Source: Simmondsia chinensis (lineage: Eukaryota; Streptophyta; Magnoliopsida; Caryophyllales; Simmondsiaceae). From it: 64,000 nucleotides of DNA. Below are positions 1-64,000 of this stretch, in pieces. Both the position numbers and the translations under genes were made by a program. Location of the stretch: contig JAGTTD010000013.1 in the NCBI GenBank assembly GCA_018398585.1, positions 7,164,492-7,228,491 of the forward strand, read 5' to 3'. The notes beneath the pieces are model-generated. The model saw only the letters and a list, made by a program, of their open reading frames with translations, had not been told where the DNA came from and did not search any database. How positions within the stretch are numbered: the stretch's first letter is position 1; the number at the start of each line of letters is the position of its first letter.

Positions 1-154
1 CGCCGATCGATAGGCAGAAGAGCTCGATTGATTGGGAATGCTATGTAAATCGATCCCGCCTGCAGAGAGCTTACCAATCGATCGGTGAACTATCGATCAA
101 TCGGGAATCGATCGGGACTCCTCCGATCAATCGGGAGCCGTGTTTTCACGCGGG

Positions 155-163
155 TATAAATAG
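155..163 (+). promoter_or_regulatory. TATA box of the LTR-like fragment
   Basis: TATAAATAG lies about 75 bases before the GA microsatellite and 190 before the U5-like segment, as expected for an LTR promoter. Activity is inferred only. Confidence 0.4.
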
Positions 164-233
164 AGACGTAGGGTTACATTAAAATTAATCCAATTCTTTT
201 TGAGATATTTCCCCTTGCAGCACCGCACCAAAG

Positions 234-237
<4 letters not shown>

Positions 238-286
<49 letters not shown>
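238..286. repeat. (GA)n microsatellite
   Basis: About 24 perfect GA dinucleotides, in the transcribed part of the LTR-like fragment. Confidence 0.95.
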
Positions 287-288
<2 letters not shown>

Positions 289-440
289 GAGTGATTGTAA
301 TTCTTCTTTTTTGACTCAATAATAAAAGCTCCAATCTTCGCCCGTGGTTTTCTCCCCTCTCAATTGAAGAGGGGTTTCTACGTAAATTGTTGTGTTCTTG
401 TGTTTGATTCTTTTTAGTCTATTATACTTCTTGATTGTCA

Positions 441-1300
441 TGATATTTGATTCGAATTCAGTACGTGGGATTCCACATTTTCTCACAACTTTGATTCACT
501 TCCTTCAGATGACATATAAGTACTTGATTTAACTGGTCAATGATTAAGTCACAAATGGACATAACTCAATAGGAATGATATATTGTCAAAAGAAGTTACT
601 AGTAGGTGACAATTTTAAACTACTTATATCTTAAGATTATATTACTGTACAAGTGATGACTTGTTTTAGTCATATTAATAAGGAAAATATGATACTTATC
701 AATGAGATTGAAACACTGAACTACCTAGACCACAATAGTTGCTTTCTAACTTACTTATGCTATTAAGTGATGACTCTAAATTCCGAAAATGTGTTGAACT
801 TGTTCATGCAGTATGTCTCATTTTGATGTGCTCAAAAGAGAGGTCTCTTAAAGTAACATAAGTTCTTTATACCTTCGATGATAGCATAAAGTATGGTAGA
901 AACGAACATTCAACAAGGAATCTATAGTCGTTTTGTGAGATAAAGATATTTGCTTGAGTGCTTGGAAGTGTTCAAAAATGTGAATCTTTGGCTTTGGAAT
1001 TTCTAGGGTATGTCATTGAAATTTGATACGAGAAAAATATCTTTTGCATCATAGAACTTTTCAGAAAAGGACAAATTGGGAGCTTAAAGAAAAAATTATA
1101 AGAAATATAATTATAGTTATTGAAACTATTATTTCTCATGGATATCTAATGGAGGTGTCAATCAGTCACGTAACGGCAATATGAGATTTCTTGAATAAAT
1201 ATATTTAGTTTGATATTGCAACAATATTTATATAGCGAAATCAATTATTATTTTATCATGTGATAGTAATTTAATCGGACCCATATTAACTCCATTTTTT
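441..1300. other. AT-rich region without recognisable gene
   Basis: Both strands are broken by frequent stops and I recognise no domain or terminal repeat. It may be decayed internal sequence of the preceding LTR element, but nothing proves it. Confidence 0.4.
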
Positions 1301-1856
1301 CATTCTTGATCTGTTGGCAGAGAAAAATCGCCCTTATTTACTCCCCCCCCAACCACCCCTTCTCCATTTTCAAAGCTGTCTGCTCATGATCTCTGCTCCA
1401 GATCTTCTTCACCAGTGCCAGGGCTCAATGAAGGGCTTCTTCCGAAAATTCCTCTTCAGTGAAAGGTACAATACACCTAGTTCCCTCCTTCTTCTTTTGG
1501 CTCTGCGTCTATTCCCTTCTCATCCACATTTATTCCACCCTGTTCCGGTTTCAATCTATCAGCAGAACTTTTAATGAACCTTGTTATTTTCACTTTAATA
1601 CCTTCACCTAAACCCTTTCTCTTCCACCCTATAAAACGGTCTTCTTCCAGAAAGGAAAAACCACCAAATCCATATACTCCCTTGACTTTCTATGTTGATA
1701 CTTCACAAACACCCTCCCAAACTCAAAAAATGCCGAACCCACCACCAAACTAAAAATACATAGAAAGGTTAGGTTCAGATCTGTATAACCTAGAACTCTT
1801 TGAAAACAGTAATATGTCCAAGCCCTCAAAAATCAAACTTTAGTGGGAAAGATTCT

Positions 1857-3105
1857 AATGGGCAAAACTGTGAGAATTGGCCCCATCAAAGCAATCCTCG
1901 ACAAAGCATGGAAACCTAAAGGAAAGCTGGAAATTCACGAAGTGGCAAATAAAACTTTCCTTTTTGTCTTTCAATACCAAAAAAGATAAGGCAAAAGTCA
2001 AAGAGGGCACCCCTTGGGCCATCAATGATGCTCATCTAGCCATCAAAGAATGGGAAGGGGACACCCCTTTCGAGGAGGTCGACTTTGCCACAATGGATTT
2101 TTGGTTCCAAGTTCATGGACTCCCACTAAGTTTGATGTCGTACAACAACGCAGTCAGAATCATCAATCTCTTTCCAAAGGTTATCAGTTTGGATATGGAT
2201 GAAGAAATTGAGATGCTTTGGTCAAAATTCATACGAATGAAAGTCGAAGTAAGTATTGAGGATACTTTGTTATGCATATTTTATCTTAAAAGAAAAGATA
2301 AGCATGATTTATGGATTCGTTTTAAGTATGAGAGGCTAGGCGATTTCTGTTATGCATGTGGCAAACTTGACCATGTTATGAAATATTGTCGTGATGAAGA
2401 AGCCCCGAAAGATGATCCGTTGTTTGATGGTTTTCTAAGAGAAAAGAGTGCTCCTCCGAAAAAGTTAGACTCGTTGCTGAAAAGGGAGACTCCCTTGATC
2501 CGAACCTCATGGAAACCGAAACTGAGACCCTTGAGAAGATCCAAAATTTTGTAGCTGAGGCTGAGAAACTCAATGTTGATTGGTCCCTGGGAACCCTTCA
2601 TGCTATCGAGTTATCCTTAGGATAATATTCGAGCACCGCAATAGGCAACACGTTGAAAGCCACTAGTAAGAGAAGGGCCTGCCCGAGTGATGATGTTGGT
2701 GTACGCAAGAGAGTAAAGGCAGCACTCAAGGAGGCCGTCTATGGGATGGTTCAAATGGATAAATTCGGCAACTAGCGAACTGATTCAAATATACTTTATG
2801 ACTCTGCCGAGGTCTTAAGTAAGTTATTTGAAGAAGAAGGCCAAACCTCCTCAATGGATACTTCCATTACTGCCATCAAGAACGGAGTCCTCGGTAAGAA
2901 TTTAGGAGTCAAAATTAGAAGCATTAAAAAAGCAGCGCAAAGAAAAGCTGAACTGGACAAAGCTAGGAAAAGGTACATCCTCCCTCTTGCTGATCGAGTA
3001 GCTTGGCCGAAACTTGCACTTGACTTGGTTCGACCACCGGCCGAGATTTCTCCATCTATGGGGCTTGCAGCGGTTGTCCCCAAACAACCGCCTCAAGATC
3101 CATGA
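1857..3105 (+). pseudogene. LINE ORF1 (DUF4283 + CCHC zinc knuckle), frameshifted
   Basis: ORF1 encodes the RNA-binding, gag-like protein of plant LINEs. It opens at 1857 with MGKTVRIGPIKAILDKAW and shifts frame near 1985 into a DUF4283 segment that includes WFQVHGLPL. A perfect CX2CX4HX4C knuckle, CYACGKLDHVMKYC, lies at about 2351-2392. A basic C-terminal part (KRRACPSDD, then RKAELDKARKRY) follows after more frame changes. The last frame ends with TGA at 3103-3105, overlapping the ORF2 start. A frameshift and internal stops (for example near 2552 and 2774) show it is not functional. Confidence 0.8.
3102..3105 (+). promoter_or_regulatory. ATGA stop/start overlap between LINE ORF1 and ORF2
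   Basis: ORF1 ends with TGA at 3103-3105 and ORF2 begins with ATG at 3102-3104. Such overlaps in other non-LTR elements allow ORF2 translation by termination-reinitiation. The geometry is directly visible; the mechanism here is inferred. Confidence 0.6.
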
Positions 3106-6100
3106 GTATTATCTGTTGGAATTGCGAAGGGCTCGAACAACCCTTGACAATTCAAGCTCTAAATGAGCTCAATTTTAAATTCAGGCCAGATATTTTATTT
3201 CTTATGGAAACAAAAAACAAAAAAAACTATGTTGATCGAATGGGGAAAAAACTTGGTTTTCACACTTCTTTTATTGTTGACCCAAGAGGTTTGTCAGGTG
3301 GCATGGCAATCTTTTGGAACAACAAAGTGTGTTTAAATGTTGTAAAATTTTCTGAGAGATTTGTGGAGGTTTTTATCTCAGATCAGGGATCCGAAAAAGA
3401 GTGAAACCACATTTTCCTTCATGGCGAGCCTAATAAAAATAGGCGAGCATCATTTTGGAGGGAGATGTCTTCAAATTTCTCCAATTTGGACCCTCCTTCC
3501 ATCTTTTCGGGTGACTTTAATTCCTTCACGTCCGCCCAGGATAAGTTAAATGGTGACCCTGTTACCACTTATCAACTATCTTGGGTTTTGGATTTTCTGG
3601 ACGATGCGGGCTTGTGTGAACTTCCGACTAAGGGATGCAAATACTCTTGGTAGAACAAACAAGATAGGGTTAGAAACATCAAGGAGAATATTGACAAAGC
3701 AGTCATCAACTATAAATGGCAACAATTGTTCCCCTTCGCCTCGGCTACGTTACTCCCGGCTGTTGGTTCCGACCACTCTCCTCTCCTCCTCCTTTTGGAA
3801 GGGGAGAAACCGAAACATAACCGGGATTTTAAGTTCGAGTCGAAATGGTTGATCGAAGATGATTGTCTTGAAATTGTAAGAAAAAACTGGAATTATGTTG
3901 GTAGAGGAGACAGGAACCATCGTTTTACGAACAAGATCCACCATTGCCGCAAAGGTCTCAAGGAGTGGAGTATTACTAGAACGAAAGAGCGTAAAAAGAG
4001 ATTTGCGTTCATTTTTAGCCGACTCACAGAGCTCCAAAGTCGATCCAATTCAGACAGTGAGAAGGAGGAAGAAATTAATCTCAACAAAGAACTTACAAGT
4101 TGGTGGGATGCAGAGGAAAGATTTTGGCACCAACGGTCTCGCATCAATTGGCTCACATTTGGAGACCAGAATTTAAAATTCTTTCATGCCACAACAATCC
4201 AAAGAAACAAAGCTAATGAGATAAGAAGACTCAAAAACAAAGATGATCAATGGATTGATGACCCCCAATAAATCAAAGCTCTGATTTCATCCCACTTCCA
4301 GCGCGTTTACTGGGCGAAAGGGACCCGAAACCAGGCTACTGTTACCGATAACATTGGTATAAGGGTTAGCCAGTTCATGAACTCCAAGCTCACCAAGCCG
4401 ATATCCCGAGCCGAGATCTGGTCGGCTGTGAAACAACTTGGCGCCCTTAAAGCTCCTGGCCCATACGGTTTTTCAGGTATTTTCTATACTTCATTTTGGG
4501 ATGTTATCTCAAACGATGCTTGTCAGGTGGTTGAAATGTTTTTCGAAAATGGGAATTTGCCTCCTGGCCTAAATAACACTAATATTGTCTTAATTCCCAA
4601 AACTAAAAACCCAAGCTCGATCCATCAATTTCGACCGATTGGTCTTTGTAATTTTTCATATAAAATTATTTCAAAAATCCTGACAAACCATCTTCAACCC
4701 TTTATGAATCATCTCATTTCCCCACAACAATCCGCTTTTATTAAAGGAAGACAAATTCAAAACAATATTATAGCGGCTCATGAGGATTTCCACGCTCTTA
4801 AAAAAAAAAAAGAAAGGGAAGGAAAAATTTTATGGCCCTAAAAATTGATCTTACCAAAGCTTACGACCAAGTGGAGTGGGTTTCCTCCAAAAGGTTTTAA
4901 AAAAAATGGGTTTTTGTGATTTATTTGTGGGTTGGATGATGGAATGTGTCACCAAGGTCAGAATTAGTCCGGTCGTTAATGGGGAGAGGCTCCAACGGTT
5001 CGAGATTTCTAGAGGGCTTAGACAGGGAGATCCCCTTTCCCCTTTTCTATTCCTCTTTGTTATGGATGCCTTGTCCAATCTTATTAACAAAGGGGAGAGA
5101 AGCAGGGAATTGAATGGTTTTCATATTAAGTCCACATGTCCTTCTCTGATTCACCTGTTTTTCGCTGATGATTGCGTTTTCTTCTTTCAAGCTTCCACTA
5201 GAGCGTGTAGAAACGTTATGAAAAGTCTTAGACTCTTTTGTGATGCTTCGGTCAAGAGGTCAACCTCCAAAAATCTCATGTTTTCTTTTTTTCTTTCACC
5301 CCTTCACATGTGAAGGAGGAACGCCTCGAGATTTTGGGGGTGACTCTCTTAAATGGGCAGGACAGGTACCTTGGATCTCAAATCTTGTGGGGAAGATAAA
5401 AAAAAACCGTCCTTAGTTTTCTATTTGATAAGATCAAAGGGAAAATGCAAGGTTGAAAATCTAAACTCCTCTCCCATGTGGGAAGAGAGGTCCTCCTCAA
5501 GTCGGTCGTGTTGGCTATCTCTAAATTTGTTACGTCATGTTTTAAAATTTTGATCACTTTCTCCAAAAAAATTAATAGTAGTCTCGCTCGTTTCTGGTGG
5601 AGGGGTGGGTCTTATGAGAATAAGGGCATTCATTGGAAGGGTTGGAACTTCATTTCTAAACCAAAGCAGGTTAGAGGCCTCGGCTTTTGTGATATGTGTG
5701 GGGTTAATATTGCTCTTATCGCAAAACAAGTTTGGAGAGCCATCCAAAACCCTAACACTTTTTCGGTTAAAATCCTCATAGGGGTGTACTTTAATGATGG
5801 TTCGATCCTTAATGCTCGCTTGGGTTACAACCCTCTTGGGGTTGGAGAAACTTCATTGAGGGACGGGATTTCATCATTAAAGGTCTCCGTTGGAATGTTA
5901 ATAGTGGAAAAAATATTGATATTTGGAAAGACAAGTGGGTCCCTGACCTCCCTTCCTTCTCAGTTGGGAGTTCTCCATATGATCACTCAATTTCTAAGGT
6001 TTCCGACCTCATTATCCCGGGTCTAAGAAGATGGAATCTCCCCCTCATCTCACATTTGTTCTCCCAAGAGGTGTCAAAGGCAATTTCGCATATCCCGATC

Positions 6101-7241
6101 GGCAACCCATATCGGGATGACGAGTTGATTTGGCACTTTACCAAAACCGGAGTCTATTCCGTGAAATCCAGGTACCGACTGTGGAGCTTTTCGGACAGCC
6201 CTATTTCTGAAGGATGGGCCTCTACCAGCTCCCCTTTTGTCTCGACTCATGGTTTACATGTTCTTTGGTCCCTCAATGCTACTCCAAAAATCAAACACTT
6301 CCTTTGGAGAGCTCTCATGAACGCCTTAGCTCCACTGAGAACTTATGGAAGATGAAACTCAGACATAATCCTTTTTGTCCTCGATGTGATGGGGTCATTG
6401 AAACGGTGGAACATTTATTCTTCTTTTGTCCCTAGGCTAGAGCAACATGGTTCGCATCTTCGTTGGTGTTCAAACCAAATATTGAAGGCTTCAATAGCTT
6501 CCATGTTTGGTGGGACTCCATTTGTTCTAACCCGACATTCTCTCGTCATGATATTTTCAGAATTATGCTTCTTTGTTGGGAAATTTGGAAGAGTAGATGT
6601 GATTTTGTTTTCAAACATGTGTCCCCACATCCCAGGTCCTCCGCACTCAAAGCCGACTCAGCTGCAATGGAGTTCTCGAGCCTGAATTCAGCTCCCCCCA
6701 CCCCCCCTCGCTCCCCCTCGGCTGGTACAGGTCCTACTGCAACCGATTGGACCCCTCCCCCTTTGGATTGGATCAAAATCAACTCGGATGCTGCTTTCTC
6801 CACCCTCTCGTGTTCGGCCACTGCCATTGTTGCCCGCGATCACCAAGGCAATCTCGTGGGAGGTTGGTGTGGTTCCTTCAATGCAAAGTCTCCTCTTATT
6901 GCCGAAGCCCTGACTATTAGAGATGCAGTCTCTGTAGTGGATTCTCGAGGTTGGAAGAATGTTATTATCGAGTCGGATTGTAAACAAGCTATAGATTTTA
7001 TCTATCATGTCGCGTCCCCTGCATGGGAATGTAGTGCTGTTATTACTAATATTAGGTTATTATTGTCGCCTAGTTCTTTTAGCAATGGTCATTTTGTTGG
7101 GCCCCTCGATCTTGTAATCGGGTAGCTCATTTTGTGGCTTCGTTACATTTAGGTCGTAGATGTACCCATGATTGGTGGCATGTTTGCCCACCTTCGGTTG
7201 TTTCCCTTGTAAACTCGGATCGTTTAGTTATGAATGTCTAG
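3102..7241 (+). pseudogene. LINE ORF2: endonuclease, reverse transcriptase, zf-RVT, RNase H
   Basis: The start at 3102 gives MSIICWNCEGLEQPLTIQAL, the usual opening of plant LINE AP-type endonucleases; SGDFNSF (3510-3530) and GSDHSPLLL (3760-3790) are later endonuclease motifs. The RT part has LKAPGPYGFSG and IGLCNFSYKIISKIL, then RQGDPLSPFLF (about 5019-5051) and the catalytic box FFADD (5159-5173). A zf-RVT segment (CPRCDG...EHLFFFCP) precedes an RNase H domain with KINSDAAF and ESDCKQAIDF (about 6776-7000). The C-terminus, in another frame, has CNRVAHFVAS and ends at TAG 7239-7241. At least six frame changes and stops disable it. Confidence 0.88.
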
Positions 7242-7410
7242 CCCTCGGGCGGTTTAATGTTCAAAAAATAAAAATAAAAAGAGCCGGCAGTATCACCCAA
7301 GGCAAACACCTGCGTCACCACAAGTGGGGAACCCATTAAAAGAAAGCTCACGAAGAATGCTTTACGCTAAGAGGAAACTGACATCATGGGGACTCGCTGC
7401 GAAGCCCACC

Positions 7411-7972
7411 TGTAGAAGACTCCAATGTGAGTCTTGTGAAATCCTACATCAGAGTTGAGAGAAAGAAGAGATTACCTTATAAGCTTAGTAGGTTACTCCA
7501 CCTATTGCCAATTGGTTTTAGGATAGAACCCCACTTGGGCTTATATGTGGATCTCATGTGTTCCAACTCCGTGGGTTGGACCTAAAGGCCCGATGGAAAT
7601 TTAACATGGTATCAGAGCGGGTTGTTGATCCCGATCTCGTATTTGTCGCACCTTGTCCTCATGAAGAGGAGGTGCAATTGTGTTTGGTGCGTCACGAGCC
7701 TCTCCAGTATGTTGGATCCAATTGGATCGGAGAAGGCGAGGGGTACGTTTGTCACAGACTCCCATGCGAGGGGGAGTGTAGAAGCCTCCAATGTGAGTCT
7801 TGTGGAATTCCACATCGGAGTTGAGAGAAAAAAGAGATCACCTTATAAGCCTAGTAGGTTACTCCACCTATTGCCAATTTATTTTAGGATGGAACACCAC
7901 TTGGATTTATATGTGGATCTCATGTATTCCAACTCTGTGGGTTGGGCCTAAAGGCCCGATGGAAATTTAACA
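7411..7972 (+). mobile_element. Complete TRIM (terminal-repeat retrotransposon in miniature), TSD CCACC
   Basis: Two direct 196-bp LTRs (7411-7606 and 7777-7972) begin TGTAGAAG and end TTTAACA. The left LTR is followed at once by TGGTATCAGAGC, the standard primer binding site complementary to initiator tRNA-Met, and a purine tract (CGAGGGGGAG, 7767-7776) directly precedes the right LTR. The 170-bp interior has no coding capacity. Both ends are flanked by the 5-bp duplication CCACC (7406-7410, 7973-7977). Every hallmark of a non-autonomous LTR element is present. The LTRs differ at several positions, so it is not brand new. Confidence 0.95.
7607..7618 (+). other. Primer binding site of the TRIM (initiator tRNA-Met)
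   Basis: TGGTATCAGAGC is the exact plant consensus and abuts the left LTR with no spacer. Confidence 0.95.
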
Positions 7973-8292
7973 CCACCTCCAAAGACCTACGTATCATCAG
8001 AGTCACAGACATGAGATAAGGGTTGAGGACTTGCTACCATAGGACAGAGTATACTCTTGCACAATTCGCTTGTGTAGGGACGACAGAAAGGTGCCAAGCA
8101 ATTCATCAACTCTTAACAACTGTGCGGGGTCGCTTACGTACCTAGCATGCTTGGATCACACTTGCGGTGGAAGGGGCCAATTTTCAACATTTATTTTCCA
8201 ACTGTATAGTGTTGTACAGGGAAGGAAGATTTATCCTAGAAAAAGGTTAATTAAAGAAGGGAACCTAGAAAGATCAAAAGTGGTTTGATTGC

Positions 8293-8355
8293 AACAACAA
8301 ACAACAACAACAACAACAAACCCAATGCCTCCAAGGGCTCCCGCCTAAGCAGGGT
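8293..8355 (-). mobile_element. Ultra-short (63 bp) 5'-truncated SINE/RTE tail insertion with 17-bp TSD
   Basis: An (AAC)n run followed by CCCAATGCCTCCAAGGGCTC and CCGCCTAAGCAGGGT is inserted between AAAAGTGGTTTGATTGC (8276-8292) and AAAAGTGGTTAGATTGC (8356-8372). Read on the minus strand it ends in (GTT)n, like the RTE tail at 29201 and the SINE at 34841. Only the last 63 bases of the parent were copied. Confidence 0.85.
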
Positions 8356-8408
8356 AAAAGTGGTTAGATTGCGTGGAGGAATATAACCTTTTTCTGTTGT
8401 GGTTGAAT

Positions 8409-8701
8409 GGAGGCAATAAAGCGGACTTGTGAAAGAGAGCTTATGGTGTTTTTGAGATAGACGCCATCAAATGCTAAATCTAAAATTTGTAATCCTAAAA
8501 CCTTACTCTGAATAGTATCACCCCTCCATCACGATCTCATTACAATGAACAAAACAAGATCCAACAATGGAGGCGGGGAAGCGGAGTTGTGAGAGAGAGT
8601 TTACGATGTTTTTTGCAAGAAATTCCATCAAATGCTAAATCTAAAATTTGTAGTCCTAAAACCTTACTTTGCATAGCATCACCACTCCATCATAATCTCA
8701 T
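8409..8701. repeat. Tandem duplication of a ~133-bp unit, period 160
   Basis: Unit 1 (8409-8540) and unit 2 (8569-8701) both begin GGAGGC and share GCTAAATCTAAAATTTGTA and CCTAAAACCTTACT, ending AATCTCAT or GATCTCAT. No coding function is seen. Confidence 0.85.
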
Positions 8702-9227
8702 CAGCCAACAAAATTAATTCGTGAACTCAAAATCAGCCCGATTGTTTATTTAGTCGAATCTAGAAGCCATGAGAAAGCTTCTAAAAAGATCCAGAATTCT
8801 TCATTCCATAATACATGCAATTCAGTCAAATGGTGGACCATGAGAAAATGAAAATAAAACAACAAACTTGCTATCATTCACAAAGTAATCCATTCATTTC
8901 TAAACCCTCGTGCTATTGACCAACTTATGCATGACTTTTCTAATCTTTCAAGTAATGCAAAGCATGCCAAACATAATTCATCTAGACTTTCACCCCTTTG
9001 CTATTATTTAATCTTTAATCATTAAAAAATTCATGTAAGATAGACAAACGAAGTTTTAAGAATTGAGATACTGATAATTAAATATACTATTCTTACTTGG
9101 AAGAGGTCGAGTTTGAATCTCATCACTCCCTTCACCTATGTAAAATATCGTTGATCGCTTTTTTTCAAATTGAATTTCTAAGACATTTCCTTACTGTTGT
9201 TCCAAAAAAAATTATCTTTCATACCGA

Positions 9228-9720
9228 GAGCTTATTCGGTTTCGACGTAAAAAGAATTAATATTTATTAGAGGGTAATCTTTAATCGCTTTTTATTTTGT
9301 TTGGTTCATTTTAAAGTATTCAGAAAGTAAAAATTGACCCATTGTAGAATGAGAAGTGTCGCATTACCGGAGAGTAAGTGCAATGTTTACAATTTGAAAG
9401 ATCCGAAAAAAAATGTTCCAATATACACAATTGGAAATATTTTTGTCATGATAATGGTTACAACATGAATATTTGGTTCGGAATTGCTTAACCCATTATA
9501 TTTAACCATACTTAATGTAATTTTAAGTACTGATTTAAAAAAAAAATATGTGCCCCAAGTATGAGAAACCATTTTTATGTCTAATTTAATATTTTTAGTT
9601 TTTATATAGCTTGGACAACACCGAAATAGGATATTAAAGGTTAAATAAGTTATTTCTTCACCAGATTCCAATGTTTTAAAAATCCAAAATTAAAAACACA
9701 AAATAAAACCAAATAAGCAC
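9228..9720. mobile_element. Possible MITE with short terminal inverted repeats
   Basis: The left end GAGCTTATTCGGTTTC and the reverse complement of the right end, GTGCTTATTTGGTTTT, form a plausible inverted pair typical of small plant DNA transposons. The interior is AT-rich and non-coding. No clear TSD was found, so this is tentative. Confidence 0.35.
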
Positions 9721-9757
9721 CAAAAACCCATTTGTGTAAAGATAAAATTCTCTCCCT

Positions 9758-10085
9758 TTTTTTTTTTTTTTTTTTTTTTTTTACAAGTAAAATAATTTTA
9801 TTGCCACAAAAAAGAAAATACAACTACGCCACTTATCAATGTATCAATCATATATCGTCACAACTTACCACCAAACACAAAGAGGACTACCCTTGCGCAC
9901 TTAATTCTTAGCCAGAGTATCAGCATGACTATAATTTTCCTCCTAGTATTGATGAACATTATAGATTTGAAAGACCAAGGTGAGCAATGCGATTAACCAT
10001 ATAGCTCATCTTGCGTGGCATTTTATCCCTGGATGAACACCAATTAATTGTGTTAGAAGAGTCCAATTCTACAATAAAATAGTAT
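9758..10085 (-). mobile_element. 5'-truncated LINE fragment (RNase H end) with poly(A) tail
   Basis: A T-run of about 24 bases (9758-9782) is the poly(A) tail of a minus-strand LINE. Just inside it the minus strand encodes VELDSSNTINWC and NRIAHLGLSNL (about 9962-10075), the end of a plant LINE RNase H domain, followed by frameshifted remnants of the usual DTLAKN region. No other LINE domain is present, so the copy is strongly 5'-truncated. Confidence 0.65.
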
Positions 10086-10089
10086 GAGT

Positions 10090-12289
10090 ATGAAACACCT
10101 GACGTACTGAAACTATTGGAACCAAACACAAAAAATGTTATACAAAAACATATAAGATAGAAAGATATTACCCGGACGCGTAAAAATGACAAAATACCAA
10201 TCATGTAATAGTTGAGCGAGGCGCGGATCACGCTCTCTTTAAGACGGTTTTGCACCCCTATCGGATCAAAACCAGTGCAGCAGGTACCGACGTGCTGCCT
10301 CCAGGATACAATGTCCAACTAGAATTTACACTTTCTCAATCTACACAACCTCGAAAGCTGGAGCTTCCACAACACCTTATTTAGTCAAACCCTTTCATAT
10401 TTTTCAAAGACCATATGCATACAAATTCTTTTATGAAAATGGATCTTTTTTCGTTATGTTCTATGTTCCTGCAGTAAACTTTGTGATGCCAAAGCTTTTA
10501 TACACAGTAATAATTTGGCAAAATATCATTGCACGCCAACCGTTTCATTTTATTGCTTTTAAGTCATTTGTAACCTATCCATTGCATATTGCAAATATTT
10601 AGGACCAAGAAAGTATCTTAATGTAATGGAATTATCAATTTAATTTTAAATAGACTTAAATTTTACCAATACATAAAGGGGGATATAATTGTTAGTATTG
10701 AATAGAAATTATCAATAATTTAAAAGATATGAATAGCATCATCAAAATATGTTAAAACATAAAATTAAATTTAAGTTTCTTAAAAATATATTACTCTTAA
10801 TTAACTTCTTTTACTTCAAACTAATAAGGTAAGTTCGTTCATAATATAATTTATTTTTACATTTTAACTTTTTATTAATATACGTTGATAGAATCGAGGT
10901 CAGATAGGTAGAATCGGAAAATCGTATTACGATTCTATCTGTTAGTTTCATGTAATCTCAATAAATCGTAAAATTCTACAAAATTAAAATTCTACTCAAA
11001 ATTTAAATCAAACAACAATTATAAAATCATAGAATAGTAAAAATTTTAAGATTCAAATCAAAATTTTAATAAGCACGGATAATTGATTCCTTGACAGCAT
11101 CAGGTTGGCACTAAAAAACAAGTGAGTTAATGTCAGCTTTTAGTAATTTAAAATGAGAGCCACAATATTTGTTGAATTGTTATCTCATGTTTTGGGATAT
11201 CACATGATACATCCCTCTTAGCGGGTGGTTCTACCATTGTCTATTAGTTGCGATAACGAGAGGATTGTTTCATTTATTTTTGCATTATGTGTGGTTGCCC
11301 TAATTTAGTAGAAAAAATGTGCCAAACAGGCTTATCATGGTGCAAGGGTAAGTCAATTTTGAACCACACGTGTGTGCCTACAGTAAACTGCTCCGTAGGA
11401 CTTGTTGATATTCTTGGTTAATCTAACTTCATTTTGCAATTATTATGTGGATTCAGTTAATGCTCCAATTAAAGAGACTTTATTTTATATCTTTGTACGC
11501 TTTCTAGTGTTTATGATGCGAAGAAAAGTAAATTGATAAGGACTCAACCCAATCTGTAGCTACGCTGACTGAACAAAGCTCATAGACACTTTATTACCTT
11601 GAATGCTTAAGCGTTGAGAATTAGGGTGGATATAAGTTAGAGAGCTCAACAACCTATCTTGCACACGAGTCAATCCTATCTATGCCCGAAATCCTTGACC
11701 CAAGGTAACTCAATCAAGAGCGAACGTAACAAGAGATAGATAGAGTAAGCCGTTCTTGTCATTGGAATAGAACCAACCTTATCAAGACGGATGCTTGGCC
11801 GTTCAAGCAAAAAAAACCCCAACTGAATTCATCTGGCTCACATTGTCATGAACATAAGACCAATACTATCAAGCTTGAGGTTTGGTTGTCAAAACCTGAA
11901 CATAGTTAAAATCATATAATTTTGATCCAAAAGGAAATCACTCTAAACTTGAAATTCAATCTAATAATGGACCGTACATATTATTGTGTGGTTTTATCTT
12001 TCGATTAGTCAAATCTGAGTTTGAACTAATGCACACATATAAAATGTTAAAATAATGGTCAAAACTGGGAGCGGATTAGATTGGGAAATTTGGTCCATCC
12101 TTAACTAACAAAATTAGACTAAAAGTATACCTTATATAAAAGTTCATTTTAAGACTAGATTCCACTAATTTCATCCTTGATTGAACTTAGCCTTATGCAC
12201 CCATTAGTTATACTTGCTCATTGACCTAAGCTCATATTAAAGAGACTTTATTTTATACCTTAGAGGAGTAAGCCCTTATACTCTTTTTC
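10090..12289. other. AT-rich region without recognisable gene
   Basis: There are no long frames and no domain I recognise. A GC-richer island at about 10210-10320 encodes a short minus-strand frame, but I find no family for it. Confidence 0.4.
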
Positions 12290-12995
12290 GACCAGGTGTC
12301 CGACACGTATCTAACACTGACATGCTTCCCACACGTTCCAATACATGTCCGTTAAGTGAAAAAGGTATCTGATACTTTTTTTAATTTTGAATTTCCAACA
12401 CGCTTCTGACATATGGAAAAAAGGTATGGGATTCGTTTTTTTGTATTTTGAATTTTTGACACATCTCTAACACGCTTCCGTTATGTATATAATATAATAG
12501 TACGCATATTAAATTGTCATATTATATTATAAAAATTTTATTATGCTTATATTTGAATAAATTTAAAAATAAAATAATATTTTCAAATGTTTATAACTAT
12601 TTTAATAAAAAAATAATATTTTTTGTAAAATTTAAAAGAGAGAGAATAATGAAAAAAAGGAGAAGGAAGCCTATTTTAATTCAAGTTGAAAGAGAAAGAG
12701 AGAGAGTGCAAAAGAATGATGGCAGTGTCGACGGTGCGGCTTTAGTCTCCGTTAATTTTTTTGTTAATTATATATGCTTGGGTTTTCCCTATTGTAGTTA
12801 TGCTTTATTTTTTTTTTTTAAGCTATTATAAATTTTTTCTATTTTTCTTTTAAATTTATAACTCATATTTTTTCATCAATGACATAAAATATATGTAAAA
12901 AAATACATAATTTTAAGTAACGTGTCCTCATGATGTCTTACCCTAATTTTTGAAATCATATCTCATATCCATGTCGGTGCTGACTAGGCGATGCT
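12290..12995. repeat. Degenerate dispersed repeat with GTGTCCGACACG-like motifs
   Basis: The motif GTGTCCGACACG is followed by several diverged copies (CACACGTTCC, CACGCTTCTGACAT, CACGCTTCCGTTAT) and ends near CATGTCGGTGCTGAC. It is probably an old inverted-repeat DNA element, but the ends are eroded. Confidence 0.35.
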
Positions 12996-13349
12996 AATAT
13001 TGGGTTGGGTAAAGTGAGCTTTTGTGCCCACGAGTCTCTTTAGTATTTTTCGTTTACGCAAACACTTAAAATGACCGTTGGCCAAATTTGGTGGAAAAAT
13101 TGAATTATGAAATTATGAAACACTTTTTTTTTTTTTTTTTTTTTGAATTGGATAATACTTGAAATTGAATTTTTTTTCTCATTTGAGCTAAACGTACTTC
13201 AATTGCTAATTTACCAAATAAAGAAAATACTTTAATTGCTCAACACTACCCCACTTGATCCTCCCAGCTGCCGATTTAACATTGCTTTCTAACCCTCAGA
13301 AAAGAAAACTAAATTTGAAAAATAATTCCATTAATTTGGGAGGCATTGC

Positions 13350-14095
13350 CTAAAATGGCTCAAAATTTTAAAAATTACTATTCAAAATGGCCTATTTTAA
13401 AAAATATTTACCCAAATGATCTTCATATCATCAAATTTGATTTTTTTTTTTTTTTTGTTAGAATTACCTCCCTCCCTATGATAATAATTTTAAAAATAAT
13501 AATTTGTTTTAAATGTTATATAAGCAAAAAACTATTATTATTACTATATAACTATAATAATGAGTAAATTAAAAAATTATGTACAAATAATATTATTTAA
13601 TATTTAACAAATAACTTAATTTAATTTTTTTATTATAAATTACAGATTTTTTTTTTTTTTATCATGGTAAAGCCTTGGGGTAAGGGGGAGGGGATAAACC
13701 CCTTAAATTCCTCATAAAGAGGACACCACTTTTGAGCTTCGTGGGATTTGATCCCGGGTCACCATGTTGGCACCCGGGGATCATAACCACTCGGCTATGT
13801 CCCTAAGGGACATAAATTACAGATATAACTTAACTAAAACGCATGTTATAAAGCTAAATATAACATGATAATAAAAAAATAATTAATATATTTAATTTAA
13901 TTACTAATTAATAATTTATTAAAAAATTAAATCAAAAATTAAAAAAGGTTTACAGTGTCAAGTATCCCAAAATAAAAAAAAAATTTAATTTTTAAAATTG
14001 TTGACATGCAGGCAATTTGGGAAAATATTTTTTAAAATGGGTCATTCTCATTTTGGGTAATAGTTTTTTATTTTGGGCCATTTTGAATAATGACT
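13350..14095. mobile_element. Inverted-repeat (MITE-like) element with ~90-bp arms, interrupted by a SINE
   Basis: The left arm (13350-13440) contains TTCAAAATGGCC and TTTTAAAAAATATTTACCCA. The reverse complement of the right arm (14000-14095) contains TTCAAAATGGCC and TTTTAAAAAATATTTTCCCA. The arms enclose AT-rich DNA and the SINE at 13648-13811. No clean TSD was found. Confidence 0.6.
13648..13811 (-). mobile_element. Full-length tRNA-derived SINE, 13-bp TSD, poly(A) tail
   Basis: On the minus strand the element starts GTCCCTTAGGGACA. It has an A box TAGCCGAGTGG (13787-13797) and a B-box-like GATCAAATCCC (13743-13753), and ends in a run of A. It is flanked by perfect copies of ATAAATTACAGAT (13635-13647 and 13812-13824). 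The spacing of the boxes fits a tRNA-derived pol III promoter. It carries no protein and would rely on a LINE for mobility. Confidence 0.92.
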
Positions 14096-15060
14096 CTTAA
14101 TTTGATAAAGGACACCTGTATATTGTCATAAATATTTTCTACATCAGCAATTTGTTAAATGAAAATTCATCATATTTTTTGATTAAAGATGTCTAAGTAG
14201 TTAAATTTTAATCATCAATGTATCTTTACGTTATATAGCGAACAATTTTTTAGTGATAAAAGACTAAATTATAAGGTACCCAAGAAATAATTTTCTGAAA
14301 GATATACTCGGTTAATGAATCTCATATATTCAAAAAATTTTGAAGTACAAACAATAATAATGTTTAGTTATATTTTTACAAATTTTCAATTATATATTAT
14401 GTTTTTAGTAGTCTGCATATATTATAGGTTAGTCCCTCCCCCCCTTTTCCCACCCCCAAAAACAAAAAAAAAAGAAAAGAAAACTTTCCAAAGTCTATTT
14501 TAATTTAACAATTTTAGTGGGTGTCTTTTAAATTTGGAAAAAATAAAATAAAAACGGTATTGAACTATTCACAAATATTTTTTTTAGTATTTAATTTTTC
14601 AATGGTGAAAGAAAAGCATTCAACACTCATATTAAAATTAATTGTCTAATCGTACAATTGAGAGGAATAAATTTAGCATTGTCAATGAGAATAATACTGT
14701 TAAAAAGTAAAGTTATTTAATTTTAGTAACTCGACGTCCGTGGAAATAATAAAAATGCCTTTCACCACTAATTTATTTTTTTAGTACTTAAGGTTTTGTT
14801 CCTACTAATAGATATGACCATCTCCAGCAGGATGATGTCATTTTTTGGGAGAAAGTTTGCATGGCAAGTCACTTTAACTAATAAATAAAGTATGGAGACA
14901 AAAATACCACTTGATAACATTTGGTACATTTTAAATGTAATACGAAATGCTGCTATTTTAATGCAAATTGTGCCCAAACATTACATCTTATTGTCCTGAG
15001 TCGAACTTCAATATAAGCCACTGTGTACTAATTTATAGGGGAGAAACCAAACGTACATAC
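14096..15060. other. AT-rich region without recognisable gene
   Basis: No domain, terminal repeat or structured repeat was recognised. Confidence 0.4.
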
Positions 15061-15077
15061 CAAGGACAGCCAAATTC

Positions 15078-15420
15078 CTAAATCTCCATCTTCATTGACC
15101 GCCTCCACCACTTGATCGAGTCCTTCAAGCCGGTGGTCGCTGACCTCCTCTCCCTCCCTATATCGACCATCGCCGCCTTTCACTTGCCTCACGGGCTGCT
15201 GCTGGGTTCGTGTTGGTGATTAGCCATGACTATGTGGTGATTTGGAGGGATAGAGGGGTGATGTAAATGAGCGAGTTGGATATAGGCATGACCTTTCCTG
15301 AGTATTTCAATGTGTTATTTAGGGAGAAGGTGGATGTGCTGGTGGCACAACGGGAGTTGATGCTGAAGGCAGCAAAGTTGAAGAAGACCTTGGCGAGGTT
15401 GGGAATCCCAGAGGCAAAAA
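15078..15420 (+). pseudogene. Decayed retrocopy of enoyl-CoA delta isomerase (ECI)
   Basis: The segment matches the ECI gene at 27299-28560. SFKPVVADLLSLP, MSELDIGMTFPEYF and MLKAAKLK are nearly identical. The intron that splits the intact gene after FREK is absent here: FREKV runs straight into QRELMLKAAK. The start (CCAAATTCCTAAATCTCCATC) aligns with the intact gene's 5' UTR, then jumps to the codons for FIDRLHHL, so the first ~75 codons are deleted. A frameshift near 15175, a stop near 15210 and loss of the C-terminus make it non-functional. The likely origin is reverse transcription of spliced mRNA followed by deletion. Confidence 0.85.
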
Positions 15421-15799
15421 ATAAAATGTCAAATTTCGTACGAAGGGAAAAAGTGCAAAATTAGAGAATTATAAGTTTATTTACAAGCTACTCTCCTACA
15501 CGGTTACTCTGTTATTGCTTCTCCTAATAGATTACAATGCTCAAAAACCTCAAAACTTAAAAGCTAGAAGCTTAAAAAATAAACCTACTCTTCCATCTTT
15601 TAGAAGGTAAAACAAGAAAAAATGTCAACACAAGTTGGCATTCGATCTCTAGCTAGACTCTTGGTTTCTGCAAGGTTCACTGTCCTCCTTACATTTGTCT
15701 ATGTACTCTTCATGCTTCCTTACTCACCAACTGTCATACTATCAAGTGACTTGACAAGTTTCCCCATGAACCTGTATCTCAACCTGCATCATCCCCCTA

Positions 15800-15994
15800 C
15801 TTGGTAAAGAATTCGCCCTCGAATCAGCCAAAGTTTTGTCTTCATCATTCTCGCCAAGGCAGGAAGCAAGGTGTTTACGTTGAAGAAATCTAAGGTTCGC
15901 ATGCCACTAGGTAACTGAAAGCGGTAAGCTTTAAGGTTGATCTTCTCCATCACTCGCAAAGGTCCAATCTTTCTAACCGAGAGCTTGTTGTATT
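15800..15994 (-). pseudogene. Gypsy pol C-terminus, downstream of the copia insertion
   Basis: The minus strand encodes YNKLSVRKIGPLRVMEKI followed by AYRFQLPSGMRTLDFFNV, the conserved end of plant gypsy integrases just before the polypurine tract. It continues the reading interrupted at 21224 by the copia element. Confidence 0.75.
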
Positions 15995-16671
15995 TGCTGG
16001 GGAAAATAACTTATTTTCCTCTTGTGTTAATCAAATATGCAATCACAAAACTACCACCAATTTACAAACAAGAATGGAACAACAATCAAACAAATCAACC
16101 CACAAACAAAAAAAAGGAGACGCATACTTTTTACATCGAAAACCCCTCCAATGTGAAGGGGAAAAAACCACGGGACTATCAATAAACGGTACCTTCTTTC
16201 ACTATCACCAAATCACAAGTGGGCATACCAATTTATCTTCTCTATACCAAGCTAGAGGCATAAGAGAGTTCTTGGAACGACAAATAGCCCAAAAATCCCA
16301 CCCTAAGGTGGACACTATCAAAAATCATATAGGAAATAGGGCTGAGCAAAATACCAACTTTCAAGAGTTGAAATGACAAACCAAATATTAATTATGAAGA
16401 TCAATATGGAAAGAACAACATACTAAAATTTCATCCCGATTGCAGAACGTTTGAGTGTCATTCGGGCCTGGAGAATTTTCTGTGCTACTCTCCCTCTTCT
16501 CTGCTATTTTCTTTCTCTCACTGTTTTCTGCTCTGTTTTTACTACAGTATATCATCCCCTAAAGCATCACATTTTCCTATAATTTTAATTACAAAAGAGT
16601 TATTAGGTTAAAGGTAAATAAGCCCAATTAAAATCAAGCTTCTTCCTCCAAGTTAGAAGGAACACCCAAAA
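15995..16671 (-). repeat. 3' LTR of the copia element
   Basis: Homologous to 20552-21218 along its whole length, including a shared segment with GACTATCAATAAACGGTACC (GACCGTCAATAAACGG in the other copy). The LTRs differ at many positions, so the insertion is old. Confidence 0.9.
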
Positions 16672-16827
16672 AATCTCCCCCTCATTCTGACTTGGGGGGT
16701 TCGACCAAACCGGTTCTCTTTCTATAAGCAACAAGACTCTTCTTCAGTAAGGCTTCATGAACATGTCCGCACCATTGTCCTTAGTGTGGATCTTCTCAAG
16801 TTGAAACAACTTGGACTCTAACATATC

Positions 16828-17139
16828 TCAAATCCAATGATATCTTCTACCAATATGCTTTGTTTGATAATGATAAGTGGCATTCTTGGCAAGGTGGATG
16901 ACACTCTGACTATCACAATGGAGAACATATTTTTCTTGCTTCATACCCAATTCCCGCAAGAAATTCACCATCCATTTCAGTTCCTTACCAGCTTTAACTA
17001 CTGCAATATACTCGGCTTCAGTAATTGACAATGCCACACATTTCTGCAATTTTGATAGCCAAGACATGGCTACCCCGCAAATATCATCAAGTACCCCAAG
17101 CAAACTTACAGGAATCAATATCTCCAAACATATGTGCAT
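16828..17139 (-). pseudogene. Copia RNase H domain
   Basis: Encodes SITEAEYIA, LHCDSQSVIHLAKN and KHIGRRYHWI, the three signature blocks of copia RNase H near the end of the polyprotein. The third normally reads KHIDVRYHW, so it has drifted. Confidence 0.88.
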
Positions 17140-17399
17140 CTACGTAACTAGCTAATACAAGCTGTCCTGGGCCAAAACATAAACTGGAAATACCTCGAAG
17201 ATACTGAAAGATCCATTTCACAGCTACCCAATGATCTTGACCCGGTTTTGATATAATGCGGCTAACCCAATGGCATGCGCGATATCCGATCTAGTGTATA
17301 TCATAGCATACATCAAGCTTCCCATGGCGGATGCATGGGGAACTTTCATCATCTCTTCTTTGTCTTTCTCACTTTATGACCTACAAGTGGAGAACACAT

Positions 17400-17890
17400 G
17401 ATCGATCTTCTTGTGATAGCCACAACTTCTTATTTCTTTATCACAATCGATCTTTATGCCTAAGATCTACTTTGCAGGGCTAAGGTCTTTTATTGCAAAG
17501 AACTTACTCAGTGCACTCTTCAGATTTGCAATCTTGTTGGCATCACAACCTACAATCAACATATCATCAACCTAAAGTAGGAGAATAAGAAAATCACCCT
17601 CAACATAGTTCTTCACAAACTTACAATGATCAGCATGTGTTTTGTGGAAGCCATAATCAACCATGAATTACTCAAATTTCTTGTACCACTGTCGAGGTGC
17701 TTGTTACAATTCATACAAGCTCTTCTTTAACTGACATACAAGATTCTCGTTCCCCTTAACCTGAAAACCCTCAGGTTGCTCCATGTAGATCTCTTCCTCT
17801 AAGTCACCATGTAGAAATACAGTCTTCATATCAAGCTGTTCGACCTCCAAATCCATACTGGCAGCCAAACTGAGAACAACTTTGATCAAA
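17400..17890 (-). pseudogene. Copia reverse transcriptase, broken at the YVDD box
   Basis: The frame 17704-17889 carries VEQLDMKTVFLHGDLEEEIY and MEQPEGFQVKG, the copia RT core. Further on, the catalytic box reads L-stop-VDDMLI: the codon for the tyrosine of YVDD is TAG (17572-17574). With other frameshifts this rules out activity. Confidence 0.85.
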
Positions 17891-18171
17891 GATGTCTTTA
17901 TAACTGGAGAAAAGATATCATCAAAGTCAATGCCTTTCTTCTAACTGAAACCCTTTACAACCAATCTTCTCTTGTACCTTGGTTGTGAGCAATTCTCTTC
18001 GGTCTTCAATCTAAACACCCACTTATTCTTGAGTGCTCTTTTTCCTTTAGGAAACTTTACCAGGTCAAAAGTGTTATTCTCATGCAAGGACTTCATCTCA
18101 TCTTACATGGCACTGTACCACTCATCATGGTTCACATGCAACATAGCCTCGTCAAAACTCTCTGGTTAAGC

Positions 18172-18172
<1 letters not shown>

Positions 18173-18206
<34 letters not shown>
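18173..18206. repeat. 34-nt poly(C) run
   Basis: Uninterrupted C tract inside the copia pol region. See the related runs at 32884-32914 and 59830-59849. Confidence 0.9.
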
Positions 18207-18375
18207 ACCAATCAGTCAACATCACATATTCATGTGCTAAATATCTAGTAGAAGGTTGTTTATCTCTGGTGGATCTCCTCAACTGAGTCTCTTCTGGTGG
18301 CTCTGTAGCAACTTGTGGTGGATTATCATCACCACCATCATCATCAATAACAGGATATGTATCATTATCATTTTC

Positions 18376-19263
18376 CTAAACAACTTCCCTATCATTAACA
18401 TGCTCAGTAGGAGGTAGCACTAGATCTAAGTTGACTCTAACACCTGAAGAAGACTCTGACTGCTTTGTTTTCTCACAATCTTTAATGGTTTCGTTTACAA
18501 AGAAAACAATATCTCTTCTTCTGATTACGTTTCTGTCAACTGGATCCCATAATATGAACCCAAACTCATCTTCTAAGTACCTTAGGAAAATGCACTGCTT
18601 CGTCCTACTGTCAAGCTTGGATCTCTCATCTCTAGGTATATGCATGGACGCTTTGCACCCAAAATCTCTCAAACATCTGTATGAAACATCATTCCCTATC
18701 CACACTATTTGAGGAACATCACCTTCAAGTAGAACTGAAGGAGAAAGGTTAATCAGGTACACAACAGTCATCACTGCCTCTGCCCAAAAGGACTTTGGCA
18801 GCTTTGCATGAGAGAGCATGCAACGAATCCTCTCTTTAATTGTTCTGTTCATTCTCTCTGCAGCTCCATTCAACTGAGGAGTCTTTCAAACTGTTTTATG
18901 AAGCTTGATTCCACTCTTTTAGCAATATTTATCAAACGGACTCCTGTACTCTCCACTATCGTCTGCTCTAATACACTTCAGCTTTCTACCAATTTCCCTT
19001 TCAACTCCGGCCTAGAACTGCTTGAATATTTCTAAAACCCGGTCTTTGCTTTTCAACACAAAAACCAACACTTTTCTTGAATGGTCATCAATAAAGGTAA
19101 CAGAATAATATGCACCACCATGTGATCTTTTCTTCATAAAGCAAACATCAGTATGAACAAGATCTAACACATTCTTTCTTCTAGATGGGGATAAAGTATG
19201 AAATGCGGCTATATATTGCTTTCTAACTTTTACCTCTCCTTTGCATAGCTTCGCTTGCATCAC
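18376..19263 (-). pseudogene. Copia integrase
   Basis: Two frames carry the core: 19012-19263 has VTFIDDHSRKVLVFVLKSKD, including a catalytic Asp, and 18376-18873 has MNGAAERMNRTIKERIRCML, which includes the catalytic Glu, followed by the conserved FWAEAVMTVVYLIN. A frameshift separates them. Confidence 0.88.
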
Positions 19264-19281
19264 ATAAAGGGATCTCTACGT

Positions 19282-19653
19282 CTAACCTTGAGCCACTATC
19301 AAGTTTCCTTTAGAGAGTTTCCACTTCCCATCACAGAAGTAATTAGCATAACCATCATCATCGAGCATCCCAGCCGAAATCAAGTTCAACTGATTATCAA
19401 GAACATGTCTAACATCCTTGAGGACTGGCCTGCAGCCGGTAGAAGTATCCAAACAAACAGTACCCATACTGATGATCTTGCACGAGCCATCATTCCCCAT
19501 CCTTACATAACTAAAGTCACCATTGGTGTAGGATGAGAAGTACTCCGCATGTGAAGTCAAATGATAAGATGCACCAAAATCAATCACCAAAGTGCAGTCA
19601 TCACATGCAATATTCAAGAAACCTTGATCACCAACAAAAAAACAGATCCTCAT
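19282..19653 (-). pseudogene. Copia protease region
   Basis: Encodes LVIDFGASYHLT. The canonical active site is D-S-G-A, so Ser is replaced by Phe, then NLISAGMLDDDGYA and the segment leading into integrase. The position between gag and integrase is as expected. Confidence 0.82.
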
Positions 19654-19839
19654 CAGCTACAACTGCTGTCATGTTCTTCTCATCTGGCTATTTCTCGGGA
19701 TGGCCATCTTTATTGTTCCTCTCTCTAAAATTGGTCACGCTTCATTTTTCTACAAAATATGTACATGACCTGGCTTCTTATAGTAATGACAAATAATCCC
19801 ACTTCTCGATTTCGATCTCCCCCTAGATTTATATCTATT

Positions 19840-20520
19840 CTACGAATTTCTGTTCTGATTTCTGTCCTTGTTCTGATTCTCTGCATCATTTACCTCTGAA
19901 AAATCAGACGAATTACGCTTCTTCTCTTTCCGTCTACCCTCTTCGTCAATCAAGGCAGCTCTCACCATATCCAACGTGAGCTTGCCACTAGGAGCAAAAT
20001 TACTCAGAGACACACGCAATGTCTCCCAACTATCTGGCATAGAACTCAATAACAATAGAGCCTGCAACTTATCATCAATTTTAAAATCCAGATAGTTGAT
20101 TAACAAGACCCTCAAAAACATTCAAATGCTCCACAATGCTGTTGCCATCTCTATGTTAAAGCTTAGCAAGTTTCTTCACTACAAAGTCTTTATTCAAGGC
20201 TTTATTCAACTCAAACATCGAATCAAGCCTTTTCCAAAGCTTGGCCGCATCAGTCTCATAATGCACAGAGTGGTAAACAGATGGGTCAATAAATTGTCTA
20301 ATCATTCCTGCAATCTTTCTGTTCAGTAATTTCTATTCATCTTCACTTTTTGCATCAAGCTTGGTCTTACTGAAGATTGCCTCATGCAATTCTCTAACAA
20401 ACATGTGGTCTTCCATACAATGTTTTCAATAATCATAATTATTAAATTTTAGTATTGGCATCAAAGCATTATTACTACTACATCCTTGATTCTCTTCCCT
20501 CTCAATCACCACAAGAAATC
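19840..20520 (-). pseudogene. Copia gag
   Basis: The frame 19840-20121 encodes LLLLSSMPDSWETLRVSLSN, the conserved UBN2-type gag block of copia elements, and a Lys/Asn-rich tail before the zinc knuckle region. Upstream to the primer binding site the frame is broken. Confidence 0.8.
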
Positions 20521-20540
20521 ACCAAAGACCTAACTTGATT

Positions 20541-20550
20541 CTGATACCAA
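20541..20550 (-). other. Primer binding site of the copia element
   Basis: Minus-strand TTGGTATCAG matches the initiator tRNA-Met type site and lies one base from the end of the 5' LTR. Confidence 0.85.
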
Positions 20551-20551
20551 T

Positions 20552-21218
20552 TGTTGGAAGGAATAACTTATTTCCCTCTTTGTGTTAATTAAATAAGTAA
20601 TCACAAAACTACCACCAATTCACAAACGAAAATGGAACGACAATCAAACAAACAAAAGGAAACACATGATTTTTACGTGGAAAACCCCTCCAATGTGAAG
20701 GGGAAAAACCACGGGACCGTCAATAAACGGTACCTTCCACTATCACCAAATCATAAGTGAATACACCAATATATCTTCTTTAGGCCAAGCTAGAGGCATA
20801 CAAATCATTAAGAGAGTTCTTGGAATGACAAATCTCCAAAAAATCTCACCCTAAGGTGAAAAATATCAAAAATCGTATAGGTAATAGGGCTAAGCGAAAT
20901 ACTAACTTCTGAGAGGTAAAATGACAATCTAGTCGTTGGATATGAAGATCAATATGGCAGGAACAACATACTAAAATTTCATCCCGGTTGGAGAATATTT
21001 GAGTGTCAATCAGGCCGGAGAAGTTTTTGTGCAACTCTCTCTTTTCTTTGCGATTTTCTCCCTCTCATTGTTTTCTGCTCTATTTTTACTACAGTATATC
21101 AGCCACTAAAGCCCCCTATTTTCCTCTAATTTTAGTTACAAAAAATTTATTGAATTAAATGTAAATAAGTCCAATTAAAATCAGGCTTCTTCCTCCGAGT
21201 TGAAGGGAATACCCTATA
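20552..21218 (-). repeat. 5' LTR of the copia element
   Basis: Pairs with 15995-16671. Contains the putative promoter of the element. The TSD GTATT follows at 21219-21223. Confidence 0.9.
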
Positions 21219-21223
21219 GTATT

Positions 21224-22160
21224 CTCACACCGGACACTAGAATCACCCGGACCTGATCACCTACGTGAATTCCACTACTCAACACTTTCAATTTGATGTT
21301 GCCTTGTACTTTCATTCATTTGTTGTATTGCTCATGAATTTGTTTGTGTATGTGCTAAAGTTTGTCAATAAAATCCTCAACTTTGTCGTGTGTGAGCGTG
21401 AGGTCTCGAACATTTGTTAACTCCAGTGGTGAAATGGGGTTGAAGCCATAAACAATGTGGAAAGCTGAAAACTTTATACTTTAATTAGCGGAGCAGCTGT
21501 GAGCAAACTCTGCCTAGTACAACTGTTGGTCACATTTTTGCACTATCTAGCCGCAAGATAACTAATAAATTCCCTAAAGACCAACTACTAACCCCCGTCT
21601 AGCCTCCCTTATGTGGTTTATGACCGGTGTTGAAATCTAAAGATGTATTTACCAATTGCCATAGATTGTTCTAGTAGTTATTAACAAGCCAAACATCTTC
21701 GTCAAAAACAATGATGGTGAGTAGGACACGAAAGCAGTATACCTCACTGGAATATAACTATGCAACATGCACTGCGTTAACAACCCTTTTACAAGCCATA
21801 AAATGCGACATCTTTAAAACTCGATCAACAACTGTGAAAATAGATTCAACTCCATGATGCGTCCAGGGTAAGACGAGTGCAAAATCCTTGCTAATAGCTA
21901 TCGAAGGCTTGCTGGAAACCAAAAATTGCATGTCCAGTCCAACATTGGTCACGTCTCCTTTTAAGACTTGGCAAATTCGACACTTGCTAAAAAACTGGTT
22001 AACCTTCTTCTTCATATTCAACCAATAATACGCACTAGCCACATGTATATGTATCTTATCTCTACCCATGTGCCCTTCATTATACTTCTCTTGGATGATC
22101 TTGAGTCTTAGACAGGTGGAGGTAAGCATAGTTGACTGGCCTTGAAGAGGACCCCTCATG
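21224..22160 (-). pseudogene. Gypsy integrase (zinc finger and core), upstream of the copia insertion
   Basis: The frame 21758-22159 carries an H2C2 integrase zinc finger: GHMGRDKIHIHVASAYYW, followed by KCRICQ. Next come FALVLPWTHHGVESIFTVVD, corresponding to the gypsy core around its first catalytic residues, and MSHFMACKR. The stretch 21224-21750 is the downstream integrase region in broken frames. Confidence 0.75.
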
Positions 22161-23149
22161 TGTTAAGTAATTCGGTGTTGCTCCCTAGTTTGCCTCTCAC
22201 CAAATAGCCCCAAACGAAGTTTCATCCACGTACTATTCCGCAAGCGTTTCAAACTCAAGTACTATTACCAGGCTGCTGCACAAAATCAACGTTCTCCAAC
22301 TTAAGGCGTCTACCACCTTTTGCCCTAGTTATTGATATACTTAATTGTTGCATTATCCGAGTGGGCAAATTTCTTAGTTGCGAGATAGGACTTCTAATGT
22401 GTAAATGCTCTCATTACAGCATCGAAGTCCACATCACACATCAAGTACCTCAACTTAATCTTTATAAGCTTCTCACTTAAGTAGGAAATCAGCCTCATCT
22501 TCTAGCTAAGTACTATACCAAATTCCAACTTTGAGCTATCAGTGTATAACTGAACGCCTTTTGGACATCAGGTAATGCAAGGATGGATGTTGTAGTCAAC
22601 TTTTGCTTGATCTTCTCCAATGTGCTCAACGCTTTTGGCATTCGCCTACAACCCCTTGCCTTTCATGTAGTCTATCATAGGCGCCATAACTATTAGAGGT
22701 TCGATATGGTTCTCCAACAGAAAGAAGCAATTCCATGAAAACTATGTACTCTACATACTTAGCTTTGGTGAATTCCAAACTGCTGCCACCTAACCTTCCT
22801 CAACCTCTGTGTTGTCCTTGGCACCACAAAACCAAGGAAAGTTGCACAGCCCATCATTAAAGCACACTTCTTCAAAGAGGTGTTGATGCAACGCATCTAA
22901 GGGTCTGCACCCTTATTGATTGGGTTATCCGTGTGCTGCATCAAGACACCCTATTGATTAGGTTATCCTTATCGCATGCCGCAACAGGTGCTCTCTCATG
23001 GTGCCCAGTATTGCCCTCAAGTTGTTTAAATGTTCTTCTTTAGACTATAGATCAATACGTCATCAAAGTACAATATCATAAATTTCCCAATGTAAGATCG
23101 TAATTCCTAGTTCATGAACCTCATGAATGTACTTAAAATAATTGATAAC

Positions 23150-23790
23150 TCAAATGGAATAATCATCTACTCGTAGACTGTTGAATGTTGTCTTCGATTC
23201 ATCCCGTAAAGGGATTCAGATCTAATGGTACTCGCTCTTCAAATCCATCTTACTAAATACCTTTGAGCTATACAATTGATTCAAAAAACCATCAAGTCTT
23301 GAAGTTGGAAATTATTAGCATGTTGTTACCTTATTAATGGTTCGGTTGTCAATACACATACACTAAGTACCATCCTTATTTGGCGTCAAGAGGGCAGGAA
23401 CTATGCACGGACTTAGACTCTCTCATATGGAACTGCAAGCGAGTAAATTCTCCACTTGGCGCTTGAGCTCTTTATGCTCTGCTAGACTCATCCGATAATG
23501 TCCCCTGTTCGGCGACGTGGCATCTCGCACAAGATCAATCCTGTGTTATGTGTCCCTTAATAATGATAAGTAAGTTGGTAACTCATCTAAGAAGACATTG
23601 ACAAACTTTTTTAAAAGTTTTCTCAACTCATTTGTCAACTCTTCTTGGTCTACCAAACTCTCCTTTCCTATGCGAATGCAAACAATTTGGGTTGCGCCAA
23701 CTTCCTTTCCAAACGTGGCTTTGCATTGGAGGTTGAGGCTGTGCATTTTCCTCCTTAGGCAACAATACCATCTTAGTTCACACAAATAGG
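23150..23790 (-). pseudogene. Gypsy reverse transcriptase remnant
   Basis: The frame 23546-23785 carries a block (KLLKKFVNVFLDELP) that precedes the RT domain in plant gypsy elements. Closer to 23150, broken frames give fragments such as IRMVLSVCV and QLYSSKVFSK, relics of the palm region. No intact catalytic box was found. Confidence 0.55.
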
Positions 23791-24289
23791 AAGCTATATA
23801 GGTGTTTCTACGACAATTAGGGATCGCCCCTCTATCATACTACCATGGGCATTTGAGTAACAAATTGCAAACGTCCATAGTGACCACATCACACTACCCC
23901 ATCCCAATATTTGGTCCCAATACAGAAATTAACCAATTATCGATAAGACATGGTTACCTGGTTCCCTTTTTTCAATCAAGAAAGCTTGTAAGGTGTCTCT
24001 GTCTTCAATTTCAGCTTCTTGTCGACCTCCTTAGATATCATGTTTTACAACTACCGGAATCAATTACTAGGCAACATATCTTCTTGCTAGTAGTACGAGT
24101 TGTTTGGAAGATGTTGTTTTTCAACCATCCATCTCCATTGGGTTCTTGAGGAGCTGGGCAAACACACCTTACCACCAGCAGATGTCCCTCATCCTTAGCT
24201 CTTCCTCCTCACCAGGTAGCTTCTCCACCTCCAGTACCTCTTCAATGGCTAACTCACTGCCATAGGCTTCATTACCCTCAATGTACAAC

Positions 24290-24350
24290 CCGTTTTCATA
24301 CTTCTCATATTTACGGCACCTGACAGCACGGTGTCCACTCTCACCACAAC
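24290..24350 (-). pseudogene. Gypsy gag zinc knuckle
   Basis: Minus strand encodes CFCCGESGHRAVRC, a perfect CX2CX4HX4C knuckle. Its position upstream of the RT remnant fits the gag end of the gypsy element. Confidence 0.75.
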
Positions 24351-24896
24351 AAAAGCATCCCGTTCTCTACTACAATGATCTTGATTGTTTGGTTTGCTAG
24401 TACTCGACCCAATTGCTTTCCCAAACTATCCTTGTGCACCGATATTATGAAGGGGTCTCACCTTATTGGTTTCTTGGCCACTCGGTTGGTTGCTCCGTAA
24501 ACTTTCGTTCTAACACCCTCTTTGCTACCTCTCAACCTGTAAGGCTCTTTGATAAGCTTCTAGAATGAGAAATATGTCTAACATGTTCAACAAATGACTC
24601 TCTTATTCCGCCTAAAATATCTATCGTCCAATTGCTCCGATGTTTTTGCGAATTCGTGAATATGCACATTATTAGTTTGGTAATTGTCCCAATAACACCT
24701 AGCAGTGACAACAGGATGCACATATTAGTTTGGTAGTTTTCCTAGTGACACCTAACACTGACAACATGATTCGGGAGAAACGTAAAGCACCACCAACCCT
24801 TATCCTAAGACAATACCTCATATCAAGATTTCCCTAAACTCTCCATTTTTTTATGTACATATTGTTTCAAATATACTAACTCAAACATTAGAGGGT

Positions 24897-24960
24897 ACAA
24901 CAACAAACCCAGTGCCTTCAAGGGCTCCCGCAAAAGCAAGGTCTGGGAGGGGTAGATGTA
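24897..24960 (-). mobile_element. Ultra-short (64 bp) SINE/RTE tail insertion with perfect 16-bp TSD
   Basis: The insert ACAACAACAAACCCAGTGCC... is framed by two identical copies of TCAAACATTAGAGGGT (24881-24896 and 24961-24976). It contains only the last ~64 bases of the repeat tail shared with 29201-29340 and 34956-35082. Confidence 0.92.
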
Positions 24961-24976
24961 TCAAACATTAGAGGGT

Positions 24977-27298
24977 CATTTTCTATAAATGTCCTTGGTT
25001 CTATCTTTGTGGTTGTTTATCTTATAGGCATATTCCTTTTCCCAACCGGCCAAGAGAGCTCCATTCGCCTTACAAAAATTCACATATGAAGTACGTATAT
25101 AAGCTAATTTCTACACCTTTTCATAGTTTTCTTTTGGTGGAAGTGCTAAATGATGTTGCGTCCATTAGGAAAATGTGCTAGAGATAAAAAGGAACTCGAG
25201 ATAGACAACTTGAACCCAAAAGATTGAACTCAGAACTTCAGTATTTCCCGTATTTCCAATTGGACTAATCTTGAGCTTGAATAAAAGCACCTCCAACTTA
25301 GATAAAATCGACCTCAATATGAATAGTATTGACTTTTGGGCTTGAACCAAATCAAACCTGAGATCACAAAAGGACAATCATGATTTTGGGCAGTACTAAT
25401 CTAGAACTCAAGCACCACGAACTCAAGCATCTGGATGTTAATCAAAATCAAACAGGGATAATTAATAGGTAAGGAAAAAAACAATGTTAATAGAAATCAG
25501 ATTGAAGAGTAGCCGCACTATGTAGTCCATCACTGTCCTCAGTTGTTTATGCCCCCGCATTGGAACAAGGAGCTCCCAAGGTTAGCGCGACACTCAACTC
25601 TCTACTGTACCTTAAGGAGATGCATTGATATATGCTTAATTGCTCAGTAATTGAACAACAATAGCGGCTCAAGAAGATAATGTGAGAGAGAATATAAATT
25701 GGGGGAGAGGTGAAAGAATGGAATAACTACCCGTGTGCATCTATGTATAGCAATCCTCCAAGGTGTATATAGAAGAAGCGGGCTAACATCATGGTAGTTA
25801 ATAGCTTGAATCCGGATTTTTAACCAAGGAAACAGTTTCCCACTTTTCCAATGGTGACAACTATATTGACAAACGGCTGTAAAATAAAATTTCGGATTGG
25901 AAAAAATCCACATCACATTGTGACACAAAGAGCCACAACATAAAATAGTTATTTGGAAATTGTTTCAGGCAAATGTGCATCAGCTTGACTGGCCCAGTAG
26001 CGCACGTGCACATGTGGTCCCCAAGGCCCACTTTAGACCCTGTAGACTTTATCAAGCTAAAGGAAACGGTAATATATAAAATGGCTATCTCAATTTAAAA
26101 TTTTGTATGCAGGACAAGGTGCTTTAAACAAAATTGAAGCACGCTATTTCTAATATCTTAGTTCTAGTGGGCGCCCAGAGAGACTGATAAGGTCCGCACA
26201 TAACCCACGTACTTATCAAGATGGCATTCTATAAAGTTGCCTGTATCTATTTGCTACGTAGTCGTGTTTTTGTACTTGTATTTGCAGTTCAAGTACAATA
26301 GCATCCTCAGCCTGCTTTTGTCTGGCCACTCTCTCTGCCTCTTAACTCCAACTGATTTTACCTGCCTGTTCTTCCATAGATTCTACACCAGTCATCCTAT
26401 GTTCTCTAGAAAAATGATGTAGTTAGTCTTGATTGTTTGCTATGGCTGCATTTTTCTACGATTCACACATTCTCAATCTACAAGTATTCTGTGGATTTCT
26501 GCTCAGGTAGGTGGGGTTCAGGGGGACAGGATTCGAGCTTTGAATATTTTATCTCAGGATCTCAACCTTAGTAATGTTTTTAACGCTATATCGAGACCAG
26601 ATTATCAATGTCCCATTGAAATTGATCCTTCCCCATTTGATCCTTCGAATATTATTCTCCTTGCTTGTTACTCTTGTTCTTTTTTTCACATTAATGGAGA
26701 AAGATGAGCTTGAACCCAACACCTCATGTTTGTGTTTGGCAAGTGTTACGCGAAATCCCCAAAAAACTGGGTTTAATTTAGATACCAAAAGCATATTTGA
26801 AATCAAATGAGAAGATTAAAAAAAAAAAAAAAAGAGAACTTAGAAAAACCCTCAAATTAGGAAAATACCATGGACGAAAGCAGAGAAGTTCACAAGATTT
26901 GGGAATAAAGGTTTTTACAAGCAGCCTTGCCTCTGCTCTTACTATCTCTTTTTTATACACTAGCCCAACAAGAAGTACAAATAGTGAGGACAAGAAAGCA
27001 AACATTAAAAATTGATGGTTATCACCCAACCTGAAGCAAACATAAACGGTCTCCCTGCTCAATCACAGGCTTTCGCTTCTAAATTCACACTATAGAAATT
27101 CAACACACAGCTTATAATGTATTTCAACATAAAAAGAATAGAAATTAACAAAGAAAAAGAAAACAATCTCCATACATCATTGTGGTGAATAACAAAGAGA
27201 TGAATGAAACCAAATTCATAGCACAAATTCATTATTGTAATTCCAATCTTATACAATAGAAACAAGATTTAGCATTCAATTTCATGAACCATATCCAA
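24977..27298. other. Intergenic region downstream of ECI, no gene recognised
   Basis: Short frames occur on both strands, but none has a recognisable domain. ECI's 3' UTR must lie just below 27298 because the gene is on the minus strand. Confidence 0.4.
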
Positions 27299-28560
27299 TC
27301 AAAGCCTAGGAACCACAACTCGCCTGCTAACCAACCCAAGCTCCTTACACAACTCAGGGTACAACCCCTTCCTGATCTCCCCATACACATCCGCATTCCA
27401 CTTCCTCCCCACCAGCTCCTCCCCCATCTTCACCGCCGCTGCCACCGTCTCCTCCGCACCCTCAAACACCGCGTCTACAATCCCCATCCTCGCTGCATCC
27501 TCCGCCTTCAACTTCGCGGCCTTCAGCATCACCTCCCGCCTCGCTGCTGGCATCCCCACCTGTAAGACAATATTCCCATATACATGAATTTATAGCATAA
27601 TTCATATAAACTAAATGTCAAAGAATACATACTTTGTTGAGCTATAGTGTGCAAAATTTTGCTGCACGAAAGTTGTAACAAGATCTTTATCTCCCTCTCC
27701 GTCTCTCTACAATATCACAACCGCATACGGAAACAGTATGCATTACAAAGGAGATGGGGCCTAATTTTTCCTATATCCACCTAATGAAGTAATAAGATGG
27801 GTCTAATCCAATGTAGCAAGAACTCCACATATGAGTCAAACGTGACTCTCAACATGGGAATAGTACGGAAAAAAAAAAAGACTAATATATAAGTATAGAG
27901 GATTATTCCACCTAACGTCAACTAGTTTTACAACGGAACCCACTTAGCTTATATGTGGATCCTGTGCTTGCCAATTTGAAGGGTTCTGGTAAAATTTAAC
28001 AGAATATGACCACGAAGCCCGTCTGCAAACCAAATATTCAACTTATCAATTATTATTTTGTCAAAACTAGAACATACAAACATTGCAATACCCACCTTCT
28101 CTCTAAACAACACATTGAAATACTCGGGGAAAGTCATCCCTATATCCAACTCACTCATGTACATCACCCCTCTATCCCTCCGCATCGCCACATAGTCATG
28201 ACTAATCGCCAAGACGAACCCAGCAGCGGCTGCGTGGCCAGTGACAGCGGCGATGGTGGGCATAGGGAGAGATAGGAGGTCAGCGACCACAGGCTTGAAA
28301 GACTCGACCAAGTGGTGGAGGCGGTCAATGAAGGAAGCGTTGGGACCGATGGAGGACTGCGCCCAGGAGAGGTCGAACCCGTTGGAGAAGAACTTACCGG
28401 AGGCGGTGGTGACGAGGGCCGCGGTGGAGGAGGAGGAGTGAGCCCGGATGTGAGAGAGGGCGGCGCGGATGGCGTAGATGAGGATAGGGTTGAAGCGGTG
28501 CTCGTCGGCGCCGGTGAGGGTGAGCACGAAGACGTTGCCGCGCTTCTCGACGGTGCACAT
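27299..28560 (-). CDS. Peroxisomal delta3,delta2-enoyl-CoA isomerase (ECI2/IBR10 type), two exons
   Basis: Exon 1 is 28096-28560 (155 codons, ATG at 28558-28560) and exon 2 is 27299-27559, stop TGA; intron 27560-28095 has GT..AG borders and phase 0. The 241-residue product is a crotonase-fold enzyme moving the double bond of 3-enoyl-CoA to position 2, needed for beta-oxidation of unsaturated fatty acids. Support: TALVTTASGKFFSNGFDL-like substrate-binding segment (SGKFFSNGFDLSWA), TIAAVTGHAAAAGFVLAISH forming the oxyanion-hole region, and MSELDIGMTFPEYF typical of plant ECIs. The C-terminus PRL resembles a minor PTS1 peroxisomal signal (Arabidopsis ECI2 ends PKL). No frameshift or stop. A 232-bp MITE sits 64 bp upstream of the ATG. 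Paralogue distinction (ECI2 or ECI3) is not possible here. Confidence 0.92.
27812..28001. mobile_element. Solo LTR-like TRIM remnant in the ECI intron
   Basis: From TGTAGCAAGAACTCCACA to TAAAATTTAACA it follows the TRIM LTR at 7411-7606: both have a TATAAG stretch, a GTTACTCCACCTA/ATTATTCCACCTA block, GCTTATATGTGGATC and the ending AAATTTAACA. No TSD or second LTR is visible, so it is a degenerate solo LTR, lying within the ECI intron. Confidence 0.65.
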
Positions 28561-28623
28561 TTTGGGAGATGGAGATCTGGGGATTTGGATTCCCTTGGAA
28601 AGTGTGTTAGGCTGTGAATAATT

Positions 28624-28855
28624 GAATTTTTTAACTAATTGACATAGTTTTGAAAAAAAAATTATCAAAATAGCACACTTTTAAAAATATTTACCAAAAT
28701 AGTACTATTTACTGTAGCTCGTTCAATGTACGCCATTTGTAAATATTTTTGGTGTCATTTTAGTGAATATTTTTTGTGCCATTTTGGTAAATATTTTTAG
28801 AAGTGTGCTATTTTAGTAATTTTTTTTCAAAACTATGCCAATTGGGTAAAAAATT
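28624..28855. mobile_element. Mutator-type MITE upstream of ECI, 9-bp TSD
   Basis: 232 bp with near-perfect ~85-bp terminal inverted repeats: left TTGACATAGTTTTG, right complement TTGGCATAGTTTTG, with AAAATAGCACACTT in both. TGAATAATT occurs at both borders (28615-28623 and 28856-28864). A 9-bp TSD points to Mutator-like transposase. It is 64 bp from the ECI start codon, so it lies in the promoter or 5' leader. Confidence 0.9.
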
Positions 28856-28864
28856 TGAATAATT

Positions 28865-29200
28865 ACAGGGGTACAAAATCTATGGTACGAAAATAGCAAG
28901 TTTAGATTAATGTATTTTAAGTCAGGTTGAATTTGAATTGATTCATCTAATTTGTTTATGTATTTGGATAAAATTTGAATTTGACCTAATTAATATATTT
29001 TCAACACGTTTAACTTGTTTATATAATTATATTAAGTATTATTGACAATTGAGTGATAAAACAATAAATAAATAAAATTAAGAGAAATAAATATTTTTTA
29101 TAATGTCCTCGCACATTTATAAAAATCCTTAAATGACATACTATAATTATTATACATAAATTTTTGATAGTTTATCCCACTTAAGATAATTTACACTATA
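28865..29200. other. AT-rich spacer
   Basis: Nothing recognised between the MITE and the RTE tail. Confidence 0.5.
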
Positions 29201-30429
29201 CAACAACAACAACAATAACAGTCTCAGTGCCTCAAGGGCTCCCTCATAAGCAGGGTTTGGGGGGTAGATGCACACAGCCTTTCCCCTTCAGGGTGCTACT
29301 CGGAAGAGAGGCTGTTTCCGATGACCCCCAACCTGAGAAGCATGTCGTCATGGAAGCAAGTCAGCCTGTCAGCATAGAGCAACAAAGCATAAGAGCAGGA
29401 TATAGCACAAAGCAAGCACCACGAAGCCAAATTCAAAAATTCATTAGAAGGCAGCTACAAGCGGATAAAAGGCAAGTAAACAGACAAGCAAGTAAGTGCG
29501 CCACAGGAGGTCTAAAATGCATAGTCACACTAGTGTTAGCTATAATATGCAGCACTCCTCTAAGCCACTACATCGGTTACCCCTATGCTAAGCCTCTAGT
29601 GAGCGCTATTTAAGGCCATCTCCTCCCGTAGGTTTAGGAGGGTGAGGTCTTGTCGGATCGTTTTCATCCATCTCTTCTTTGGCCTGCCTCTCCCTCTCCT
29701 TCCTAGAGTAGTATGGAGCTGTTCACGTCTTCTGATTGGAGCAGTAGTCGGCCTCCTCCTAACATATCCAAACCACCTCAAACTATGCTTCCTTAATTTA
29801 TCCTCGATCAAGGCTATGCCCAATTTGCCTCTTATGACGTCGTTCTTGATCCTATCCTTCCATGTGTGTCCGCACATCTATTACAGCATCCTCATCTCCG
29901 CCACCTTCAACTTCTGTGTATGATGTTGTTTCATTGGCCGACACTCCACCCTATACGTCATAGCCAGTCTCACTATTGTCTCATAGTATTTTCCTTTTAC
30001 CACTAGCGAGAACTTTCGATTGCAAAGTACCGCGGAAGCCATCTTCCGTTTCTGCAAGCCTACTTTAATCCGGTTATTGACCTCCTCGTCAACTTCGCTA
30101 TTCTGTTGTACTATGGAATCCAAGTATCTGAAACTCTCATTTCTCTGTATGGTCTCAGCACCTATCTTGACTTCTTCTGTGCTAGGCGCGTTGGAGGAAC
30201 CAAACTTGAGTTCCATGTGCTCAATGTTGGATCTACTGATTCGTAAGCCCTTCGATTCCAATGCCCTTCTCCACATTTTCAGCTTTTCATTTATCTCTAT
30301 TCTAGATTCTCCCACCAAAACTATGCCATCTGCAAAAAACATGCACTAAGGCACATCACCTTGGATATGCCTAGTAAGCTCATTCATAGCTAGAATGGAC
30401 AGAAAGGGGCTCAAGGCAGATTCTTTAGT
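29201..30429 (-). mobile_element. 5'-truncated RTE-type LINE with (TTG)n tail
   Basis: On the minus strand it begins inside the RT domain (SALSPFLSILAMNELTR, about 30370-30426), continues through RT to the C-terminal block (29596-29877), then a 3' UTR that ends GTTATTGTTGTTGTTGTTG (29201-29219). Only the last ~1.2 kb is present. A hAT-like element begins directly beyond its 5' end, at 30438. The last ~115 bp match the 3' body of the 5S-headed SINE at 34841-35082. Confidence 0.85.
29596..30426 (-). pseudogene. RTE reverse transcriptase C-terminal half
   Basis: Carries MFFADGIVLVGES, where the catalytic pair FADD has become FADG, and GLRISRSNIEHMELKF. Beyond a break near 29880 the frame has MCGHTWKDRIKNDVIRGKLG and LRWFGYVRRRP with GRGRPKKRWM. 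All are hallmarks of plant RTE elements. A stop precedes MFFADG. The mutated catalytic Asp and the truncation make it inactive. Confidence 0.88.
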
Positions 30430-30539
30430 AATGTTCGTAGAAGTAGCCAGTGGGCCAGGTCAACCCGCGACCCAGCCCAACCAAGCCAAGAAATACCCAG
30501 ACCCAAGGTCGACCCGTTGGGGCACTATATTATTATTTG

Positions 30540-30715
30540 TAATGGCTATAGTTGTATTTTTTTTAACAAGTTATAATATATTTTATATATAAAATATATT
30601 TATAATTTTATAGGACACCATTATATTGTTATAGTTGTATTTTTTTAACAAGTTACAATACATTTAATTTTATAAAATATATTTGTAATTTTATAGGGCA
30701 CCATTATGACTGTAT
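30540..30715. repeat. Tandem duplication, period 83, inside the hAT-like element
   Basis: ATAGTTGTATTTTTTT starts at 30548 and again at 30631. Each unit ends with TTTATAGGACACCATTAT or TTTATAGGGCACCATTAT. Confidence 0.8.
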
Positions 30716-30769
30716 CTAATACTATTTATTTTATAATTTTTTTTTTGGTGAAAATGATTATATATATAT

Positions 30770-32220
30770 GGAGAGCGGTCGGAATGAAAATAGAAGTTTT
30801 GTGATAATGTGATAAAATTAAATCTACACCGTTGAATTTTAAGTAAGATTGATCAATAGTTCAAAAAGGCTTATTGTATATGGAGCCCTACCACCACCCA
30901 ACGATCACCACCCCCCACCGCCACCCACCGCCGCCGCCACCACTCCTCTCCACTACCATCACCCATCTCTCTCTCTCCACCCATCTCAGATCCCTACCAC
31001 CACTTCCGCCCCCACCACCATAGCCACCGCTGCCACCCGCCATCCATCTCTGTCTCTCTCTTTTCATCTCATCTTAGATCCCTACGGTCACCACCACCGC
31101 CACCCACCACCGTCGCTGCTGCCACCCGTTGCCGCCGCCACCACTCCTCTTTGCCGCCCTAGCCACCACCACCCATCTCTCTATCTCCATCCCATCTCAA
31201 ATCCCAACAGTCACCACCATCGCCTCTCACCGCCCCGCAACAATGGTGGTTGTAGGGTTGGGGGGGTGGTGGTGACGACGGTGACCGCAAGGATCTGAGA
31301 TAGGATGATGCACCAATTAGAGGTATATCGGAGGAATTAGGGAGAATTAGAGAAGAATTAGGGTTTGAGAAGAACAAGGAGAAAGAGATTAGGGTTAGAA
31401 GGAGGAAGAAGAAGAAGATAGAAGTAGAAAGAGGGAAAATGTGTTTGTTATTGGATAACCTTTCAAAGTGCAATACAAGACTATTTATACTTCCCAAACA
31501 ATTCATAAAATGGACTCTAAAACCGAGCACTAATCATTGAACTCATTATTACATGTATCATTACCCCCCTAGACGTTCCTTGCCCACAAGGAAGAAAACC
31601 CAAAAAATGAAGACACATCTCATGATAGTCCTCTCATGTAGCATCTTCAATAGGACGGTCCTTGCAATGCACAAGAATTTGTGTAGCAGTGGTGTTGCGA
31701 CGTCTGACAAGTCGACAATCCATCGGCGGGTAAACAACATAAATCCGGCAGGTTCAGAAACTGTACCAGTGGGCCACCGATTAGAGGTACAATGGGGGAA
31801 TTAGGAAGAATTAGAGAAGAATTAGGGTTTGAGAAGAAGACTGAGAAAGAGATTAGGGTTAGAAGGAGGAAGAAGAAGAAGATAGAAGTAGAAAGGGGGA
31901 AAATGTGTTTGTTATTAGATAACCTTTCAAAGTGCAATACAAGACTATTTATACTTCCCAAACAATTCCTAAAATTGACTCTAAAAATCGAGCACTAATC
32001 ATTGCTCTCATTATTACATGTATCGTAGGATGAAGAAAGAGAGATGGGTGACGGTGGCAGTGGTGGAGAGGAGTGGCGGCGGCGGTGACCGATAGGTGGT
32101 GGTAGGACTCTGGACCAATGAGCCTCTTAAAACCATTAATCAATCTTACTTAAGATCCAATGATGTAGATTTAATTTTCTCACATTCTCACAAAACTTTC
32201 ATTCTCATTCCAGCTGCTCC
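30770..32220. mobile_element. Foldback/MITE-like element with GC-rich arms in a TA-repeat, split by a mini-LTR element
   Basis: The left end GGAGAGCGGTCGGAATGA and the complement of the right end GGAGCAGCTGGAATGA begin inverted arms. These continue through AAATTAAATCTACA, AAGTAAGATTGAT and a (CCACC)-rich segment for at least 180 bp. TA repeats border both ends, so a TSD cannot be defined. The Pro-rich frames in the arms are a by-product of CCACC repeats, not genes. Confidence 0.75.
31309..32025 (-). mobile_element. Mini LTR element (LTRs ~254 bp, 209-bp interior)
   Basis: Direct repeats 31309-31560 and 31770-32025 share most of their length (for example TTCAAAGTGCAATACAAGAC). On the minus strand the LTR opens TGATACATGTAATAATGAG, preceded by a purine tract CTAGGGGGGTAA. 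The interior contains non-coding gypsy-like pol-end sequence (CCTTGTGGGCAAGGAACG). The repeat TAGGATGA flanks both sides (31301-31308, 32026-32033), longer than the usual 5 bp. It is non-autonomous, inserted in the foldback element. Confidence 0.75.
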
Positions 32221-32240
32221 ATATATATATATATATATAT

Positions 32241-32532
32241 AGGGTGGCGTTCTTATGAGAGCGTGAGAGGAGTCAATCCTGGCCCTCCATTGTAATGGAC
32301 GGTCAAGATTTGTTGGATACTAAAAAAAATAATTTACGACATATACCTCTTCATGGGGCAAAAGGAAAGAAGGAACAAGGGGAGAAAATTGTTTTTTTTT
32401 TTTTCAATACTCAACAAATATTAGCTGTAAATCATTATTTTTTTTAGTGTCTAACAAATCTTGGCCATCCATTACAATGGAGGGCCAGGATTGACTCCTC
32501 TCACGCTCACCCTCTCATAAGAACATCACCCT
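32241..32532. mobile_element. TA-targeting MITE, copy 1 (292 bp)
   Basis: Left AGGGTGGCGTTCTTATGAGA and right complement AGGGTGATGTTCTTATGAGA start inverted repeats of about 60 bp that continue through GAGTCAATCCTGGCCCTCC. It sits in (TA)n on both sides, like the Micron family of rice that targets TA microsatellites. Confidence 0.85.
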
Positions 32533-32542
32533 ATATATATAT

Positions 32543-32840
32543 GAGAGATTGTGAAAGCGTGAGAGGAGTGAATCATGGCCCTCCATTATAATGGATGGAG
32601 ATTTGTTGAACATTAAAAAAAATTTTAACAAATTACAGCGAAGATTCATTGAGTATTGAAAAAAAAATAAAATAAAATAAAAAATTCCTCCCATACCCTT
32701 TCTTTCTTTTTGCCCCATGAAGAGGCATTGACCGTAAATTATTATTTTTTAAATGTTCAACAAATATTGGTCATTCATTATAATAGAGGGCCGGGATTCG
32801 CCTCTCTCATGCTCTCACTCTCTCATAAGAATGACATCCT
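32543..32840. mobile_element. TA-targeting MITE, copy 2 (about 298 bp)
   Basis: Same family as 32241-32532: GCGTGAGAGGAGTGAATCAT at left, and the complement AGGATGTCATTCTTATGAGA at right. The first bases of the left repeat are eroded. TA repeats flank it. Confidence 0.8.
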
Positions 32841-32881
32841 ATATATATTCTTCTTTTTTATATATTTTTATAAAATTAGGA

Positions 32882-32883
<2 letters not shown>

Positions 32884-32914
<31 letters not shown>
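32884..32914. repeat. 31-nt poly(G) run
   Basis: Uninterrupted G tract just inside the right terminus of the hAT-like element. Confidence 0.9.
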
Positions 32915-32915
<1 letters not shown>

Positions 32916-33300
32916 GCGCCAGGCCAAGCCCGACCCGTGGCCACCTCTAAATGTTCATTTGATAATATGTTTTAATGACTATAAATATATAAGGTATTTA
33001 TTACTAATATCAACTATAATGTCTATTATTAATATGTCTGTAAGTTGACAAACTACCATTTACTGAAAAAATACCAATATAATTATCCGTTTAATAATTG
33101 GGTTGGATAAGGGTTGAGATTCCTAACTCGTTTAATAAATCGGTCTTTTCGGGTTGAATCCATTTCTAAGACAACTTGCATAACACAAACATGAACACAA
33201 CACAAAACGATACATTTGCCATCCTTATATATTTGTGGTTTGGCTTGTGTTTTAACCCTTAAATTTGAAGTCTTATCCATCTATAATGGATACTTAGAAT

Positions 33301-33740
33301 ATAGGGGTGTATTTGAGGCGAGTCTAGTCTTAGCTCATCGGGCTCGAGACTCAGCTCATTTACATTTAGCTTGGTTCGGGCTCGAGTTAGGCTAAGTTGA
33401 AGCTTGCTTTGCCCGGGAACTTCATGCTCGAGCTCAAACCTAACTTGACAATGTTCCAAACTAAGCTCGCAATTTTCTGACTCATTTTAAGCACACTCTA
33501 GACTTGTTTAGGCTCGAGTTTGGCTCATTTATTCTCAACTTGACTTTGTTGAATATATTTAAGCTAATAAGTTATATTAAGATTCGCTTGCATAGACTCA
33601 TTAAGCTAACGAGCCTACGAGCTCAAGCTTCATTAAGCTCAGGCTTGGCTCAATAAGCTAACGAGCTAGCTTAGCTCGGCTCAAGCTCAAAAGGAGCTAA
33701 GCTTTTCTAGCTTTCATTTAAAATATTTTGCATACCCCTA
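33301..33740. mobile_element. Dispersed GCTCGAG-rich repeat, hAT-like ends
   Basis: Begins TAGGGGTGTATTTGA and ends TTGCATACCCCTA (complement TAGGGGTATGCAA). The interior is packed with GCTCGAG, AAGCTCAAG and AGCTAACGAGC motifs, a well-known type of plant dispersed repeat. No matching 8-bp TSD was found. Confidence 0.55.
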
Positions 33741-34540
33741 TTTACCTTACTATATGACTATTCATCCATTTTAATGATGCAGCCAAATTTATTTTTTTTA
33801 TTATTTTGTGAAAATTTTGAATGATTTGTGATTTTGAATATTTTTTGTGCTAGTTAACTCAACAAAGAATTGAAAGTATCATTAAATATTATATATAAGA
33901 AGTAATTACTTACGTTATTATTAATTTACTAAAACAGAAAGGGGTTAACATGATATAGACATAAATTTATAAAATAATCATTAAAAAAAAAATACACATA
34001 AATAATCATTAAAAAAAGTAAATTACAAACAAAAAACATAAAATCCCACTTAAAAAAAAATACTAATGGGATTTTGTATTACCCATTTTTGGGTACCAAA
34101 AATGAGTATTGAGTACTTGCTATTCATCTTATTTGACATTTTAATTATATTGGGTCCTCCAATAAATATATATTTGTCAAACTCAACATTCAATGGGGAG
34201 TCTTCCTTCCCCATCAAGGATGTCAGATTTAAAGTTTCTCTCTCTTCTTAATAATGTAAAAGAAAGACACAATGTTGAATAAAGTCAATAAATTTGTCGT
34301 TACGTATTTGTAGTGTTGTTATTGTGAGTAACTGTTATTGATAAAAGCAATGGTATGACTATAGAAAATAATAAGCATAAAATTATCTTGATCATTATAA
34401 TTTTATCTTATAATAATTTTCTCATAATAATATTGCAAATATTGTGATAGTTTACGTTGTGGAATCTGTTTCTCGGCATAATTTTTATTCCAAATGTTAA
34501 ACATCATATTTTTAAGAGAAATTATAATTTATGTACTATA
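33741..34540. other. AT-rich spacer, no gene recognised
   Basis: No structured feature was seen. Confidence 0.45.
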
Positions 34541-34840
34541 AGATTGACTTTTTTTTGCAAAATGGCACAATTATAAAAAAAATATTTAGAAAATTGGCAT
34601 CTTTTTGAAAATATTTAGCAAAATAGCACACTTTACTATTTATCACCCGTTGCACGCCATCTGAAAAGGATTACAATGACAAGCTACCAGTTGCACGGCG
34701 TCTTAGATGTCGTGCAATGGGTGTCACCCTCACCCCTCACACGCTGCGCAATGGGAATAATATGAATTTAAATTTTGATATTACATAAGCTAGAATTTCA
34801 CTTTAGATTAATTTTAATATATCATACAAACATATAATAT

Positions 34841-35082
34841 ATCATACCAAAGAGGGCACCAACACGCGGTCACCGGATCCCATTAGAACTTCCAAGTTAA
34901 GCGTGCTTGGGTGAGAGTAGTACCAGGATGGGTGACCTCCTGGGAAGTCCTCTCCCTCTGGTTGGGTGCATAGGGAAACAGCCTCTCTTCAGGTTAATAC
35001 CCTGAAGGGAGAAGGCTGCGTACATCAGCGCCCCCCAGATCCTGCGTAGGCGGGAGCCCTTGAGACACTGGGTATGTTCCTC
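34841..35082 (+). mobile_element. 5S rRNA-headed SINE with 18-bp TSD
   Basis: The insert lies between CATACAAACATATAATAT at 34823-34840 and the same at 35083-35100, a perfect 18-bp duplication. The matching position in the other arm of the inverted repeat (about 38600) is empty. The 5' part (to about 34955) is 5S rRNA-like. The 3' part (GGAAACAGCCTCTCTTCAGG to CACTGGGTATGTTCC) matches the 3' end of the RTE LINE at 29201-29345. Head plus LINE-like tail plus TSD is the SINE plan, with 5S instead of tRNA. The TTG tail has nearly vanished. Confidence 0.85.
34862..34953 (+). other. 5S rRNA-derived pol III promoter head
   Basis: From CACCGGATCCCATTAGAACT to CTCCTGGGAAGTCCTC it follows plant 5S rRNA closely. 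Box A AGTTAAGCGTGCTTGGG, the intermediate element region GAGAGTAGTAC and box C AGGATGGGTGACCTCCTGGG are all present. The first ~25 nt of 5S are disrupted by a ~14-nt insertion, and the 3' strand of helix I is missing, so this is not a ribosomal gene. Confidence 0.88.
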
Positions 35083-35124
35083 CATACAAACATATAATAT
35101 AATAGTGTTTCTAATAATTTATTA

Positions 35125-35895
35125 GAGTCGGTTCTCAAAATAATGCTGAAAAATAAAAAAATAAAAAAATAATGCCAAAAAATAAATATTTACCAATCTA
35201 CTGTTAAACCGCGTTTAGAAAACGCGGTTCACTCCAAAAATAATCGAATTACGAGAAAAATATTTTTTTATAAAACGCGTCTTAAAGACGCGTTTCATAT
35301 GAAACTAAACCGCGTCTTAAAGACGCGGTTCACGTAATTGTAAAGGACGGGTCTTGAAGTCAAGGACGCCCACGCTCGAAACGAATTCAAAATAAAATGG
35401 ATGCGAATGACTATAAATGAAGGGTCACACGTGGGTTCTGTAAGAGAAAATATCATAATGTATTGACATGCAAGAGGAAAAAGGAGCACGAGGCTCGGCT
35501 AGCAGCTAGTAGCAGTGAAATATATGACTGTAATATTTACTTATGTTTCATTTTTTTTGAACATTAATTTATGTTTTATTTATATTATTTTTTATATAGT
35601 AGTTCGTTATTTATATATATCTATGAGTTTGTTATTTATATTGTTATTTATAATAAAAACCGCAGCATTATAAAAGCGGTTTATATAAGAGTGAACCGCG
35701 TTTAGTAAACACGGTTTATTCTTTACATATTCTTTCGTTTTTGATGCGGTTATTTTTAGATATAACCGCGTTTTTTGAACGCGGTTTAATATAACCGCGC
35801 TTATAAAACGCGGTTCAACAGTAGATTCGTAAATATTTATTTTTTAGCTTTATTTTTTTTAATTTTTTTTTCATCATTATTTTGGGAACCGACTC
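35125..35895. mobile_element. Mutator-type MITE (771 bp), perfect 9-bp TSD, hairpin-rich interior
   Basis: The left end GAGTCGGTTCTCAAAATAAT and the complement of the right end GAGTCGGTTCCCAAAATAAT start long inverted repeats that reach ACTGTT(G)AACCGCG. AATTTATTA flanks both sides (35116-35124, 35896-35904). The interior has eight short palindromes built from AACCGCG...CGCGGTT. No transposase is present. The other arm of the host inverted repeat lacks it. Confidence 0.93.
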
Positions 35896-36205
35896 AATTT
35901 ATTATTGCATTAATTATTTGTATTTATAATATTCCTAAAAATAAATATATTAGATTAAATAGAATATTAACTACACTAATTATAAGTTCTAGTATTGTTT
36001 TTATATTTTGATGTCATGTTCATTTATAAAGAATTATTATTTTAGTGATTTGATTATATTAGTTTTATAAATATTGTAAATTTAATATATGGAATAATAT
36101 ATTATAGAATCTATTTGTTTATATATACTAAATAATATATTGTTCATAGAATCTTTAATTATACAATTATATTAAATGTGCAAAAGTATTCAAAATCATG
36201 AGTAG

Positions 36206-37724
36206 TGTAATACCTAATCTAATTAAATTAGACTAGGTATTATAATACAATTAAAATTTATTATTATTTCGATTGAATTATAAGTAAATTAATTAATTAA
36301 TTATTAGAAAGGAGTCCATTAATAATATTAAAGTGATTAAATAGATAAAAGTGTATATAAAAATAAAAAAAAAAAAAAGAAAGAAAAGGGGGGGCCCGTG
36401 AAAACGCCCCCAGTCCAAAACCCTCAAAAAAATTTCACCTCCCCTGTGCCTCTCTCTCACTCTTGTCTCTCTCGTTCTCTCTCTTTCATTATTTCGTCAA
36501 ACCCTAAATTACGATTCTCGTTTGATAGGATCCGACGTTAACCCATAATAAGAGTTTGACTTTTGGATTAAATGTTAGTAAAGGTAAGTGTACCACTCCT
36601 CCTACTTGTTTATGAATACGAAAAATCTGATTTTCAAGGGTTTATATGTGAGACTTATATTTGAATATTTTATTATTTTGTTAAAATAGGTTCAGGCATA
36701 TATAATTGGCTAATTGGCGTGATTTCTACCCTTTTGATTTAATATGTACTGATTTATCCGTTGATTTGTCGTTTAAATATGTGATTTCTACTATTGTTTG
36801 ACGTGTTAATATGTCATTTGAATTGTACTGATTTATACTTTGAATTGATGTTTAAATATGTGAATCTTGAAAGAAATTATACTTGTGAGTATGCGATAAG
36901 AACTATTGTGAACTTGCTATTTGAATTAAAAGATTTTATGGGAAGAACTTGCAGATAACTACGTTGACCCTCCGGGGTCTATCCACGATAAAATGCAAAA
37001 TGTGAAATATGAAAGTCGATCTGTGACCCTGTCGTAGGAATAATACCGGCACATAGATCTATGTTCGATCCTATTGGATCTGTCGACTTAGAACCGGTTC
37101 GAATTTGTGAAATGTGAACGTCGATTGTGACCCTGTCGCGGGAATAATACCGGCCGTAGTTTTCGTTTCGTCTGTGAGTTTTACCAAAATGAGCTCTTGT
37201 GAAATAAGTTAAATTATAAAGTATTGGTTTGGTGCTACCTCAACATGATTTCGAAAGATAAATTGATTTTACTTGCTTTGGTTGGAGTTTTATTCATTTA
37301 AATAATATGCCTGATCCGGGTAGGTTGTATGGTATACTTGCTGAGCCGTTGTTTGCTCACCCTATTAATTTATCTTTCAGATTAGTAGCCGGTGGCAAAT
37401 TATAGAGGAATGAGGATGATGCAACGACTCTCTGTTTCGGAATTTAGTCTATTTTTGTAGTTTAATTATTTGACAGTTTCGTAGTGGGATATTATAGACC
37501 GTTTGAGATGTTGTAATTTGAGCTTCCGCACTATTAGTTTTAAAATGCTAGTATCGATGTATTTGGACTTGAGGTCATATATGTTGGCAAAATTTATGAA
37601 ATTTTGAGAAATTCTAATCGAAAGATTTTGGGCTTCGTACTATGATGAGGGGATTTATTATAGTATGGCCGTGTAGCGTCCTCTTAACTTAAGCCTATTC
37701 GGTATATCGTTTGGGGGCGTTACA
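36206..37724 (+). mobile_element. Solo LTR (1519 bp), probably Ty3/gypsy, TSD AGTAG
   Basis: It begins TGTAATACCTAATC and ends TTGGGGGCGTTACA, with AGTAG on both sides (36201-36205, 37725-37729). An AT-rich promoter region (GTATATAAAAATAAA, about 36351) is followed by a pyrimidine-rich leader (CTCTCTCACTCTTGTCTCTC). No primer binding site or internal region follows, so it arose by LTR-LTR recombination. The orientation is inferred from the promoter-leader order. Confidence 0.85.
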
Positions 37725-37938
37725 AGTAGATTGAAATATTTCATATAAACATATATCATAATAATTTTTCTAATAATATATTATTTAGTATATATAAACA
37801 AATATATTCTATAATATGTTATTCCATATATTAAATTTACAATATTTATAAAACCAATATAATCAAATCACTAGAATAAAAGTTCTCCATAAATGAACAT
37901 GACATCAAAATATAAAAACAATACTAGAACTAATAATT

Positions 37939-38475
37939 GGGTTATTTATATTTTAGTACCCCTACTTTTTTAAAAATAATAAAAAGGACCATAACCTTTT
38001 TGAATTATTAAAAAGACCCCTAAGTTTTTGTCGTATCAATAAAAAGGCCCCTCTCAAGCATGATGACGTCATTTTCCATCGACAGGACGTGGCAATTGGT
38101 TTTCATTAATACTATAATAAAATGACTAATAGTACGCTTCAACACCCTTATTATTACTTTATAAGCTCAAAATTCGAGATGTCGTGTTATGTAGCAGCTA
38201 TCTATTTTCGCTTAATTTATTTCAAAATATGGTCATTAAAGGATATTTTTGTCATTTTACTGTAGCATTTAATAAAAATACAGCTGTCACATCAGCTATG
38301 TTTAGTAAAAATGACATCTTTACATCCAGCAGAAGCATTTTTATTAATACGACAAAAACTTAGGGGCCTTATTATTAATACGACAAAAACTTAGAGGTCT
38401 TTTTAATGATTCAAAAAGGTCTGGGTCCTTTTTATTATTTTCAAAAATGTCGGGGTACTAAAATATAAATAACTC
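37939..38475. mobile_element. Mutator-type foldback MITE, copy A (537 bp), 9-bp TSD
   Basis: Left GGGTTATTTATATTTTAGTA and right complement GAGTTATTTATATTTTAGTA begin inverted repeats of ~120 bp, including CTAAGTTTTTGTCGTAT. Flanks are CTAATAATT and CTGATAATT (37930-37938, 38476-38484). The left arm of the host inverted repeat shows the uninterrupted site. Confidence 0.9.
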
Positions 38476-39334
38476 CTGATAATTAGTGTAGTTAATATTC
38501 TTTTTATTCTATTATATTTATTTTTAGGAATATTATAAATACAAATAATTAATGCAATAGTAAATTTTTAGAGAAACTATTATATTATATGTTTGTATGA
38601 TATATTAAAATTAATCTAAAGTAAAATTCGAGCTTATGTAATATCAAAATTTAAATTCATAGTATTCCCGTTGCGCAGAGTGTGAGGGGTGCACGATGGC
38701 TTGGGGATGTCGTGCAACACATCTCAGATGTTGCACTCCATCTGGGATGTGTTGCACGACATCTAAGATGTTGTACGACATCTGAGACGTCGTGCAATTG
38801 GCGGCTTGTCATTATAATCCTTTTCAGATGGCATGCAAAGGGTGATTAACAGTAAAGTGTGCTATTTTGTTAAATATTTTAAAAATGTGCTAATTTTTTA
38901 AATATTGTTTATATTTATGCCATTTTACAAAAAAAAAGTTCATAAAATTTTAACATTTATCATCTCAAGGCACCCTCCATCAGGAGCCTCATTTTCTTGG
39001 GGCTTCTAATTTGTACCCACAAATAGGGTTTCAATTGGAGCCCCAAATCTGACATTTAATATTATTTCTTTAAAATTAATAAAATGCTGCATTTTGGGCC
39101 AAAACAGGCCAAAACGCAGCATTTATTTATTTTTTCAACGGTAACATGCAGCTTGCCGGTATTTAAATTTCTTTAAAACCCCAAAGGCCATGTAGCCATT
39201 GGGGGTAAATTTTAATTTTTTTAACTAATAAAATTTACTATATTTTACTTATAAATATATCCTAGATTTTACTAAATTTTACACACTAAATTTCACTCAT
39301 TATCTCTATCTAGTTATCAAGTCATTGTTCAAAA

Positions 39335-40475
39335 ATGGATCCCAATTTTCATAATTTAATCCATTCCCTTAGTACTTTCCTTGCCAAAATCCCGATAGCT
39401 CTCCCAATGTCCAAAATACTTCATCCGAATTTTATAATCCATTTTCTTCTCAAGCGCCTCTGCCATTCTATCAATACTTATCTACTAATTATGGTGTAAT
39501 TTATAATTCCGCATTTCATCCATATCAATAAAATCTGAGTCATTCCTCCCAATATCAACCAAATCCTTCTATAAATGAGCATTTTTTTACAATCAGAAAT
39601 TCCTTAGTACTCGTCACAAAATGTGAAACACAATATGACCACCATAGACAAAGACGATAATGTGGTGCCCGAGACTCCGCTTACGTCTAGACGTGAGGTC
39701 GATGGAAGATCCTTGAGGATCAGCTGTTAATTAGCGTATACTTAAATGTATCCACCAATCCCATCATTGGAATCGACCAAACACATCAAATGATGTGGGA
39801 TAGGATTTCCCAGTGCTATGAAGAAAACCGGTAGAATTTTTCAAGCCGAAATCCCAATATGCTTAGAAGTCAGCGGCAAAAATTATTTTTGGCATGTATG
39901 AAATTCTTTGCATGCTATGAAAGAGTTTGTTCCCGACACGAAAGTGAGAAGTCGGAAAACGACAAAATTGTCGACGCTGGCCATTTGTACTGGATCACAC
40001 ACAAGCAAAAATGGAACTTCGATCATGCATCATGAATGTTGAGAAACCGCCTAAAATGGCAGAGTTATACTACAGCCACATCTGATCGAAGCTCCAAGCG
40101 TACAAAAGTAGGTGCTTATGGAGAGTACACGTCATCCTCTACGCCTATAACTCTCGACAGTGAACACAATGTTTCTCATATTCTTCGACTCATTGGTAGG
40201 GATGCTGCCAAAGAAAAGTAAAGGCAATGGCTTCTGGCAGCAACAACAGTTTAGATGTGAATATTAAACAAGAACTTCATGACTTGCAACTTATGACAAA
40301 GGCAAAAATGGATATGAAGCAAAAGGCTATGGACTTGATACAAAAGGACGTCCAATCGCGAAATGAGGCAACGAAATGAGTATATTAACTATGGATGTGT
40401 CCAATTTACCAGAAGATGTAAAACAATATTTTCTCCAGAAATGTGCAGAGATATTGCGACGACAAAACCAATGAC
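39335..40475 (+). pseudogene. PIF/Harbinger ORF1 (NAM-associated C-terminal domain)
   Basis: A start at 39335 gives MDPNFHNLIHSLS. Later broken frames give WDRISQCYEENR and AGHLYWITHKQKWNF, then at 40036-40221 SSSTPITLDSEHN and IGRDAAKEK, the Arg-Pro-Xaa-Gly-Xaa-Lys-Ala-like block of this family. A Gln/Lys/Met-rich helix follows (LMTKAKMDMKQKAMDLIQKD). ORF1 assists DNA binding of the transposase. Frameshifts and stops inactivate it. Confidence 0.75.
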
Positions 40476-40599
40476 GTATCCTTTTTTTTTTTTTTTTTTT
40501 TTACATTGTATTGTGAATCTTGTACTTGGAAAAATTATTTAATTTATATGAATTACTTTTTTTATGAAATGTGAATTTTTCGATTGTATATAATATTTT

Positions 40600-41137
40600 G
40601 GGTTATTTACATTTTAGTACCCTAACGTTTTTGGAATAATAAAAGGAGCCCTGACCTTTTTGAATTATTAAAAAGGTCCTTAGATTTTTGTCATATTAAT
40701 AAAAAGGCCCATCACTAGCATGATGACATCATTTTTTATCAATATAGCTAAAGTAACACCTATTTTTTTTATTAATGTTATAATAAAATGACCTAAAATA
40801 TGCTTCGACATCCTTATTCTTACTTTATAAGCACAAAAATTAAGATGTTGTATTATTTAGAAGCTATCTCTTTTCCTTTAATTTATTCCAAAATATGGTT
40901 ATTAATAGGTATTTTTATCATTTTACTATAGTATTGATAAAAATACAGATGTCAAGTTAGCTTTGTCGACTAAAAATGATATCATCATGTTGGAGGGTGC
41001 CTTTTTATTAATGCGACAAAAATTTAGAAACTTTTTTATTAATACAACAAAAATTTAGAGGCGTTTTTAAAAAGTCAAAAAGGTTATGTTCTTTTTTATT
41101 ATTTTTAAAAACGTTAGGTACAAAATGTAAATAATCC
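40600..41137. mobile_element. Mutator-type foldback MITE, copy B (538 bp), 9-bp TSD
   Basis: Same family as 37939-38475: GGGTTATTTACATTTTAGTA at left, complement GGATTATTTACATTTTGTAC at right. Flanks TAATATTTT and TAGTATTTT (40591-40599, 41138-41146) differ by one base. It is inserted between the two PIF genes. Confidence 0.88.
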
Positions 41138-41380
41138 TAGTATTTTTTATGTTTGCCTTTTAAAAAAAATATTTTCTATTAATTCAACAATTGCAAAACT
41201 AGCAGTTGCAAAACTAGCCGTTGAAATTTTACCTCTATACTCACACTTCCTGCTCCAATTTCTCACTACACTCTTCATACTTCAATATCATACTCTACTT
41301 TTATACTCCAATTTCTCACTTCACTCTTCATAATTTTGCTATACAATTTCCATTCCAATTTCACACTTCCACATCTCAAC

Positions 41381-42700
41381 ATGTCTGAAAACCCCAATAC
41401 CAATAGTTTCACTCTTCACGATATCATAACTGAGTTGATGAAGGATGATTATAAAAGAAGACGATGGAGTTGCTTGATATGTATGATTCACGTACACAAC
41501 ATACTCCTAGAAGCTCGTCATTCAACAGGAGGTTTCGGGGAAGGACTCACGTACAAAGACGATGGGAAGAAGGCCACATCCGTCTTTACAATGACTACTT
41601 TGCCCCAAATCCAATATACAACGAAACTCAATTCCGTTGGAGGTTTTGCATGAGAAGGCACATATTCCTTTGTATATTGAATGCACTTGAAGCTCATGAT
41701 CCCTACTTCAAACAAAAGAAAAACATTATTGGTAGATATGGTCTATCACCTCTTCAGAAGTGCACAGCTACAGTGCGTATGCTCGCATATGGAATCAAAG
41801 CGGATCCTATGGATGACTATGTACGGATTGGTGAATCAACTGTTGTTCTGTCATTAAGGAAATTCTTTCGTAGTGTAATAGAGATATTCCAGGATGAATA
41901 CTTGAGAAGACCAAATCTCGACGCCATCCAATAGCTTCCTAGGTATGGGGAGCCATGTGTGGTTTTTCAGGTATGGCGGGTAGCATTGATTACATGCACT
42001 AGATATGGAGAAATTGTCATGTAGCATGGAAAGGATAATACGCTCAAGGGAATCATAGTGTTCCAACAATAATCCTAGAAGTCGTTGCTTCATATGATTT
42101 ATGGACATGGCATGCGTTGTTTGGCCTTCCTAGCACATGTAACGATATAAATGTCTTGGATTAATAACCAGTTTTTGATGACATTTATGAAGGATGGGCT
42201 CCTCCTGTACAATATTCAATAAACAGCCACGACTATGATACGAGATACTACCTTACGGATGATATATACCTGCCATGGGCAATGTTTGTGAAATCAATCT
42301 CTTATCCACAGGGAGAAAAATGCAAGTATTTCTCCGAGGCCCAGGAATCAGCTAGGAAGGACGTCAACCGAGCATTTAGGGTGCTTAAAAGTCGATTTGC
42401 AATTATAGTTAGTTCTGCACAATTTTGTGACATAAAAAACACTAGTTGATATAATACGGGCTTGCATCATATTGCATAATATGATTGTCGAGGACGAACG
42501 AGACTCGTACCATTTGCTCGACCATTTATTGGATCAAGTGAATACCAATAACGCGGATGCTGAAGTCTCACATGATGTTTTAGCTTAATATGAAACATAC
42601 ATACAAAATCATATTCAAATTCGCGATAGGGCTAAAAATGATTAACTTCAGGCATACTTGATTGAGCATTTGTGGCGCATCAAGAATCATACAATGTAGT
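41381..42700 (+). pseudogene. PIF/Harbinger transposase (HARBI1-type, DDE_Tnp_4)
   Basis: Broken frames read in order: MSENPNTNSF (41381), then MELLDMYDSRTQ to the end of frame 41464-41934 with NETQFRWRFCMRRHIFLCIL and YGLSPLQKCTATVRMLAYG. Further frames give GSIDYMHWIW, with the first catalytic Asp, GHHSVPTI-like and VASYDLWTWHAF(F)GLP, NDINVLDQSPVFDD, with the second Asp, and ESARKDVNRAFRVLKSRF, with the catalytic Glu region, then IRACIILHNMIVEDE. All three catalytic positions survive, but stops and frameshifts prevent a full protein. Confidence 0.85.
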
Positions 42701-42890
42701 TTACTATTTTTTAAATCAAGTTTGTTTTAAATGTATTTTCAATTTTATCTTTCAATGTGTTTTTGTATTTATCTTGAACTAATTCAATTATTATAAATAA
42801 TATTATCTATTAAAATAATAAAAAAATAAAAATATGGTTAAAAATGGGGCGTAGGTCGAAGGAAGTAAGTCCATTTTTTGCGAAGCCCCA

Positions 42891-43027
42891 ATTTTTTTTT
42901 TTTTTTTTTTACAATAACAGCAACTGGCCCAGTGTCTCAAGGGCTCCCGTGTGAGTAAGGTTTTTTTGGGGGGAGGGGTAGAATGTACGCAGCCTTGCCC
43001 GATCAGGGTGATATCCTAATGAGAGGC
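42891..43027 (-). mobile_element. SINE/RTE tail copy inside the PIF element
   Basis: A T-run, then ACAATAACAGCAACTGGCCC, CAGTGTCTCAAGGGCTCCCG and GTACGCAGCCTTGCCC, ending GAGAGGCT: the shared repeat tail in minus orientation, about 120 bp. It interrupts the right subterminal region of the PIF element. No clear TSD was found. Confidence 0.75.
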
Positions 43028-43111
43028 TTTAAAAATGGGGCTTAAAAAGTGGGACTTTAAAAATGTATAAAAAATGGGGCTTTAAAAATGGGACCATGAA
43101 TGGGGATAGCC

Positions 43112-43980
43112 TAAGTTTCTAATATTTCAATATAAGTAATGATGTAATATAAGTTTTGAATTTTTTATCACCTAAGTATCTCTAGAATAGTTGAATTTTT
43201 GTAAGAATTTGACCAGTTTATTGAAATTTTTTTGGTAAGTTAATTTATTTAGAAAATGCTAATCTAATACAAATTAATATAATATATATAAATTATGTCA
43301 ATGTCTCTAACAAAAATCAAGCAAATGATGACAAAAATTCACCGGATTTCGATGCAATTTACCTATTTATAGGTAGAGTCATGTGCATTTTATGATTTCT
43401 TGGGAAAAAAATCATAAAATACAATAAAATTACTAATGATATATTTTCAGAATTTAGTTCCTTTTTTTTCGTGTTCAAGATTTTCTAACATAAATATAGC
43501 AAATATCGGAAGAAGTATATGGATTAAATTGTAAAACTTTAGAGTACATAAGTGACAATTTTTTTTTTGTTTTTTAGATCAACAAGTGAAAAAATTTTTA
43601 AACCTCGAGATATCTTATTATATATAATAAAATTTAAAATTTATATGTAATAAATAATCAAATCTCAGAGTAATCAAGTAATAATTTCCTATTCTAGAAA
43701 TAAACTTTTTACTGTTTTTTTAATTTTTAAATCTTTTTAGGTTGATTGAAAACTAAAGTTAAAAACAAAAAGTAAGAAAAATTATTTTTAAACCTAGCCA
43801 TCGATTTTTAAAACCAACTACTACAAGTAAAAAATAATAGCTAATAAGCCCATAATGCAAAGAATTTATAATTCTAGATATCATGAGTTGTGAGAATTTG
43901 TTGCCTAAATGTCATGACATTTAATGTATAAAATATGGTTTTATAAGGTTTAAAAACTGTACCATACAATATCTATATTC
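43112..43980. other. AT-rich region without recognisable gene
   Basis: Only short, stop-rich frames. No repeat structure was seen. Confidence 0.45.
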
Positions 43981-43984
43981 CTAA

Positions 43985-44465
43985 TATTTTCATTTTATGG
44001 GGTCAAAAGATTTTTTTCCCACCCCCCTTCTCTTGCTCTCCCAATCCTTCCTTTCTCTCTGTCTCACCAACGCCATACACCGCCATGACTGTTGCCGCCC
44101 GCCCATGTGGTGGTAGGTGGCAAGGCTGAAGGGATATTGGGGTGGGGGGGAGGGGTATTGAAAGAGAGATGAAAGGGGAGGTGTTGGCATCGGGTGGCAG
44201 GGGTGAAGGCTTATTGGGGGGGGAGGGGGGAAGAAATATTGGAGTAGAGAGGAAAAGAAGGGGTCGCAGCGATGGCAAAGGGATATTGGAGGGGGGGGAG
44301 TATTGAAAGAGAAAAAAGGGAGGGGCAGGGGCAGGGGCAGTGGTAATGGCTGTAGGCTGCAGCGGCACAGGGGGTGGTTGCAGGCAGCGAAAGCGGCAAA
44401 TGGTGGGGTGAGAGAAAGAAAGGAAGGTTGGGGAGGTGGAGTGGGGTAAATTTTTTTGCCATCTC
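43985..44465. repeat. Polypurine-rich degenerate minisatellite, G-rich on the plus strand
   Basis: Blocks such as GGGATATTGGGGTGGGGGGG, GGGGTATTGAAAGAGAG and GGGATATTGGAGGGGGGGGA recur about every 110-130 bases between GGTGGCA segments. The Pro-rich minus-strand frames come from this composition. Several G runs of four or more could form G-quadruplexes. Confidence 0.65.
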
Positions 44466-44469
44466 ATAT

Positions 44470-45100
44470 AAAAAGGGTCAATTTTAGCCCTCTTAAGCCT
44501 TACATTTTCATAAGAATTATGTCATATATATATACAGTAATTTTTAAAAAAAAAAATTATAATGTGACACAAGATTTTAGCAATATATAAGAAGATTAGA
44601 TCGAAATTAGGTGAACTTCCGCCCGAATTTGCTTATTTTATGGAAGACACCGATAATACTTATGTATACCATGCTAATCATAGACTATGTACGTATTTTT
44701 AAGTATCATTCCCATAACTCTAGTAAAATTTCATTAAATTAAGTTAACATGATACTTAAAAATAATATAAGGAAAAAAATATCATTTATATTTTTAAAAA
44801 GATTATATATCAAATGTTTAAAATAATTTTTAAAAAAAATACATTACTTTTTAATTTTCAAAATTATTAGTTGTCATTTTATAGAGTTTAATATTTAAAT
44901 TATAAAAAAAAACTAAAAACAAAAAAGAAAAATAATGGGCATACAAAGAAACGGGAGAAGGGAGGGAGGAGGGATGGACATAACAACAATAAAAGAAATA
45001 ATAAAAATTTATAAATAATGAGAGAGACTTAGCTTGATGAACTCCCTTGCCATTTCCACAAGTCTGATTGCTTTTAATTTTTTATTTGTTGTTTCTTTGT
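44470..45100. other. AT-rich region upstream of the exon-repeat locus
   Basis: No clear promoter element stands out, though AGAGAG and TATATATATA tracts occur (about 44525-44535 and 45020-45030). Confidence 0.35.
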
Positions 45101-45194
45101 GCTAACTACTATTGCTGCTTTGACATAATGCATCTTTTTCTCTGTGTTTCGTCATCTTTAGTATGTGCTAATCTCTCTCTCCCTAGAGAACATG

Positions 45195-47005
45195 AATTGA
45201 AATCCAAAACTTGTAAGAAGAAATTGTACTCTTTTACTCTCGTTAAAGTACTTGTTTCTAACTCCAATTTGCATAAACCCCAAGATAAGAAAAAATCAAC
45301 AATGGTTACCAAGAAAGTGCCTTTGAAGATAAATTCTTCTATTGCTTCTTTTACGTTGATAAGATCAAAAATAATAAAAGATATAAACAAGAATGATACA
45401 TTTCTTGCTCTCACAATTCTGAAGTACCTGCGACAGGTAAAAGATTTGTTCCAAATGTGTTTTTTAAAGAACTCAACTACCAAGTAAGATTATTTAAATA
45501 ATTGTTGTTTAAACTTTTCATTTTTATCTTCGTCAGGAGTTGCTAAAAATTCGACAGAAATGGAATCACGTGGGTTGAAGAAAAATAAAAAACCTGTTCC
45601 CATTGTAACAAACAAGATGAATAAGAAACTCATCATTTCTGCCCCAACAAGTTCAAGAATCATAAGTCACTTCAAGAAACACCCCACAATAATTTATACT
45701 GCATCAACCTTAACAGAGAAAAACAAGTTTCCCACTCCTCCTCCATTTGCAACACCAAAGACAAACAAAGAAATAAAGAAGAATGACATGTTTTTAGCAT
45801 TCACAAATTCAAAAGTACCCAATAAAGGTAAAAGATTTCTCCTATTTTTGTTTCTTTAAGGTAGTGATTATTTAAATAAATATTGTTTAAACTTTTCATT
45901 TTGCTCTTCAGTTATTGATAAAACATCGGCAGAATCACATGGGTTGAAGGAAAGTAAAAAAACCTGTTCCCACTGCAATAATCAAGGAGAATAAAAGACT
46001 CATCCTTTCTACTCCGACAAGTTCAAGAATAACAAGTCAGGTCAAGAATCCTGCAAAACCAAGTTCAGCCCTTGTGATTGCTTCTTTGAAGATGAATTCT
46101 TCTGGTGCTTCTTCTTCTACATCGACAAGAACCAAAATAATCAAAGAAATAAACAAGAATATATACATTTTTGGCTCCCACTAATTGTAAACTTCCTGGT
46201 AAAGGTAAAAGATTCGTCTTCTATATGTTTCTTTTAAAGAACAAAACGACTAAGTAAGATTATTTAAATAGTTGTTGTTTAAACTTTTCATTTTTATCTT
46301 CAATTGTTTGCTAAAACGTCGTCAGAATCACATGGATTGAAGGAAAATAAAAAACTTGTTCCCACTGTAACAATTAACGAGAATAAAGGACTTAGTATTT
46401 CCGCTCCGACAAGTTCAAGAAAAAAAGTTAGCTCCAAAATCCCGCAAAACCAAGTTCATCCCCAAGTGAATGCAAGAAATACTAGGCTCCTACTCCTGTG
46501 AAATTAGAAAAACCAACTGAAGGTAAGAAATGCCACCATCATTATTTCAAACTTAAAAATAAAGAAACAGAAACAAAAAAAAAAAAAAAAAAATTAGGTT
46601 CTTGGTCAGGTTCTATTGAGCAATTGAAGACCCAACAAGAGGAGGTGAAGATGCCTCCTGTGAAGGCTTGTCCAACAATAAACGCTAAAGCTACCAGGGT
46701 AAGATACGTTGCGTCAAGGTATATGAACATACTAGCGACCAAATCGTTTCAGAATCCAAACAATCCCGAGCCATCTACATATATTGTCAAGGCTCCCTTG
46801 GGATTTCGGTTTCTTTCAATACAAGGCATGTCACAACAGAAAACTTCCCTCACTAGTAAGAAGGATGATTATGAAACGGACGACAATTTTGTCAAGTCTA
46901 CTCCAAGCAAGGTCGAGAGTCTCAAAAAGGAAATTACGATCATGAATCAAATGTTTTGTTTAAGATTGCAAATTCATAATAAAAGAAGAGCTTTGAAAGC
47001 ATAAC
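45195..47005 (+). pseudogene. Unrecognised Lys/Ser-rich gene with four tandemly duplicated exons, decayed
   Basis: I do not recognise the family. Exon-like units end at about 45436, 45827 and 46204, each followed by GTAAAAGATT. Units 2-4 begin at about 45537, 45912 and 46302 after an intron whose 3' part repeats TTGTTTAAACTTTTCATTTT. The repeated peptide core is SHGLKE.KK..VPT, ENK.L.IS and PTSSR. Units share NKND-FLA-T-S-VP endings. Unit 1 has a 1-nt deletion, unit 3 has frame changes at A-runs, and the acceptor of unit 4 is CAA instead of CAG. After unit 4, a frame at 46498-47004 gives a Lys-rich peptide ending SKVESLKKEITIMNQMF. It is probably a pseudogene of a basic repeat protein; no functional claim is possible. 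Confidence 0.55.
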
Positions 47006-48060
47006 AAACATGTTTAGCGCAGAGGCCTCAATAGAAAATGGGTTCTCATAAAGCATACGGAGGACTCGTAGTGATGTCAGCAGCCTTTGCTTGCCCAGAA
47101 AGCTATGCACAAATATAGCAAGAGCCTCAGCATCATTGTGATGAACCTGCGGCTCATCAAGGTTATCAAGATATGACCAGTGAAAGATCTTAGGTTGACT
47201 CTTTCAATGTGTTTTAGATGAAATCTAAGGGCGAGAAAAGTGAGAAACTGATAATATCTAAAAACTGTTTATCAACAATACCAGACGAGGATGAAGGAGA
47301 AACTTCATCATTTGATTATGATGAACAAATGGCCTCTCAAACAAGTTTTGAAGATAAGAATTTTTAAAGTAAAGTTTGCAACTAGTGTACCACAAACAAG
47401 GGGGCTTATGCTCTTGTAACGCACATGCACAAGATTGACGATGACAATTACTCTAAGGTAGGTTATGATTGTTTTCCCTGGTTCGCTAATATTATTTTAC
47501 ACAAAACTACATTACATACAGAATCAGTTGGACTAAAATTTTTAAATGCTTTATAAATCCCAAACAATCTAACTATAGCTATGTTAGCCCTTAACACCAG
47601 ACACTGCATCCTAAATGAGCTTAGTAGAATTGGCCAGCAAAACAAGCAGATGTTATTTGAATGCCATAAAATTGAAGGATGACTATAGTTTCCATAAAAG
47701 CAGTAGTTCTTTGAGTATGAACTAGCTGTTGCAAATAAAATGTCACTAATCGCATCATTTCTACTGTATTCTATAGCAACTTAAATCAATTTCCAGCATT
47801 TACAATTAACGTCGGTTGTAGCTTTTGCAGAAAATCAGAAACGGGCACTATGTAATGAAAGAGAAATCATTCGCAACAACGGTAAAGGCAAAAGGATCCA
47901 AGAAGGTGGAAGCCTAGCGATGTACCAAAGGAGCCCAACTCTTGTAGTTTGCCTGCCTAGAAATGTAGATAAGGTTCATCTTGTCGTCCAAATTGTAATT
48001 TTGTATCTTTCAGATTTTTTTTGTTGTAAAGGCACTCAAGTTACATAGCATATAATCTAT
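47006..48060 (+). other. Possible 3' exons of the exon-repeat locus
   Basis: An acidic segment with ETSSFDYDEQMASQTSFED is seen at about 47300-47360 and a Lys-rich one (EKSFATTVKAKGSKKVEA, about 47858-47911) before an AT-rich 3' region. Frames are broken. They may belong to the locus at 45195-47005, but junctions cannot be proven. Confidence 0.3.
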
Positions 48061-49179
48061 TATAACCTTTTTGAATATAATTGTATATTGACCGTTGAAT
48101 ACGCGAGTTCCTAAAAAAAGCGAAGCGAGCCGCGCTAGTAGCGTGCATCCCTTTTTCAGCTGGTCCTTTTTCTATACTAAATCATTCAGTTATTTTTTTT
48201 TTTTTTATGGAATCATTCAATTATTTATCTCTCAAATACAATAAAAACAAGACAAAGAAAGTAAATGTAAACAACACCAATCTAGCAGATACAAAATCAA
48301 ACACAATTACTAATCTGAAATATTGAAAATGCTTGCACGAGCATGACAACTCTTATTGTAGAATTTCAGCGTGACTATAACATAAAATATATAAACTGTT
48401 ATTTACTTTTTATGGTTAAAGCTTTCAATAAATTCACTCAGATGTAAGAGTAGAAAATACATTACAAGCGATACCAACAATTATCAATCATAAGATCATT
48501 CTTTTGATCAACTTAGGTGTATATGGTTATCAATATTAGGCATATGTACAAACTTAGTCGTGCAAGATATCTCGTTTACTTACCGAGATTAAATCATGTA
48601 CATCTTTATAACCTTATCATTAAGGAGTTTCGCTACCACAACGGACATGTAAAAAGATGCATGGACCTTTTAGTTATTGAATTATAAAACAAAGGCAATT
48701 GGGACTAGCACATATGCAAGAAGACGTACCTGATCTCAGGTTGCCAACCTTGTGAATGCAAGATTCCTATAACTTTGAATAAAATGCAATACTCACTATG
48801 GGATAATTCTTAAAGTTGAACATGGTGAATTTCATTTTCAAGGTAACATATTCCCACCAGCGTTGTCAAAGGCACAAAGGCTGCTCGTTGGTGGGTGTGT
48901 GCGGCCACAATTAAAGCACATGCTTCTTGGACACGAGGCACACTTAGTTACAAAGATTTGTAAATACTACCCAAGTTAGGAATATTCAAATAATTTATAA
49001 CTAATACATAAAGCAAAGCAGCGAAGTAAATACATATCAAAGTTATGAGGTGTATAGCTATTGTTTGAAAGCAGCGTTATAAGTATCTAAAAATGTAGCC
49101 AATATATATGGCGTAGATTTACTAGCTTATGAAAAATGACTAAATTAACTCTGTTACATAATTATTTTCCATTACATCC
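48061..49179. other. AT-rich region without recognisable gene
   Basis: No domain or structured repeat was recognised. Confidence 0.4.
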
Positions 49180-51300
49180 TGTTGGAGAATTTCCCATTGA
49201 ACCGGGACCAAAGATCTCAGGTGTCGAGGCCATGTAATCACTTTCCTTAAGACTTATTTCAGCGTACGAAATAGTCTTGGAGATACAACGACAACCAAAT
49301 AAAATGAAATGAGAATGTGTAAGAGGAGGGATAGGCGAGATATCAATTTGAATGAAGTTTTTAAGTACTTTTCACAACACTTTCTTTTGAATACACACAA
49401 GTGTTTCTTGCAATATTTTCCATAAATTCATCATCCCTTAAACATGAGAACGAAGGGGTTATTTATAGTTTTTATGTGTCTCTTCATGAAGGGACACGTC
49501 CCTTTATGAAGTGACACTGCCCTTTTAATATTTCACAATACTTTGCAAACAAAGATATTTCATGTGTGTTCTTCAAAGAACTAGGGGGAAAATATATAAC
49601 AAAAATAATATTTAGAAGATGTCCCAAACTTATCAAAACCCAACCATCAAATACCAGAAAAAACACGTTACTATAATTCTGTAAGATCTGTGTGTCAACA
49701 CATAGGCCCTGTGTGTCCACACACATACACTTCAAGTTAGTTCTATTGAGCTGTATGTTGACACACCTTAGACAAGCCAATACTCTTCAAAATCAAGTAT
49801 GGGACAAACTTCAAACACTTTATTTAAATACTCTATTTTGAAAATACATCAACATTCCCCCACCATTTTTAAAATACAATCATTTTCATATAAGGCCTCT
49901 CAAAATTAAAGGAGGCCTTATTGTGTATCAATGAAGGTGTCTCTCGATTAAATCCCTAGTTAGTGAAGACACGTTTACAGTTAATCGGATAAAAAATGGT
50001 AGACCATGCTTTAAACCATACAACCCATTTGGCTAACCGAACACATCTACACGCATAAGGCATGCTCCCCATACAAACCCTACAATTTCCAGATCGACAC
50101 ATTTATGGCCTTGTATCCTGTACCCTTCGTGAGTGTTTCAGGGCCAAACTCTTAGTCAAAAATTACCCTTTTGAAGCGGCCAAACTTCAAATTGAGATGG
50201 ACCTCATTGATCATGTCCCTGCGACGTGACATTCAATAAGAATTTAAAAATTAGGTCCATTAAGAGCATAGCTCATCCTCTTAGTATCTCTGACGCAGGT
50301 ACCAAGCCCTACACACATGGGATGGAAAATTCTCGTTTAGTGCTTACAGTCACATGGATTACAAGTCTCTCTCATTGAACCCGAGACCTAGCGTCATATT
50401 AGGAGTCGAGTTGAGGGCCAATCATGGGCAACTAATAATGACAGGTTTCACACCATCCTTCATTTATTTATTATCAAGTCTCTAGCAATGTTTTTGTTTA
50501 AATAAGAGATCCGCTAGATTCTGACTTACATTTTCAAAGTCCACAGTGATTATTCAATCTTTCATAAGTTATTTCACTGAACAATATTTGACACTAATGT
50601 GTCCGGACTTTCAGTGATACATCTCACTCTTATACATTTTAAAGCATAACCTCACTATCACAATGGATAGAAACAAATAGTATTGGCTTAGGCCACAAAA
50701 GAATCTTAAACTAAAGATCCTTTAAATATTATGCTTCTTTAGAAGCAGAAATTAGAGTAATATACTCCACAATCACAGTGGAATTAATAATATGTGTTTG
50801 TTTCTTAAAATCTATGGAACAACACCCCCATCATGAAGTAACACCCACTCGCTTGTAGAAGCATAGTCCTCTTTATCGGAGATACAATTGGCATCCAAGT
50901 ATTCTTCTTACGTAGAAGAGTACTCATTAAACATAACACCATAATTCATGGCGGTTTCAGTACCTTACGTACCACATGCTAATAAACTTTACTCACATAG
51001 CTAGTTATATATACTTAGTTTTTCAACAACAAAGGCTACATCGAACCTTTTCAAAATCTAATTATACTGTTGAAGTACTTTCAGTTGGTGCTAAGCATTC
51101 ATACCAAATTTTCAACATGTAATCAACATATATGCACACAATGAATCCTTTATTATTGTTAAACTTGCCATACATACTTTTATTGGATTTATTAATTACC
51201 TCTTTCAAAAGGCAACATCGCAAGACTTCATAGTCTTGTCGTAGGATCACAATCTATGACACAACAATATTGAACTTTAAAATTTATATTATTTCTAGTT
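49180..51300 (-). mobile_element. Ty1/copia remnant: 3' LTR plus RNase H/RT fragments
   Basis: The LTR 49180-49854 begins TGTTGGAGAATTTCCC and ends ACATCAACA; on the minus strand it is preceded by a purine tract (AAAATGGTGGGGGAA). Beyond it, RNase H relics (about 50460-50780) and an RT relic (51062-51250) with GFIVCIYVDYMLKIW appear, where the second Asp of YVDD is Tyr. Protease, integrase, gag and the 5' LTR are not found, so the copy is 5'-deleted or eroded. Confidence 0.7.
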
Positions 51301-52680
51301 CATTCCTCTAGAAATATGCAAGTCCGATCGCTAGGACTTCTCTTTTCACATTCTTTTACTCTGTCAAAGTTCTAGAGTATTTTCGGGGTTTTTTTTCCTC
51401 AATCATGATTTTCGTCATAATATACTTTATTTCATATAATCACAATGCATCATTTAATATCAACGAAAGACACAAAGTCATTTTAATATACTCATTTATA
51501 TTTACATATCAATTTACCCATAGCTAAATCACATGAATTATCATGCCGTTTATAAGCGTCTAACTTTATGGGTAATACATGAGTCATTAGAATTCAGTAT
51601 TTATATACTCTTAATTTTTGTCACTTTTATGACTAACAAACAACATGTGAATGCACGATCACATAATAATCTCATCTTCCATGCAACAACTGCATATAAA
51701 TTAGATTCAACTTGAGCATCTTTACATTCATTGTATAAATGCTCTTCATTTTAACCGATGAAAAGAATCATGATTATTGCACCAACTAAGTACTTAACCA
51801 TCAAATGCACATGCCCCTTAAAAATGCACGCAAACATTACTTTAACCGCATTAATTATGATGGGTGATAAAATTTTCACATGCATGCCAGTTTCCATTGA
51901 GGCATTATATCCAATAATATTGGAAGACCCACCGGAGATATGCGGTTAACTATGAAATTATAAATCATCATTTTCAAGTACTTTTATACAATATTTTTTC
52001 ATCATCCTTAATTATGAACTTCAACTTGAATATTTTTATATCAGTCACATTAGGGATCAGCATATGTAAAATAATCATATACTTCATGATCCACTAAATA
52101 CATTCAAATTCACATCATTTTCGTTTTACCAAGCAAACAAAGGCATTCTTATTCATAAATTAAAATCGCATTAATTCATGATCATTAATATGCATACACG
52201 CATTAATCACATAACTGCACTAACATCCATATATACATATACAAAATCGCAGAACATGCATGATATTAATTGAGCATGCACCAGCCTTGTAGTTCTATCA
52301 ATATGTATATGGATGATCATACTCAAATTATATACTCCAAATATGTAATATGTATTTGATACCTTAATTGCTTGGATTGAGTACAGACCACATTATCTAG
52401 TTTTAGATTTTGGGTTTTTTTTTTTTTTTTTTTTTTTACCAGTAAGTTTGAATTTTCAAAAAATTGAAAATTAGACATATAGTACAACATATTTTCTTAA
52501 AAAGGAAATTAATACTTGGAAGTACAGGTGGTCAACATGTCGATTCAAATCGACCCGCGAGCCAACCCTCTAGTACAACAGCTTTAGTTGGGTCGAGTTG
52601 GGGAAGGGGACATCCTTGACCTGGTTCAGCCCTTGACACAATTCATAAGGCTCTGATGGGTTAAATCTGGGTTAGACCTT
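51301..52680. other. AT-rich region, possibly eroded copia sequence
   Basis: No frame of interest. A T-run of about 24 lies at 52415-52438. A GC-richer stretch (52530-52680) contains GATTCAAATCGACCCGCGAG and may be a hAT end relic. Confidence 0.35.
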
Positions 52681-52686
52681 GGTCAA

Positions 52687-53059
52687 TAGAGGTGGCCACG
52701 GGCCGGGCTCGGCCAAGCCTGTAGCTGGTCAGGCCTGGAGCGGGCTAGGCTAGGCTTGGTCCCCCACTCCCATATATATATATTTTTTTTAATCTTGAAA
52801 ATTTTACAGAAAATGACAATAATGGGATTTGAACCCCATCTTTCTAGCATGCAAAACATCATTATTACCATGTGAGCTAAAACTTTTTTATAATTTTATT
52901 GGGTATAAAAATAATTTAACATACTTTACAAAAAAAGATAAAAATTTGATACAAAATTGCCACTAGTGGGATTTGAATCCCATAGCTCTAACACATAAAA
53001 TTCACTATTACCATGTAACCTACAATTTATTTATGATTTCATTATGTAAAATTAATATA

Positions 53060-53108
<49 letters not shown>

Positions 53109-53155
53109 TCCAAACAGGCCCAAACGCCGGCCGACCCGGCCACTGGCCACCTCTA
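52687..53155. mobile_element. Non-autonomous hAT MITE (469 bp), perfect 8-bp TSD
   Basis: Left TAGAGGTGGCCACGGGCCGG and right complement TAGAGGTGGCCAGTGGCCGG are terminal inverted repeats, with TTGGTCAA on both sides (52679-52686, 53156-53163). An internal ~130-bp unit is duplicated (period 144): TGGGATTTGAACCCCAT at 52823 and TGGGATTTGAATCCCAT at 52967. It also contains (TA)n and (TAA)n microsatellites (53056-53104). The termini match the hAT at 62322. Confidence 0.94.
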
Positions 53156-53163
53156 TTGGTCAA

Positions 53164-53876
53164 CATAAAAAAATATACAAAAAAATATAAAATAAACACA
53201 TAAATATAAGATAAACACAAGAGGAATTATAAGTTTATTAATAAAATATAAAATACATAATATGATATTAAAATTTATGCAGTTACTTTAGTCAATTACC
53301 TACATACTTAAAACATAAAATGCATGACAGTGAAATTTGTACGATAACTTTCGTTTCCTTAGTTCTCCTTACATTGCTGCTTTTGGTCTGATTTTGTACG
53401 TTATGTTATTACTTTGACAGTAATAATTTTGATCCTGTAAATATAATAATTATAAAAAGGGTCAATAAAAAATAAAAAAATTTTACAAATTGAAAAAGAC
53501 CTTCCCCACTCAACGATCAAATTCGCACCCACAGGCAGCCACGTCATCTTACTTTCATTTAAACACCAGCAACAATCTGATTGGTCCATCAGACGTGTTC
53601 GAACCTCCAAGTCACCCACGACCACATCAATTTCAAATCACCCAAAAACACACCGCCTCTTAATACTCGCCCCCCCACGCGCCTCTCAACGCGCGTAGGC
53701 ACTCTCCAACGGTAAATTTTTTCATTTCTTTTTTTTTTTTTAAACCCTCCGAGACGATTAAATCGAGCGGGCAACGCATCGATCCTTTGAGTCATACGGA
53801 TTCAAATTGAGTAGAGAGAGAAGATCTTCAAATTTAAGAGAGATTTAGAGAGAGAAAGCTCTGGTCTGCTGAATCA
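53164..53876 (+). promoter_or_regulatory. Upstream region of the HRLI gene
   Basis: CCACGTCA (53539-53546) is an ACGT-core bZIP-type motif and ACGCGCG (53689-53696) a CGCG-box, both about 190-340 bases before the ATG. A pyrimidine tract and GAGAGA leader (53810-53860) follow. No clear TATA box was identified. The regulatory meaning is inferred. Confidence 0.4.
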
Positions 53877-56800
53877 ATGGCTTTTGTGTCGTTTGTTGGA
53901 AGAGTTCTATTCGTTTCTGTTTTCATACTCTCCGCTTGGCAGGAGTAAGTACACTTAATTAGCTGTTACTCATAAATCCCATGTTGCGGTCGTAAGAGAG
54001 AATAGATCAATATATAGATATTAATCGATTTTAAAATGCAATTTCAGTTGGGTTTATATGTTTTATCTCTAGTATGCCACCTATGTAGGTTGGGGTGAAA
54101 ATTTAACATTAGCTGTCATGGATTTAGTGTTTCTTCCTCAGATCTGTTATGTTTTTTGTTTGTTTTGATTTGTTTGTAAGTTATGCGAGCACTGAATGCT
54201 CAAAAATCTGCTGTTTTTATGGCGTGATTCTGCTGTGAGATTGTGGAGTGTGAATCTAGGGTTTAAGTGCTGTTTTAGTTTCTATTTATGATTATTTATG
54301 GTGGAAATTATGGATCTCCTGGTCTGTTTTGGATTATAATGTTATCTATCTGAAGCTTTACGCTTTTTTCTTTTTGTTATTCTGGTTTTAATTAAGCTAG
54401 TAGAATGTTATCTTTTCTGGTGGTTAGTGCATGGCCGATTGGGAATATTTTAGGGGTTTAAAGTAAGTTTTTGCCAATGGGCTCTTTTATGGTAACTGAG
54501 GTGTTTAGATCTTTTTTAAATACACCTCGAATAGTTTGCTTTGTATTGTGATGTTGTTACATATGTGTTTATAATTGTTAAGTACAAAATCATTTATGGA
54601 CTTTTACCTGTCAGCTTAAGCTTTTGGGAAAGTTAGTTCTTTGGCATAGTACTAGAGCCTTTTGTGACCAAAAGGTCACGAGTTCAAGTCCCAATAGTCT
54701 CCATTTTCAATATTAACATAATTTAAGCATAAAATCTAAGGTGGGTCTGTGCAACTTTCTCGCTTCAAGCCCAAAGGGCATTGCATAGGGGGCATGTTAG
54801 AGTACAAAACCATTTTTGGGCTTTCACGTATTATCTTAATTTGGGAAAGTTGGTTCTTTGACAATAATGTATCACATATAGATTGCTATTTCTTTGATGT
54901 TGATTCTTGATACATGTGGAAGCAAACTTATGATATAATTGAATCTTAAAAGTGAATTTGTGCTCCAACTATATTTTATTGCTTAGGGTGGTGACCAGCC
55001 TTTGGATTTGTGCTGCACCTTGATACTGATACAGTTAATTTTGAGACATGCTTTTGATATCAGAAGTGGATGATGAGTTTTTGATCCATTGGGACTCAGG
55101 TTCCTGATGTTGCCTTGATACTTGGGAATGCTATCAAGCTTGAAGTGGATGTTTAATTTGATTTTGTGCTAAGATGTGTTGGTGATCATTCGAAGGGGTT
55201 TCCAGTTTGATAAATAACTTTTAGTATATCAACAGATGAATTGTAGTAGATTTGTTTAAGCATAAACTACAATATTGTTGTTTCCTCTTGATTTATTTGA
55301 TTACGTCCCATTGATGGAGCTTTTAGCTATGGCGTCTAAAAAGTTTGGCTCCGATCCAAGAGGTCTATGGTAGTATCTAGTGAATAATGTATAGTTATGC
55401 TACATTTTGTTCTTTTACTTTTCCTGTACTTTAAGATCGCCATTTTCTCCTGATTGTTCGTCTAATGGTTCTCAATGATTGTGCTCATCTCATTCTCAGA
55501 ACAAACTGCTGAACGTCTGACTAGAGTGTCTCCACTTGAAATGTTATTTTTGCGTGGGGAGATCAAGGAAATTGCCCCAGTTCCAATTGGTTGAACTTGC
55601 CATTTTGTTAGCCTTTAAACAGAGGTTAGATATGTTGATCATCCATCGATTTATTGCTCTCTTCTCTCTCTCGCACTTGTCCAACCAACCTTAATGCGAC
55701 CTAATTTCTCTCCCTTTGGCCGAATCACTGCTCCAAAATGTACGTGAAAGTCATCTTTTGCTTCCAGACCATCCAATCATTATCTTCCATTATGTGGCTG
55801 AATGAATGGTGGATAATGCAAGATGTTGCAAACATGCATTTTCCCTCATAAAGAGAAATTATTGTGCCTCTTGTTCATCGTGATGCTAGTCTACCATACG
55901 CATTTCGGGTGTGTCAATGTGCAGGGTATATCCCAAATGTACTGTTGGTGTCTTTTTGGGGTCGTGATATTGCTGTAACACCCCTAAAGTATTCTTTGTG
56001 GCATATTATGATTACTGTTAACAATGTTTCCAAATGGCCAAAGGAGTTAGTTTGAGTGGTATAGCAATTGAGCTTGTTGCTTCATCAAGGGTTAGGTTTG
56101 GAGTTTGAATCATGCTATTGAGTGCAATCAATTTCCTAGGGCCATACATCGGGCCTTAGGCCCCAACTTACCTTGCACCTTAGGAAAATTTTTGAGCGGG
56201 TGGTGCTTCGAACATGGGGATTAATCGAGGCGAGCATAAGATGGACGAACACATCGGTTACCAAAAGAGTCTATGTTCTTAACGTATGAACTGAACTACA
56301 ATCCAAATAAAAAATATTTTGGCATTGGGATGAGGAGCACCTTTACCGAGCAAGTATTGTTCGAGATGGCAAGTGGATGCTACCTCCCATATAGTTTTGA
56401 AGCAACGCATAGTCTTACTGCCACCTAATATGTGGATGGTATTATATTGTGGAGGCTTTCTAGCGGTGAGCTACCCTAGGAGTGGGAAATCCTTTTAATG
56501 TTATTGTTTCGACTATCCAAGGAGTGCATCCACTTTAGAGACAAATTTGCTATCAAAGGAGGATCCCTTAGTGAACGGAGAGATGCTTAAAACATTGATC
56601 TCGAGATTGATGTTTTTGAAGAAACATTACTTTAAGTAATATTGAAGAGAAAAGTTTGAAGTTGGCTTCGGAAAAAATGGTTGCATTTGAAAGCTTTCTA
56701 CATATGTTTTAACATGAATGAAGAAGGAAAGTAATTTAGCTTTGTGAGATTTTCAAAAGAAATATTTTGTCGTGTTTTTTGTGTATTACTTCTCAACTCT

Positions 56801-59545
56801 AGTTATTTATTCAAAAGGAAGCCTCATGCGTTGCTTGGCATGACTGGGTTTGGATGGTCGCATGAATAATTTTGCACCAGCTTGTTTGTTTTGTTGATTT
56901 GCTTGTACTGCTGTCCCGTCAGAACTAGAAATAGCTTTGTAAAAGTGGGGTGTTTAGAAGCGTAGTTATGGATGCCTACCTATGTTTAGTGGAGCTTTAT
57001 GAGGTCACAAATATGTTAGTGATTCATGGATTGTGGATCCTTGATTCTTTGTCGTGTTGTATTTCGAACTTTAGTTTGGATTTAGAGCTGGAGGTCTATG
57101 GACCTAATATTTTTGGGTTGGGTTAGATACCTGGCATTTTCTAGGGTTTGCTCTCTTGCCTTGAATATATATATTTATTGTGGGGCCTTTTTTTTGCCCC
57201 GTGTCTGAACACAGAGAGTGAGAGTAGGGTGAGGCTACTTCTGAAAACCTCAATTTCAAAATCTAGTGAAGTTTTGTATCTCCGCCGGTGGTTCTTCCCT
57301 CATTAGAGGGCTTTCCACTTTAATCACAGAGAGCGAGAGTATGGTGATTCTGCTTGTAAAGACCTCCATTCCCATGTCTGGTGTAATTTTCTGCCTCCGC
57401 TAGTGGTTTCTCCCTCATTTGAGGGTTTACCACTTAAAATCATAGAGAGGGATAGTAGGTGAGGCTGCTTGTAGAAAACTCTATTCATAAATTGTGGTTT
57501 TTCTCTCATTTGAGGGTTTTCACTTAAATCAAGGTATTTTTGTTTCTCTTTCTTTCTTATTTTCTCATTTGATTTCCAAGTCTGTTTTTGGTATCTAAAT
57601 CGAATTCAGTTCTTGGGGCATTTCGCCTATTAAATATGTTAGTGATTCATGAACTGTGCATCCTTGATTCTTGGGTAGAGTCTCACATGAACAAATGACG
57701 GGGAAAGTTCCCGAATTTCAATGAATATTAGTTCCCCATGCCATTAAATTGGGCGTTCAAGCATATTTCACATACCTGATCCTTTTTTCTTCACAGGTTT
57801 CATGAATATGGTGATGATGGTGGGCCAGCTGCTAAGAATTTGAGACCGAAGTTCGATGTTTTCTCGAGACATGTCTTGACTCACACTGGACTTGAACTTC
57901 CTGAAGTGGAGGTAAGAGAAACATTTTCTTTCCATTGCAGCTGCATTGTTTTCAACTTAGTTTTACGTGAGCCCTTCTAGAAAGTAGTAAGAGCTCAGCC
58001 TCAGTTTGCTTGTTTTTTCTATAGATGAAGCATTTGGTTGCAGTGGCCGTATCCATGAAGGCCGTTGGGAGCGTTCTTTTTGTATTTGGTAGCTCACTTG
58101 GAGCTTATCTTCTGGTATGTAGTCTTACTGAAATATTTATTTATTTATTTAACGCTGAAACCCTTGATGAATACGGGATTCAATGCTGGGTCTCGGGTTC
58201 CACCCCAAAGAGCTTACACCTTTAGTTTGATTGTTAATCGATTTAGATATTGGGCAAAACTAAGGGCTTATTTGATATCATTTTCTGGTTCAATTTTTTG
58301 GCTTTAGAAATAAATGTTTCTTTTTTTTTTTTAGTTTTTGGTTTTTAGTTTTTGTTGGAGCTTTTTAAAAACTGAAAATAGAAGCTTAAAAAAAGGGAAA
58401 AGTTTGTTCAAAAGCAACTTGAAAAGGAAAATGATACCAAATGGGCCATAAATAGCTGAAAAACAGACCTATTAATCTTCCTCTTGATTTGTCCTGCAGC
58501 TTCTATACCAGTTCCTTGCTACCCCGGTCTTGTGCGACTTCTACAACTATGATCCACACAGGAAAGAATTTGCTCAACTATTTGTCAAATTTACTGAGGT
58601 TAGCCCAGACAGCCCTTGTGCCATGCATATATCCATCTCTTTATGTCTCCTTGGGTGGTTTTCTTTGTTTTTTTTACACCGGTATGGAAAAAAACACCGA
58701 GCATTTCTCTTAGGGAATGCTCTGCCTAGTGCATCAACATAAACTATGAAGGCCTAAGTTTGAGCTAGGCACTGAGGACCACTGAATCACTGAAAAAAAG
58801 TTTGATGCTCAAATCTTGACGCTCAGTTAGTGGCCATGTTACTTCTATAAAACAATGAGTAAACATAATGTTTCTTGTAGTGTCTGTTATCCTCAAAGTC
58901 TCTTGAATGTGTATTTGCCATGAACCTTGAAACTTCTCGTTGAGAGTATTAATTAGGATCGCAGTATCCCCTTCCATGTTTCCTTGGGTGCGAAAGAGAG
59001 TGAATTTTGTCAAAAGTTTGAACTGTTAGATGAAAGCTTATATAAATGATTTTATATGCTATACCAAAATCACAAGCACTCATACAAATGCTTTGAAATG
59101 GTTTTATGCTGTCAACAACTTTTACTATAGTTGTACTAACATTGAGATTGATAATTGTTGGAACTTGAACTTGCGCCATTTTAATCGTGTCAGGAAAACA
59201 TACTATGTTAAGTAATCAACTATTTCATAGCATTCTTTTTTGCAAGGGTAAGAAAAAGCAAACCAACCTAAGGCATTGGATTGTTATATAAAAGCCCATC
59301 AATTGTTACATTGAGCAAGGCAATCACCACAATGCCAACGTTTGAAAACTCAACTATTTCATAACATTAGATTGTTACGTAAAAGCCCATCAATTGTTTT
59401 ATACACGTAAAAATGTTGATAATACTTGAATGTATCTTTATAGAATTTGGCGTTAGCTGGGGCTCTACTGTTCTTCTTGGGCATGAAGAACTCGATGCTG
59501 AGGAGGAAACTCAACAGGAAGATTCCAAAGGCAAAAGCAAGTTAA
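53877..59545 (+). CDS. HR-like lesion-inducing (HRLI) family membrane protein, five exons
   Basis: Exons 53877-53944, 57797-57911, 58025-58114, 58500-58598 and 59444-59545 join in frame with GT..AG introns and give 157 residues, the usual family size (Pfam HR_lesion, DoxX-like). Four membrane segments are seen: residues ~3-21 (MAFVSFVGRVLFVSVFILSA), ~64-82 (AVGSVLFVFGSSLGAYLL lies in 73-91), ~90-107, and ~125-141 (NLALAGALLFFLGMKNS). GGPAAKNLRPKF and DFYNYD are conserved family blocks. The tail is basic (RRKLNRKIPKAKAS). The start context AATCAATGGCT suits plants. Family members are linked to cell-death-like lesions when overexpressed; the biochemical role is unknown. Intron 1 (3852 bp) is swollen by a 288-bp mini-LTR element and a triplicated repeat. 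Confidence 0.93.
54576..54863 (+). mobile_element. Miniature LTR element (SMART-like, 288 bp), TSD ATAAT, in HRLI intron 1
   Basis: LTRs of 71 and 69 bp (54576-54646, 54795-54863) start TGTTA(A/G)AGTACAAAA-like and end TTTG(G/A)CA. The primer binding site is TAGTACTAGAGC (54647-54658; consensus TGGTATCAGAGC). A purine-rich stretch (ATAGGGGGCA) precedes the right LTR, and ATAAT flanks both ends (54571-54575, 54864-54868). It is similar in size to SMART/TRIM elements of land plants. Same strand as HRLI. Confidence 0.93.
57210..57530 (+). repeat. Three tandem copies of a 115-bp LTR(U5)-like unit in HRLI intron 1
   Basis: Copies at 57210-57324, 57325-57440 and 57441-57530 each start CA(C/T)AGAGAG and contain a GTGGTT.CTCCCTCATT.GAGGG.TT.CCACTT core. 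Copy 3 lacks ~25 bp. The core resembles the U5-like part of the LTR-like fragment at 343-405. They lie 260 bases before exon 2. Confidence 0.85.
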
Positions 59546-60321
59546 AAAGCTATGATTTTGGTCATGTGAAGGGGGTTTTTCTGCAACACTTTTGGACATC
59601 TCTCATGTTGTATGCTTGTAATTTTAATCTTATTTGGTGGGCTTTCGTTTTTCTTCAGTTTTTTTATTTTATTTTTTATTTTTTTTATTTTGTACTTTCT
59701 GGTCATATCTTGAGTTTCTCTAGGGGTTGATTTTGCAAGTGGGTGTAGTCCCAAAACACTGGGAATCGGGGGTAGTGAAAAATAGAGGTTTCTTTAATCA
59801 TAGAAGTTCAAGCTTTTGCTAGGTATTTACCCCCCCCCCCCCCCCCCCCTCAAAAATAGATAAAATTGGAGGGCTCAAACTCGCAATTTAGAATAGGCCA
59901 ACTATCATTCCAATTATTGAGACAATTTACTGACACTTTGAATGATTGGATATCACAATGGTTTTATCTGTGTTGTATAATCTAGAAGGTGGACATACTT
60001 ATTTTTGGTAGGCAACTGAGTAGGATGGAGGGATATAAATTGAGGACTTTTGTCTTTTAGGGTTTTAACCTTTGATTGTTCTTTTCGTTTTTGATAAATG
60101 AGGTATAATTCCTAAATGGACCATGGTGTAGGGTAGAAGTCATGAGTAATAATACAAAACAAAATATAAGAATTAGAACTAAAGCATCCTTAATTGTAAG
60201 AGCTTGAACTAGATAAAACTTCCAAAAGGCTTCAACATTTGACTTCAAAGACAGCCATGTATTAGTAGTATTGAGGATGCTAGTCTAAACTATGAGTCAC
60301 CCTTAATGGTGTTTAATTATT
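59546..60321. other. HRLI 3' region and spacer
   Basis: It must hold the 3' UTR of HRLI. T-rich tracts follow the stop (59658-59692), and a 20-nt poly(C) run lies at 59830-59849. No further gene was recognised. Confidence 0.45.
59830..59849. repeat. 20-nt poly(C) run
   Basis: Uninterrupted C tract downstream of HRLI. Confidence 0.9.
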
Positions 60322-60334
60322 AGATTATAGTCTT

Positions 60335-60528
60335 TTTAATTATTGGCCCCTCGACTGGGTCCTCAGAAACAGTCTCTCGTTTGGGTCTCACCCTGATGGG
60401 GTAAGACTGCGTACACCCTACCCCTCTCAGACCTCGCACAAGTGGGAGTCCTTGAGGCACTGGGTATGTTGTTATTGCCCTCTTGACCCTGCTTAGGTAG
60501 GAGCCCTTGGGGCATTGGCTATGTTGAG
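60335..60528 (+). mobile_element. SINE with duplicated 3' end, 13-bp TSD
   Basis: AGATTATAGTCTT flanks both ends (60322-60334, 60529-60541). The body has AGAAACAGTCTCTCGTTTGG, AAGACTGCGTACACCCTACC and GAGGCACTGGGTATGTTGTT, the same tail family as 34956-35082. A second, differently diverged 3' unit follows at once (CCTGCTTAGGTAGGAGCCC to GGCATTGGCTATGTTGAG). The 5' head is short and shows neither clear tRNA boxes nor 5S sequence. Confidence 0.88.
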
Positions 60529-60701
60529 AGATTATAGTCTTAGTTGTCTAAAACGAAAGATTTTATACCGAGGAAAATATTTGATAAGAATGTCATTCAT
60601 AAGTATAATCTGGAAGGACAAAGTACTACTTTAGAAGGCAAGTGAGTTGGGGGATGGATGTGTTTGTATCGAGGATCTTTTGTTATAGAGTTTTAACTTT
60701 A

Positions 60702-61746
60702 GGGCATGTTTGGTATGGGGTTAATAGGGGCTAAAGATTATAGGGGTAACTATTACACTCTTTTTAATCTTGTTTGGTTTACTATTAACATTTAATCTAT
60801 GAAAAAATTTACTCCCAAATGGGGTTAAAATCATTGCACTATTCCCTCTAGTGCAACATCTATAACAAGAGAAGGGGAAAAAATTTTTAAACTTGTCTAT
60901 TGTTTGGAAAATTTGAATATTATAAAAATATATTTATATGTTTAAAAAATTAATTAAATACTTAATAAAATATTCTAAATATTTTTTAGATACTTAATAT
61001 TAGAATAATATTTTAAAAATTCATAAAATATTTGAAATATATACACAACATTTTAAATATTATTATAATATTTATATACTAGGAAATATTATAAATATAT
61101 AATATAAAAAATATGCATAAAAATTCAATAGTTAAAAATATATAATAATATTTAAATATTAAAAATAATAAAAAATTTAAATTTAAAAAAAAATATTTTA
61201 TGTATTAAATTTTTTTTTTATATTTACAAAAATATTTTAAATAATTAAAAAATATTTTAAGATTAAAAATACATTAAATATTCAAATAAATGAATAGAAA
61301 GTAGGATATATCTATTATGGTGATCTTGGTGGTGACTGGAGGTCAAATACAATAGTGATATCAGTGGGGATAGATCGTCAGCATTGTAATATGGATTATC
61401 AGGGTTTTTAATAATTTCAAATTATTTTTTAGATATTTAAAGTTTCATCAATTATACACGGGTGATTTTGTTCAATGTTTTAATAAATAGTTATATTTTA
61501 TTATAAATAAATTAAAAAAAATTAGAGATAATATAAGAAATAAATTAGCGCATGAAAGATAAAAAAGAAGCATGTCACACTCAAACCAAACATAATAAAA
61601 GACTTATGGGTTAATGTTTACTCCTTTAAAAGTGCACAACCAAACAAGATGAAAGGAAAACATTTTCATATGATAATGGTTACCCTATTAACAATTGTAC
61701 CATTATAGATTATCCACTTTTTTTAACCTCATACCAAATATGTCCC
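60702..61746. mobile_element. MITE-like DNA element (about 1045 bp), Tourist-like ends
   Basis: Left GGGCATGTTTGGTATGGGGT and right complement GGGACATATTTGGTATGAGG are inverted repeats of the GGGCATGTTTGGT type seen in PIF-related Tourist elements. Flanks read TTA and TAA, so the TSD is not exact (TA is shared). The interior is very AT-rich and non-coding. Confidence 0.65.
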
Positions 61747-62321
61747 TAATATTGGAACCATTAGGCTTTGAGATAGCGAAATAGCTTTAACGTTGTCCAG
61801 GAAAATGTCCAATAAGGATAACATTCATAACTATATAAAGGAAACATGGTTAGTAAATGATAGCAGATGGTGTAATTACCAGATATATAATTAGAATACT
61901 GAAAAGCTAGTTCATCTTTGATTGCGGCAATGGCTTTTCATAATAAAAATGTATCAAACTTTTGAAATACGAATTTCCCTATACATAATTACTACCATGC
62001 TTTAAAATTGCCTTGCTTGTTCTTGAGCGTCTTAATGTTTGAAGAATAGAGAAATCGATGTGATCATATCTTGCAAGCAATAGGAAGGACTCATGAACAA
62101 AAGACGAATTTTGAGGGCTTCTATGCTCACGTTTTTTTACGATCTTATTTATTGTCTTAGGGAAGCCGATAGAATGGCATATAGCAAATGAATAGTAAGT
62201 TCAAGGGCACAATGATAGCAAATGTGAATCAAATATCTTAAACTCTTTCTAGGAACAAACTTGGGACTATGTGTTAAGAGTATAATATATAGTGGTTATA
62301 ATGTATATTGAGCCCATTGGG
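61747..62321. other. Spacer without recognisable gene
   Basis: No domain or repeat was recognised. Confidence 0.45.
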
Positions 62322-64000
62322 TAGAGGTAGCCAATGGGCCGAGTTGGGCCGGGCCGAATCTCGAGACTGGGAACCGTTGCCCCCAACGGCTCTTTGGAAG
62401 GGGAGAGTCGTTGCTCCCCCTCCTCCTAATTTAAAAAAAAAAAAATTTCATATTTTTTTTTCTATACATACCTCATCCTCCCCAACCCATTTCCTCATCA
62501 AATCTCCATTCCTCTCTTCTCTCTCTATACATTCATCATTTTCATCATCTCCATCTTCTTCAATTTTGGTAATTGCAATATTGTGCTCTAAAGTTCGAAG
62601 TTCATAAAGTGTTTGCCTGAAGTTCGAATTTCATTGTTCTCTCGTTTCGGTAATTTTAGTATCGCAATTTTATTTGGTCCGCATTTTTATCTATTTAATT
62701 TGCATTACTACTTGTATTTTATAAATACTAATCACTTATACTACTATGTCACACAACTCTTCATTATCCTCTGGAGCCGGTCGTGCTAGTTTTAGCTCTT
62801 CTTGGCTATCCAGAATCTCTAAAAGGGGTAGAATTGTCGAACTTAATATGCAAGAACAAACTTTTCTACAACTAGGTCCATCACCCCTATTCACTGATGA
62901 TAGCATAGATTGGGACTTTGAACAACAACAAGATTGAAACCTAGCCTGAAAGTAGTATTGGTACTAGTAGGCGTAGAACTAGGGGGGTATGGATCACTTT
63001 ACCCTTAATAGGACAACTAATAAAGCAACTTGTAAATTATGTGACCTACCTAGGTGCTTTAGCCATCAACATGGCAGTGGGATAGGCACATTAAGCAGAC
63101 ATATACTTAGGTGCCACCCCGAGCAATGCTTAGATAAGAGCCAACAACGTCTAGTACAGCAAGTAACCGGTACACTTGCTAATTTTAGGTTCTCTCAAGA
63201 GGACAACCGAAAGGGGCTAGCTAGATATATAATTTTTGGTGAAAGGCCTTTTAGTGCCGGCGAAGACCAATATTTCGTCGACTACCTCCAAAAATGGGTG
63301 AACCCTGCCATTGTAAGGATTCCTCGGAACACCGTAAAGTGGGACCCTTTTACGGAGTACCACAGGATGAAAGCTGGGGTCTTAACACTTTTTGCGATGA
63401 ACACGAGCATGTTCTTGCTGACGTCGGACACATAGAAGTCGAAACCAGGTGTGCCTTATATGTGCATAACGGCACACTGGATCAATGACTCCTACACCCT
63501 CCAAAAGAGAATAATTCATTTTGGTTATTTAGATTACCCCCACACTGCCGAGATAATTACGGGTGCAATTATGTCGGCAGTCCACAACTGGGGCATAGAG
63601 CGTCGTATCTTCAGTATTACGTTCGATAATGCTACCAGGAACACTGCATCTGTTACACATTTAATTAGACACATGAGACCCGTGTTAGGTGGGATGTGTT
63701 TCAATCTTCGTTGCATTTGTCACATTTTGCATTTAATGGTAATGGATGGTTTAGAGCTAGAAATGCATCCTTTAACACCTTAAGATCCGTAACAATATCT
63801 ATTAAATCATCCGGCACTAGAAAAAGAAGATTTAGAAATTTATGTAGGTTCCATGGCATAGAATATAAACAATTCAAACTAGACTCCAAAACTAGGTGGT
63901 CTCTACGGTAGAAACGTTAGAGCGTATTCTACCATATAAGGACGTTCTGATGGAATTTGCACAGGAAAATCATTTAGAATGGAGCGATTACAACCTGAAC
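62322..64000 (+). mobile_element. hAT transposon, 5' part (continues beyond the window)
   Basis: The terminus TAGAGGTAGCCAATGGGCC, followed by GAGTTGGGCCGGGCCG, matches the ends of the non-autonomous elements at 52687 and 30438. A promoter/leader region and a BED zinc-finger transposase gene follow. The right terminus and TSD lie outside the window; the left 8-bp flank would be CATTGGGG. Confidence 0.82.
62746..64000 (+). pseudogene. hAT transposase (RICESLEEPER/Ac type), frameshifted, 3' end missing
   Basis: The N-terminus starts at 62746 (MSHNSSLSSGAGRASF). A frame at 62989 has the BED zinc finger: CKLC, then TLSRHILRCHP, with the CX2C and HX4H ligands visible. KWVNPAIVRIPRNTVKWD follows. 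After a shift, 63451-63783 gives MCITAHWINDSYTLQKRIIH and FSITFDNATRNTASV, the hAT catalytic core region with its conserved Asp, then RCICHILHLMVMDGL. A later frame gives FKLDSKTRW. Stops and frameshifts (near 62935, 62990 and 63430) indicate inactivity, although assembly errors are possible for some. Confidence 0.85.

Follow-up and report, generated by a model that had tools for sequence, protein, structure and literature searches.

SINEs that join a 5S rRNA head to the tail of an RTE-type LINE are known from animals: Ped-1 of the springhare (Pedetes capensis) carries a 5S head and a tail from Bov-B, a LINE of the RTE clade (PMC3747384, Table 1), and RTE elements have been reported to form SINEs with tRNA or 5S rRNA (Kojima 2018, as cited in PMC13174262). 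In plants, a 2022 review states in the excerpt available that SINEs derive from tRNAs (PMC9033089), in agreement with the earlier sequence-only reading of this locus, which held that most plant SINEs have tRNA heads; the same excerpt mentions an Angio-domain SINE superfamily, whose criterion is a conserved 37-bp 3' Angio-domain. The known plant retroelement with a 5S sequence, Cassandra, is described in excerpts of PMC10853983 and PMC10886601 as an LTR element; that reading had it as a TRIM and not a SINE. The literature matches listed for 5S-derived SINEs, in excerpt form, concerned insects, fish, amniotes, Aspergillus and ribosome evolution, and no plants; excerpts of three plant papers matched for SINE and 5S rRNA (PMC11709435, PMC8312256 and PMC3742203) held nothing relevant.

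Here we describe an element at 34842-35082 of the window (the whole stretch analysed, 64,000 nucleotides from jojoba, Simmondsia chinensis), and show that it is a member of a real 5S-headed SINE family with a LINE tail. The full explanation that we propose, namely a 5S-headed SINE family transcribed by RNA polymerase III, mobilised by an RTE-type LINE and born by a template jump, is in our judgement highly probable as a whole. That this real family already bears a name, in RepBase or other literature, for instance as a plant SINE3, is quite possible, though we hold it to be the lesser chance. Nine uncharacterised potato repeat families, left unclassed, match non-coding RNAs including 5S rRNA (excerpt of PMC4524691), which speaks for such a precedent; against it stand the tRNA origin given for plant SINEs in the review cited above and the absence of a plant 5S-headed SINE among the matches listed from the freely accessible literature.

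The window copy and its 5S rRNA-derived head

The insert is bounded by a perfect 19-bp target site duplication (TSD), CATACAAACATATAATATA, with its left copy at 34823-34841 and its right copy at 35083-35101 (both on the forward strand and 100% identical), which places the insert at 34842-35082. The flanks, joined without the insert, aligned unbroken over the insertion point to a related host repeat at 38936-38558 (minus strand; 74% identity over 382 columns), which has a single copy of the TSD sequence and is identical over 47 nt across the site. At 37735-37783 a further related stretch, which is shorter (49 nt, 86%), likewise lacks the insert. The inverted repeat adjoining the SINE also contains dense palindromic units (AACCGCGTTT...AAACGCGGTT) at 35151-35871; stretches resembling them occur in two other loci (L065 and L067), which suggests a foldback or MITE-like family.

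The Rfam model of 5S rRNA (RF00001) matched 34846-34963 with 69.2 bits (gathering score 38) over model positions 1-120, and at gathering score the whole window gave no other Rfam match. We delimit the 5S rRNA-derived head as 34846-34955 (forward strand), with the Rfam match extending to 34963. The head contains, all intact and on the forward strand, an A-box-like stretch AAGTTAAGCGTGCTTGG at 34894-34910, an intermediate-element-like stretch GAGAGTAGTA at 34913-34922 and a C-box AGGATGGGTG at 34925-34934. The first two were placed according to what we take to be the plant 5S layout. The C-box string is the canonical form according to an excerpt of PMC10853983. A stem in place of 5S helix I (GAGGG with CCCTC) was partial in the Rfam alignment and absent from single-sequence folds, and we make no claim for it.

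Much of this had been proposed from the letters of the window. The empty site in the related repeat and the 5S head with box A, intermediate element and box C were borne out; the TSD proved perfect as described, its length being 19 bp and not 18 bp.

Copies across the genome, abundance and probable transcription

In a genome search covering 831 Mb in 35 contigs, the best 40 of 5608 first-look candidates were scored. All 40 spanned the head-tail junction, and they lay on 20 of the 35 contigs; being the candidates most similar to the window copy, they are biased towards its subfamily. They share a 232-nt core without gaps and differ from their consensus by 0.9-4.7% (4.3% for the window copy). 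Relative to this consensus the window copy has four extra 5' bases, TCAT (34842-34845, forward strand), upstream of the family start, and its 3' end reads CCTC (35079-35082, forward strand), where 25 of the 40 copies have CC followed by at least three T. TGTT followed by CC was present in 36/40 copies and poly(A) in one, L014.

Exact duplications of at least 10 nt near the ends were found for 26 of the 40 own flank pairs, compared with 6 of 1560 mismatched pairs, in which the left flank of one copy was set against the right flank of another. With one mismatch allowed, a TSD was recognised in 29 copies and none in the other 11. TSD lengths vary by copy, mostly within 10-26 nt where they reach 10 nt, and the TSDs found in other copies enclose head and tail together; no second TSD was found at the head-tail junction. 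The copies are thus short, dispersed and numerous, with both ends shared and TSDs that differ from copy to copy, as is characteristic of SINEs. The sequence-only reading had allowed for a family or a one-off chimera, and had named dozens of junction-sharing copies with their own TSDs as the mark of the former and a second TSD at the junction as the mark of two insertions. The genome holds such copies, so that the family stands and the one-off falls, and nothing was seen of two insertions; insertion of the target-primed type is likewise supported.

Two copies deviate from the rest. L014 (G000:C9:24472005-24473438), a young copy 0.9% from the consensus and with a 19-bp TSD, has its poly(A) end in place of T and may owe its insertion to a different machinery. 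L040 (G000:C18:4068443-4069870) has an altered 5' end and an exact flanking duplication of 53 nt, far above the length of the other TSDs.

A head derived from 5S rRNA that includes the internal promoter strings, the feature by which SINE3 is recognised, is common to the family. The A-box-like string was exact in 33/40 copies (39/40 with at most one mismatch), the intermediate-element-like string in 36/40 (39/40) and the C-box in 30/40 (40/40). The tRNA A/B-box pattern was matched by 0/40 copies, which rules out a tRNA-derived plant SINE (TS, Au and others). No internal TTTT was present in 38/40 copies, and 28/40 had TTTT no more than 40 nt away from the 3' end, compared with 258 of 800 flank windows; at least four T directly followed TGTTCC in 18/40 copies, and the window copy's own end has no TTTT. 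Since the promoter strings are kept (exact in 30-36 of 40 copies), internal TTTT is rare and TTTT lies near the 3' end, the family is probably transcribed by RNA polymerase III, which would start from the 5S internal promoter (A-box, intermediate element and C-box) and stop at the T run near the 3' end.

For an estimate of abundance we used a random sample of 200 kb, drawn from 20 contigs as a single 10-kb stretch per contig; these contigs are those that bear the 40 matches (662 of the 831 Mb), and the sample is to that extent not fully free. It contained 11 head-plus-tail copies and one odd chimera. The copies occupy 2,558 of 200,000 bases, and their density of 55 per Mb corresponds to approximately 46,000 copies genome-wide (Poisson 95% approximately 23,000-82,000). 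By sampling, the family is therefore tens of thousands of copies in size. An exact duplication of at least 9 nt was present at the ends of 6/11 random copies and none at the ends of 5/11. Rfam at gathering score recovered 9/11 of them and no other RNA family in the 200-kb sample. The distances of the random copies to the young consensus ranged from 0.087 to 0.329 (median 0.182). If 7e-9 substitutions per site and year are assumed, they translate into roughly 12-47 million years, which is an overestimate for the older subfamilies, because their ancestor differed from the young consensus.

The LINE-derived tail and the proposed mobilisation

The tail had been likened to the 3' end of an RTE LINE, and a BLASTN comparison with the window agreed on the LINE 3' end: element bases 115-237 matched 29337-29217 (minus strand; 78%, E 1e-21). 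The LINE-derived, RTE-type tail of the window copy thus spans 34956-35078 (forward strand), and the family and its partner LINE have a 3' end in common, their tail consensus sequences being 92% identical over 106 columns. The matching LINE in the window, one of an abundant kind, is a decayed relic at 29217-30342 (minus strand) that ends in TTG repeats, with a reverse-transcriptase-like fragment upstream of the matched 3' end. The relic's own coding fragment had no Pfam match. Relatives of this fragment were detected by tblastn in L048, L054, L056, L057 and L065, upstream of such tails; the L065 fragment matched RVT_1 above the curated cut-off and that of L054 below it. GTTGTTG stood at the end of 17/20 tail-only matches in the random sample, compared with 0/40 and 0/11 SINE copies. 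According to Table 3 of PMC3747384, TTG-type repeat ends occur in 7/7 plant RTE families and 0/233 L1 families. The TTG end of the partner LINE therefore fits the plant RTE families of that table and not L1, and the partner likely belongs to the RTE clade.

The tail-only matches could themselves be SINEs with another head. ARAGORN detected no tRNA in any of 26 such matches (the 20 of the sample and those of the window), and 20/26 end in GTTGTTG; on both grounds they are mostly read as 5'-truncated LINEs. There are two exceptions: L051 6081 resembles, by eye, a truncated SINE, and L048 747 is part of the odd 5S/LINE chimera. Elsewhere in the window two LINE tail ends lie nearly back to back (60366-60470 and 60477-60525). 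Folding of both tail sets predicted a hairpin in SINE and LINE tails alike (34979-35018, forward strand, in the window copy); changes on both sides that preserve pairing were seen in 4/11 pairs among 16 LINE tails and in 1/11 among 15 SINE tails, and the covariation terms are small (-0.51 and -0.57).

Plant RTE LINEs and their associated SINEs show a split pattern, with TSDs starting with T and an upstream T stretch; in legumes the SINEs end in T tracts and their LINEs in (GTT)n, and the T stretch lies approximately 10 nt upstream of the TSD (excerpts of PMC13295347). Of the 29 jojoba sites with a TSD, 23 have T at position -10 relative to the start of the TSD, against a background of 0.34 (p 8e-7, uncorrected, with 25 positions viewed). 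At least three T fall within -14..-7 in 17/29 sites (background 0.20) and at least four in only 7/29 (background 0.08); the TSD starts with T in 17/29. The family thus has the T stretch approximately 10 nt upstream of the TSD that is reported for RTE elements, and the pattern at -10 fits it, incompletely as regards the T start and long T stretches. In the mechanism that we propose, the reverse transcriptase of an RTE-type LINE would recognise the shared 3' region of the SINE RNA, which would then be inserted by target-primed reverse transcription.

Mobilisation of the same 5S-headed family mainly by plant L1 LINEs is improbable. Such a LINE is at hand, since the window contains a broken L1-like element at 1877-7125 (DUF4283 and zf-CCHC_4 at 1877-2554, RVT_1 at 4377-4841, RVT_3 at 6463-7125), and the poly(A) end of L014 would fit L1 mobilisation. 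LINEs with DUF4283 and zf-CCHC_4 domains are typical of plants. However, the SINE tail has no match on the strand of this LINE within 1877-7125, and CC after TGTT in 36/40 copies, poly(A) in a single one and the T at -10 all argue against L1. Also in the window, a retroviral polymerase SH3-like domain fragment at 18376-18873 (minus strand) is probably a Copia-type element.

The remaining explanations carry a negligible chance each. A single chimeric insertion made by one template switch and never amplified has precedents in the known 5S/LINE-1 chimeras (excerpt of PMC13174262) and in the odd 5S/LINE chimera with TTG repeats at L048 711-940, but it is refuted by 40 separate junction-bearing copies, 26 of them with their own TSD of at least 10 nt, and by 11 more in the random 200-kb sample. 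A 5S pseudogene that came to lie next to a 5'-truncated LINE through two separate insertions might be expected where headless LINE tails are so common (20 tail-only matches in the 200-kb sample), but this reading is refuted too: head and tail lie together between the TSDs, copy after copy has the same junction, and neither half is present at the empty site. A Cassandra-type TRIM or solo LTR, which would likewise carry a 5S promoter, can be set aside: the comparison with the window revealed no direct repeat inside the element, only an inverted one, and hence no trace of Cassandra's LTRs, the TSDs are variable and the 3' half is LINE, while the 5S core shared by Cassandra is approximately 70 bp, though above 100 nt in some species.

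Proposed origin of the fusion and comparison with known systems

The best-matching copies belong mainly to a young subfamily, and the random sample also holds older ones. In 4/11 random copies the head extends through TGTTGC and five further bases (such as ACCCC), presumably the 3' end of plant 5S rRNA, and joins the LINE at TCAGG or TCAAGG. Two Rfam-scored copies among these four long-headed ones (L061 6805 and L054 5401) allowed a closer comparison, and in both the last position of the 5S model falls on the base at which the LINE match begins. In the other 7/11 random copies 8 nt are missing at the presumed 5S 3' end. Given the presumably full 5S end in the older copies, we read the junction of the window copy near 34955 as derived through the 8-nt loss; copies share this junction, as the sequence-only reading had required of a family, and it does not appear to be the original point of fusion.

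The extreme 3' ends vary in parallel. The LINE ends in TTG repeats, TGTTGCT or variants of it occur in the four older and four other random copies, and TGTTCC occurs in 3/11 random copies and 36/40 best matches. These ends suggest a series from TTG repeats through TGTTGCT to TGTTCC, the order of which is a proposal, since the older copies are so few. A join at the very 3' terminus of 5S rRNA is the trace expected when a reverse transcriptase jumps from LINE RNA to 5S rRNA, and the copies thus suggest, as far as their sequences go, a SINE birth by template jumping. A reverse transcriptase copying the LINE 3' end would have switched to 5S rRNA at its 3' terminus, and loss of the 8 nt, together with a replacement of the terminal TTG repeats by CC plus T, would later have given the younger subfamily that includes the window copy. 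The odd chimera at L048 711-940 (minus strand) has a 5S head that is repeated in part, joins it to the LINE at a different junction and ends in TTG repeats; its flanks share 7 nt exactly (11/13 by eye), and it is perhaps an independent fusion.

Whether flowering plants hold an undescribed class of 5S-headed, RTE-tailed SINEs, present here in tens of thousands of copies and with a graded series from birth to streamlining, seems to us evenly balanced. If they do, SINE birth and streamlining could be read from one genome, and the 5S promoter would have been taken over by LINE machinery in plants just as it was in animals, with a partner of the same type. With the older copies retained in jojoba, sequence comparison can put the template-jump model of SINE birth to the test. 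It should be noted that SINE-Finder seeks tRNA boxes and that AnnoSINE filters out candidates that are near-identical to RNAs in Rfam (excerpt of PMC8825457); the need for tRNA boxes and the Rfam filter would create a blind spot for 5S-headed SINEs in other plants, and a detection bias against them is plausible.

Among the systems compared, the chimeric 5S/LINE-1 insertions likewise fuse 5S rRNA to a LINE in one insertion, but their 5S part is typically truncated and antisense, and none of the 27 insertions is an amplified family in the excerpt of PMC13174262. The Cassandra TRIM is likewise a plant retroelement using a 5S promoter, whereas it is an LTR element with the 5S sequence within its LTRs, and the excerpts of PMC10853983 and PMC10886601 mention no LINE tail. 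Tobacco TS and the T-ended legume SINEs share their 3' end with an RTE LINE, as the jojoba family does, but where the jojoba family has a 5S head, TS has a region related to tRNA that includes A and B boxes (excerpt of PMC3747384). SINE3 and other 5S-headed DeuSINEs (zebrafish SINE3, AmnSINE1) also have a 5S rRNA head, and differ in their tails, which are CR1-type or RSg-1 among the rows listed in PMC3747384, in contrast to the RTE-type tail found here. The jojoba family is thus of a type already known, found in a lineage for which the literature matches listed, in excerpt form, hold no description. Ped-1, likened here by its published description, is an animal element with the same architecture as the SINE of the jojoba window; the design of a 5S head on an RTE tail is therefore not new, and Ped-1 and the plant family would have arrived at it independently.
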